Virus record (IMG/VR): IMGVR_UViG_3300030450_001962 | Location: 1-34,160 of that record | Length of the DNA stretch: 34,160 bases | Direction: 5' to 3' (one strand) | Source: a virus | Shown here: piece by piece, positions 1 to 34,160 of the stretch | Layout of the letters: each line of letters starts with the position of its first letter | Position numbering within the stretch: position 1 is the first letter of the stretch | Translations under genes and position numbers: made by a program | The notes under the pieces: model-generated | The model's database searches: none | What the model was told of the DNA's origin: nothing | The model's input: the letters and a program-made list of their open reading frames with translations, nothing else

Positions 1-60
1 CTTACTCCAGTTTTGCTCTGGAGAAATGATGTTTTTAACGGTTTCTATTGCAGCCTTCAT
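1..60 (-). CDS. N-terminal fragment of an unidentified protein, cut by the window edge
   Basis: An ATG at 60-58 opens a frame that stays open to base 1 (20 codons, beginning MKAAIETVKNIISPEQNWSK). Its ATG shares the tetranucleotide ATGA with the TGA stop of the upstream gene (57-524), the stop/start overlap seen throughout this phage, so the two are probably translationally coupled. Too little is visible to name a family. An endolysin or other lysis gene would fit its place after a two-helix membrane protein, but that is only a guess. Confidence 0.5.
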   Translation of the reverse strand, partial: MKAAIETVKNIISPEQNWSK

Positions 61-524
61 CCTAAAGACCCATCGTTTTTTATATCTTTACCAGTTATCG
101 GATCAACTCGAAGTACATCAGGTTTTCTTGTTATGATTTCGAGCGGCTGTTTAATAACAATTGTCTGAACACCCGGGCCTGATGGAACGCCACCTCCTTC
201 CTCCTCTTTCTTTTTCTTTTTATTGCCGTTATTAGATCCAACGCTGATCCCCCAACCTGCCAAAATATTTCCTAATAATCCCGCCGCAAAAGTCGAGTCG
301 ATTCTTGGCTGGTCTGGGATCTCTACTCCGAACATTGACGTTGGGAGCTTGATGTATCCTAATGATAAGACACAAATGCACCAAAATAATATAGCTCCCT
401 GAGCTGTGGTGCTGACCAAGAACATTATCTTTTCTTGGTATTCAGGCTGGTCCTCGTTCTCTAATACTTTTTTTTCGATTTTTTCTTTGTTGGTTTCGGT
501 TTTGACTTTTTCTTTGGCATCCAT
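57..524 (-). CDS. Membrane protein with two hydrophobic segments (holin-like candidate)
   Basis: The start MDAKEKV at 524 is preferred because the longer frame (to 629) overlaps the divergent gene at 574 and begins with implausible sequence; an ATG at 542 is also possible. The product is about 155 residues: a charged Lys/Glu-rich N-terminus, a strong transmembrane segment at about residues 33-55, a second Gly/Ala-rich hydrophobic stretch at about 77-95, then a Lys run, a Glu/Gly-rich linker and a hydrophilic tail. I do not recognise a family. Two membrane spans with a charged tail, next to other tiny membrane proteins, would suit a holin or lysis accessory protein; this is inference. Its stop overlaps the ATG of the truncated gene at the window edge. 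Confidence 0.6.
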   Translation of the reverse strand: MDAKEKVKTETNKEKIEKKVLENEDQPEYQEKIMFLVSTTAQGAILFWCICVLSLGYIKLPTSMFGVEIPDQPRIDSTFAAGLLGNILAGWGISVGSNNGNKKKKKEEEGGGVPSGPGVQTIVIKQPLEIITRKPDVLRVDPITGKDIKNDGSLG

Positions 525-541
525 AGAAAAATAAGTAAACA

Positions 542-556
542 TGTCTACATTAGACA
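542..556. promoter_or_regulatory. Inverted repeat between divergent genes
   Basis: TGTCTA-CAT-TAGACA: perfect 6-bp arms with a 3-bp spacer, in the short gap between the leftward gene starting at 524 and the rightward gene starting at 574. A regulator site is plausible from its position; the sequence does not match the 17-bp operator used elsewhere in the phage. Confidence 0.3.
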
Positions 557-573
557 CAAATGGTTGAAAAGTA

Positions 574-765
574 ATGAAATTTTTAAGCCAAAGCCAAAAG
601 GAGGGAATAGCCGAAGCCCACGGCCTCACGGTTGAATCTATTAATAGAAGAATTGAGTTATGGAGTTTAATTAATGATCCAGATATATCTCAACCTGACC
701 TAGTAGAGGCTCAGAAAGCATGGATCAATATCCAAAAAGCTCAATGGCCTAACGTCAATGCATGA
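574..765 (+). CDS. Small hypothetical protein (63 aa)
   Basis: The frame starts MKFLSQSQKEGIAEAHGLTV and ends with a TGA at 763-765. The product is hydrophilic and mainly helical in character, with no membrane segment or recognisable motif. It is followed by an 8-nt overlapping gene (758-937) and then a strong rightward terminator (999-1028), so the two form a short plus-strand unit inside an otherwise leftward region. The sequence after residue 13, AHGLTVESINRRIELW, resembles a helix-turn-helix start, but that alone does not establish DNA binding. Function unknown. Confidence 0.55.
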   Translation: MKFLSQSQKEGIAEAHGLTVESINRRIELWSLINDPDISQPDLVEAQKAWINIQKAQWPNVNA

Positions 766-937
766 AATATATGCTGCTTTAGTCGGTGCAATGGTAAGTG
801 CTTTGCTTATGGTTCTGGCAAACAGGTCGTCAAAAAGACAAGGCGATATTCGAGAAATATTCCATCGGTTAAATAAAATAGAGCAGGACTTAGCTCGCAT
901 GGAACCTGAAAGGAATAGAAACTGGCGTAATAGATAA
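758..937 (+). CDS. Small single-span membrane protein (59 aa)
   Basis: An ATG at 758-760 opens 59 codons ending in TAA at 935-937. The N-terminus (MHEIYAALVGAMVSALLMVL) is one transmembrane helix. It is followed by a basic stretch (NRSSKRQ) and an amphipathic, coiled-coil-like helix (DIREIFHRLNKIEQDLARME). This TM-then-coil layout is common among small phage lysis accessory and spanin-like proteins, but there is no lipobox or conserved motif to assign it. It overlaps the preceding gene by 8 nt, and a rho-independent terminator follows 60 nt downstream. It is short, so it is easily missed by gene finders. Confidence 0.65.
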   Translation: MHEIYAALVGAMVSALLMVLANRSSKRQGDIREIFHRLNKIEQDLARMEPERNRNWRNR

Positions 938-998
938 AACCTAGCTAGTTTTTAATTGGGTCTGTATTAGATCTGCTTTTAGGGAAGAGTAAGGCACT

Positions 999-1028
999 AT
1001 CCCGTTTTACCCATGACGGGATTTTTTT
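999..1028 (+). terminator. Rho-independent terminator of the 574-937 unit
   Basis: Stem ATCCCG (999-1004) pairs with CGGGAT (1017-1022) around a 12-nt loop and runs into seven Ts (1022-1028) on the plus strand. The last codons of the convergent minus-strand gene 1007-1210 lie inside this hairpin. Confidence 0.8.
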
Positions 1029-1210
1029 ACATTAGCCTCATAAGCTTTTGCAATTCTGTCTTCCAGTTCAAGTCTTTTACTGATCGCAAATAAACCTGTG
1101 TAAAGAGCATGGAATTTATGAGTTTTTTTTTCTCTTCCGTCCAGCTTGTACCAACGATTCATATCCTCAACTCGTTGATTGTCTTCCTTAATCCATTCAG
1201 GTCGATACAT
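1007..1210 (-). CDS. Small hypothetical protein (67 aa)
   Basis: The frame begins MYRPEWIKEDNQRVEDMNRW and stops at 1007-1009. The product is highly charged, with many Lys/Arg/Glu and several aromatic residues and no membrane segment; it looks like a genuine soluble polypeptide rather than a chance frame. Its start codon lies in the palindrome CATG shared with the start codon of the rightward gene at 1209, so the two genes diverge from the same four bases. Its C-terminus is encoded within the terminator of the converging unit. No family recognised. Confidence 0.5.
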   Translation of the reverse strand: MYRPEWIKEDNQRVEDMNRWYKLDGREKKTHKFHALYTGLFAISKRLELEDRIAKAYEANVKKSRHG

Positions 1211-1544
1211 GAGTATTAATAAATTAGTTGATTGGTTAATAGTTGAACCCTCTCTTGAGCAAGAGTTAAAACTTGAACTTGAAGAGAGGGCTATTTTAAT
1301 ATCTGACGATCACAAAGAAACAGCAATGTTATGCGCTTCTTTATGGAGACAGAATTGGTATAAAGATGAAGTTTTAAAAAATTGTCTTGGCAAAATCGGA
1401 GAGTTAGAGGGGAAATTAGTCCAGAAAGAACTAGAGAGCTCTAACTCTTGTTGGAAGCGTTTGCTTAGAAAGGTATTTCCTCCGAATCAGAAGATCTTCT
1501 CCCATCCAGAGCTTGACGCTGTGCTTCGGTCTTTTGTGGATTGA
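1209..1544 (+). CDS. Hypothetical protein of a picocyanobacteria/cyanophage-like family (111 aa)
   Basis: The start at 1209 gives MSINKLVDWLIVEPSLEQEL; a longer start at 1179 is possible but would lie inside the opposing gene. The first 75 residues are acidic and helical, ending in a short coiled coil (LGKIGELEGKLVQKELE). This opening resembles, from memory, short proteins of unknown function in marine Synechococcus/Prochlorococcus and their phages. The last 26 codons overlap the 3' end of the SSB-like gene on the other strand (1465-1544), so the true C-terminus may be compressed by that overlap. Function unknown. Confidence 0.5.
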   Translation: MSINKLVDWLIVEPSLEQELKLELEERAILISDDHKETAMLCASLWRQNWYKDEVLKNCLGKIGELEGKLVQKELESSNSCWKRLLRKVFPPNQKIFSHPELDAVLRSFVD

Positions 1545-1833
1545 TGTTTCCAAAAGATCCATATTGACCTTCTTTACCTTTGCCGTTAACCCAGACAACT
1601 TTTACTTCTATTTCTTTTTGCTGCTCATAGTTCCAAACTGTTCCATCAACAACTTTGTTTGGATCATCGAGCAAACTCATTAAGTAATTGCAAAAAGGAG
1701 TAATTGATTCAGCAGGAATTTTTAGTCCTAGCTGACTAGGCCAATCTCCTTCTGTGTCATATTGGTTCTTTCCTACTGACCAAGTAATTGGATGAGGAAG
1801 AGCAGGTTGGAATTTGTACTCGTTTCTTGGCAT
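1465..1833 (-). CDS. Single-stranded-DNA-binding protein (SSB-like)
   Basis: The start MPRNEYKFQPALPHP at 1833 is preferred to an upstream ATG at 1890, which would add an unrelated hydrophobic tail. The product is 122 residues. The body is beta-rich with conserved aromatic residues (W, Y, F) of the kind expected in an OB fold. The C-terminus ends DSEEIPF, the acidic tip with terminal aromatic that SSB proteins use to recruit replication and repair enzymes. It is the last gene of the recombination operon, just after the ERF annealing protein, where phage SSBs usually sit. The OB fold is inferred from composition and context; the acidic tip is seen directly. Confidence 0.7.
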   Translation of the reverse strand: MPRNEYKFQPALPHPITWSVGKNQYDTEGDWPSQLGLKIPAESITPFCNYLMSLLDDPNKVVDGTVWNYEQQKEIEVKVVWVNGKGKEGQYGSFGNINPQKTEAQRQALDGRRSSDSEEIPF

Positions 1834-1912
1834 TTTTTTGATTAGATAAATTGCGGTTTTTGAGTTGATGAAGAACTTGCTGTGCAGCATGTTCGGCTGC
1901 TTCTGGTGTCAT
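1757..1912 (-). CDS. Possible small protein overlapping the SSB start (51 aa)
   Basis: An ATG at 1912, 4 nt past the TGA stop of the ERF gene, opens a 51-codon frame beginning MTPEAAEHAAQQVLHQLKNR. The first ~26 residues, a good amphipathic helix, fill the gap between the ERF and SSB genes. The rest runs in another frame inside the SSB gene (77-nt overlap). Tight spacing and helix quality favour translation, perhaps as a leader that couples ERF to SSB. The long overlap and poor C-terminal half argue against it. Confidence 0.3.
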   Translation of the reverse strand: MTPEAAEHAAQQVLHQLKNRNLSNQKNAKKRVQIPTCSSSSNYLVSRKEPI

Positions 1913-1916
1913 TTGC

Positions 1917-2615
1917 TCAAGCTAATTTTTCAATAGCTTGCTGCAAAAATTGACCATGTGAAGCAAGTGTTATGTGTTGTGGCGAAATTTGGTCTGCTGA
2001 AATGTTGAACTCCTGTTTAAAGGCACTCAACACCCTTGCTTTGTCTGAATCGTTTAAGGCAGAAATCTTGCCACCTATTTCTTCTCTGGCTGCTGGAGTC
2101 ATAAATTTATTGTTCTTTACTTCTGTTTTTTTAACTTGTGAATCTGGTCTAGTTGGTGTTCTACTGATGCCTGTTTTTTTTGGTGGTGGCTCTTTTACAT
2201 CTCCTAGCTCTGTATCTGTCTCGGTATTAGTATCCATATCAGGCTCAATTCCTAAAAGCATTTTTATTGCATAACGTCTTCCATAGGTCAATCCGCCACC
2301 CCATGCAAATTGTGGTTTTGATCCCATGTTCTCAGGGAGAAAAAGAGGCATTTCGCTTTTAATTTCTTCTCCAGACTCAACATGAATTAAACGGGTAACA
2401 ATTAAAGTTTGACCATGATCGTTATAAGCTTGAGGCTGAATAAGAATCAGACCATTAGCATGTAGAACAGGTTGAATTGATGAAATTAAATTTTCTAATG
2501 AGCAATATTTATATTGATACTTACCCATCCCTGCTGTCTTGTCTTTTTTAAGATCAGGCAGTTGTTTTTGAAAGTTTAGAAGTGACTCATAGAGAGTCTT
2601 GTTTTTCTGTGCCAT
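1917..2615 (-). CDS. erf: ERF-family single-strand annealing recombinase
   Basis: A 232-residue protein. Residues ~1-135 have the ERF pattern: an N-terminal helical start (LYESLLNFQKQLPDLKKDK), the core YKYCSLENLISSIQPVLHAN, and the block GGGLTYGRRYAIKMLLGIEPDMD typical of the family. A low-complexity acidic/proline linker (about 135-170) leads to a small helical C-terminal domain. ERF proteins anneal complementary single strands in phage recombination and genome circularisation. The SSB-like protein lies immediately downstream, and RusA and a PD-(D/E)XK nuclease lie upstream, forming a complete exonuclease-annealase-resolvase set. Although it follows RusA closely, it has its own operator-type promoter, whose -35 overlaps the end of the RusA gene. 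Confidence 0.88.
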   Translation of the reverse strand: MAQKNKTLYESLLNFQKQLPDLKKDKTAGMGKYQYKYCSLENLISSIQPVLHANGLILIQPQAYNDHGQTLIVTRLIHVESGEEIKSEMPLFLPENMGSKPQFAWGGGLTYGRRYAIKMLLGIEPDMDTNTETDTELGDVKEPPPKKTGISRTPTRPDSQVKKTEVKNNKFMTPAAREEIGGKISALNDSDKARVLSAFKQEFNISADQISPQHITLASHGQFLQQAIEKLA

Positions 2616-2617
2616 GT

Positions 2618-2675
2618 GTGGTTGATGTGTACTATTTAATCTTAATAAGCTAATAACTTATTGTCAATAAGATAA
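2618..2675 (-). promoter_or_regulatory. Operator-promoter cassette A (erf) with leader octamer
   Basis: Read leftward: TTGACA (2667-2662), 17-nt spacer, TAAGAT (2644-2639), then the leader octamer TCAACCAC (2625-2618) 2 nt before the erf ATG. The two 17-bp operator positions (2659-2675 over the -35 and 2637-2653 over the -10) are recognisable but more diverged than in other cassettes. The -35 sits at the end of the rusA coding sequence. Confidence 0.75.
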
Positions 2676-3122
2676 AGCAAAAGGTGTTATAAAAATGTTT
2701 GCTCCCAGTAGTTCGTCTTCCTTTGCATATTTTTTGATGGCCTTTAATGATACCACTAAGCTGTCATCCTTAATAACAGTTCCTCCTGCTTTAGCTGATA
2801 ATCCATCTAAAGTTGATCTACATAATTTATCAATATCACCCGTTGCAGAACTTGTTACAAACTCAGGTGCTTTTTGTTTTAACTTGTTTGCATTTTTTCC
2901 TGTCCCATAATGGCTCTTTGGTCGTGCAAATAAAAATATAATTTCAACTTCAACTGCTCTTCCAATAATGTCTCCTTCATAATGATCTATGGCAGCAGCA
3001 CGGACATCTTGCCGCCAAGGTTTAACTTTTTTGCTGTTCTCAATCATGATTCCATGCCCAATATGTCTCTTGCTACCTTGTGGAGCTGGAACACCACGAA
3101 CAGGAATAAAAATTTTATCCAT
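2664..3122 (-). CDS. rusA: RusA-family Holliday junction resolvase
   Basis: A 152-residue protein with the RusA layout: an N-terminal strand followed by the loop GVPAPQGSKRH, a central region (FLFARPKSHYGTGKNANKLK), then TGDIDKLCRSTLDGLSAKAG and IKDDSLVVSL. The last two carry the conserved Asp residues that bind the catalytic Mg ion; the spacing D-x2-K...D followed by DD is typical. RusA dimers cut four-way junctions, here to resolve recombination or replication intermediates before packaging. The start codon overlaps the stop of the nuclease gene (TAATG), so they are coupled. Confidence 0.9.
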   Translation of the reverse strand: MDKIFIPVRGVPAPQGSKRHIGHGIMIENSKKVKPWRQDVRAAAIDHYEGDIIGRAVEVEIIFLFARPKSHYGTGKNANKLKQKAPEFVTSSATGDIDKLCRSTLDGLSAKAGGTVIKDDSLVVSLKAIKKYAKEDELLGANIFITPFALSY

Positions 3123-3814
3123 TAAAAAACCTCAATTTTTTCTTCAAAATTTTCCCAAGCTTTCTTCCATTTGAGACGACAAGTTAAAGGGTCTTGTTCT
3201 TCTCCGAAAACACACTTTCCCGGTCTTGACCAAATTGTTCTGCAACTATCAACAACAATGCCATGTTGATTTGCTAAAGCGTCAACGTAACTTCCAAGTT
3301 GAGCATCTGTTGAATATGGCCTTGCGTTTTTCTTAGATTGGGTTTTTAAATCTAATAAAACTAACTTTCCTTTGTCGTGGTCATATCCCAAAAGGTCTAA
3401 TTGACCGCCTATAGATTTTTCCAAATCTGCCAGCATATACTCGACTGCCCACGGCTCAAAGTTTTGCCAAAAAGGATCTTCAAGAAGTGGTGTCACCCAT
3501 TCTTGATAGTCACCTGCGTCTGGATTTTTTTCTCCTAACATCCTCTGCTGTAAACACCAATGCACCTTCTCTCCTCTCGGTTGCCAAATGTGCCTGTATC
3601 TTTCAATGTTTACTAAAGCCTCTGGACTCTTTTGACTTGCAATCTGTGTTGTAGAAAAAGCCAACCATTCGCCTGTTGGCTCCCAACAATATTGATGCCG
3701 TTCCTCATCCCTATACATGGGAAGAGGAGTAAGTTTCAAATGACTCCAAGGTGGGTCTCGATGCAAGCTAGGGTTGTTGCTTAATTCTTGATATTTCACT
3801 CGGTGAGACTCCAA
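3122..3814 (-). CDS. PD-(D/E)XK nuclease, RecB/Cas4-like
   Basis: A 230-residue protein. The catalytic signature is clear: GGQLDLLGYD (metal-binding Asp at about residue 139), LVLLDLKTQ (the D-x-K motif at about 154-156) and a following Gln/Tyr block (DAQLGSYVDAL) as in RecB-like nucleases. An upstream His (EKVHWCLQQ) matches the extra His of this group. Such enzymes degrade DNA ends and supply single strands to an annealing protein, and this one lies in the same operon as ERF and RusA. It overlaps the preceding winged-helix gene by 19 nt and its stop overlaps the rusA start. The exact subfamily (exonuclease or nickase) cannot be told by eye. Confidence 0.85.
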   Translation of the reverse strand: MESHRVKYQELSNNPSLHRDPPWSHLKLTPLPMYRDEERHQYCWEPTGEWLAFSTTQIASQKSPEALVNIERYRHIWQPRGEKVHWCLQQRMLGEKNPDAGDYQEWVTPLLEDPFWQNFEPWAVEYMLADLEKSIGGQLDLLGYDHDKGKLVLLDLKTQSKKNARPYSTDAQLGSYVDALANQHGIVVDSCRTIWSRPGKCVFGEEQDPLTCRLKWKKAWENFEEKIEVF

Positions 3815-4083
3815 AGGTGTTCTCTTTTTCCATAAATCCCCTGAACAAAAGAATCAGTTTTAACTAATTTTCCTGCTGTTGTTAAGTCACTGATTGCTCT
3901 TCTTATTGAGGTAATCGGATAACTCCAACCAAGCTCTTCAAGTTCAATTAAAATTTTCGAGGGGCTTAATGGGGTTGATGCTCTTTTAAAGCAATTTAAA
4001 ATTGCTTGTTCTTGTGTTTTAGCTTTGGAATGAGATTCAGCAAGTTCTGAACCTGTTTCTTCTGTGGTGTTGTAGTAGCTCAT
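3796..4083 (-). CDS. Small winged-helix protein
   Basis: A 95-residue protein. After a polar N-terminus (about 25 residues) comes a winged-helix pattern: AILNCFKRASTPLSPSKIL (helix 1 and 2), TSIRRAISDLTTAGKLVKT (recognition helix then wing), and a C-terminal strand YGKREHLWSLTE. It resembles the short winged-helix proteins that phages keep in replication operons. Regulation or a DNA-loading role are both possible; the sequence does not decide. It overlaps the nuclease gene by 19 nt and lies 4 nt after the preceding stop, so it is co-translated with the recombination genes rather than separately promoted. Confidence 0.65.
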   Translation of the reverse strand: MSYYNTTEETGSELAESHSKAKTQEQAILNCFKRASTPLSPSKILIELEELGWSYPITSIRRAISDLTTAGKLVKTDSFVQGIYGKREHLWSLTE

Positions 4084-4087
4084 TTTT

Positions 4088-4333
4088 TTAACCTGAAGGA
4101 TCTTGTGCGTTTTTGTTTTTTCTTTTTTTCTTTTTTTTACTAGGCATTCCTTGTAACTCCTTTGTTCTTGTTTCTATTCGTCTGACTTTTTCTTCATGAA
4201 AATGAGTTGCTCTTAGTTTTAACTCTCGATCTGTCATTTCTTGAATCTGTTCAAAATAACGATTGGGCCACGGGATAATTCTTTGACTTGGAGGTTTCCA
4301 GCTCTTTAAGTCGTTTGGGTCATCGTGAATCAT
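4088..4333 (-). CDS. Hypothetical basic protein (81 aa)
   Basis: I take the start at MIHDDPNDLKSWKPPSQRII (4333). A longer frame reaches 4453, but its first 40 codons are another reading of the overlapping small gene at 4320-4469. The product is hydrophilic: a Pro/Trp-containing N-terminus, a helical middle (EQIQEMTDRELKLRATHFHEEK) and a C-terminus dominated by lysine (SKKKKKRKNKN). No family recognised. It lies in the coupled chain of the replication operon and may bind nucleic acid through its basic tail; that is inference from charge only. Confidence 0.55.
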   Translation of the reverse strand: MIHDDPNDLKSWKPPSQRIIPWPNRYFEQIQEMTDRELKLRATHFHEEKVRRIETRTKELQGMPSKKKKKRKNKNAQDPSG

Positions 4334-4469
4334 TTTGGAATCCTTTTGTGGTTGAAAGTGGAAGTTTCTTTTTAGGAGCTTTAGGCTTGGTCCTTTTTTT
4401 TGGTTGGTTGTAATCACGAAAGCTGTTAAGTCTTTCTTTGCCTGTAATTCCAAAACCTGCTTTGCTCAT
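4320..4469 (-). CDS. Small basic protein (49 aa), translationally coupled
   Basis: The ATG at 4469-4467 shares ATGA with the stop of the preceding gene (4466-4741). The frame runs 49 codons, beginning MSKAGFGITGKERLNSFRDY and continuing into a Lys/Pro-rich segment. It ends 14 nt past the start codon of the next gene. The stop/start overlap, used at most other junctions of this operon, is the main reason to prefer this frame over the longer alternative frame covering the same bases. Product unknown. Confidence 0.55.
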   Translation of the reverse strand: MSKAGFGITGKERLNSFRDYNQPKKRTKPKAPKKKLPLSTTKGFQNDSR

Positions 4470-4741
4470 GTTGGAAAATCCTTAGGGTCGATTATTTCCA
4501 CTGACTCGGTTGGTGGGGTTGATTCTCTTGCAAGGTTCTTAAATCTGACACCTTCGTAACCTCTTGGAAAGATCGCAAGGTTTGAGTTTGCATCATCAAT
4601 ACATCTTTGGGCCCCGGGACTTGGTTGATCTAAATCTGCCAACGTCCATAAAGATCTCTCAGGGTTTGATGGGTTAGGCGATTTAAGCCCCCGTTTCAAC
4701 AATTTTATGATCGAGGCTCTGTTGTATAAGGGTTCCATCAA
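4466..4741 (-). CDS. Hypothetical protein (91 aa)
   Basis: The frame starts MMEPLYNRASIIKLLKRGLK, and its ATG overlaps the TGA of the upstream gene (ATGA at 4741-4738). It is soluble and rich in Pro and Asn, with the motif WTLADLDQPSPGAQRCIDDAN. I do not recognise a family. It lies between the DnaD-like protein and the small basic proteins of the replication operon, with overlaps at both ends, so it is very probably expressed and probably linked to replication. Confidence 0.6.
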   Translation of the reverse strand: MMEPLYNRASIIKLLKRGLKSPNPSNPERSLWTLADLDQPSPGAQRCIDDANSNLAIFPRGYEGVRFKNLARESTPPTESVEIIDPKDFPT

Positions 4742-5325
4742 TCGAAGCCTCTGGAGGCCGTAAAGAGGCGTTGTGCAGGATGTCCTGTTGGTGGTTCAGG
4801 ATCAAAAGGCCATTTGTTTTTATTGCTAACGCAGAAATTTTCGTAATTCTTCAACGTGATGCTTTGCCACTCATTTGCAATTGCAAGAGTGATTTGATCT
4901 TTTACAGCATCTTCACCATATTTCTTTTTTATCCCTATCAAACCTTTTTCACCCATCAACAAATTAAAAGCTGCTTCTGTCTTTTTCCCTTTCTTTGAGT
5001 GCCAAAAATCAACGATCAAGCTAGAGGCAGTTTCAAGTTCAAAAGGGATCAGGTCAGCACTAAACTTAAACCTCTTTTTTTTCAAATTTTCTTTTTCCTT
5101 ATTTATACTATTAGGTACTCTATTAGTATTAGATAAAATACCTCCCTCTTTTTTTGTCTCTCTCTCTCTTTCGTTCGGTATTTTAAGGGTATCACATGTG
5201 TCAAGCCCATTTTTCCTGTTTTCAAGGATCATGTTTATATGAGCAGTCATAGATCTGCTTTTGGGCTTTTCGGCGTTTAAGTAGTGATAGTTTTCTGGGT
5301 AGATTCTTATGCTGTTTGTGGTCAT
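4738..5325 (-). CDS. RHH-like N-terminus joined to a DnaD-like C-terminal domain; candidate replication initiator or helicase loader
   Basis: A 195-residue protein, first gene of the recombination-replication operon. Residues 5-35 (IRIYPENYHYLNAEK, then SRSMTAHINMILEN) follow the strand-helix-turn-helix pattern of ribbon-helix-helix proteins. A polar linker (about 40-85) leads to a C-terminal domain (about 86-165). The stretch KKYGEDAVKDQITLAIANEW and the following ITLKNYENF resemble the DnaD/DnaB2 pattern, in which a Tyr-containing helix ends in a Trp. DnaD-like proteins help load replicative helicases, and a DNA-binding domain fused to such a module suggests an origin-binding initiator. Both domain assignments are by eye and need profile searches. 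The gene has its own strong promoter. Confidence 0.55.
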   Translation of the reverse strand: MTTNSIRIYPENYHYLNAEKPKSRSMTAHINMILENRKNGLDTCDTLKIPNERERETKKEGGILSNTNRVPNSINKEKENLKKKRFKFSADLIPFELETASSLIVDFWHSKKGKKTEAAFNLLMGEKGLIGIKKKYGEDAVKDQITLAIANEWQSITLKNYENFCVSNKNKWPFDPEPPTGHPAQRLFTASRGFD

Positions 5326-5339
5326 TGTGTACTAGATCT

Positions 5340-5395
5340 GTGGTTGATTTGTGTAAGGAACGTATTCATTATGCAGCACAGGTTTTTAATGTCAA
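5340..5395 (-). promoter_or_regulatory. Promoter B of the recombination operon, with leader octamer but no -10 operator
   Basis: Read leftward: TTGACA (5395-5390), 16-nt spacer, CATAAT (5373-5368), leader octamer TCAACCAC (5347-5340) 14 nt before the ATG at 5325. Unlike the other cassettes, the spacer and -10 are unrelated to the 17-bp palindrome. Only a diverged copy touches the -35 (AATCCTATTGACA), so this operon may escape the repression that the other units share. Confidence 0.7.
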
Positions 5396-5429
5396 TAGGA
5401 TTATCTGATAAGAAAGTTATTTGTTTTTT

Positions 5430-5457
5430 TTGAGGGGTTTGCAACAATGTGTATAAT
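5430..5457 (+). promoter_or_regulatory. Rightward promoter for the gene at 5490
   Basis: TTGAGG (5430-5435), 16-nt spacer, TATAAT (5452-5457) on the plus strand, diverging from promoter B. AGAGG at 5476-5480 provides a ribosome-binding site 9 nt before the ATG at 5490. Confidence 0.65.
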
Positions 5458-5489
5458 TAGCTTGACCTGAAGCTCAGAGGCGTTTGCCA

Positions 5490-5684
5490 ATGACCACTAG
5501 GACGCAACAAATAAAAAAAGACCTCCAATGTTATGGAGTCGATCCTTTCCAGATTGCTGCTGAAGCAATTGAGCGGGGTGACAGGTTGGCTCTTCAAGTG
5601 GCTCGTTTAGAAAAGGTAATTAATCAGATAAAGCCCGATCTAACAAAAGCCTCACAACATTGCTCCGGCTTGTGCCAGCTTTAG
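5490..5684 (+). CDS. Small hypothetical protein (64 aa) divergent from the replication operon
   Basis: The ATG at 5490 is chosen over a TTG at 5484 because AGAGG lies 9 nt upstream of it. The product starts MTTRTQQIKKDLQCYGVDPF and continues with a long amphipathic helix (IAAEAIERGDRLALQVARLE). Its last 65 nt run convergently into the RHH gene on the other strand. It is one of only three early rightward genes and has its own promoter with a consensus -10 box. A gene divergent from an early operon often encodes a regulator, but no DNA-binding motif is visible here. Function unknown. Confidence 0.55.
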   Translation: MTTRTQQIKKDLQCYGVDPFQIAAEAIERGDRLALQVARLEKVINQIKPDLTKASQHCSGLCQL

Positions 5685-5778
5685 TTGCCATTTCGTTAAT
5701 TTTGTCGTTAACTTCTGGAGTGACGCTGACCTGAATAATTTCGCTCCAAAGTTCACTCCCTCTTGATTTGTTTGGCAT
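5620..5778 (-). CDS. Ribbon-helix-helix (Arc/CopG-type) DNA-binding protein (52 aa)
   Basis: An ATG at 5778 opens 52 codons. Residues 13-20 (EIIQVSVT) form the DNA-contacting strand, PEVNDKINEMATKAG the first helix, and TSRSNVVRLLLDRALSD the turn and second helix, matching the core RHH pattern including the G-x-S-R-S/N turn. RHH proteins bind palindromic operators as dimers, often cooperatively on neighbouring sites. The gene is preceded by a copy of the phage's own 17-bp operator with a decayed half (5792-5808). This makes autoregulation plausible and makes the protein the best visible candidate for the factor that reads these sites. The fold call is firm; the link to the operators is inference. 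Confidence 0.8.
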   Translation of the reverse strand: MPNKSRGSELWSEIIQVSVTPEVNDKINEMATKAGTSRSNVVRLLLDRALSD

Positions 5779-5791
5779 GTTTAGAACCTTT

Positions 5792-5808
5792 TAATCTTAA
5801 TAATATAA
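5792..5808 (-). promoter_or_regulatory. Half-preserved operator upstream of the RHH gene
   Basis: The 17-mer TAATCTTAATAATATAA keeps one perfect half of the palindrome (TAATCTTA) and the leftward -10 TAAGAT at 5799-5794, but the position 17 nt further upstream holds no -35 (TCTCGG). The leader also lacks the TCAACCAC octamer. Expression is therefore expected to be weak or to depend on an activator. Confidence 0.5.
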
Positions 5809-5846
5809 TAAAAAGACCGAGAAGCCATTCAGCCCCTCAGTCTTTT
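5809..5846 (-). terminator. Probable terminator of gene 5862-6098
   Basis: Read leftward, AAAAGAC-x-GAG and CTC-x-GTCTTTT pair over 10 bp with one mismatch around a 14-nt loop, and the second arm runs into a T-rich tract towards 5800. It also separates this gene from the RHH gene. Confidence 0.5.
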
Positions 5847-5861
5847 GGTTGGAAAGTGAAG

Positions 5862-6098
5862 TCACCTATAGGAGACACCCTCGAGGTGTTTTGTGCAGGA
5901 GTACTTAAGACCGTGTCTTTTTGCTTCAGCTACCATTGCTTCTTTTTCTTCTAAAGAGTAGGCGTAATCATCCCAGTCTTTTTCAGTAACAATGTGCCAG
6001 TAATAAACAGGGTTTTGTTCCCTTTCGAGCTCTTCTTTGTGGAGTTGGTCTTGCTCTTCTTCGTATCTAAGAAGTGCAGTTTCATGGAAGTCAGACAT
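5862..6098 (-). CDS. Small acidic hypothetical protein (78 aa)
   Basis: It starts MSDFHETALLRYEEEQDQLH two bases after the leader octamer of cassette C. The N-terminal 30 residues are a highly charged helix; the middle contains YYWHIVTEKDWDDYAYSLEEK and a second helix follows. No membrane segment or known motif. It is the only gene between its own operator-promoter and terminator, so it is an independently controlled early product. Function unknown. Confidence 0.65.
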   Translation of the reverse strand: MSDFHETALLRYEEEQDQLHKEELEREQNPVYYWHIVTEKDWDDYAYSLEEKEAMVAEAKRHGLKYSCTKHLEGVSYR

Positions 6099-6100
6099 TT

Positions 6101-6161
6101 GTGGTTGATGTTTGAACTGATTTAATCTTAATAATATTAGTGCATAATGTCAATAAGATTA
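6101..6161 (-). promoter_or_regulatory. Operator-promoter cassette C with leader octamer
   Basis: Read leftward: TTGACA (6153-6148), 17 nt, TAAGAT (6130-6125), octamer TCAACCAC (6108-6101). The -35 lies in operator copy 6145-6161 and the -10 in operator copy 6123-6139 (one base off the perfect palindrome). The copies are offset by 22 bp, about two helical turns. Confidence 0.85.
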
Positions 6162-6178
6162 GGCAATTATTACAGAGC

Positions 6179-6200
6179 AAAAAAAAGAGCCTTTCGGCTC
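6179..6200 (-). terminator. Rho-independent terminator of gene 6202-6540
   Basis: Leftward stem GAGCC-GAAA-GGCTC (6200-6187) followed by eight Ts (6186-6179), starting 2 nt after the stop codon. The same hairpin, loop and T-run recur at 6621-6642. Confidence 0.9.
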
Positions 6201-6201
6201 C

Positions 6202-6540
6202 TTAATCGTATGTATCAAAATTAATGGGTTGACCTGTCCAAGGTTCGATTGTTCCTCTGTACGTTTCGTAAGCGGTTTCGCTTCCGTCATACTCGTCAAC
6301 ATTAATTTTTTTCCTGAACTCTGGGCCTCTTTTGGTTGATTCAAGGTCTGGAAGTTTTGTTCCTGCTTGTCCATATCCGTCATGGGTGTGAATGATGCTA
6401 GGAACTTTTTTAAACCATACGGTTTTTTTTGTTCGCCTTGTGACTTGGAAGAAATCAACAAGGCTCATAGTTGCTCCCCATTCCATCATGCAGATTTGAC
6501 CTTCTACAAATTCAAGAGGTTGAAGAATTGTTGTTGTCAT
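6202..6540 (-). CDS. Hypothetical protein (112 aa) in a single-gene operator unit
   Basis: The product starts MTTTILQPLEFVEGQICMME and contains VDFFQVTRRTKKTVWFKKVP followed by a Gly/Tyr block (HDGYGQAGT). The phrase 'DFxQVxRRTxKxVWxK' resembles a family of short phage proteins of unknown function that I recall from other tailed phages. No catalytic motif is visible. The gene stands alone between cassette D and a terminator touching its stop codon. It is one of the longer members of the string of small units. Confidence 0.65.
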   Translation of the reverse strand: MTTTILQPLEFVEGQICMMEWGATMSLVDFFQVTRRTKKTVWFKKVPSIIHTHDGYGQAGTKLPDLESTKRGPEFRKKINVDEYDGSETAYETYRGTIEPWTGQPINFDTYD

Positions 6541-6548
6541 TTGTAAGC

Positions 6549-6603
6549 GTGGTTGATTACCTCTTAATCTTATTAAGATTATTCCTTAATGTCAATAAGA
6601 TTA
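6549..6603 (-). promoter_or_regulatory. Operator-promoter cassette D with leader octamer
   Basis: Leftward TTGACA at 6595-6590, 17-nt spacer, TAAGAT at 6572-6567, octamer TCAACCAC at 6556-6549, 8 nt before the ATG at 6540. Operator copies are 6587-6603 (over the -35) and 6565-6581 (over the -10, a perfect palindrome), offset by 22 bp. Confidence 0.88.
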
Positions 6604-6620
6604 GCTAGTTATTACAAGGC

Positions 6621-6642
6621 AAAAAAAAGAGCCTTTCGGCTC
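6621..6642 (-). terminator. Rho-independent terminator of gene 6644-6808
   Basis: Leftward GAGCC-GAAA-GGCTC (6642-6629) plus eight Ts (6628-6621), identical to the terminator at 6179-6200. This suggests the promoter-gene-terminator unit was duplicated or exchanged as a block. Confidence 0.9.
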
Positions 6643-6643
6643 C

Positions 6644-6808
6644 TTAGTTCTTTAAAAGTGTTCTTCTGACTTGTTCTTCTTGATAGCGGTTGATCATGTT
6701 TTGGGTTTTGATCTTGGCTTGTCCTGTTACCTTGTCTAGCTGGGCTGTAAGCTCTTGGATTTGGTTAGCAATGTTGAAGTCAGAAAAAGTATGAATTGGA
6801 AGATTCAT
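6644..6808 (-). CDS. Small helical protein (54 aa) in a single-gene operator unit
   Basis: An ATG at 6808 opens 54 codons ending TAA at 6646-6644. The sequence starts MNLPIHTFSDFNIANQIQEL and is mostly one helix rich in Gln, Lys and Arg (LTAQLDKVTGQAKIKTQNMI). No membrane segment or motif. It is bounded by cassette F, 10 nt past the leader octamer, and by a terminator starting at its stop codon, which is strong evidence that this tiny frame is a real gene. Function unknown; an inhibitor or adaptor peptide acting early in infection is a reasonable guess. Confidence 0.75.
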   Translation of the reverse strand: MNLPIHTFSDFNIANQIQELTAQLDKVTGQAKIKTQNMINRYQEEQVRRTLLKN

Positions 6809-6818
6809 TGTGTAAGTC

Positions 6819-6873
6819 GTGGTTGATTACTTCTTAATCTTATTAAGATTATTGGATAATGTCAATAAGATTA
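6819..6873 (-). promoter_or_regulatory. Operator-promoter cassette F with leader octamer
   Basis: Leftward TTGACA at 6865-6860, 17-nt spacer, TAAGAT at 6842-6837, octamer TCAACCAC at 6826-6819. Operator copies are 6857-6873 and 6835-6851 (the latter a perfect palindrome). It closely matches cassette D over the whole element, including the bases around the octamer. Confidence 0.88.
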
Positions 6874-6900
6874 ATTATTTGTAACAGATCTGTAATATTA

Positions 6901-6966
6901 GGGGCTTGGTCTGACATGTGGCAATGAAGAACCTCAACCACGGGATTCTTCAAATCAGCAAGCCCC
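6901..6966. ncRNA. Long intergenic stem-loop whose apical loop carries the leader octamer or its complement
   Basis: Outer arms GGGGCTTG (6901-6908) and CAAGCCCC (6959-6966) pair perfectly. After a 2-nt bulge, CTGA (6911-6914) pairs with TCAG (6955-6958). An inner hairpin GAAGAA (6926-6931) / TTCTTC (6946-6951) extends by CC/GG past one bulged A to a 9-nt loop at 6934-6942. On the plus strand the loop reads TCAACCACG; on the minus strand it reads CGTGGTTGA, complementary to the octamer in eight early leaders. No good promoter or T-run was found next to it, so its transcription is unproven and the feature type is provisional. A DNA cruciform or origin element is the main alternative. Confidence 0.5.
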
Positions 6967-6986
6967 GTTCTTATTCTAATTGAGAT

Positions 6987-7018
6987 TAGGGTAAATAGGG
7001 TAAATAGGGTAAATAGGG
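6987..7018. repeat. Tandem 9-bp repeats TAGGGTAAA (3.6 copies)
   Basis: Three full copies and one partial copy of TAGGGTAAA lie between the stem-loop at 6901-6966 and the terminator at 7020-7044, in a stretch with no gene. Direct repeats next to a stem-loop could be protein-binding iterons, for instance at an origin, or simple slippage. Confidence 0.7.
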
Positions 7019-7019
7019 C

Positions 7020-7044
7020 AAAAAAAAAGCCCCCTTGCGGAGGC
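7020..7044 (-). terminator. Rho-independent terminator of gene 7053-7211
   Basis: Leftward stem GCCTCC-GCAA-GGGGGC (7044-7029, one T-G pair) followed by nine Ts (7028-7020), 8 nt after the stop codon. Confidence 0.9.
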
Positions 7045-7052
7045 TGTTTGAT

Positions 7053-7211
7053 TTAGAAGATTGCGGCGACTAGGGCGGTTGCTCCTAGTAAAATTAGAGC
7101 TGATCTTAATTCCTCGGTGAGGTTTTGGATTTGCTCTGCCTGATCTTCGATGAGTGGAACACATTCTGCAATAATTTCAGCTTTTGTGTTTTTCTCAGTG
7201 ATTGAAGTCAT
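7053..7211 (-). CDS. Small tail-anchored membrane protein (52 aa)
   Basis: An ATG at 7211 opens 52 codons ending TAA at 7055-7053. The N-terminal 37 residues form a coiled-coil-like helix (EIIAECVPLIEDQAEQIQNL), and the C-terminus (SALILLGATALVAAIF) is a single transmembrane helix. This coil-then-TM order resembles XhlA-type haemolysin/holin accessory proteins, though it is shorter than that family; other tail-anchored phage effectors look the same. It stands alone between the cassette at 7224-7275 and a strong terminator. Confidence 0.75.
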   Translation of the reverse strand: MTSITEKNTKAEIIAECVPLIEDQAEQIQNLTEELRSALILLGATALVAAIF

Positions 7212-7223
7212 TTGAAGAGTCGT

Positions 7224-7275
7224 GTGGTTGACTTTTTAATCTTAATAAGATTAGTGGATAATCTCAATAAGATTA
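7224..7275 (-). promoter_or_regulatory. Operator-promoter cassette H with leader octamer
   Basis: Leftward TTGAGA at 7267-7262 (one base off TTGACA), 17-nt spacer, TAAGAT at 7244-7239, octamer TCAACCAC at 7231-7224, 12 nt before the ATG. Operator copies are 7259-7275 and 7237-7253 (perfect). Because the -35 reads TTGAGA, the upstream copy is closer to a full palindrome than in other cassettes. Confidence 0.85.
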
Positions 7276-7298
7276 GGAGCTATTGAAACAATTTGTAA

Positions 7299-7315
7299 TA
7301 ATCTCAATAAGATTA
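7299..7315. promoter_or_regulatory. Third, isolated copy of the 17-bp operator
   Basis: TAATCTCAATAAGATTA, identical to the upstream operator of cassette H and centred 40 bp further from the gene. It lies 15 nt beyond the stop of gene 7330-7749. No -10 lies at the right distance, so it may serve as an auxiliary binding site. Confidence 0.75.
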
Positions 7316-7329
7316 GCTTAGATCCATTT

Positions 7330-7749
7330 CTATTTGACCTCGGCAGCGATAACTCTTAAAGCGTTCAAGTACATCAAATCATTCATTGCTGCACCTATTC
7401 GGGTTTGAATAACACAATTAGCTTCTGCTTCTGAATAAACTTTTGCCTTCAGCTTTTCAGGTCGTTTTAAGTAATAAGAATCCTCCAAGACAAGCTTTTT
7501 CCATGCGTAAGGAAGATCGTTTTGTAACGACTGATAAAAAGTTAATTCTTTTTCCACACGTTGAAGGCATGTTTCAATCCTTGTAATTGGATAAAGTTCT
7601 AAATCTTTTGTTTGTGCAAAATTCTTTTTAGAAACACAAGCAAATAAAAGTCTTGTTAAAGCCTTGTCAACATCACTTGTTTTTCTATGGGCAGAATCGG
7701 CAAAGAAAACAGAGTTCTTGCCAATTGCTTTGAAGGCTCTTCCTGACAT
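7330..7749 (-). CDS. Hypothetical protein (139 aa), last gene of a four-gene coupled unit
   Basis: It begins MSGRAFKAIGKNSVFFADSA, and its ATG overlaps the TAA of the upstream gene (TAATG). The product is soluble, basic and largely helical: VDKALTRLLFACVSKKNF, then YPITRIETCLQRVEKELTFY, and a C-terminal helix around MNDLMYLNALRVIAAEVK. No membrane segment, zinc ligand set or catalytic motif is visible and I recognise no family. It is expressed with the DUF2958-like gene through a chain of overlapping stops and starts. Confidence 0.65.
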   Translation of the reverse strand: MSGRAFKAIGKNSVFFADSAHRKTSDVDKALTRLLFACVSKKNFAQTKDLELYPITRIETCLQRVEKELTFYQSLQNDLPYAWKKLVLEDSYYLKRPEKLKAKVYSEAEANCVIQTRIGAAMNDLMYLNALRVIAAEVK

Positions 7750-8228
7750 TATTTTTTCATCCCCTTTCTCGCTCTTTCAAATGCTCTTTCAATTTGTCTT
7801 TCTGTATTTGCTTGAACGTCAAATCCGGGCTTGGAAAATTCTTCCCAAGAAATATCGTGTAATTGTCTGCAAGTCGTTTCAAGGTCATAAAAAATAGCTG
7901 AAGGCTTTGGGTTCATTCCTGTCTCGTAGTGATAGCCTCTTTTTAATTCTCCACATTTGCGTAATGCTCTCAAGTCTCCTTCCTTGATGTGAAGCAATTT
8001 GCTAGTAACCGTTGTCGGAGATTTGAAATTGAACTTCTGCTGTTCAACCTTGAGAACAGGTTTTTCTTTTTTTGGCTCGTCTTCTTGAAGTTTTAAAAGC
8101 TTGTGCATTAACAAGTGCAGCTCGGAAACTTCTTCTTTTACTGCTTCCCAATCTCCACGCATAACATCGTCATGCTTGTCTCGTGCTAAGTCGTAGAGAC
8201 TTTCTAATTCGGAATTAGTTAAATTCAT
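7749..8228 (-). CDS. Hypothetical protein (159 aa) with a possible DNA-binding C-terminal half
   Basis: The start MNLTNSELESLYDLARDKHD at 8228 is chosen because this ATG overlaps the TGA of the upstream 42-residue frame (ATGA); a longer frame to 8270 would overlap that gene fully. Residues 1-50 are acidic helices (VKEEVSELHLLMHKLLKLQE). A Lys/Pro linker leads to TSKLLHIKEGDLRALRKCGE, then RGYHYETGMNPKPSAIFYDL, which reads like a small helix-turn-helix plus wing as in excisionase-type or MerR-like modules. A basic helix (ERQIERAFERARKGMKK) ends the protein. The DNA-binding idea is inference from pattern only. Confidence 0.65.
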   Translation of the reverse strand: MNLTNSELESLYDLARDKHDDVMRGDWEAVKEEVSELHLLMHKLLKLQEDEPKKEKPVLKVEQQKFNFKSPTTVTSKLLHIKEGDLRALRKCGELKRGYHYETGMNPKPSAIFYDLETTCRQLHDISWEEFSKPGFDVQANTERQIERAFERARKGMKK

Positions 8229-8353
8229 TTTAGGGATTCGCAAGCTAGTTGGATTTTGTTGACCTCGCAATCTTGGCGGGTCATGTCGGAAAGGGATGAA
8301 TTAACACCCCAAAAAAGAACCGCCATGAAGGCGGTAAAAAAGAGGAATCTCAT
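8225..8353 (-). CDS. Tiny secreted or membrane-anchored protein (42 aa) overlapping a terminator
   Basis: The ATG at 8353 overlaps the TGA of gene 8350-8631, and its own TGA overlaps the ATG at 8228; both junctions are ATGA. The product starts MRFLFFTAFMAVLFWGVNSS, a signal-peptide-like hydrophobic segment, followed by a short polar tail with two Cys (residues 29 and 37) that could form a disulfide outside the membrane. The hydrophobic codons coincide with an intrinsic-terminator-like hairpin (8311-8335). The double coupling favours a real gene. Function unknown. Confidence 0.6.
   Translation of the reverse strand: MRFLFFTAFMAVLFWGVNSSLSDMTRQDCEVNKIQLACESLK
8311..8335 (-). terminator. Terminator-like hairpin inside the 42-residue gene
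   Basis: Leftward stem ACCGCC-TTCAT-GGCGGT (8335-8319), then TC and six Ts (8316-8311), 15 nt after the stop of the DUF2958-like gene. It lies within the coding frame 8225-8353, so it may reduce transcription of the three downstream genes unless ribosomes cover it. Confidence 0.65.
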
Positions 8354-8631
8354 TTTGTTAATTCCTCGAAATCTGTTGTCTCAAAAGAAAGATCTCTTTC
8401 AACTTTTAGACCGAATGGACCTTGGATCCCTTCGATCTCTTTCATGTTGAAATAGCCCATTTCTTTTTCTTGGCCTTCAACGTATCCGAAGCAGTCGCCT
8501 GTTTCTGGATCGTATTCCATAACGTACCAAGTCCAGTAGCTCCAAGGGGTGAACCATTTCACATACGCTTTGTTAGTAGCTGAATGAATGGCGGGAAGCT
8601 TTTTCTCAAGTGCTTTTGTTAAAAGTTTCAT
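8350..8631 (-). CDS. DUF2958-family protein
   Basis: A 93-residue protein matching the DUF2958 pattern: MKLLTKALEKKLPAIHS at the N-terminus, KWFTPWSYWTWYVMEYDPET, FGYVEGQEKEMGYFNMKEI and GPFGLKVERDLSFE. The family is widespread on plasmids and phages and has no established function as far as I know. Length is normal for the family. It is the first gene of a four-gene translationally coupled unit under cassette J. Confidence 0.85.
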   Translation of the reverse strand: MKLLTKALEKKLPAIHSATNKAYVKWFTPWSYWTWYVMEYDPETGDCFGYVEGQEKEMGYFNMKEIEGIQGPFGLKVERDLSFETTDFEELTK

Positions 8632-8637
8632 GGGCCT

Positions 8638-8692
8638 GTGGTTGATGGCTTTCTAATCTTAATAAGATTATGGGATAATGTCAATAAGATTA
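8638..8692 (-). promoter_or_regulatory. Operator-promoter cassette J with leader octamer
   Basis: Leftward TTGACA at 8684-8679, 17-nt spacer, TAAGAT at 8661-8656, octamer TCAACCAC at 8645-8638, 6 nt before the ATG. Operator copies are 8676-8692 and 8654-8670 (perfect palindrome), 22 bp apart. The upstream copy overlaps the stop codon of gene 8690-9028. Confidence 0.88.
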
Positions 8693-9028
8693 TTTGATTT
8701 CGTTGTATTCGTAATATTCATCAAACAAGGCTCCGTCTGCATTTGCGGCTTGCTTCCATTCAATTGGTTTCAATTCCTGCTCCAGTTTTACCTTGGTTTG
8801 ATCTCTCAATTCTAAAAGGCTATCCATTGCTGCGTTTAAGCTTTTCATGTCCTTCTCGTTCAATCCTGCTTTTTTCAGTTCTTCATCCGTAACGCTCGAA
8901 ATGATTCTTTGAATTGCTCGGTATGCAACGCCAGCATCATTTTTTGCGTCAGTGTCAATCAGCTCCCAGTTGCCTTCACATTCTTCTTTGTAGAATTTGC
9001 CTTTGATCCATCTAACTTCTTTTGACAT
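8690..9028 (-). CDS. Hypothetical protein (112 aa)
   Basis: It begins MSKEVRWIKGKFYKEECEGN with an N-terminal beta hairpin-like segment (GKFYKEECEGNWELIDTDA). Helices follow (AIQRIISSVTDEELKKAGLN, MKSLNAAMDSLLELRDQTKV), then an acidic/aromatic tail ending YYEYNEIK. No family recognised. Unlike its neighbours it has no operator cassette directly upstream: its leader holds only TATATA and a run of nine Cs (minus strand) after the terminator at 9067-9084. It may be read through from the gene at 9093-9251 or from an unusual promoter. Confidence 0.65.
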   Translation of the reverse strand: MSKEVRWIKGKFYKEECEGNWELIDTDAKNDAGVAYRAIQRIISSVTDEELKKAGLNEKDMKSLNAAMDSLLELRDQTKVKLEQELKPIEWKQAANADGALFDEYYEYNEIK

Positions 9029-9066
9029 GGTTTTTATATAGGGGGGGGGATGTAGGAAAAATAAAA

Positions 9067-9084
9067 AGCCTCCCGAAGGAGGCT
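9067..9084 (-). terminator. Terminator of gene 9093-9251
   Basis: Stem AGCCTCC/GGAGGCT (7 bp) with a 4-nt loop, followed leftward by TTTTTATTTTT. On the plus strand the same stem is followed by CTTGTTTTT, so it may act weakly in both directions. Confidence 0.85.
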
Positions 9085-9092
9085 CTTGTTTT

Positions 9093-9251
9093 TCAGTCGA
9101 TCATTTCCTCGACTGCTTTTTGTAATTTGGCTGTTTCTTTGACGAGTTCGTTAGCGGTTTCAACCATTCGGTCAAGATCTGCTTGGATTTTTTCGTCATG
9201 TCTTTTCATATCTCCAAGGAGGATATTTAAAGATTCAGCAAGTTGTCCCAT
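9093..9251 (-). CDS. Small coiled-coil protein (52 aa) in a single-gene operator unit
   Basis: An ATG at 9251 opens 52 codons ending TGA at 9095-9093. The product starts MGQLAESLNILLGDMKRHDE and is almost entirely one amphipathic helix with heptad-like spacing (KIQADLDRMVETANELVKET), so it should form a coiled-coil dimer or oligomer. No motif identifies its role. It lies between cassette L and the strong terminator at 9067-9084, the same monocistronic layout as 6644-6808 and 7053-7211. Confidence 0.75.
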   Translation of the reverse strand: MGQLAESLNILLGDMKRHDEKIQADLDRMVETANELVKETAKLQKAVEEMID

Positions 9252-9393
9252 GAATTAAGTCCTTTGTGGTTGACTCGTTAATCTTAATAAGATTATTGCC
9301 TTGGGTCAAGCCCTCCCTTAACCATTCACCATGTTTAACTTGCTGTTCTCTGATCTTTCTGCAATGCTCGCAATTACATAAATAATCCTGCAT
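9235..9393 (-). CDS. Possible small Cys-rich protein running into a promoter (52 aa)
   Basis: An ATG at 9393 opens 52 codons beginning MQDYLCNCEHCRKIREQQVK. The C-x-C-x2-C cluster next to a His resembles a zinc-binding knuckle. The second half of the frame reads through cassette L and past the start of the next gene by 17 nt. Either a real gene has had a promoter cassette inserted at its 3' end, or only the first ~30 codons are ancestral. The upstream region has only a weak promoter match. Confidence 0.35.
   Translation of the reverse strand: MQDYLCNCEHCRKIREQQVKHGEWLREGLTQGNNLIKINESTTKDLIHGTTC
9266..9309 (-). promoter_or_regulatory. Operator-promoter cassette L with leader octamer, single operator
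   Basis: Leftward TTGACC at 9309-9304, 17-nt spacer, TAAGAT at 9286-9281, octamer TCAACCAC at 9273-9266. The -10 lies in a perfect operator palindrome (9279-9295); the operator normally over the -35 is absent. AGGA about 8 nt before the ATG makes this one of the few leaders with a Shine-Dalgarno match. Confidence 0.82.
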
Positions 9394-9462
9394 TGGCTTG
9401 AATAGTTCCTTGCCTTACACTAATGGCCTATTAAACTTGGAGCATTTAAGCTTCTTTTATTT

Positions 9463-10662
9463 TTGACTTCAATACAAGATTTAAAAAGCGACCATAAAAA
9501 CGCTCGTAAAAGGACAGACCGTTCTTCTTCCTTAATCAAAGAATCCTTAGAGAAATTTGGGGCGGCTCGTTCAATAGTTATAGATGAAGAAAACAGAATC
9601 CTTGCTGGTAATGGAACCATAGAAGGAGCAAAAGCAGCAGGTATAAAAAACCTTCGAGTAATAGAAACAGACGGTAAAGAAATTATTGCTGTCAAAAGAA
9701 CTGGACTAACAGAAGAGGACAAGGTTGGTTTAGCTCTTGCTGATAATAGAACTTCTGATTTATCCGAATGGGATGCTGAAATGCTTAAGCAGCTTTCAGA
9801 AGAACAGGATTTAGAACCTTGGTTTAATGAAGGTGATCTTACTGAACTGATAGGAGAACCAGAAAAAGATGAAGGCTTAACCGATCCTGATGATGCTCCT
9901 AAAGCACCAGAAGAACCAATAACAAAAGAAGGTGATTTATATATTCTTGGAAACCATCGTCTTCTCTGTGGTGACTCTACAAATATTGAGCATGTAGAAA
10001 CTTTAATGAATGGAAAGAAAGCAGATATGGTTTTTACAGATCCTCCTTATGGATGCAATATTAAGGGAGGAGCCAATAGTAGTAATTTAATTGCAGGAGA
10101 TTTAACTCAAGTAGCTATTCCATTTTCTTTTGATTTAGCAGTTGACAGAGCAACAAAGGATGATGCTAGATTTTATTTTTGTGGTTCAGAAGGAAATATC
10201 TCTTTATATGGCAAATTGTTTGATCGGTTTTTACATCAACTACCAAGACATCTAATTTGGATGAAGAATGGTTTTGTAATGAAACCCAATAATTACCATA
10301 ATCAATATGAAATTATCTTTTTTGGTTATAAGCCAAAAGGCGGTGGATTAAATCATTGGTACTCAGGTCGTACAGAATCAGAAGCTTCTGATATTTGGGT
10401 TATTAAAAGAGATCCATCAAAAGGATATTTACACCCAACTCAAAAACCGATAGAACTGCCAGAAAGAGCAATTACTAATAGTTCGCCTGTTAATGGTCTG
10501 GTTTATGAACCTTTTGGTGGTTCTGGCTCGACTCTTATTGCTTGTCAAAAGAATAATAGAGGATGTTATTCGATGGAGTTAGATCCTAAATATTGCGATG
10601 TCATCGTCAAAAGGTGGGAGGATTTTACTGGCAATAAAGCAAAACATGTAATATCTAACTAA
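9463..10662 (+). CDS. ParB/sulfiredoxin-like domain fused to a DNA methyltransferase
   Basis: A 399-residue protein. Residues ~3-90 match the ParB N-terminal nuclease-like domain found at the front of phage methyltransferases (KNARKRT, LIKESLEKFGAARSIVIDEE, ILAGNGTIEGAKAAG, DNRTSDLSEWD). The second part is an amino-methyltransferase: DPPYG at 193-197 (catalytic motif IV) precedes PFGGSGST at 350-357 (AdoMet motif I), and this order marks the beta class (N6-adenine or N4-cytosine). No restriction enzyme is adjacent, so it probably modifies phage DNA against host restriction or marks it for packaging. No in-frame ATG exists near the N-terminus; TTG at 9463 is the best start. It opens the late operon and abuts the small terminase by TAATG. 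Confidence 0.88.
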   Translation: MTSIQDLKSDHKNARKRTDRSSSLIKESLEKFGAARSIVIDEENRILAGNGTIEGAKAAGIKNLRVIETDGKEIIAVKRTGLTEEDKVGLALADNRTSDLSEWDAEMLKQLSEEQDLEPWFNEGDLTELIGEPEKDEGLTDPDDAPKAPEEPITKEGDLYILGNHRLLCGDSTNIEHVETLMNGKKADMVFTDPPYGCNIKGGANSSNLIAGDLTQVAIPFSFDLAVDRATKDDARFYFCGSEGNISLYGKLFDRFLHQLPRHLIWMKNGFVMKPNNYHNQYEIIFFGYKPKGGGLNHWYSGRTESEASDIWVIKRDPSKGYLHPTQKPIELPERAITNSSPVNGLVYEPFGGSGSTLIACQKNNRGCYSMELDPKYCDVIVKRWEDFTGNKAKHVISN

Positions 10663-10982
10663 TGGCAAAAAAAGGCACTAAAGCAGAAACAATTGTAAGG
10701 GCACAAAAGTTTGCTCGGATTATTGCTAATGGTGGCAGAAGGTCGGACTGTGTTCGCTATGCCGCCGAGAACTGGGGGGTTGGGGAAAGGACTGTTGATT
10801 CATATCTGAACCTTGCTAGAGCCGAGTTACAAAGGGATTGGGATATAGAACGCCCCCAGATGGTGGCAGATTTATTAAGCCAATGCAGCACCTTACAGAT
10901 GGAAGCCAGAAGGGCTGGTCAATATCACATTGCTCTTGGGGCAATTAATACAGCAGCTAAATTAGCTTCTCTTTGCTCTTGA
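10662..10982 (+). CDS. terS: Terminase small subunit
   Basis: A 106-residue protein. The N-terminal half has a helix-turn-helix (AETIVRAQKFARIIANGGRR, YAAENWGVGERTVDSYLNLA) typical of small terminases, followed by a central helix (RAELQRDWDIERPQMVADLL) and an oligomerisation helix (MEARRAGQYHIALGAINTAA). It recognises phage DNA and delivers it to the large subunit. Its stop overlaps the start of terL. The assignment rests on the HTH, the size and the neighbour. Confidence 0.85.
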   Translation: MAKKGTKAETIVRAQKFARIIANGGRRSDCVRYAAENWGVGERTVDSYLNLARAELQRDWDIERPQMVADLLSQCSTLQMEARRAGQYHIALGAINTAAKLASLCS

Positions 10983-12343
10983 ATATTCTCCAAGAATTAC
11001 CAGCAGGCCATGTTTTATATCCTCAAGGTTTTACTGCGTTTGAAGTTTCGCCAGAAAAACGAATACAACAAACAGATTTAATTCGTCAGCGTATTTTTGA
11101 CGGCTTATTACATTATCAGCAAAATATATGTAAAGACCTAGAACATAGAATTGTTGGATTTTGTGCAGGTTATGGAGCAGGAAAAACAAGAACGCTTGCA
11201 GCATGGACTACTTTATGTTCTCTTGATAACCCCAATACAGTTGGGGCTGTTTTCGCTCCTACTGGCGCTTTGGTTCGTGATGTTTTGCAGCGTTCCCTTG
11301 AGGATTTTTGGGAAAATCATGCAGTTAAATTTGAATACAGAGCATCCCCACTCCCTGAGTACAAATTAAATTTACCAAATGGTGAAGTTACTATTCTTTG
11401 CCGTTCAATGGAATCATGGCAGAGGATTATTGGAGTTAACCTCAGTTTCATTGGCTCAGATGAGTTAGACACCACCAAAGCAGATATAGGACAAAGAGCT
11501 ATTGAAAAATTCCTAGGTAGATTAAGAGCAGGAAATAGAAGACAATTAGGTCTTTTTTCTACTCCCGAAGGTTTCGGTACGTTCTATAATTTATTTGTCC
11601 GAGAAGGTCACAAGGAAGACCGAGCACTCTACAAAGCTCGAACGGCTGACAACCCTTACTTGCCGCCTGACTTTCTACAAGCATTACTCGAGAATTATCC
11701 AGCTTCTTTAGTTAAAGCCTATACAGAAGGTGAGTTTTGTAATCTCCAAACGGGTGCAGTTTACGACCGTTTTGATCGAGCAAAACATGTAACTAAAGAT
11801 ATGCCTGACCACTCAGAAGAAATTATTCGAGTTGGTTGTGATTTTAATGTTGGAAACTGCAACGCAGCAATTGGAGTAATTAGCAAAGGACATCTATACA
11901 TTTTTGATGAGATAGGTGGAGCACATGACACAGACTCAATGGCTGACCAATTGCGAGAAAAATTTCCGCACAGTACGATTTACGCATATCCAGACGCTTC
12001 AGGTGGAAACAGATCAACAAATGCTGCTAAAACCGACATCCAAATATTGCAGCAAAGAAGAATTGTCAATTTATCAGGTGCAAGCAATCCTTACGTCAGG
12101 GATAGAGTTGCAGCAGTTCAAGCAATGTTGCTTAATGGAAAAGAAGAAATAAGATTGCATATTCATCCACGTTGTAAGAAAACAATTGAGTCTTTAGAGC
12201 TTCAAGCGTATGCAGAGGATGGCACCCCAGATAAAACCCAAAACTTAGATCACATGTCCGATAGTCTTGGCTATCTCATCTGGAAGGAGTTCAATCCATT
12301 ACACATGAACTCAGGAAGAGGTACAGGAATTAGAATTTATTAG
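10973..12343 (+). CDS. terL: Terminase large subunit (packaging ATPase-nuclease)
   Basis: A protein of about 456 residues; the start is TTG, either at 10973 or at 10979 where it overlaps the stop of terS (TTGA). The ATPase domain has Walker A GYGAGKT (residues 66-72) and Walker B FIGSDELD (acid pair at 163-164), with the coupling motif in QLGLFSTPEG. The nuclease (RNase H-like) domain has its three acidic positions in VGCDFNVGN (D290), YPDASG (D341) and DHMSDSLGYLIW (D426/D430). It drives headful or site-specific packaging. Full length, no lesion. Confidence 0.95.
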   Translation: MLLNILQELPAGHVLYPQGFTAFEVSPEKRIQQTDLIRQRIFDGLLHYQQNICKDLEHRIVGFCAGYGAGKTRTLAAWTTLCSLDNPNTVGAVFAPTGALVRDVLQRSLEDFWENHAVKFEYRASPLPEYKLNLPNGEVTILCRSMESWQRIIGVNLSFIGSDELDTTKADIGQRAIEKFLGRLRAGNRRQLGLFSTPEGFGTFYNLFVREGHKEDRALYKARTADNPYLPPDFLQALLENYPASLVKAYTEGEFCNLQTGAVYDRFDRAKHVTKDMPDHSEEIIRVGCDFNVGNCNAAIGVISKGHLYIFDEIGGAHDTDSMADQLREKFPHSTIYAYPDASGGNRSTNAAKTDIQILQQRRIVNLSGASNPYVRDRVAAVQAMLLNGKEEIRLHIHPRCKKTIESLELQAYAEDGTPDKTQNLDHMSDSLGYLIWKEFNPLHMNSGRGTGIRIY

Positions 12344-12384
12344 CTTTTATCTATAAACTGTTTACATAACCAAAGAGGCTTATC

Positions 12385-13827
12385 GTGTATAGCGGGTACA
12401 ACTTTTATAAACGTGAGAAAGCTGGAACAACAGCAGATATTAACGACCCAAATAGTGCTTGGCAAAACATGGAGCCGCATTGGGTTCTGATTGAGAATTT
12501 ATTGGGCGGTTCATATCAGATGAGGAAACGCCATAGAAATTATTTACCCCAAGAACCTCGTGAGTTGGATGAAGCATACGATAACAGGCTCAGCAGATCC
12601 GTTTGTCCACCTTATTACCAGCGACTTGAAAGAATGTTGGCTGGAATGTTGACAAGGAAGCCAGTTAGATTAAATGACGTTGCTGATATTATTCGTGAGC
12701 AATTATTTGATGTAGATCTTCAAGGGAATGATTTAAATATTTGGACTTATGACACAGCGCGCAAGGTAATTAGATACGGACATTGCGGGGTGCTTATTGA
12801 TGCTCCTGCTAATGCAAACGGAAGACCATATTGGGTTACATATACACCTAGAGACATTCTTGGTTGGAGAACAGAGCTAAAAGATGGGGAGCAGAAATTC
12901 ACTCAACTTCGATTGATGGAAAAAGTTGTTGAGCCTGATGGAGATTATGGTGAAACGATTGTTGAGCAGGTTCGATTATTAACACCCGGAGCTTTTGAAA
13001 TTCACCGCAAAAATAACGATGGTGATTTTCAATTGTTTGATGAAGGAACCACATCATTATCTGAAATTCCTTTTTCTGTTGCTTATTCCAACAGGATTAA
13101 TTTCATGGAATCACGTCCACCTATGGAAGATATTGCAGAATTAAATCTTAAGGCTTATCAAACACAATCAGATCTTGATAATCAATTGCATATTGCAGCA
13201 GTCCCAATGCTTGCGTTTTATGGATTCCCTCAAACATCTGAAGAAGTTTCTGCTGGCCCCGGTGAAGCAATTGCTTTTCCTGCTGATGGTCGAGCCGAGT
13301 ACATCGAGAGCAAAGGCACTAGCTTTGATTCTCAATTCAAGAGATTAGATCAACTAGAGCATCAAATAAATACTCTTGCGTTGGCTGCGGTGCTAGGCCA
13401 AAAATTAGGGGCAGAGACAGCAGAGTCAAAAAGAATAGATAGGTCACAAGGCGACAGCACGATGCAGGTAGTCGCACAACAGATGCAAGACATGATAGAT
13501 AACTCTTTAATATTCCATGCACAGTATTTAGGCAATAATTCAGCAGGTAGTAGTTTTGTTAATCGTGACTTCTTAGCGGCTCGTTTAGATCCTCAAGAAA
13601 TTGGCAGCTTGTTGCAACTTTATACAGCTGGAACAATTACACAAGAAACTCTCTTGAAGCAATTACATGAAGGAGAAGTGCTTGGCGATGAGTTTGACGT
13701 TGAGGAAGAGTTGGAGGCAACGCAACAGGCTTCCTTAATAGAAGTGGATCAACCTCTGGAGGAAGAGGAAGAAGCGGAACCTGAAGAATCAGCAGAACCA
13801 GAAGACGAAAACGACCAAGCTGAATAA
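12385..13827 (+). CDS. Portal protein (DUF4055 type)
   Basis: A 480-residue protein starting with GTG; AGAGG lies 6 nt upstream. It follows the DUF4055 portal pattern: an N-terminal block with WQNMEPHWVLIENLLGGS, the segment NRLSRSVCPPYYQRLERMLA, GHCGVLIDAP, YTPRDILGWR, and the C-terminal clip/crown region with NTLALAAVLGQKLGAETAES. The last 45 residues are strongly acidic (Glu-rich), as often seen in portal tails facing scaffold or DNA. The dodecameric portal is the vertex where terminase docks and the neck attaches. It lies directly between terL and the minor head protein, as expected. Confidence 0.93.
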   Translation: MYSGYNFYKREKAGTTADINDPNSAWQNMEPHWVLIENLLGGSYQMRKRHRNYLPQEPRELDEAYDNRLSRSVCPPYYQRLERMLAGMLTRKPVRLNDVADIIREQLFDVDLQGNDLNIWTYDTARKVIRYGHCGVLIDAPANANGRPYWVTYTPRDILGWRTELKDGEQKFTQLRLMEKVVEPDGDYGETIVEQVRLLTPGAFEIHRKNNDGDFQLFDEGTTSLSEIPFSVAYSNRINFMESRPPMEDIAELNLKAYQTQSDLDNQLHIAAVPMLAFYGFPQTSEEVSAGPGEAIAFPADGRAEYIESKGTSFDSQFKRLDQLEHQINTLALAAVLGQKLGAETAESKRIDRSQGDSTMQVVAQQMQDMIDNSLIFHAQYLGNNSAGSSFVNRDFLAARLDPQEIGSLLQLYTAGTITQETLLKQLHEGEVLGDEFDVEEELEATQQASLIEVDQPLEEEEEAEPEESAEPEDENDQAE

Positions 13828-16503
13828 ATGACAACAACTGTTCCTGTAGGTGATGGAATACCGCCTGAGTTTTATCGCAATGCGATAGACCTTAATCGGT
13901 TTAGTAATAGCGTTTCCAAAAAGCTGGTTACTTCATATAACAATGTGATGTTAAAAGCTGTTGAGAAATTAAAAATCATTGAAGGGCAACCATTAAACGA
14001 AAGACCTGCTTATAAGACTGCAAGATTAAGAGCGTTAATAAAACAAACAAAAGAGAGTTTAAATTCTTGGGCTAATGGCAGCGTTGACGAATTAATTGGT
14101 GAATTGGAAGGTGTTGCAAAAGTACAGGCAGGATTTGTTGAGAGTCAATTAAAGAAATCAATTCCCAAAGGCATGGCTGAAAAGATCCATGACCAGATTG
14201 GTTATTCTTTTAGGTCTGTTGCCGTTAGTCCTTCATTTGCCAAGTCTGTTGTAACTACAGATCCAACAGCTTTAAATATTGCTGTTTTAAGAAGTGATTT
14301 AGCAGGAGCAAAAACACCAAAAGGAACTTTTAAATTAACTGCTAAAGAAGGACAAACAATAACGCTACCTAATGGAAACACGGTTAAGAAATCATTTTTA
14401 GGGATAGCAGAAGCAGAAGCAAAACGATTAAACCAAGTGGTTAGGAGTGGGCTTTTATCTGGTGATACAACTCCCGAAATTGTTAGAGAGTTAGTTGGAA
14501 ATTTAAAGAAAGACCAAAAAGGAAGCTTAAGCCAACTACTTGCACAAGGAGGAGCTGCAACTAAAAGTGCAAATAATCAGGTGATGACGATTGTTAGAAC
14601 GACTGTGAATCAAGTTACAAATACAGCAAGCCAAGCTGTTTATAAAGCTAATCCTGACTTGACGGAGGAATATCGTTATGTTGCAACCTTAGATTCTCGA
14701 ACTTCTCCTGTTTGTAGAGATTTAGATGGTCAAGTTTTTAAATACAACGAGGGACCAGTACCGCCTCAACATTTTGGTTGCAGGTCTACAACTGTAGCTG
14801 TTGTTAATTATAAAAAATGGGGTTTTACTCCACCTCCTGCTGGAAAGAGGGCCAGTGTCGATGGGCCTGTTCCTGCAAATACAACTTATGGAAAATGGTT
14901 ATATGGTGAACGTGCAAAAGGCTCAAAATTTAAACCCGGAGCAGAACAAATTGCAGCATTAGGAGAACAGAAAGCAAAATATTTTAATCGCTTGTCTAAC
15001 AAATATGGTCCGGACCAAGCGTTAAAGAAATTAATTAGAGAAGACAATACAGAAGTTTCTTTAGCTCAATTGCAAAAGAGATATGGAAAGCCTGAAGATA
15101 TAAAACCAAAAGCTAAAAAGACAAAACTGCTTTCAGATAAAGAGAAAAAATCACTTGCTGCATTTGAAAAGATCAAACCACCTTCAGAAGCTTTGATTGC
15201 TAAAGAAGGAAAGTATATGACTGAGGCGGAAAAGAAAGGGCTTGTCCCATATAAGCCTTTAACAGCAGCACAAAAGAAAATGGTTGATAAGTCTGTTGTA
15301 GAAACTCAGGCGAAAAAGCTTGATAAAGAAATGGCAGCAATAGACAAACAAATAAAAGAATCTAAAGCGAAATTGAAAGCATTAGAGACTTCTGGAGAAT
15401 TAAAATCAGAAATTGCAACTCTTCAAAAGTTAGATGATTCTACAAAAAACAATCTAGAGAACTTTAAGAAAGCAGATTTGACAAATAAAAAACATCAGAA
15501 TTGGTTCAACAATCAAAAGGCTTTTAATAGCAAGTTAATTCCAAAAGGTAAATACGATACGATCACACCAAAAGAACTTGGCAAGCTTGTAGAGAAAAAA
15601 GAGATAGTTAAGCTTCAGCTGAAATATGATAAAGCCTTTGAAAAATCATTGCTTCCTGCAAAACCTGTTAAGCCTCGTGCTCCGTTAAAGAAATGGGATG
15701 ACAAGTCATTTATTCAGAAAAATATTGGAAGCACTGACACCAAGACACCACCACCACCTCGGGTGGCTGTTAGAAATGGAAAGAAAAAAACTGATGACCT
15801 TTATTGGGAGGCTAATACTAAAAATGCTGTCAAAGACTATGACATGTCGGTTGCTCAACTAAAGGATGCACAAGAGCAAATAAGTGATTGGACAGGAAGC
15901 AGTTTCTATAATATTCGAGCAGTTCAAATAAAACAGGCACAATCTGTAGGGAAACAATTAAATCCAAATGAGATTGGTCTTCTAAATAGCAGGATAAGAG
16001 ATAACAGATTCATGACTAAAGCCCAAGTTAATTTAATAGCAAGAAACGCCGACAAGATGGAAAGATATATCGCAAACACACCTAAATGGAATGGTTCACC
16101 ATTTGATGCTGAGTTTAAAAATGCTTTCTTAGATAACCAACCTAATGGAACAGTCTTTAGGGGGATGACCGTTCACAAAAAAAGTATTGTTGATGAAGTT
16201 CTTAAAAACATGGAAAGAGGTGAAGCAGTTACGACAATGGAGAGTTGGTCAAGTGATCCAAGAACTGCCTTGAAATTTGCAAAAGGAGAGATTGGAGATG
16301 GTAATCATGGAATTGTATTTAGACAAGTTAATAAACATGGAGCACCAATTGAACATTTAAACGGAATGAATGAAAATGAAATCTTGCAACCAAGTGGGGT
16401 TAGATATAAAATTATCAGCAAAAAAACAGAGAATTGGACGTTTGAGCGACCCGGAATTACAGAAGAACACTCTATGACTGAAGTTGTATTACAAGCTATT
16501 TAA
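13828..16503 (+). CDS. Mu F-like minor head protein with a C-terminal ADP-ribosyltransferase domain
   Basis: An 891-residue protein, far longer than a plain Mu F-like protein. Residues ~195-330 hold the phage Mu F/SPP1 gp7 core: TIVRTTVNQVTNTASQ, then TLDSRTSPVCRDLDG (D289, C296) and HFGCRST (H315, C318), a likely metal-binding set. Residues ~400-640 are a Lys-rich coiled-coil linker. The C-terminal ~200 residues carry the arginine-specific ADP-ribosyltransferase triad: VFRGMTV (R778), ESWSSDP (S806-W-S808) and NENEILQ (E849-x-E851). As part of the head it could be injected with the DNA and modify host proteins, as T4 Alt does; injection and target are inference. It overlaps the convergent gene 16496-16681 by 8 nt. 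Confidence 0.88.
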   Translation: MTTTVPVGDGIPPEFYRNAIDLNRFSNSVSKKLVTSYNNVMLKAVEKLKIIEGQPLNERPAYKTARLRALIKQTKESLNSWANGSVDELIGELEGVAKVQAGFVESQLKKSIPKGMAEKIHDQIGYSFRSVAVSPSFAKSVVTTDPTALNIAVLRSDLAGAKTPKGTFKLTAKEGQTITLPNGNTVKKSFLGIAEAEAKRLNQVVRSGLLSGDTTPEIVRELVGNLKKDQKGSLSQLLAQGGAATKSANNQVMTIVRTTVNQVTNTASQAVYKANPDLTEEYRYVATLDSRTSPVCRDLDGQVFKYNEGPVPPQHFGCRSTTVAVVNYKKWGFTPPPAGKRASVDGPVPANTTYGKWLYGERAKGSKFKPGAEQIAALGEQKAKYFNRLSNKYGPDQALKKLIREDNTEVSLAQLQKRYGKPEDIKPKAKKTKLLSDKEKKSLAAFEKIKPPSEALIAKEGKYMTEAEKKGLVPYKPLTAAQKKMVDKSVVETQAKKLDKEMAAIDKQIKESKAKLKALETSGELKSEIATLQKLDDSTKNNLENFKKADLTNKKHQNWFNNQKAFNSKLIPKGKYDTITPKELGKLVEKKEIVKLQLKYDKAFEKSLLPAKPVKPRAPLKKWDDKSFIQKNIGSTDTKTPPPPRVAVRNGKKKTDDLYWEANTKNAVKDYDMSVAQLKDAQEQISDWTGSSFYNIRAVQIKQAQSVGKQLNPNEIGLLNSRIRDNRFMTKAQVNLIARNADKMERYIANTPKWNGSPFDAEFKNAFLDNQPNGTVFRGMTVHKKSIVDEVLKNMERGEAVTTMESWSSDPRTALKFAKGEIGDGNHGIVFRQVNKHGAPIEHLNGMNENEILQPSGVRYKIISKKTENWTFERPGITEEHSMTEVVLQAI

Positions 16504-16681
16504 GATAGGCAGGTTTTTCGGAAAGATTTATTGTTTCTGTTTTAACTCCTTGCTCTTTTAAATAATTGTCCAGATCTTTGTCAATTTCTTTATTTGTTCT
16601 GTCATCATCAGGGTCAATGTTGTAGCTAATCCCAATAGCAGTAAAGGGACTCTTATCGAGATAGGGTTCTTTTTTTGCCAT
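16496..16681 (-). CDS. Counter-strand small acidic protein inside the late operon (61 aa)
   Basis: The start MAKKEPYLDKSPFTAIGISY at 16681 is preferred. Frames from 16702 or 16756 would begin at or before the -10 box of the promoter that drives the gene. The product is soluble, with an acidic middle (NIDPDDDRTNKEIDKDLDNY) and no known motif. It is the only leftward gene after 9.4 kb and converges on the ADP-ribosyltransferase-bearing head gene with an 8-nt overlap. Its promoter is an operator-type promoter like those of the early genes, so it should be controlled with them rather than with the head genes. Immunity against the neighbouring transferase is one possible role; nothing in the sequence proves it. 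Confidence 0.65.
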   Translation of the reverse strand: MAKKEPYLDKSPFTAIGISYNIDPDDDRTNKEIDKDLDNYLKEQGVKTETINLSEKPAYLK

Positions 16682-16701
16682 GAGCGTGGCTGCATTTGAC
16701 A

Positions 16702-16732
16702 TTATCTTAATAAGATTAGTGACTTTTGTAAA
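16702..16732 (-). promoter_or_regulatory. Operator-promoter cassette N inside the late region
   Basis: Leftward TTTACA at 16732-16727, 17-nt spacer, TAAGAT at 16709-16704, embedded in an operator copy (16702-16718) that differs from the perfect palindrome at one base. No upstream operator and no TCAACCAC leader octamer. It opposes the start of the scaffold gene at 16750. Confidence 0.78.
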
Positions 16733-16749
16733 GGTACTTGCTACGCTAA

Positions 16750-17448
16750 ATGGCAAAACTTACGGTTTTTATGTCCGAAGAACAAAATCAAGAGGCTACG
16801 CCTGTTGAGACTCCAAACGCTGGAGATGTTGATAAGTTAAAACAAAGCATTGAGAATCTTGAGAAGAAAAATTACGAATTGATTGGAAAACTCAAGAAAC
16901 AAGAGTTAATAGAAGTTCCTGATGATTACGAAAAACTCAAGGAATTTAAACGTAATGCAGAACAATCTCAACTTGAGCAGCAAGGCAAATATGGAGAAGC
17001 CAAGCAAGCTCTTGAGCAACAATATCGAGAAAAATCTGCAGCCGACAAAAAAAGAATTGAAGAACTTGAAACAAAAGCAAGAGAGCTGGAACTTATTTCT
17101 CCCGCCGTACAAGCCTTGGCGGAGATAGTTCACGATCCAACTTTGGTATTAAATAATTTCTTACCAAAAGATAAGATCGAAATTGAAAACGGTTCTCCAG
17201 TTATTGTTGACGGGTATGAACGAATCCCTGTCTCTGATTGGGCTAAGAGTAAATTACCTGAATATATTTTAAAGCAACCAAAGCCTCAAGGTGGTGGTGC
17301 TCCTGCGGGTAGATCTAGCGGAGGTGAAATTCCTGCTGGAACTAAAAACCCATTTGCACAAGAAACTTTTAATATTACTGAACAAATGAGGCTATATAGA
17401 ACAGATAAAGATCTATATGATCGCTTGAAAAATGCAGTTAAACGCTAA
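16750..17448 (+). CDS. Capsid scaffold-like protein
   Basis: A 232-residue protein; starts at 16750 (MAKLTVF) and 16771 (MSEEQNQEATP) are both possible, and the second looks more like a scaffold N-terminus. It is acidic and dominated by a coiled coil (residues ~30-115, for example IENLEKKNYELIGKLKKQEL), followed by a Gly/Pro-rich hinge (PQGGGAPAGRSSGGEIPAG) and a short basic C-terminal helix ending DRLKNAVKR. That layout, and the place immediately before the major capsid gene, are those of phage scaffolding proteins. No protease domain is visible. Confidence 0.75.
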   Translation: MAKLTVFMSEEQNQEATPVETPNAGDVDKLKQSIENLEKKNYELIGKLKKQELIEVPDDYEKLKEFKRNAEQSQLEQQGKYGEAKQALEQQYREKSAADKKRIEELETKARELELISPAVQALAEIVHDPTLVLNNFLPKDKIEIENGSPVIVDGYERIPVSDWAKSKLPEYILKQPKPQGGGAPAGRSSGGEIPAGTKNPFAQETFNITEQMRLYRTDKDLYDRLKNAVKR

Positions 17449-17526
17449 TATATCTGCATAAGGCAGAGCTACGCCGAGCCGAATGGGTTACGCCCACATC
17501 GTAAAACTAATTTTAGGTAAATTTTC

Positions 17527-18552
17527 ATGGCTACCGTAAGGTCAGACGTGATCATTCCTGAGGTCTTTACGCCGTACTTGATTGAGCAGACAACTCAGCG
17601 TGATGCCTTCTTGGCTAGCGGTGTGGTTCAGCCTATGGCGGAATTAAATGCGACTGAAGGTGGTGATTTCGTTAACGTTCCATTTTGGAAAGCAAACCTT
17701 TCTGGAGATTTTGAGGTATTAACTGATAGCAGTTCCTTAACACCCGGAAAGATTCAAGCTGACAAGCAGATTTCTGTGATCCTTCATAGAGGTCGTGCAT
17801 GGGAAGCAAGAGACTTAGCTGCTTTAGCTGCTGGCTCTGATCCTATGGCTGCTATTGGTGCAAAAGTTGGTGCTTATATAGCTCACCAAAGACAAAAAGA
17901 CTTGCTTTCAGCATTATCTGGAGTATTTGGTTCAATTAATGCAAATGACAGCAACTCTGCTTTATTTGCTAATTGCATCGACTCAGAAAGTGGTGATAGT
18001 CCAACTGCTTTAAGTCCAAAGCACGTTGCAAAAGCAAAATCAATTCTTGGTGATGCTGGCGATCAGTTAGTTGCTGTTGCTATGCACTCAAAGGTTTACT
18101 ACGACTTAGTCGAGCGCAAGCTAGTTGACTATGTTCTCGCCTCTGACACAAACGCAACTGCAACTGCTTCTGGCGGTACTATTGCTCCTGCTTATGGCGG
18201 TAATGGCTCGGTTCCTACTTATTGTGGGCTTCGAGTTATCGTTTCTGACGATGTGGCAAAAACTGGTTCTGGTGCTAGCACTGAGTACTCAACCTACTTC
18301 TTCACACCCGGAGCTATTGCTTCTGGCGAACAGGCAGGTTTAACAACTGAAACTGATCGAGATATATTAGCCAAATCAGACGCTATGGCTGTTGATTTGC
18401 ATTACACATACCATCCTGTAGGCACAAAATGGGCTGTTACAACAACAAACCCAACTCGTGCTCAACTTGAAACTGTAGGCAACTGGTCGAAGGTCTACGA
18501 GCAAAAGAATATCGGAATCGTTAGAGCAACTAACGTTTCTAATCAGGATTAG
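17527..18552 (+). CDS. Major capsid protein (HK97-fold type)
   Basis: A 341-residue protein. It opens MATVRSDVIIPEVFTPYLIE, continues with FVNVPFWKANLSGDFEVLTD and LHRGRAWEARDLAALAAG, and contains the helix and loop stretches usual for HK97-like coat proteins (AMHSKVYYDLVERKLVDYVL, YCGLRVIVSDDVA). No separate delta domain or protease is apparent, so shell assembly relies on the upstream scaffold. Codon choice is richer in C-ending codons than in neighbouring genes, consistent with very high expression. A 78-nt leader precedes it. Confidence 0.9.
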   Translation: MATVRSDVIIPEVFTPYLIEQTTQRDAFLASGVVQPMAELNATEGGDFVNVPFWKANLSGDFEVLTDSSSLTPGKIQADKQISVILHRGRAWEARDLAALAAGSDPMAAIGAKVGAYIAHQRQKDLLSALSGVFGSINANDSNSALFANCIDSESGDSPTALSPKHVAKAKSILGDAGDQLVAVAMHSKVYYDLVERKLVDYVLASDTNATATASGGTIAPAYGGNGSVPTYCGLRVIVSDDVAKTGSGASTEYSTYFFTPGAIASGEQAGLTTETDRDILAKSDAMAVDLHYTYHPVGTKWAVTTTNPTRAQLETVGNWSKVYEQKNIGIVRATNVSNQD

Positions 18553-18564
18553 AGGTAAAAACTA

Positions 18565-18930
18565 ATGCCATCTCAATTCGAAGTTACTGCTGGTAAAGCT
18601 GCTGGTCCTACAACTGGTGGAACTGTTACTCAAGCAACTAACAAGTCAACTGCTGTCACTCTAAATACAGAGTCAGGACAGATCACCATGAACAATGCTG
18701 CTCTTGCAGATGCAGCAGAAGTTACATTCCAAGTCAACAATGATCGTGTAGCTGCAACTGATGTTGTAGTTGTTAATCATGGTTCTGCTGGAACTGCTGG
18801 TGCTTATTGGTTAGTCGTTTCGGCTATTGCTGCTGGTTCTTTTAAAGTTACTGTTGGAAATCTTTCCGGCGGTTCTTTAAGCCAAGCAATCGTTCTTAAC
18901 TTTGTGCTCCTAAAAGGTGCATCTAGCTAA
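18565..18930 (+). CDS. Probable capsid decoration protein
   Basis: A 121-residue protein following the major capsid gene by 12 nt. A short Gly/Thr-rich N-terminus is followed by a beta-sandwich-like domain (ESGQITMNNAALADAAEVTF, AATDVVVVNHGSAGTAGAYW, SQAIVLNFVLLKG). I recognise this domain as one that recurs in many phage virion proteins, including fibre ends. Position and size suggest a head decoration protein; a host-binding surface protein is the alternative. Its stop overlaps the next start (TAATG). Confidence 0.7.
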   Translation: MPSQFEVTAGKAAGPTTGGTVTQATNKSTAVTLNTESGQITMNNAALADAAEVTFQVNNDRVAATDVVVVNHGSAGTAGAYWLVVSAIAAGSFKVTVGNLSGGSLSQAIVLNFVLLKGASS

Positions 18931-19088
18931 TGGGAATGTTCGCATTTAGGCGAATGAAGGAACGAGAGGCTGCCGCACAGGTGGCCTCTACTCCTGTTGA
19001 AGCTGCCAAGCCTAAACAAAAACGTAAGCGTAAACCCAAAGTTTCTTCTAATGGCAATAACGATAGTAGCAACAGCAGGAGCAGCTAA
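18930..19088 (+). CDS. Small basic protein (52 aa) in the head operon
   Basis: The ATG at 18930 shares TAATG with the preceding stop. The 52 codons start MGMFAFRRMKEREAAAQVAS, pass through a Lys/Arg cluster (AAKPKQKRKRKPKVSS) and end in a Ser/Asn-rich tail at TAA 19086-19088. It overlaps the following connector gene by 38 nt. The coupled start and the good N-terminal helix support a real gene. The basic cluster would suit binding to DNA or to the acidic portal tail, but its role is unknown. Confidence 0.6.
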   Translation: MGMFAFRRMKEREAAAQVASTPVEAAKPKQKRKRKPKVSSNGNNDSSNSRSS

Positions 19089-19611
19089 CGCTAACAGCTA
19101 TTTAAGTCTTTCTGATACACAAGATCTTATTGACGGTCTTATGGAAGATGATGATGTTGTTGCTTGGGGTACGGCTACAACTGACCAAAAAAATAGGGCG
19201 TTATATTCAGCAACTCAACGAATTGACCGTGAAAGATTCTTAGGTGCTAGAGCAACAGATACGCAATCATTACAATGGCCTCGTACTGGAGTTAGAAAAC
19301 CTGATACCTATATCAATACTTATGCCACTGGATTCCCTTTTCGTATAACAACTGATTATTTTACAGATACAGAAATTCCAGATCAAATTAAAAAAGCATT
19401 AGCTGTTTTATCTGTTTATTTAAATAACAATAAAGACGGTCTTGGACTTAGTGGATTAGAGGATTATCAGAACATTAAAGTTGGATCTTTGGATGCAACT
19501 CCAAATAATTATGGTGCTGTTGGTGCTGATCGTGTTCCACCAATGTTTGAAAGATACTTCACAGGCATTAGAATTAGTGGACCCGGTAACATCGCTGTAA
19601 AAAGAAGCTAA
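19051..19611 (+). CDS. Head-tail connector protein (adaptor)
   Basis: The start MAITIVATAGAANANSYLSL at 19051 is chosen over a frame from 18997 because the longer N-terminus lies inside the preceding small gene. The 186 residues show the helical head-tail adaptor pattern: SLSDTQDLIDGLMEDDDVVA, DQKNRALYSATQRIDRERFL, LQWPRTGVRKPD, then PDQIKKALAVLSVYLNNN. Proteins of this kind (DnaT-like/gp6-like adaptors) attach under the portal. Its stop overlaps the next start (TAATG). Confidence 0.75.
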   Translation: MAITIVATAGAANANSYLSLSDTQDLIDGLMEDDDVVAWGTATTDQKNRALYSATQRIDRERFLGARATDTQSLQWPRTGVRKPDTYINTYATGFPFRITTDYFTDTEIPDQIKKALAVLSVYLNNNKDGLGLSGLEDYQNIKVGSLDATPNNYGAVGADRVPPMFERYFTGIRISGPGNIAVKRS

Positions 19612-19844
19612 TGGGCATGTCTTTTCCTGCTGCAATCATCATCACAAACACGTCTGCTCACACAGGCCGATTTGGCAAAATTCATGCATTAGAAGATGCC
19701 GTGATGACTTTAGTTAGTCCTAATGTCACAGAGAATGGATCTTCTACTGTTTCAGCTATCCCTATCAAACATGGAAGTGAAGTAGAAGGAATTTTTACAA
19801 GTATTACGTTAGCTAGTGGTACTGTTGTTGCTTATCGAATCTAA
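19611..19844 (+). CDS. Small virion-region protein (77 aa)
   Basis: It starts MGMSFPAAIIITNTSAHTGR and is beta-rich throughout (KIHALEDAVMTLVSPNVTEN, SEVEGIFTSITLASGTVVAY). It is wedged between adaptor and stopper genes with TAATG junctions on both sides, so it is part of the head-neck module. The compact strand-rich sequence resembles short cyanophage virion proteins; a capsid or neck decoration role is likely but not shown. Confidence 0.65.
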   Translation: MGMSFPAAIIITNTSAHTGRFGKIHALEDAVMTLVSPNVTENGSSTVSAIPIKHGSEVEGIFTSITLASGTVVAYRI

Positions 19845-20203
19845 TGCCAGTTAAACCTAAAGGCTTTAGAAAAGCTGCAAGTAAAGTTCTTAAAGCCGTA
19901 GGGAGCGATGTTACAATTCGTAAAGTTACAACTGGCTCATATAACACAACAACTGGAGCAGTAGGAGAAACAACAGCAGACACAACAGTTAAGGGGTTTA
20001 TCGAAGATGTTTTAAGTAGGGAAATAGGCGATCTAGTTAAAGCAGATGACAAAAAATTAACAATAGCTGCTTCGGATTTGGACTACACCCCAACAGTTGC
20101 ACATCGAGTTGTCATTAGTTCTGTAGTTCATCAAATTATTAGAGTACAAACAACAGAACAAGGTAATACTGCTATTAGCTACGAACTAATTCTGAGGTCG
20201 TAA
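19844..20203 (+). CDS. Head-closure (stopper) protein candidate
   Basis: A 119-residue protein, MPVKPKGFRKAASKVLKAVG followed by a beta-barrel-like body (TIRKVTTGSYNTTTGAVGET, VKGFIEDVLSREIGDLVKAD, VVISSVVHQIIRVQTTEQGN). The pattern 'G.Y...TG.......T..V.G.......' is that of head-closure/stopper proteins (SPP1 gp16-like), which plug the neck after packaging. Order (adaptor, stopper, gp10-like, tail terminator) agrees. Confidence 0.72.
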   Translation: MPVKPKGFRKAASKVLKAVGSDVTIRKVTTGSYNTTTGAVGETTADTTVKGFIEDVLSREIGDLVKADDKKLTIAASDLDYTPTVAHRVVISSVVHQIIRVQTTEQGNTAISYELILRS

Positions 20204-20613
20204 TGGCTGCTAAATGGAAAGGCCCCAAGCCTGAAAAATTTGCATTTGTAATTGAGAAAAGAATGAACGCCTTGCTTAGTCAAGCTGTCTTGCATACGGA
20301 CACAATGCTAAAGCAAGAAAGTCCTGTTGATTTTGGAACCTTTCAAAATAGTTGGCAGATTGGAGAGAATGGAACAGGTGAATATAACGGAGGAGAAGGA
20401 ACAGGAATAAAACCTCCTAAGGGAATGAACTACAGCCCAGGAAATGAAAAAATTGGAAATTCTTATACAATCCACAACTCGCTTCCTTATGCAGAAGCAT
20501 TAGCAGCAGGACATAGTCCACAAGCTCCTGCTGGATGGATTCAACAAATTGCAAAAGATATGCAAGGCTGGATTCAAATCAATGCAAAAAAAATTGGTAG
20601 GGAAAGCGTATGA
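20203..20613 (+). CDS. HK97 gp10-like neck/tail completion protein
   Basis: A 136-residue protein. The diagnostic part is KQESPVDFGTFQNSWQIG early on and YTIHNSLPYAEALAAGHSPQ later, followed by AGWIQQIAKDMQ. These match the HK97 gp10 family ('SPVDTGxLRxSW...NxxxYAxxxExG...P'). It probably joins neck to tail tube. It overlaps the tail terminator gene by ATGA. Confidence 0.85.
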   Translation: MAAKWKGPKPEKFAFVIEKRMNALLSQAVLHTDTMLKQESPVDFGTFQNSWQIGENGTGEYNGGEGTGIKPPKGMNYSPGNEKIGNSYTIHNSLPYAEALAAGHSPQAPAGWIQQIAKDMQGWIQINAKKIGRESV

Positions 20614-21035
20614 GCAGTACTTTTAACGATGTTAGAGCCGCAATTGAAGGACGTATCGCCACAGAGATGGCGTTAAGTCCTGCTTATCCTGTTGCTTATC
20701 AAAACGCACCATTTACTCCCCCTAACAACACACCTTGGGTTCAAGTCTTTCTTAGATTCGGGTCTAATAATTATGCAACTTTAGAAGCACCTTCGACTGG
20801 AAAATCATTCAACAGACAAACAGGCACTTTGGTTATTAATGTATTTAGTCCTGCTGGTGTTGGGGCAGGTGCAAACCTAACGATTGGAGAACGTATTAAA
20901 GATAAATTTGACAGAGCTAAATTCAGTAGTATTATTTTTGATCCTTGCTCCGGATTAGCTACAATACAACCAGCAGAGCAAGAAGCGTTTTATCAAACGC
21001 AATTCTCGGCTACATTTGATGCATACTTAGACTAA
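20610..21035 (+). CDS. Tail terminator protein (DUF4128-like)
   Basis: A 141-residue protein with the DUF4128 layout: VRAAIEGRIATEMALSPAYP, WVQVFLRFGSNNYATLEAPS, QTGTLVINVFSPAGVGAGAN, and IGERIKDKFDRAKFSSIIFD. Tail terminators (lambda gpU-like) form the hexameric ring that stops tube growth and joins the head. It sits directly before the tube gene, as expected. Confidence 0.85.
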   Translation: MSSTFNDVRAAIEGRIATEMALSPAYPVAYQNAPFTPPNNTPWVQVFLRFGSNNYATLEAPSTGKSFNRQTGTLVINVFSPAGVGAGANLTIGERIKDKFDRAKFSSIIFDPCSGLATIQPAEQEAFYQTQFSATFDAYLD

Positions 21036-21044
21036 TTCAATCCA

Positions 21045-21803
21045 ATGGCTGTCACTGTTTTATCAGGTACGTCTGGAGCTTTGTACTACAAACCTGCTGG
21101 TACAACAGGGACATTTTCTCCATCAGACGTCACCATAGGTACTGAAACTATGGTTGTTCAATCTTACTTAAACTTGAAAGCAGGTGATCCAGTTAAATTT
21201 CAAGTTGTCGATTCTTCTTCTGGAGGATCAGGAACAGGAACTTTACCTGCTGGATTAACTGCTGGAACGACTTACTACGTTAAAACTTATGTAGCGTCTT
21301 CTGGAGCAATGACTGTTTCAGCTACTAACGGTGGTTCTGCTGTAAACCTAACTGATGTTGGAACAGCAGCAGCTCCTAATGAGTTCGAGGTTTATTACAA
21401 CGATTACGCAGCTATTGGACAAGTTCAATCTTGGTCTTTTGAAGTAACAAGAGCTGAAATTGACGTAACAACTATTGGTCAAACCGTAGGGCAAACAGCA
21501 CCTTTTAAAAATTATATTCCGGGCTTTGCTGATGGTTCAGGTAGTGCCAGTGTTTACGTTACTGACGAGGATGCTGCTTTATCCAACAGACTTGTAGAAG
21601 ATGTTTTACAACGTCAGCAAGTTGGAGCTGCATTTAGGCTTTACACAGACAAGCAATCAACGGAAGCTTTAAGCAGAAGTATTTCAATGGATGCTGCTTT
21701 ACTTTCTGCAAGTTGGAACATTAACCCAGATGACGCTCAAATGGTTGAGATTGCATTTAGGCCAACAGGTGTTCCTGTCTTTGATTTAAGTGCCTCTTCT
21801 TAA
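21045..21803 (+). CDS. Major tail tube protein
   Basis: A 252-residue protein. The tube signature is in the second half: AIGQVQSWSFEVTRAEIDVT, TIGQTVGQTAPFKNYIPG, SGSASVYVTDED, and a final strand with AQMVEIAFRPTGVPVF. Between residues ~25 and 115 an inserted Gly/Thr-rich beta domain (LPAGLTAGTTYYVKTYVASS) probably projects from the tube surface. Two later genes (30344, 30806) share the core pattern. It lies between the tail terminator and the chaperones, the normal place for the tube. Confidence 0.87.
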   Translation: MAVTVLSGTSGALYYKPAGTTGTFSPSDVTIGTETMVVQSYLNLKAGDPVKFQVVDSSSGGSGTGTLPAGLTAGTTYYVKTYVASSGAMTVSATNGGSAVNLTDVGTAAAPNEFEVYYNDYAAIGQVQSWSFEVTRAEIDVTTIGQTVGQTAPFKNYIPGFADGSGSASVYVTDEDAALSNRLVEDVLQRQQVGAAFRLYTDKQSTEALSRSISMDAALLSASWNINPDDAQMVEIAFRPTGVPVFDLSASS

Positions 21804-21972
21804 TTTTATAGGGTCTTTTTTCGTTTATCGAAGTCCCAAGCCCGGACAGGGTTTTGCTTCCTTTTTGCGTTATTTGCCAAACAGGAAGTTAAGACAGTTA
21901 GCAGGAACGACAAGTCACTACGACAAGACAAGATTAATTCAGATGATCTTGTTAAATAAAAATAGAGGCTAG
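21790..21972 (+). CDS. Small basic protein (60 aa) after the tube gene
   Basis: The frame opens with GTG at 21790 inside the end of the tube gene (14-nt overlap) and ends TAG at 21970-21972. The informative part is FASFLRYLPNRKLRQLAGTT followed by YDKTRLIQMILLNKN, a two-helix unit resembling the SAP/HeH type, which often binds DNA. I recall similar short sequences in cyanobacterial and phage proteins. Its last codons run into a terminator hairpin. The start is uncertain: a TTG further in would leave only the helical domain. Confidence 0.55.
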   Translation: MPLLNFIGSFFVYRSPKPGQGFASFLRYLPNRKLRQLAGTTSHYDKTRLIQMILLNKNRG

Positions 21973-21990
21973 CCGTGTGGCTGGCCTTTA
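21966..21990 (+). terminator. Terminator after the head-tube gene block
   Basis: AGGCTAGCC-GTGT-GGCTGGCCT forms a 9-bp stem with one T-G pair, followed by TTATTATTATT. It separates the abundant head and tube proteins from the tape-measure and tip genes, which are needed in few copies. Confidence 0.8.
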
Positions 21991-21997
21991 TTATTAT

Positions 21998-22006
21998 TGA
22001 TATAAT
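21998..22006 (+). promoter_or_regulatory. Extended -10 promoter for the tail chaperone/tape-measure genes
   Basis: TGATATAAT is a perfect extended -10 element (TGnTATAAT) right after the terminator; the -35 region is not recognisable, as is usual for this type. Transcription would begin near 22013, before the ATG at 22027 but after the ATG at 22009. Confidence 0.55.
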
Positions 22007-22026
22007 TCATGCAACTGGATTTTTTT

Positions 22027-22380
22027 ATGTCTGCTAGTCAAAGAAAACTTAGTCCTTTAGACCGTTTAAAAAAGGCTTCTAATTTAACAGCTACCAAGAA
22101 AACAGTAAAACTCAGTGATGGCACAGAGTTTGAGTTTTGGTGTACTCCCATGACAATGGCTGAAAGGGAGCAAGCACAGAAAGGAGCAAAGGATGATGCT
22201 AATGCTTTTGCTATCCGTTTATTTGTTCGTAAAGCAATGTTTGAAGATGGGCGGAGGATGTTTGCTGCTGGTCAAATTGACGAATTGAAGAATGATGTTA
22301 GTGCCGAAAATATGGACAAGTTGATGTTGGCAATGTTGCCAGAGCAGGAGGAGGTAGATGACCTTGACCCAAAAGAATAA
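22027..22380 (+). CDS. Tail assembly chaperone (G-type)
   Basis: The start MSASQRKLSPLDRLKKASNL at 22027 is preferred because an ATG at 22009 lies too close to the promoter -10. The 117-residue product (LSDGTEFEFWCTPMTMAERE, NAFAIRLFVRKAMFEDGRRM) matches tail assembly chaperones that bind the tape measure protein. A slippery heptamer CCCAAAA lies at 22368-22374, one codon before the stop, and leads into the T-type extension. Confidence 0.85.
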   Translation: MSASQRKLSPLDRLKKASNLTATKKTVKLSDGTEFEFWCTPMTMAEREQAQKGAKDDANAFAIRLFVRKAMFEDGRRMFAAGQIDELKNDVSAENMDKLMLAMLPEQEEVDDLDPKE

Positions 22381-22562
22381 AAGAAGCACTTAAAAAAGAT
22401 AATTTATTGCAACTTCAATTAGGAGTAGCAAAAGAATTGGGTTATACGTTGCAGGAATTAAATCAAAATATTACACAAGAAGAGCTGTTGATTTGGTCTG
22501 CTTATTTTGATCTTTTAAACGAAGAACACGAAAATAATATGCGAAGGGCAAAGTACCGCTAA
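22027..22562 (+). CDS. Tail assembly chaperone GT fusion by programmed -1 frameshift
   Basis: Slipping back one base on C-CCA-AAA (22368-22374) enters a frame open from 22368 to TAA at 22560-22562. It adds 62 residues that include LQLQLGVAKELGYTLQELNQ and EELLIWSAYFDLLNEEHENN, ending in basic residues. This W-x-A-Y helix near a charged end is typical of the T part of phage G/GT chaperones. The extension has no start codon of its own near its beginning, which argues for frameshifting rather than a separate gene. The fusion should be about 178 residues and act with the short form on the tape measure protein. Confidence 0.85.
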
Positions 22563-22589
22563 TATCTATACATAACAGAAAGCTGAAAT

Positions 22590-25049
22590 GTGACCTCGTT
22601 AATTTCAACAGTTGGAATAAGATATGACGATTTTGGGACACCAGCCAAATTAAAGAAAACTGCTGTTGCAGCAAAACAGACAGAAAAAGCATTTGACCAA
22701 TTAGCAGGGAAGGCAGCATTAGGATCTAAAAAACTTGGATTGTTTGGTAATTCTGCAGTTGCTACAGGTGTTAAATCAAAAATTGGTGCTGTAGGTGTAA
22801 AGGCGTTAGGTACTGCAATAAAAAGCACTTTCGGCCTTATGGCTGGACTTACTGCTGGAATAGCAGGTTTAACTACAGCATTTGGAACTTTAAAAGAAAT
22901 TGAATTTGCAAGTGCAAAATTTAGGACGTTAGGAGGCGATTCGACTGACTTAGTTAATAAATTAAAGCTTGTAAGTATTGAGTTAAATGGATCTGCAAGT
23001 GTCGCTGAATTAACTGGAGCTGCTTATGACGTGGCTTCTGCTGGATTTGTAGAAGCTGCTGATGCTGCCATGGTTTTAAAGGCAGCAAGTCAAGGTGCAA
23101 CAGGTGGATTTAGTGATATTAATACTGTTGGAAATGCTGCAACAAGTGTTTTAAATGCTTATGGGAAAAGTGCAAAAGATGCTCAGTTTTTAGTAGATCA
23201 ATTCATACAAACACAGAACGATGGAAAAATAATTGTTGCTGAATACGCCCAAGGTATAGGTAAAGTTGCGTCTGTTGCGGCAACTATGAAGGTTCCTATT
23301 AAAGAAGTTAATGCTGCAATTGCTCAAGTAACAGCAGCAGGTGTTAAATCTGAAGTTGCCTTTACTGGCATGAAGACAGCTCTTTTAAGATTGACAGGTG
23401 AAAGAGGTGCTAAAAAACTAGAAAAATTAGGAATTAATATAAATGCTGGAACTATTGCCTCTGAAGGATTAGCTGCAAACTTGAGAAAGCTTCAAGGGTT
23501 AGACATAAAAGGACTTGAATCAGTTTTTGGTCAAGAAGCTATTCAGGTAATGGCTCCAATTATTGCAGACTTAGAAAAATACGAACAGCTAATCAAGAAT
23601 CAAGAGGGCGCATCTGGAGCTGCTGCTAAGGCACAAATTGAAGCAAGTAATACTATTCAAGGGGCATGGGATAGGGTGGCTAAATCATTTAGTAATTTAT
23701 TTGCAGATCAAAGTGAATTAGGTTTGTTAATCAAGCTTACTTTGCAAGGTCTTTCTGTTGGAATTGACAGTATTGCAAGGTCAATTAAAACTTTGATGCT
23801 GCCTTTCAGGCTAATTTTTAAATTTCTTAGTGGAATAGGACAAGCTTTTACAGACCAGTTTGGTCAAGGAACTTCTGCAATTGTTTTAATTACAAAAACT
23901 TACACTTGGTTTCTTAAAAAAGTTGAAAAAGGTTTTCAATTAGTAGAAGCGGTTGCTTTTGCTATGGGCAAAGCTTTTGGTGCTGTTGCTTTAGCGTTTG
24001 ATCCGTTGTTTAAAGTTATTCCTGAGTGGATAAATGATGCAAAAGAAAGATTTACAGCATTTACAACTGGTTTAAGAGACATATTTGTTGGTTTAGCAGA
24101 AATAATTAGCAAGATTTTTAAAAGGATTTTTGATTTTATTAGTGGCGGAATAAAAAGAGTTTGGGATAATATTCCACCTAAATTAAAAGAATTTTTAAAA
24201 GGAGCAGGAGAAAAAGTTGCATCAGTAGCGAGTAGTGCAGCTCAACCTTTTGCTGAAGGTTTTAATGATTTAAAGGGAGATTTAGCAGGATGGAATCAAG
24301 ACAAACAAGGCAATGAACGTTTTATTGATATGACAAAATTCCAAAAAGCAATTGCAGAAGCAGGTGGTGACATTAATGCAGCTTGGAAAGACTATCTAAA
24401 CACAACTAAGGACGTCAATACACAACTTAAGGAAGGCAAGAAAACAGCAGACGAGACACCTCCTGCTGTTAATAAAATAAAAGAAGCATTTGAATCTGTT
24501 AAGGAAACAATTGCTGGAGGTTTACATAATGCTGTTATGGGCTTAATAGATGGAACTAAATCTCTTGGAGAATCTCTTGCTGGTATTGCTAAACAAATTG
24601 CAAGTTTGATGTTAAAGAAAGCAATCTTTAAGATGTTTAAATTAGAAGCTGCTGAAGGTGCTTATGTTGCTAATGGAATTAGACCATTTAATCAAGGTGG
24701 TTTAGTTACTAAGCCCACAATGGGACTTGTAGGAGAAGCCGGAGAGGATGAGTATATAATTCCAGCCTCTAAGATGGCTCAGTCAATGCAACGATATAAC
24801 GCAGGGGCTAGGGGTGAATCTGTTATCCCCGGAACTGGTCAGTCATCTTCAGGAGGTGGTGCCAATGCACAAACAACCGTAAACTATTCTGGCCCTGTTC
24901 TTAACTTCAATAGTGAAGAATTTGTCCCTAAATCTGCAATAGGAGAAATTATCAATAGTGCTGCCTCAAGAGGTGCCAAAGCTGGAGAAACTAGAACTCT
25001 TTCGGCTTTAAGGAACTCTCGTAGCAGGAGAGCAGGTATAGGATTATGA
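22590..25049 (+). CDS. Tail tape measure protein
   Basis: An 819-residue protein with GTG start. A Lys/Ala-rich N-terminus precedes a hydrophobic stretch at residues ~81-100 (FGLMAGLTAGIAGLTTAFGT). The TP901-1-like core follows (EIEFASAKFRTLGGDSTDLV, AAYDVASAGFVEAADAAMVL, KASQGATGGFSDINTVGNA), then long helical and hydrophobic segments. A Gly-rich C-terminus contains GEAGEDEYIIPASKMAQSMQ, a phrase common in tape measures. Length implies a tail of roughly 120 nm by the usual 0.15 nm per residue. It follows the chaperone pair, as in nearly all siphoviruses. Confidence 0.93.
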   Translation: MTSLISTVGIRYDDFGTPAKLKKTAVAAKQTEKAFDQLAGKAALGSKKLGLFGNSAVATGVKSKIGAVGVKALGTAIKSTFGLMAGLTAGIAGLTTAFGTLKEIEFASAKFRTLGGDSTDLVNKLKLVSIELNGSASVAELTGAAYDVASAGFVEAADAAMVLKAASQGATGGFSDINTVGNAATSVLNAYGKSAKDAQFLVDQFIQTQNDGKIIVAEYAQGIGKVASVAATMKVPIKEVNAAIAQVTAAGVKSEVAFTGMKTALLRLTGERGAKKLEKLGININAGTIASEGLAANLRKLQGLDIKGLESVFGQEAIQVMAPIIADLEKYEQLIKNQEGASGAAAKAQIEASNTIQGAWDRVAKSFSNLFADQSELGLLIKLTLQGLSVGIDSIARSIKTLMLPFRLIFKFLSGIGQAFTDQFGQGTSAIVLITKTYTWFLKKVEKGFQLVEAVAFAMGKAFGAVALAFDPLFKVIPEWINDAKERFTAFTTGLRDIFVGLAEIISKIFKRIFDFISGGIKRVWDNIPPKLKEFLKGAGEKVASVASSAAQPFAEGFNDLKGDLAGWNQDKQGNERFIDMTKFQKAIAEAGGDINAAWKDYLNTTKDVNTQLKEGKKTADETPPAVNKIKEAFESVKETIAGGLHNAVMGLIDGTKSLGESLAGIAKQIASLMLKKAIFKMFKLEAAEGAYVANGIRPFNQGGLVTKPTMGLVGEAGEDEYIIPASKMAQSMQRYNAGARGESVIPGTGQSSSGGGANAQTTVNYSGPVLNFNSEEFVPKSAIGEIINSAASRGAKAGETRTLSALRNSRSRRAGIGL

Positions 25050-25507
25050 GTTTTGTAGCATTAACTAATTTTATTACCATTCTCAACCCTAGCGGTTCGG
25101 TTCAAAGTATCCCTGACAAGTTCCAGAATGGAAAGCATGGCACAGTTAGCAGCCATGACTATTTGTCTTTTATTTATCAAGGAGCTGCAACAAATAGGAG
25201 TGGAGATAATATGACGGCATCTTTACTCTTGGCAAACAGTGATCTATGCAGAAACTATGCACAGCAAATGGTTTCTAATAATTACCATGTGAAGGTTGAG
25301 ACTTGGCTTATGACTAAAGATTTTGAAAAGAACAAGTCGTTAGCAGAAGAAGAATGGCTTATCTCTTCGATGAGTTATGACGCCGAAGTGATAGAGCTTG
25401 TCTTGTCGAGTGCAATGGATGCGGTTGGTGCTAATGCTCCAAACAAAGTGTTAACAAAAGAACTAGTAGGCCATCTTCCTGTTACTGGTACACTGCAAAA
25501 TAGATGA
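25046..25507 (+). CDS. Minor tail protein (lambda M/L-like, DUF1833-like)
   Basis: A 153-residue protein starting at an ATGA overlap with the tape measure gene. The C-terminal segment EEWLISSMSYDAEVIELVLS followed by DAVGANAPNKVLTKELVGHL resembles minor tail proteins of the DUF1833/gpL region, which cap the tube at its distal end and carry the tip. The N-terminal half is beta-rich. Together with the next two genes it forms the tail-tip block. Confidence 0.7.
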   Translation: MSFVALTNFITILNPSGSVQSIPDKFQNGKHGTVSSHDYLSFIYQGAATNRSGDNMTASLLLANSDLCRNYAQQMVSNNYHVKVETWLMTKDFEKNKSLAEEEWLISSMSYDAEVIELVLSSAMDAVGANAPNKVLTKELVGHLPVTGTLQNR

Positions 25508-25884
25508 AGCCATATAAGTTAATAGGTTTACCTTATCGTTTAGGTGCTGATCCAGAGAGACATAAAGCAGGTGATTGTTTGTCTTTAGTTCGTACCGTGT
25601 TGGCAAATTATGGGATTACAGTCCCAGAAGGAAAGCGTGAATGGTATAGAAAACTAAGAGCAAAAGATTACAGTATCTTTAGTGAAGAGTTAAATAGGTG
25701 GGGAGTTCAATCACCCCCTAAACTAGGAACAATTGGCCTATGCAAATCAGATAATGGTTATGGCATGGCTGCTTATTACGAGGAAGGATGGCTGAGTTAT
25801 CGAAAAACATTAAAAGGCCAAGTGGTGATTTGGTCGCCCCTAAACGCCCTCACGGTCCAAGGCTGTTACTACCAGCGGAAGTAG
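25504..25884 (+). CDS. NlpC/P60-like tail protein, probably inactive
   Basis: A 126-residue protein. The Cys-site motif of NlpC/P60 proteins is present: GLPYRLGADPERHKAGDCLS (Cys at about residue 24 after GD). The later region that should supply the catalytic His (normally 'H-x-G-I' after a short strand) reads NGYGMAAYYEEGWLSYR with no His. It matches tail-tip K-like proteins in position, just before the J-like gene. It may be a structural remnant of the cell-wall hydrolase. Its last 97 nt overlap the start of the J-like gene in another frame. Confidence 0.7.
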   Translation: MKPYKLIGLPYRLGADPERHKAGDCLSLVRTVLANYGITVPEGKREWYRKLRAKDYSIFSEELNRWGVQSPPKLGTIGLCKSDNGYGMAAYYEEGWLSYRKTLKGQVVIWSPLNALTVQGCYYQRK

Positions 25885-28800
25885 AACTATGTAATATTTT
25901 AGGAATAAGCGAGAATGAATATTGGGTATTTGTCGATCAAGCTGCTGCTTACAACGGAACAAGACCAAAAGGATATGAACTGATTCCTGATATTCGTTGT
26001 GAACCAGTATCTAGTTTCATAGCTGCACATATTGTCCAAATTGGAATAGCCCTTGTCTCTGCTGCTGTTTCTTATGCCTTAACACCTAAGCCTAGAGAGC
26101 AAAAGCAAGGAGGTTCACAAAGGACTGCTGATGCTATTGGAAATTCTAGATTAGCTCCCCAGAGTACCTTTGATTCTGTTCAAGAATTAGCAAATATAGG
26201 AGATATGATTCCTCTTGTTTTTTCTAACAGGAGCACAGAATCTGACGGGATTACCTACGGTGGGGTCAGAGTTAACTCTCAACTTCTTTGGTCTCAATTT
26301 GTTAGTCTTGGCAAATATCAACAATTAAAAGTTCTTTGTCTTTTTTCTCTTGGGAAAATAAATACTAAGCCGGATTATGAAGGTTATGCTATAGGAGATT
26401 GTTTATTGAATGCATATAACTCGTATAAAGTAGGATTATTTTGTAGAGACGGAAGTGCTTCAGGAAACAACCGAATCATAGTTTCAGATAAAGATCTTTC
26501 TTCGAAACTTGTTCTGAAAAATATTAAAAATGACGACCCTTTCGAAGTAGGAATACCAGACAGGCAAAGTCCTGACAGTATTACGACTATTTCGAGCAAG
26601 GCATTTAGTGGGGCTAGAAATCCTACTACTCAAACTCGTTTTGGAGCGTATTCTCCTTTTCCTAATTTTCAGGTTTGTAAATTACCTTATGAGTTGTGTG
26701 TTGCTACTAGAGGTACAGAGAAGGAAGCAGGTTGGGATCTTAGTCGAAAAAGAAAAAAAGTGGAGTACGCACATTGGCCTACTAGGTCTGGTTTCATATC
26801 TGGAACCAATGGATGGGTCACAGAAGGTGTCGTGCTGATATATCAAATATTAGGAACAAATACTGGGGAACAGTATGGGCTTCAAAGGGTGTATGACAAT
26901 GACGATAAAAATCAGAATGGGTTTAATTACACGCCTCATGGTGTTGATGATGTTGATAGTATGACCACAGCAATAAGAGAGAATACAGATAGTCTTTTTG
27001 CAGTAGGGGAACTGTATCTAATTGGAACGGCAATAGCGAGATGTTCGCAAATTAGCAATACAGCACCTTGGAACATAGATAGAACAAAGAATTATCATTT
27101 TGAGATAGTAGAAGAGGGTTATGTAAGCGTTCCTTCTACTAATTTGGCTACTCATTGTATCAATCCAAGGTGGGAAAACCCCGCTCAATGGGGAGGAAAT
27201 ACCAAGGACTTATTGTACAGTTTAAGTGATAGCACTCCTATTCTTTATCAGCAAAAAATAAGCGGAACTATTTTAGATTTTCCTACTGGAACTAGGGACC
27301 TTTATCATTCTTGGGATATTTACACAGGTCAAAGAATTGCAATGGCAACTGTTACAAACAACAGAAAATGTGATGTAACAGAAATTGGAATCAAGTCAAA
27401 AGTTTATAAACGTATTAGATTTGCAAATGTAGATAGTCAACCAAATCAAGACTCCTTAGACAGAGCTTATGATGACAGGACTCAAATAACTCTTGGACAT
27501 ATAGATAGATTTATAACAAGGCTATCATTTTTCATGTTGCAATATAGAGAAATAGGCCAAACTTCTTGGATTGATTTAAGAAACACTCATGGGTCTAATC
27601 ACACAGGTTTATTTGCGGTAAAAGGAAATACCCCTGAGTATCAGTATAACTATATTAGTATTTCTCATCCTGATAATAAAAAACAATATGAATATAGATT
27701 TAAACCTTATCCCGGTAATTTTATAAGTGTCGGAGGACAGTGGGGAAAAACTGTTAATTTATTAGAAACTCCTTCAGGTGGTGAAGAGCAAAGTAAAAAA
27801 CATTTTGAGTCACATGGTTTTAATATAATTTTTTCGGGTGAAGAAAATTACGCATTAAATAAAGATACAGAGAGGCTAAGCAACCCAGAGTGGCAAATAG
27901 GACCAACAACTCAAACGATTGTAGGGGGTGTTAAGAATGCAACTTACGAGAATGGATACAATTGGCAAAGCAGTCAAGAGTTTAATGGTCGTCCAACAAA
28001 TAAATATTGGAAGACCATTCAGGAAGATATTTGGACAGGATCTAGAGCTATTGTTTATCAACAAAATGCAACAAACCCTTGGGTTCCTGTTGGAGAATAT
28101 GGTTGGTCGTTGTATTGGGACGGAACAGATTATCAAGCCAAAAATGGAGGGAATGACCCCGGCCCCGGTGTTGGAAATTGGGAAGAGGTAATTTTTAAAA
28201 TCCCCGGAGATCCTAAAAGATATATACCAGCTCAGAAGAATGGTAATCATCCAGAGAATAAGTATTGGTATTTTTATATCAAAATTCAAGCTGAAGTAAC
28301 AGAAGATACACCTGTTCATTATGACGGAACAGTTTCATTGATAGGAGGGAGTGGAACGGCTGCAAGTTTAAAAGTGAACCTAATTGTTTATAGACAGTCT
28401 TATAAAGACAGCAATAATGCTACTCAATATTATTATTATGCAGAATGGCACATTGACCCTGATTTTAAAGGCTCTGGTTTTAAAAATGGAGACACTGTTT
28501 ATCTCCCTAGTGAATCAGATGTAACAGGTGTAGGTCTCCCAAACAGGATACAGTTGGCCATAGAAGTTGGAGAAAGGCAGATAGATATTGGGGAGCGTAA
28601 TCTGAATCCTTATGATGTTATTGCAGATTGGAATATGTATGAAGGGGATGAGAATAGCAATAGGAATGAACCAGAACATGAAATTGTATATGTAAATGAA
28701 ATAGTTAAGCCAACGGGTAACAGTTTAACTTCTGCTGCTAAATATAGTAATTTAGCTTATGCAGGATTGATAATTAATAGTTCAAAAGAATGGACCAATT

Positions 28801-29876
28801 TCAGTCAATTTTCCGCTTATTTCAATGAAGGAATAACTATAGAAAAACTAGAGACAGGAGCTACAGGCGCCTCTAATTTATTTCCAGAAATAGCTTATGC
28901 ACTACTTACTGATTTTAATTTTGGAGCAGGAAAACTAGTTGGTAGTTCATCTGTCAACAAAGATGACATGAAAGATGCTGCTATATTTTGTAGAAAGAAT
29001 AAATTTTTCTGGGATGGGACTATTTCCAATCAAGTTAATTTAAGAGATTTTATTTTTGAACATGCAGGTTATTGCCTTTTGGATTTTACTATTGTTGGTG
29101 GAAAATTTAGTTTAAAACCTGCAATCCCTGTAGAAAATAATCAAATAGATGTTCAAAACCCTGTTTCTGTTTTGCCTTTGGTTAAAGCATTGTTTACAGA
29201 TGGAAATATAAAAAATCTTAAAGTTAGTTTCTTGACCCCTGAAGAGCGACAAACTTTTCGAGCTGCTGTCTTATATAGGGAAGAGACAACAAATGGATTC
29301 CCAGAGGTAAAAAGCGTATTAGTTCGTTCGAGAAGTAGTTCTGCAACTGACCCTATAGAGACCTTTGACCTCTCTGGTTTCTGTACGTCTTTACAACAAG
29401 CTAAATATTTTGCTTATTTTGCTATTAATCTTCGCAGATTAGTAGATCACGGATTAACTTTTCAAACAGCCCCTCAATATATAGAGGGCCTTGCACCCGG
29501 TGATTATTTCAGATTAGTTTCAGAAGTTACTCATACTAGCAGATTCAGAAATGGAGCGGTAACACCTAATGGCAAGATAATTAGTAGAGACGACCTTACA
29601 GGCACTCTTAATGTGTATTACTGGAAACCGGGAACAGTGGGAGTTCAGGAGGGGCAGTTAAATACATCAAATGTCTCATCTGTTTTCTTTGGGACTTTGT
29701 TTACTGTTAAAAACACGACAACTGAAAATAAAATCTATAAATGTGAAAGTATTTCTTATGGCGAAGATGGTTTAATTGATGTTTCAGGTAGCTATGCTCC
29801 TATTGAAACAAACACTGGTCAGTTATCAGTCATGCAAAACTGGGACGCTGCTGGCTTTGACGTTACTGGAGATTAA
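25788..29876 (+). CDS. Large tail tip attachment protein (J-like), fused to an I-like N-terminus
   Basis: A 1362-residue protein. The N-terminus (PHGPRLLLPAEVELCNILGI, YWVFVDQAAAYNGTRPKGYE) and a hydrophobic segment at about 76-98 (SFIAAHIVQIGIALVSAAVS) are I-like, as in lambda I/J. The region after PKPREQKQGG (ANIGDMIPLVFSNR, GGVRVNSQLLWSQFVSLGKY) begins the J-like part. The middle ~650 residues are a species-specific beta-rich insert with many aromatic residues, probably the receptor-facing part. The C-terminal part (AYALLTDFNFGAGKLVGSSS, CRKNKFFWDGTISNQVNLRD, ILRRL-type helix, GDYFRLVSEVTHTSRF) is again J-like. The start lies 97 nt inside the preceding gene; homology-like sequence there supports it. 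Confidence 0.85.
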   Translation: MAELSKNIKRPSGDLVAPKRPHGPRLLLPAEVELCNILGISENEYWVFVDQAAAYNGTRPKGYELIPDIRCEPVSSFIAAHIVQIGIALVSAAVSYALTPKPREQKQGGSQRTADAIGNSRLAPQSTFDSVQELANIGDMIPLVFSNRSTESDGITYGGVRVNSQLLWSQFVSLGKYQQLKVLCLFSLGKINTKPDYEGYAIGDCLLNAYNSYKVGLFCRDGSASGNNRIIVSDKDLSSKLVLKNIKNDDPFEVGIPDRQSPDSITTISSKAFSGARNPTTQTRFGAYSPFPNFQVCKLPYELCVATRGTEKEAGWDLSRKRKKVEYAHWPTRSGFISGTNGWVTEGVVLIYQILGTNTGEQYGLQRVYDNDDKNQNGFNYTPHGVDDVDSMTTAIRENTDSLFAVGELYLIGTAIARCSQISNTAPWNIDRTKNYHFEIVEEGYVSVPSTNLATHCINPRWENPAQWGGNTKDLLYSLSDSTPILYQQKISGTILDFPTGTRDLYHSWDIYTGQRIAMATVTNNRKCDVTEIGIKSKVYKRIRFANVDSQPNQDSLDRAYDDRTQITLGHIDRFITRLSFFMLQYREIGQTSWIDLRNTHGSNHTGLFAVKGNTPEYQYNYISISHPDNKKQYEYRFKPYPGNFISVGGQWGKTVNLLETPSGGEEQSKKHFESHGFNIIFSGEENYALNKDTERLSNPEWQIGPTTQTIVGGVKNATYENGYNWQSSQEFNGRPTNKYWKTIQEDIWTGSRAIVYQQNATNPWVPVGEYGWSLYWDGTDYQAKNGGNDPGPGVGNWEEVIFKIPGDPKRYIPAQKNGNHPENKYWYFYIKIQAEVTEDTPVHYDGTVSLIGGSGTAASLKVNLIVYRQSYKDSNNATQYYYYAEWHIDPDFKGSGFKNGDTVYLPSESDVTGVGLPNRIQLAIEVGERQIDIGERNLNPYDVIADWNMYEGDENSNRNEPEHEIVYVNEIVKPTGNSLTSAAKYSNLAYAGLIINSSKEWTNFSQFSAYFNEGITIEKLETGATGASNLFPEIAYALLTDFNFGAGKLVGSSSVNKDDMKDAAIFCRKNKFFWDGTISNQVNLRDFIFEHAGYCLLDFTIVGGKFSLKPAIPVENNQIDVQNPVSVLPLVKALFTDGNIKNLKVSFLTPEERQTFRAAVLYREETTNGFPEVKSVLVRSRSSSATDPIETFDLSGFCTSLQQAKYFAYFAINLRRLVDHGLTFQTAPQYIEGLAPGDYFRLVSEVTHTSRFRNGAVTPNGKIISRDDLTGTLNVYYWKPGTVGVQEGQLNTSNVSSVFFGTLFTVKNTTTENKIYKCESISYGEDGLIDVSGSYAPIETNTGQLSVMQNWDAAGFDVTGD

Positions 29877-30313
29877 TGGCTAATTCAGAACCTTTTCCAG
29901 ATGTTAAACCAACCTCTAGAAGTTTTAACCCGGGAACTTATCCAAGTACTACTTTTGAAGCTCTAGATGGAACTAGAACTCATTTACGTTTTGGAAATGT
30001 AAGAGTTAATGCAACGTTAAATCTCGGTTTTTCAAATGTCACAGATGACAAGGCTGCCTTGATTATTGATCATTATGACAAAGTGAATAGTGACTGGGAC
30101 TATGTGAAATTCACAACTGAAGACGGAGCCGCAGGAATAAATGATCCGGGTACAGGAAATCTTTTGACGAAGGAAATCATAGGTGTGACAGGAACAGGAG
30201 AGACACGTAAAGGTCTTAGATGGAGATATTCATCTCCCCCAAATATTACTAGTACCTCTCCCGGTCGATGCAATGTCAATTGTTCTTTTGTTGGTTGCCT
30301 AGATGCCCCTTAG
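29876..30313 (+). CDS. Tail protein of unknown type (145 aa)
   Basis: It starts MANSEPFPDVKPTSRSFNPG and shares TAATG with the end of the J-like gene. It is beta-rich, with FEALDGTRTHLRFGNVRVNA and the C-terminal line KGLRWRYSSPPNITSTSPGR leading to three Cys residues near the end (CNVNCSFVGCLDA). The 'LR..Y..PP' turn is like that of short distal-tail proteins. The three-Cys tail is unusual and could cross-link to a partner. It lies between the tip and two tube-like proteins. Confidence 0.6.
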   Translation: MANSEPFPDVKPTSRSFNPGTYPSTTFEALDGTRTHLRFGNVRVNATLNLGFSNVTDDKAALIIDHYDKVNSDWDYVKFTTEDGAAGINDPGTGNLLTKEIIGVTGTGETRKGLRWRYSSPPNITSTSPGRCNVNCSFVGCLDAP

Positions 30314-30343
30314 AATAAACACAACGTATTGATTTTTTAGGTC

Positions 30344-30802
30344 GTGGCTTTTTATAGCGGAAAAGACGGACAGCTTTTAATTGCAGGAACTAAAGCTGCA
30401 AAGGTTCAGTCTTGGTCTTATTCAAGTTCACAAGCTGTTCTTGAAACAACAAGTTTAGAAGATACAGACCGAACCATTTTTCCCGGTGTTAGAAGCTATA
30501 GCGGAAGTGCAAGGTTGTTTTATTACCAAACAGCCAACAACACGACTGGAGATGTAACAACACTCTTGAGGAAAAGTATTAAGGCTGTTACAAGTACAAG
30601 TGCAGGAGAAGAAGGAAAAGCTGCTTCAACAGATGGTCCTTTTGCCTTGAAGCTAAACATTTATGATGATGGAACAAATAGTAGATCTATTACATTCAAT
30701 ATCTATGTAACAGGTGTTTCAATGAATAGTGCTGTTGGTGAAGTCCTAAGTGCTGACATTAGTTGGGAAGCCAATGGAGCACCTACAGAGGTCACAATGT
30801 AA
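30344..30802 (+). CDS. Second tail-tube-like protein
   Basis: A 152-residue protein with GTG start (AGG 6-8 nt upstream). It opens MAFYSGKDGQLLIAGTKAAK and then shows the tube core VQSWSYSSSQAVLETTSLED, PGVRSYSGSARLFYYQ, and a final VLSADISWEANGAPTEV. The same order and spacing occur in the main tube protein at 21045-21803. It is shorter because it lacks the insertion domain. It could form part of the tip or of a special tube segment. Confidence 0.72.
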   Translation: MAFYSGKDGQLLIAGTKAAKVQSWSYSSSQAVLETTSLEDTDRTIFPGVRSYSGSARLFYYQTANNTTGDVTTLLRKSIKAVTSTSAGEEGKAASTDGPFALKLNIYDDGTNSRSITFNIYVTGVSMNSAVGEVLSADISWEANGAPTEVTM

Positions 30803-30805
30803 ATC

Positions 30806-31693
30806 ATGGGTGTTTATTTCGGTCAATCGGGTGAAATAGCCCTAAAAAGAGATGCACTGCAATCTGACTTGAGAACACAGTTAGATCCTTCTGATGTAAA
30901 TACTTCAACCAACAGATTTAGCGTTGATCACAGTCTTGGATCGTTATTATCTGGAGATCAAGTAGAAATATCCACAGAGAATAAGTCACCTTTAAAACTT
31001 GTTGATGGACATATTGATCCTGCTACAAGTGATTATTATCCAGATGGTAAATGGTTTATACATGTTGATCCTGTAGGTGGCATCCGTTTGTATGACACAT
31101 TTTCCAAGGCAATTGAAGGCTTAGTTTCAACAGCTTTGACTCTTGTTGCTCCTACTTCTGCAAAAAACATTTTAATCCGTACAAGAAACGAAAGGTTTAG
31201 GCATGTTGCCAATGTTCGAGATTTTGAAATGACAACGAGTAGAGAGCAAGTTGACTTAACAAATCTTGGAGATGAATTTAGGAATCAGTACGAGGCAGGC
31301 TTAATCAGTGGTCAAGGAACAATGACTTGTATTTGGGAACATAGCTATGACATAGGAGATAAAAAGAATGAATATGGCAACGATCCAGAATTTCCTTTTT
31401 ATCTTGCCCAATTAATTGTTAGGACACAGCAGGGCTCTGATTTTGATGGTTTGTTTTATCTTTATCGTGATCCAACTAATGCTGTTAAAAATGTTTATTA
31501 CGAAGCGAATTGTATTATTACCAATGTTGCTGTAAGTGTTACTCCTGCGGAGGTTATTGAAACTAGAATTGAATTTATAACCAATGGAGTTATTCGATTA
31601 AAAACCGGTGATGCTGCTAGTTATCTATTACAGGAAAATGTAGATAAGGTGCTTCAGGAAGATGAAAGTCCCATCCTGCTCGAACAGGTTTAA
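30806..31693 (+). CDS. Third tail-tube-like protein, enlarged
   Basis: A 295-residue protein. The first ~130 residues form an extra domain (MGVYFGQSGEIALKRDALQS, WFIHVDPVGGIRLYDTFSKA). The second half repeats the tube core: VANVRDFEMTTSREQVDLTN, EAGLISGQGTMTCIWEH, and closing strands with TPAEVIETRIEFITNGVIRL. The C-terminus (LLQENVDKVLQEDESPILLEQ) is an acidic repeat-like tail. It lies 3 nt after the previous tube-like gene, so both probably assemble together near the fibre. Confidence 0.7.
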   Translation: MGVYFGQSGEIALKRDALQSDLRTQLDPSDVNTSTNRFSVDHSLGSLLSGDQVEISTENKSPLKLVDGHIDPATSDYYPDGKWFIHVDPVGGIRLYDTFSKAIEGLVSTALTLVAPTSAKNILIRTRNERFRHVANVRDFEMTTSREQVDLTNLGDEFRNQYEAGLISGQGTMTCIWEHSYDIGDKKNEYGNDPEFPFYLAQLIVRTQQGSDFDGLFYLYRDPTNAVKNVYYEANCIITNVAVSVTPAEVIETRIEFITNGVIRLKTGDAASYLLQENVDKVLQEDESPILLEQV

Positions 31694-31724
31694 ACTATTG
31701 CTAATGGTTTTTAGTTAGGAGTCA

Positions 31725-34160
31725 ATGGCTGATCTCAAGATAACTGGATTAAATCCCTTAGCAGAGGGATCTATCCAGTCAACGGATGTCCTTGCTATAG
31801 CAGACATCAGTGCCACCGAAACCAAGAAGGTAACTGTTAAGGACTTAGTTGCAGCAGCAGCACAGTTTCTAGATTCAGGAGATATTCCAGCAGCAAAGGT
31901 AGGGACAGGTTTATCAGCGGGAAGTTTAGCGGATGGGTCTGTTAGTAATGCAAAATTAACTAACGATAATGTTTCTTTAGGTGGTGTTTCTGTTGATCTG
32001 GGAGGTGCTGACGCTACCCCGGCATTTAATCTTTCTGATGCAACAGCCTATCCAACATCTGCTTTAGTCGGAACAATAACCAATGCACAGTTAACAGGTT
32101 CTATTGCAAATGCTAAATTAGCAAATTCCTCTGTAAGTTTTGGAGGGATTAGTCTTGCTTTAGGAGCTTCAGATGCCACTCCTGCCTTTGACTTAACAGA
32201 TGCTACAAATTATAAAACTACTAATTTAGTTGGTACAATAACAAATGCACAATTAGCGGGGTCGATTGATGTATCTAAGCTTGTAGGGTCTAATGTTAAC
32301 TTTGGAGGAGTAACAGTAGCGCTTGGAGCGTCTGACACTACACCAGCCTTTAACTTAAGTGACGCAACAAATTATCCTACTTCAGCATTGGTTGGAACGA
32401 TCACTAATGCACAATTAGCAGGAAGTATTGCAAATACAAAACTAGTAGCAAATAGCATAACAGCGAATGAACTAGCAGCAAATTCTGTAACAGATTCGGA
32501 ACTTGCAAATTTATCTGTTGCTACTGGATCTGTTCAAGATGGAGCAATTACAAACGATAAGGTCCAGACATCTACTAACGCTTCAACAGGTCTAGACGGT
32601 GCAACGAAGATAAGGGACGCCACGATTACACCAGCAAAGTTAAACACTTCTAATCTTGATCGTTCATTAAACGTAGCTAGTGGGAACCTTGGAATAAATA
32701 ACGTAATAACAGCAGGGACTCGCTCTGGTATTACGTTTAATGCTCAGGGACTCATAACTTCCACAGTAGCTCTTGGAGCCAGTGACATTCCTCTGGCGAC
32801 TTCCAGTGCCGTTGGTGGCGTTTCTGTCAGTACTGGGTTAAGTGTTAACGGATCAGGCGTATTAACTCTGTCAAACAGCATAACTGGTGCAACAGTCTCA
32901 GGCATCACGTTCGATAATAATGGCCAGATAACTGCTGCTACGGCCTTGGTAGCAGGAGACCTCCCAGTATCAACTACCAGTGCAAAAGGAGCCGTACAAA
33001 TTACATCTGGAGGAGGGTTAACTGTTGATGGTAGTGGTAACTTAACAACTTCAACAAGTGGAATTAGTGCGGGAACATATCAATCAATTACTATTAATAA
33101 TAAAGGCGTAGCAACAGCAGGCACAGCTCTTACTGAAGCACTAATCCCGTCACTTTCTGCCGCAAAAATAACAAGCGGAACTCTAGATGCTGCAAGGATT
33201 GGAGCCGACACTATTGATTCAACTAAGCTTAGTAATTCTTCGACGACGATAATACAATCTATAGCGCAATCAGGCTATCCAACAGCAGCCTTCACGGGCC
33301 AGCTCCTGTTTGACCCGATAGCGGAGGATGCGTATTTATGGGACGGAAATGCTTGGAATCCAATTACGACTTTGACCAAAGGAGCATTGGTCAGATTAGG
33401 AACCTATAACGCTAATTTAAGCCAAGTTGATTATGTAACTTCGGCTGGATCTGCGGCTGGTTTAACTGTTGGACAAAACTTACCAGTTGCATCCGAGTCA
33501 GTAGATGGTGGTTATGTTGTTATTTCTGTCCAAGGAACTCCTAGTGGCGTTGCTGGAATAACTGGACAGTTACAGCCTCCTGATTATCTCCTTGGCGTAA
33601 CTGCTAGTTCAACGTCTAGTTCATGGGTAGAAATTGATCTTTCTACAACTGTTGCTTCTCAACAAGCTTCAGCAATTTCATATCAAGCTCATGGTCAACT
33701 TTCATCAACAAATGTTCAATTAGCTATCAATGAGTTAGAAGATGAAAAGTTGGCAAAAGCAGGTGGTACTGTCACAGGTGAGGTGTTAATTGGTAGTACT
33801 GGAAGTCTCGTATTTGAAGGTTCTACTGTTGACGCATTTGAGACAAGATTAACCGTTGCCGATCCAACAACTTCGGACAAAGTAATAACTCTACCAAATA
33901 CAACTGGAACAGTAATTACAACTGGAGATGCTGGAACCGTCACTGGAACAATGCTTGCCAATGACACAATTCAGAATGTCGATATAAAAAGTGACGCTGC
34001 AATTGCGTTTACAAAATTAGCCGATTTAACCTCTGCTCAAATACTTGTAGGTAATGGATCAAACAAGGTAGCCGCAGTAGCAGTTACAGGTGATATAGCA
34101 ATAACAAATGCAGGTGTTACTTCTATTGCTGCTGGAGCAATTGTTGATGCTGATATATCT
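31725..34160 (+). CDS. Tail fibre protein, C-terminus beyond the window
   Basis: The frame is open from ATG 31725 (AGGAG 3 nt upstream) to the last base, at least 812 codons. The N-terminus MADLKITGLNPLAEGSIQST and AIADISATETKKVTVKDLVA is the attachment domain typical of cyanophage fibres. Three tandem 54-residue repeats (31971-32456) follow, each with GxxLALGASDATPAFxLSDA and TITNAQLAGSI. Then come degenerate repeats, a segment with YLWDGNAWNPI (a phrase common in fibre shafts), and late repeats such as TLPNTTGTVITTGD. Fibres with this composition bind the host surface. The receptor-binding end is not in view. Confidence 0.9.
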   Translation, partial: MADLKITGLNPLAEGSIQSTDVLAIADISATETKKVTVKDLVAAAAQFLDSGDIPAAKVGTGLSAGSLADGSVSNAKLTNDNVSLGGVSVDLGGADATPAFNLSDATAYPTSALVGTITNAQLTGSIANAKLANSSVSFGGISLALGASDATPAFDLTDATNYKTTNLVGTITNAQLAGSIDVSKLVGSNVNFGGVTVALGASDTTPAFNLSDATNYPTSALVGTITNAQLAGSIANTKLVANSITANELAANSVTDSELANLSVATGSVQDGAITNDKVQTSTNASTGLDGATKIRDATITPAKLNTSNLDRSLNVASGNLGINNVITAGTRSGITFNAQGLITSTVALGASDIPLATSSAVGGVSVSTGLSVNGSGVLTLSNSITGATVSGITFDNNGQITAATALVAGDLPVSTTSAKGAVQITSGGGLTVDGSGNLTTSTSGISAGTYQSITINNKGVATAGTALTEALIPSLSAAKITSGTLDAARIGADTIDSTKLSNSSTTIIQSIAQSGYPTAAFTGQLLFDPIAEDAYLWDGNAWNPITTLTKGALVRLGTYNANLSQVDYVTSAGSAAGLTVGQNLPVASESVDGGYVVISVQGTPSGVAGITGQLQPPDYLLGVTASSTSSSWVEIDLSTTVASQQASAISYQAHGQLSSTNVQLAINELEDEKLAKAGGTVTGEVLIGSTGSLVFEGSTVDAFETRLTVADPTTSDKVITLPNTTGTVITTGDAGTVTGTMLANDTIQNVDIKSDAAIAFTKLADLTSAQILVGNGSNKVAAVAVTGDIAITNAGVTSIAAGAIVDADIS
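31971..32456 (+). repeat. Three tandem 162-bp (54-codon) repeats in the tail fibre gene
   Basis: Repeat units begin at 31971, 32133 and 32295, exactly 162 bp apart. The protein copies keep the phrases 'GG..LALGASDATPAFNLSDAT', 'TS.LVGTITNAQL.GSI' and end with 'KL..S'. DNA identity is only partial while spacing is exact, so the units are old and held by selection on the protein. Confidence 0.85.

Follow-up and report, generated by a model that had tools for sequence, protein, structure and literature searches.

Phages, plasmids and archaeal viruses are well known to encode ribbon-helix-helix (RHH) repressors. Two that share size and fold class with the protein considered here, the Arc repressor of phage P22 and the CopG plasmid copy-number repressor (structural neighbours 1bdv, 2cpg and 1ea4), are autoregulated through a palindromic operator lying over the promoter, as we propose below for our candidate, and act at one or two promoters. 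Among archaeal viruses, the small RHH regulators SvtR and AvtR are described as repressing their own gene and binding several sites of the viral genome, four in the case of SvtR and eight potential ones in that of AvtR (PMC5569661), and in cyanobacteria TrcR of Anabaena is presented as an autoregulated RHH repressor with homologues in two cyanophages (PMC10272220). Dispersed phage palindromes of 17 bp without a regulator have also been described previously, as in the Cluster O mycobacteriophages (Corndog), where a 17-bp dyad repeat occurs more than 30 times, no integrase is present and the function of the repeat is given as unknown (PMC4351075); in the Cluster A mycobacteriophages one phage repressor is said to serve many dispersed stoperator sites (PMC9283540). 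The early-transcription regulators of uncultured cyanosiphoviruses are hardly known, and for the Prochlorococcus siphovirus P-SS2 no identifiable repressor was reported (PMC2784084). Our search of the literature on cyanophage RHH proteins, siphovirus promoter palindromes and operators, RHH repressors of early promoters and Prochlorococcus siphovirus repressors found no prior report among the papers listed, and the 17-mer described below, written with T as its central base, did not turn up in the open-access papers searched. In the present locus a single small gene, RHH1, is linked with a definite set of operators and, judging from sequence comparison, its product is probably an autoregulated RHH repressor of the phage early genes, both binding and repression being putative.

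The stretch analysed (the window) is a single IMG/VR virus record of 34,160 bases. Because its terminase shares 52-53% identity with the terminases of the Synechococcus phages S-H1 and KBS-S-2A and the Prochlorococcus phages MED4-117 and MED4-184, we regard it as a cyanosiphovirus-like phage. The genes between about 1.5 and 9.3 kb lie mostly on the minus strand and comprise an early/recombination set including Erf, RusA and a PD-(D/E)XK exonuclease, while the structural genes occupy the plus strand; a ParB-like domain fused to a DNA methyltransferase (9463-10662, plus strand) adjoins the terminase genes. Most of the early genes form cassettes of one gene with a sigma-70-type promoter to themselves, and the 17-mer palindrome TAATCTTANTAAGATTA overlies the -10 of these promoters, the hexamer TAAGAT being contained in it; a second, degenerate copy, most often TAATCTTATTGACATTA, usually lies over the -35. 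At up to three mismatches the 17-mer has 32 matches on the two strands of the window, against 0.36 expected, and five pairs are spaced by 22 bp (6123/6145, 6565/6587, 6835/6857, 7237/7259 and 8654/8676). The operators assigned to promoters are the following.

2637-2653, minus strand: operator variant overlying the -10 in the promoter of the Erf gene (1917-2615)
6123-6161, minus strand: operator pair, 6123-6139 on the -10 and 6145-6161 on the -35, promoter of gene 5862-6098
6565-6603, minus strand: operator pair, promoter of gene 6202-6540
6835-6873, minus strand: operator pair, promoter of gene 6644-6808
7237-7315, minus strand: three operators (7237, 7259, 7299), promoter of gene 7053-7211
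8654-8692, minus strand: operator pair, promoter of gene 8350-8631
9279-9295, minus strand: single operator on the -10, with -35 TTGACC, promoter of gene 9093-9251
16702-16718, minus strand: operator overlying the -10 of a small gene (MAKKEPYLDK..., 61 residues; 16496-16756 with its promoter) among the late head genes

A small ORF follows an operator at the position of the last of these in three of the four long relatives examined (G002, G003, G008).

Compared with Arc and CopG, the operator here is a new 17-mer, present at roughly one and a half dozen sites, with hardly any outside the early region. SvtR and AvtR resemble RHH1 as proposed in being small RHH regulators of viruses, a likeness of size, fold class and proposed role, and differ from it in acting on archaeal promoters, with no cassette-wise sigma-70 promoters. 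The Corndog palindromes differ in sequence, about a third of them lie inside genes, and no regulator is assigned to them. Stoperators are described as asymmetric sites bound by a monomeric two-domain repressor, the immunity repressor of temperate phages; TrcR, likened to RHH1 by its description, is a host gene whose published targets are translation-related.

An earlier note on this DNA, made from the letters alone, had picked out a small frame with a full RHH core, and the frame is borne out by comparison with related contigs, the core by a Pfam match.

5620-5778, minus strand: RHH1, 52-residue ribbon-helix-helix protein, candidate regulator (PF01402 match, AF2 model, structural neighbours, purifying selection)
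5792-5808, minus strand: putative autoregulatory operator variant TTATATTATTAAGATTA, 2 mismatches, 13 nt before the RHH1 ATG
5810-5842, minus strand: terminator-like hairpin and T-run of the preceding gene, abutting the RHH1 operator, read from the sequence

The translation of the ORF, MPNKSRGSELWSEIIQVSVTPEVNDKINEMATKAGTSRSNVVRLLLDRALSD, scores 22.4 bits against Pfam RHH_1 (PF01402; cut-off 20.5), a profile matched at E <= 0.01 by 8 of the 11 members of alignment A1, and its PHROG matches are CopG-like and Arc-like repressors. Across related contigs RHH1 has a median pS of 0.63 and pN of 0.28 (136 pairs), with values of 0.48 and 0.01 in close pairs such as L130/L131; since synonymous change is well above nonsynonymous, as expected under purifying selection, RHH1 is a real gene. 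The AlphaFold (AF2) model (pLDDT 80.6) has helices at residues 21-34 and 38-51; it is a monomer, the RHH strand forming only in the dimer, and structural Z stays below 6. The best Foldseek matches of this model are mostly RHH proteins (MazE6, CopG, ParG, NikR) at E >= 0.39, weak if taken alone; VIA-align places ORF56 (3ft7), CopG, PutA and Arc near the top (Z 5.7-5.4), and the PDB neighbours at Z 5.7 and below include CopG, PutA, Arc, AmrZ and NikR. When solved structures were searched by sequence with A1, one match below 0.001 came up, to the helices only of the protein Gogy, and it was not informative. By its sequence RHH1 is a CopG/Arc-type ribbon-helix-helix protein; residues Q16, S18 and T20, invariant in 11 of 11 sequences, are putative DNA-facing residues by analogy with other RHH proteins. 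A small gene on the plus strand (5484-5684; MTTRTQQIKKDL...) converges with RHH1, overlaps it and is kept in most operator-bearing relatives.

Public viral contigs were scanned from four different starting points, namely RHH1, the operator pair, the exonuclease and the protein encoded at 4738-5325. All 22 viral loci of the RHH1-alignment scan carry 2-13 sites (at most two mismatches); 40 composition-matched control palindromes gave a mean of 0.00-0.20 per locus, with 5 as the highest single count, and a wider RHH1 alignment yielded 26 loci and no further group besides the two, A and B, discussed below. The operator-pair scan returned 23 stretches on 21 contigs, 14 of which hold RHH1; the other seven (L024, L034, L048, L049, L071, L073, L080) have no genes from beyond the RHH1 slot and are uninformative, because their stretches end before it. 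Among the matches listed in the first operator scan, many of the single-site contigs probably reflect chance. In the exonuclease scan RHH1 was present in 25 of 39 loci (20 of group A and five of group B), all 25 with at least two sites, and 11 of the 14 loci without it stop short of the slot; the three that reach it (L175, L176, L178) have 0, 1 and 1 site. Neither RHH1 nor an operator site was found in the 21 distant loci examined (20 of group D, and L175) out of the 48 retrieved with the 4738-5325 protein. Related phages with the operators and no RHH gene, which had been named in advance as the observation that would speak against RHH1, were sought in the public viral contigs scanned without a counter-example appearing: no operator array whose sequence reaches the RHH1 slot lacks the gene.

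Twenty early genes of the window were then profiled over 20 group-A, five group-B and 16 D-type contigs. Group A consists of the RHH1-scan loci and the window, minus L134 (a near-copy of L133) and the truncated L032 and L140, and, because it was assembled by the RHH1 scan, the presence of RHH1 in it is by construction; the D-type set consists of the 20 group-D loci minus L193, L197, L201, L202, L203, L207 and L210 (all seven with neither RHH1 nor a site), plus L175, L176 and L178. RHH1 alone among the 20 genes follows the pattern 20/20 in A, 5/5 in B and 0/16 in D, the D-type contigs having relatives of the same recombination genes, no RHH1 and 0-1 sites. The co-occurrence of gene and 17-mer, proposed as a check in the earlier note, is seen in A (20/20) and D (0/16) and is blurred by group B, which keeps RHH1 with two or three sites. 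In the exonuclease tree (root not known) B stands beside most of D, and two changes in RHH1 are concordant with two changes in the operators (at least two sites); with only two independent pairs the sign test gives p 0.5, and co-inheritance could therefore also account for the association. A repeat search of the early region of L199, the D contig read closely, revealed no repeated promoter family. In INPHARED isolated phages RHH1 had no match except weak microvirus ones. No operator at up to two mismatches occurs in S-H1, KBS-S-2A (40,081/40,658 bases), MED4-117 (31,883/38,834) or MED4-184, the best RHH1-profile match among these being at E 0.011 in S-H1, and the four isolates show only that the RHH1/operator package is absent there.

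The upstream region of RHH1 had been described as keeping one intact half of the operator and no usable -35, and so it does: the right half of the variant at 5792-5808, TAAGATTA, is perfect and the left half matches at 6 of 8 positions, the bases at the -35 position, 17 upstream of the RHH1 TAAGAT, read TCTCGG, which is no -35, and the spacer is taken up by the T-run of the terminator-like hairpin that belongs to the gene before it. A variant of the operator (1-3 mismatches) lies within 110 nt upstream of RHH1 in 20 of 20 group-A genes, window included, and the idea of a feedback loop gains support from this conservation, as far as sequence can lend it. Random 110-mers from the same loci match as well in 2-11% of draws, a rate raised by the abundance of sites in these loci. 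The stronger point, compared with the presence of an upstream site, is its fixed form and position: in 16 group-A genes the variant is TTATATTAWTRAGATTA, 13-15 nt before the ATG, and in the other four it is TAATCTTAATAASATAA, 40-44 nt before it; in L143, L145 and L146 the site, by reading, extends into the end of the gene upstream.

Across the window and the 22 loci selected by RHH1, with the -35 defined as TTGACA at no fewer than five of six positions and near-identical contigs counted separately, 85 TTGACA-type promoters bear the operator; a 17-bp spacer leads to the operator TAAGAT in 81 of them, and the leader motif AACCAC follows in 74. The tandem copies 22 bp apart had been read as a mark of RHH cooperativity. 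They are not RHH-specific, since this distance follows from the -35/-10 spacing of sigma-70 promoters, and the pair (at most two mismatches) is missing from seven of the 22 RHH1 loci, namely L140, a 2-kb fragment, and the six of clade A2 (L138, L139, L143, L145 and L146, typed by sequence, and L144, typed by its spacings). In clade A2 the operator stays on the -10 at the same 17-bp spacing and the -35 is TGTACA-like, a sequence feature that suggests another sigma factor or an activator. The leader, in the form (TC)AACCAC, precedes the start codons of most early genes (e.g., 6549-6556, 6819-6826 and 8638-8645, GTGGTTGA on the plus strand) and has a possible role in translation.

Group B (five contigs: L167-L169, L171 and L172) keeps RHH1 (76.5-78.8 bits; 8007-8180 in L171) with the strand LQVSVT unchanged and the N-terminus altered, MPRKPEGSELW vs. 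MPNKxRGSELW. None of 17 early promoters chosen by -35, spacing and leader carries the operator, nor does a variant of it stand upstream of any of the five RHH1 genes; two or three sites remain elsewhere, three in each of two long records, outside early promoters. In place of the 17-mer the early promoters of the group (25 listed) have TGTATACTAANNNAGTCA at the -10, and their leader motif is GAACCAC; those of L171 (3215-11164) and L172 (1176-11162) share TTGACA-17-TATACT with TGTATACTAANNNAGTCA, which in these GTATACTAA promoters is possibly a separate operator. L171 also encodes, downstream of Erf (11901-12101), a 66-residue protein with an RHH-like C-terminal half, its NikA-like and RHH_1 matches both below cut-off; the corresponding ORF of the window (1757-1912) apparently lacks the RHH-like half. 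Group B is real evidence against the simple version of the scheme: either RHH1 changed its specificity, or its regulon shrank, or it never bound the 17-mer. We consider it possible, though doubtful, that the early promoters are modular and swapped by clade, a -10 palindrome read by RHH1 being combined with TTGACA or TGTACA, and that in group B the whole operator set of the early promoters gave way to TGTATACTAANNNAGTCA with spacing and leader kept, the operator of RHH1 itself lost and the second RHH-like protein present, that is, a regulon changing its regulator. If true, this would be a natural record of such a change. The sister clade, with the gene kept and the promoters changed, would offer a view of how the regulon of a phage comes to be rewired.

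The palindrome might instead be read by a host factor or be an extended promoter element of RNA polymerase, RHH1 having another job and being merely co-inherited. The two independent tree contrasts, the group-B contigs with RHH1 and no operators on their early promoters, and the inclusion of the -10 hexamer in the palindrome would all sit well with this explanation. Sigma-70, however, does not need the upstream half TAATCTTA, and when promoters were chosen by -35, spacing and leader alone, as a control for circularity, this half (at most one mismatch) was found in 33 of 42 TTGACA and 12 of 12 TGTACA promoters. Sites occur, moreover, away from a good -35, in front of RHH1 (20/20), and are absent from the four named Synechococcus or Prochlorococcus isolates and from the group-D phages that share the recombination genes, all of which makes the explanation an unlikely one. 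That RHH1 is the reader and acts as an activator, or as a repressor needing a partner such as the convergent protein 5484-5684 (plus strand), is improbable: a site over the -10 would fit occlusion, not activation, and the convergent gene, present in 19/20 A, 3/5 B and 0/16 D contigs, was not found in L141, L167 and L181, all with RHH1, its protein being without a match in Pfam or PHROG, even though RHH proteins can activate, as is described for AvtR (PMC5569661).

Two further proteins of the window are rival candidates for the regulator.

3796-4083, minus strand: winged-helix-like protein, rival regulator, rejected
4738-5325, minus strand: 195-residue rival regulator, not favoured; its N-terminus is RHH-like and its match to a primosomal protein weak
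5387-5403, minus strand: operator variant TAATCCTATTGACATTA, 3 mismatches, on the -35 of gene 4738-5325, with none on its -10

RHH1 had been singled out for carrying, alone among the compact DNA-binding proteins, a site in its own promoter, a distinction that it loses to gene 4738-5325 and the variant at 5387-5403. The 195-residue protein might accordingly be thought to bind the operator: helices are predicted at 10-19 and 26-36, after the N-terminal stretch (first 40 residues), and 19 of 20 group-A contigs have the gene, the twentieth (L146) being cut before it. It is disfavoured because all 16 D-type relatives, with their 0-1 sites, have it as well (as do 5/5 of group B), and because phages that share the operator differ in the N-terminal strand of this protein (SIRI, AIRI, NTPI, NVPI); Foldseek finds no RHH with its model, a poor one (mean pLDDT 66.7), and we hold this assignment to be highly improbable. 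The winged-helix protein, offered by the earlier note as an alternative, plausibly belongs to a DNA-binding fold class and is found in 18/20 A, 5/5 B and 0/16 D contigs if two different types are pooled. Its Pfam match is weak, however, and comparison rejects it, since a different protein replaces it in L043 and L052 and it is missing from L030, all three with operator arrays; the chance that it is the regulator is close to negligible.

An autoregulated repressor of the early genes is the simplest reading of RHH1. Upon phage entry, host RNA polymerase would fire the cassette promoters, and RHH1 would be made slowly, either from its weak promoter (no -35, variant operator) or by read-through of the preceding terminator. 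Accumulating RHH1 dimers would then fill both half-sites of each palindrome, mask the -10 and shut the cassettes off, and the weaker variant site before the RHH1 gene would set the final level of the protein. The poor operator in front of RHH1 and the lack of a -35 there suggest the slow build-up, and the position of the operators over the -10 and -35 is suggestive of repression; binding by RHH1, the direction of repression, the slow accumulation and the role in timing are what we infer. The 17-bp palindrome, with its two 8-bp halves, could have room for a pair of RHH dimers if the analogy with RelB holds; RelB dimers are described as binding adjacent repeats on one face (PMC2812701). A lysogeny-repressor role for RHH1 appears less likely from the gene content, since the tyrosine integrase PF00589, the only integrase type searched, is absent from seven long relatives (34.8-43.6 kb, possibly fragments).

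A 47-residue relative of RHH1 is encoded in a cell genome contig, that of Prochlorococcus sp. AG-402-M23 (L147, 10001-10144), close to an ORF resembling a recombinase and to what looks like a type I restriction-modification operon (ORFs read by eye). Its 20-kb locus holds no operator site, and operator matches in the genome are about as frequent as those of the reversed control pattern (6 vs. 5 per strand).

Between cassettes, a conserved stem region, GGGGCTTG...CAAGCCCC, with a degenerate operator (6972) lies at 6890-6990 on the minus strand of the window and at 4640-4740 in L021, and is possibly a small RNA. At L021 3652-3895 and at L171 6742-6900 and 8190-8395 a promoter is followed by a terminator-like end with no clear conserved ORF, and these units are candidate non-coding RNA cassettes.

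Follow-up and report, generated by a model that had tools for sequence, protein, structure and literature searches.

The phage antisense RNAs c4 (from P1) and CfrI (from cyanophage S-PM2) are each known to serve a single gene or operon. Like the element described here, they are phage-encoded RNAs that act on or overlap genes of the phage itself (reviewed in PMC12197685). In plasmid pMV158, the ribbon-helix-helix (RHH) repressor CopG and the small hairpin antisense RNAII jointly limit expression; RNAII inhibits translation of its one target gene, repB, and its apical loop is secondary in binding (PMC4485353). RNAIII of Staphylococcus aureus is a long host RNA, a single structured molecule that pairs in varied ways with several mRNA initiation regions (PMC2837412), and Yfr1 of marine cyanobacteria is a host RNA that pairs with diverse host mRNAs through a short, conserved, exposed and fixed motif (PMC6778093).

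The hairpin element described here lies among the early genes of a viral genome and resembles each of these systems in part. As in pMV158, a probable RHH repressor gene belongs to the same regulon as a putative hairpin antisense RNA. However, RNAII serves one gene and is cis-encoded, whereas the phage element has one loop for about nine leaders in trans and lies on the same strand as these targets but at separate places, so a cis antisense RNA of the pMV158 type was ruled out. Like RNAIII, the element would pair with several initiation regions, but it would do so with a short loop and an identical tag on all targets, with tag and loop changing together among relatives. It shares with Yfr1 the short exposed motif and the probable host group. 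With exact 8-nt complementarity to nine leaders near the ribosome binding site, it fits the class of trans-acting base-pairing small RNAs. We consider it rather likely that the element encodes a trans-acting antisense RNA, coexpressed with an early regulon that contains an RHH repressor, which pairs with the leader tags and thereby probably keeps translation from starting. We found no published case in which a whole regulon shares a leader tag and has a matching loop, and searching PMC12197685 by terms gave no comparable scheme. Searches against Rfam 15 gave no match at gathering score in the window and only matches far below that score in six relatives (L012, L037, L166, L187, L189, and L199).

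Genomic context and the early leader tag

The window (the whole stretch of viral DNA that was analyzed, 34,160 bases) carries a rightward late block typical of a tailed phage, with a terminase, a DUF4055 portal, and Mu F-like and Gp13-like capsid proteins identified by Pfam, and a leftward block of small early genes from 0 to 9.4 kb. No tRNA or tmRNA was found in it. The host is probably a marine picocyanobacterium, because the terminase is closest to those of siphophages of Prochlorococcus and Synechococcus, its nearest isolated relatives, at about 52% identity.

The window holds 10 copies of the octamer UCAACCAC where 1.06 are expected, a number reached in none of 100 shuffles and thus beyond chance; the initial annotation had allowed for about one chance 8-nt match in a window of this size. 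Nine copies lie on the minus strand, which is the coding strand of the early genes, where they read TCAACCAC and end 2 to 14 nt before an ATG (Table 1); about 4% of positions are as near to an ORF start. This is one more leader than the eight counted initially, and the two leaders said to extend the match to the loop by one nucleotide do so. The tenth, within the element, is the loop's complement, and there are no others in the window. Most tags sit behind a shared tandem operator-promoter, TTGACATT ... TAAGATT within AATCTTATTAAGATT. The tags at 4348 and 5340 are not behind this operator, and the tag is therefore tied to the translation start rather than to the operator. The probable ligand of the operator is the 52-residue RHH protein, which would act as the early repressor. 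Its gene has the operator in its own promoter, and its leader lacks the tag in both the first and the second lineage of relatives described below, so the repressor would escape the RNA.

Table 1. Positions of the hairpin element, leader tags, and associated features in the window
Feature	Position	Strand	Remarks
Hairpin RNA element (anti-tag RNA)	6901..6966	-	Fold; conserved in 11 other loci, nearly invariant 41-nt core
Outer stem of element, GGGGCUUG/CAAGCCCC	6901..6966	-	Encloses inner hairpin with anti-tag loop
Loop octamer GUGGUUGA	6934..6941	-	Exact complement of leader tag; co-changes with tags in relatives
Operator-like promoter block TAATCTCAATTAGAATA	6972..6988	-	Precedes element; invariant in lineage-1 relatives; also present in L342, ahead of a tagged protein-coding gene
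Tag UCAACCAC of gene 1917-2615	2618..2625	-	ERF recombinase (Pfam ERF)
Tag of gene 4088-4333	4348..4355	-	Inside coding end of preceding gene; without operator
Tag of gene 4738-5325	5340..5347	-	Promoter without operator palindrome
Tag of gene 5862-6098	6101..6108	-	
Tag of gene 6202-6540	6549..6556	-	9-nt match to loop
Tag of gene 6644-6808	6819..6826	-	9-nt match to loop
Tag of gene 7053-7211	7224..7231	-	19/22 nt complementary to element, up to AUG
Tag of gene 8350-8631	8638..8645	-	
Tag of gene 9093-9251	9266..9273	-	
Tandem operator-promoter of early genes (example; TTGACA, AATCTTATTAAGATT)	6836..6872	-	Others near 2638, 6124, 6566, 7238, 8655, 9280
RHH (CopG-family) protein, 52 aa	5620..5778	-	Pfam RHH_1, 22.4 bits (cut-off, 20.5)

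Structure and candidate promoter of the element

The leftward RNA of the element has a fold energy of −26.9 kcal/mol (z = −3.35); 1 of 200 shuffles does equally well. This bears out the hairpin proposed in the initial annotation. The rightward strand also folds (−24.8 kcal/mol; z = −3.0). The outer stem, initially given as 12 bp, consists of 8 bp, a 2-nt bulge, and then 5 bp including one U-G pair; the inner stem has the 8 bp claimed for it, one of them U-G, and the open stretch comprises 10 nt (CCGUGGUUGA) rather than 9, with weak C-G/G-U pairs placed within it by RNAfold. As a separate observation, the stretch of the element at 6934 to 6955 and the leader at 7210 to 7231 match at 19 of 22 nt (repeat I21), as if each were an inverted copy of the other. 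This match was not seen in the leaders of relatives, and the extended pairing looks specific to this genome.

Neither a clear promoter nor a T-run had been recognized for the element. The second statement stands, as no U-run directly follows this first-lineage element in the window, but a candidate promoter is present in the block TAATCTCAATTAGAATA. It contains a −10-like TAGAAT whose end lies 6 nt ahead of GGGG, with the predicted start at or near the GGGG; no good −35 box is evident before the lineage-1 element. The block is most likely an operator-promoter of the early regulon, because the same block precedes a tagged protein gene in the relative L342. Directly upstream of it are four tandem 9-bp repeats of TAGGGTAAA (6987 to 7022), which are missing from most relatives; in L342, the promoter block is likewise preceded by a similar stretch.

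Co-change of tag and loop among relatives

A scan of IMG/VR relatives for operator and tag yielded 35 stretches; all relatives are metagenomic contigs, many of them short, and not independent isolates. The same element occurs in 11 loci besides the window's own DNA, with differing neighboring genes (lineage 1). Within its 41-nt core a single site varies, and the block TAATCTCAATTAGAATA ahead of it is conserved. The 3′ bulge is variable, and in one relative (L012, 4461 to 4582) it is enlarged by an insert exceeding 100 nt.

In another relative with the same operators, L037, the leaders end in AAAACCAC and not in the lineage-1 tag. The loop GUGGUUUU was predicted for this contig from its leaders beforehand and was then found, as CAAAGAAG-UUAGUGGUUUUU-CUUCUUU between genes. 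A scan for the operator with AAAACCAC gave 12 stretches, and 9 of the 12 carry a hairpin with the loop GUGGUUUU. With two further loci, AAAACCAC pairs with GUGGUUUU in 11 loci (lineage 2), some of them fragments of a single genome or of genomes very much alike, with 8 distinct hairpin sequences in all. In lineage-2 elements, the anti-tag hairpin is flanked on both sides by additional hairpins.

A third lineage consists of the single contig L342, which was brought in by a promoter-only scan. Here the tag is AAUACCAC and the loop is GUGGUAUU, with leaders reading AATACCAC and an element of the form GGGGCATTGATTAGTGAG-UUUUGUGGUAUUU-CUCGCTAGTCATGTAAGG. Three leaders fit their own loop exactly and one (AAUACCAU) does so via G-U pairing; one AAUACCUC leader and two AAAACCAC leaders each have one mismatch to the loop, as if the switch of tag were incomplete.

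When leaders were gathered by the operator alone, lineage 1 gave 55 with TCAACCAC and none with AAAACCAC, and lineage 2 gave 32 with AAAACCAC and none with TCAACCAC. By contig group, the counts of TCAACCAC/AAAACCAC/AATACCAC leaders were 76/1/0, 0/49/0, and 0/2/3, so that leaders fitting their own loop versus that of another lineage numbered 76 versus 1, 49 versus 0, and 3 versus 2. The leader variants TCAACCGC, AAAGCCAC, and AAUACCAU still pair through G-U, a point in favor of the leftward RNA. Homologous genes bear the tag of the group in which they reside, as in the MKLLTKAL gene, and even at 4348, where the tag is also coding sequence for the preceding protein, TCAACCAC gives way to AAAACCAC and alters that protein (...PLSTTKGF becomes ...PKTTKGF). 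The loops GUGGUUUU and GUGGUAUU came from leaders or promoters that were chosen without the loop as a criterion. The initial annotation had named independent divergence of loop and leader octamers as evidence against its proposal; in the three lineages, the two diverge together. That the pairing is maintained by compensatory change between the RNA and its targets is well supported by these comparisons. In one relative (L003, 3953 to 3990) and its orthologs in L005, L006, L010, and L012, the leader tag is accompanied by a second copy a few nucleotides past the ATG (ATGACATCAACCAC), which is perhaps a second pairing site.

Outside these lineages, the isolated cyanophages MED4-184, MED4-117, S-H1, and KBS-S-2A (terminase, about 52% identity) gave no tag-and-loop pair of this kind. 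Homologous genes and its own weak shared leader were seen in marine virus AG-345-A17, but no convincing partner hairpin. The distant relatives L038 and L039 share a leader, ACCCACCAA, behind a different promoter; the 23.9-kb contig yielded no partner loop for it, and co-change is neither supported nor contradicted there. A loop-free stem scan and four hits of another scan (L173, L174, L176, and L178) gave chance inverted repeats and were dropped.

The outer motif of lineage 2 also occurs as a shorter element, GGGGCATTG...TCATGTAAGACCCC(TTTT), 6 to 8 nt past a stop codon and without leader tags. Its carriers are contigs of other marine viruses and a contig from one single-cell genome (L187, L189, L199, L203, L208, L212, L218, L225, L230, and L343 at 5205 to 5239). 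It may be that an older 3′ UTR structure later acquired the anti-tag hairpin. An anti-Shine-Dalgarno reading of the L187-type elements was dropped, since element and leader do not co-change in L199 and L218.

Proposed mechanism and alternatives

We propose that the small RNA would be made together with the early genes, from its own operator-like promoter in lineage 1 and, in lineage 2, by forming the 3′ terminus of an early mRNA. The GGGG...CCCC outer stem would present the hairpin so that the loop GUGGUUGA could meet an 8-nt tag 0 to 15 nt before the start codon, and the resulting duplex would cover the ribosome landing site in competition with the 30S subunit. As the RNA accumulates, the early set as a whole would most likely be translated less, which would serve as feedback or timing control. 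Early shut-off would then have two layers, with the RHH protein acting on transcription at the shared operator and the RNA acting on translation. Because tag and loop co-change in relatives, one RNA probably controls a whole set of the phage's own genes. The sequences themselves show the hairpin, the tags, their complementarity, the co-change in three lineages, and the strand preference. Transcription of the element, repression rather than activation, and a role in timing are inferred; the promoter block and the terminators are indirect indications of a discrete transcript.

Most of the loop is predicted to be unpaired, and the tags to be more open than their surroundings (mean unpaired probability, 0.58 to 0.99). 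In each lineage, the matched loop-tag pair is the most stable of the 8-nt duplexes by energy; the pairing is short, at six to nine base pairs. The loop-to-leader kissing interaction envisaged initially is right as to the exact complementarity, but a strict kissing complex does not fit: the target segments are predicted not to be hairpin loops and to be mostly unpaired, which argues for pairing of a loop with a single strand.

The same pairing could have the opposite sign, with the RNA protecting the 5′ ends of early mRNAs or keeping leaders open and thereby raising expression. Several tags lie about 1 to 10 nt from the predicted 5′ end, where pairing could shield the message from decay, and the RNA would be coexpressed with its targets. 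However, tags across the lineages end 0 to 15 nt before the AUG, some directly at it. This is where the 30S subunit sits at initiation, and pairing there should compete with the subunit and block the ribosome. The tags are also predicted to be open already, so the leader needs no freeing. We regard increased expression as unlikely, and repression as the likelier sign than activation or protection.

Several lines of evidence bear on which strand is read. The lineage-2 stem has 92.9% of cells paired on the leftward-type (GUGGU) strand, with a covariation score reached in none of 500 shuffles, versus 82.1% on the opposite strand, where 17 of 500 shuffles reach the score. In L342, the element folds at −19.4 kcal/mol on the leftward-type strand versus −7.5 kcal/mol on the other. 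Stem variants form G-U pairs if read leftward and A-C mismatches if read rightward, and compensatory pairs are present too. The lineage-2 element begins at or within a few nucleotides of a same-strand stop codon, and five lineage-2 loci have a same-strand, GC-rich terminator with a T-run after it; an A-run precedes lineage-2 terminators, which could also work in the opposite direction. The leftward (minus-strand) reading, already preferred in the initial annotation, is favored because of the G-U and compensatory pairs, the same-strand genes and terminators, and the operator-like promoter that is reused in L342.

These observations also weigh on the idea of a decoy, in which a rightward transcript would show UCAACCAC in its loop and titrate an RNA-binding protein that recognizes the tag. 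The rightward strand folds too, and one protein binding both loop and tag would likewise predict their co-change. Yet rightward reading turns the G-U variants into A-C mismatches, the lineage-2 elements come after genes and before terminators on the leftward-type strand, and the specificity of the protein would need to change twice, all of which makes the decoy improbable. Least probable by our estimate is a 3′ UTR or terminator-like structure or a DNA site whose loop resembles the tags by ancestry or chance, for instance as an inverted leader copy: the outer motif does occur in other marine virus contigs without such leaders and the window element does resemble an inverted copy of the 7224 leader, but such a copy would not track the tag through two further changes, the distance between tag and operator varies, two window tags lack the operator palindrome, and a tag within coding sequence still switches with the lineage.

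Implications

Very little is known of regulatory RNAs from phages of marine cyanobacteria, and control of a regulon by one RNA through a private tag would be a new layout. The co-change of loop and tag in wild relatives resembles a natural compensatory-mutation experiment, and the idea is directly testable. Cyanobacterial Hfq is atypical, and the usual helpers of small RNAs may be missing; the tag and anti-tag pair could provide a compact, exchangeable means of controlling translation in these bacteria. More speculatively, and with considerable doubt on our part, each phage lineage may have its own early-leader tag and matching anti-tag RNA as an RNA address code that gives rise to RNA-based immunity groups. 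If so, the RNA would silence the early genes of a superinfecting phage with the same code but not those of a phage that is coded differently.
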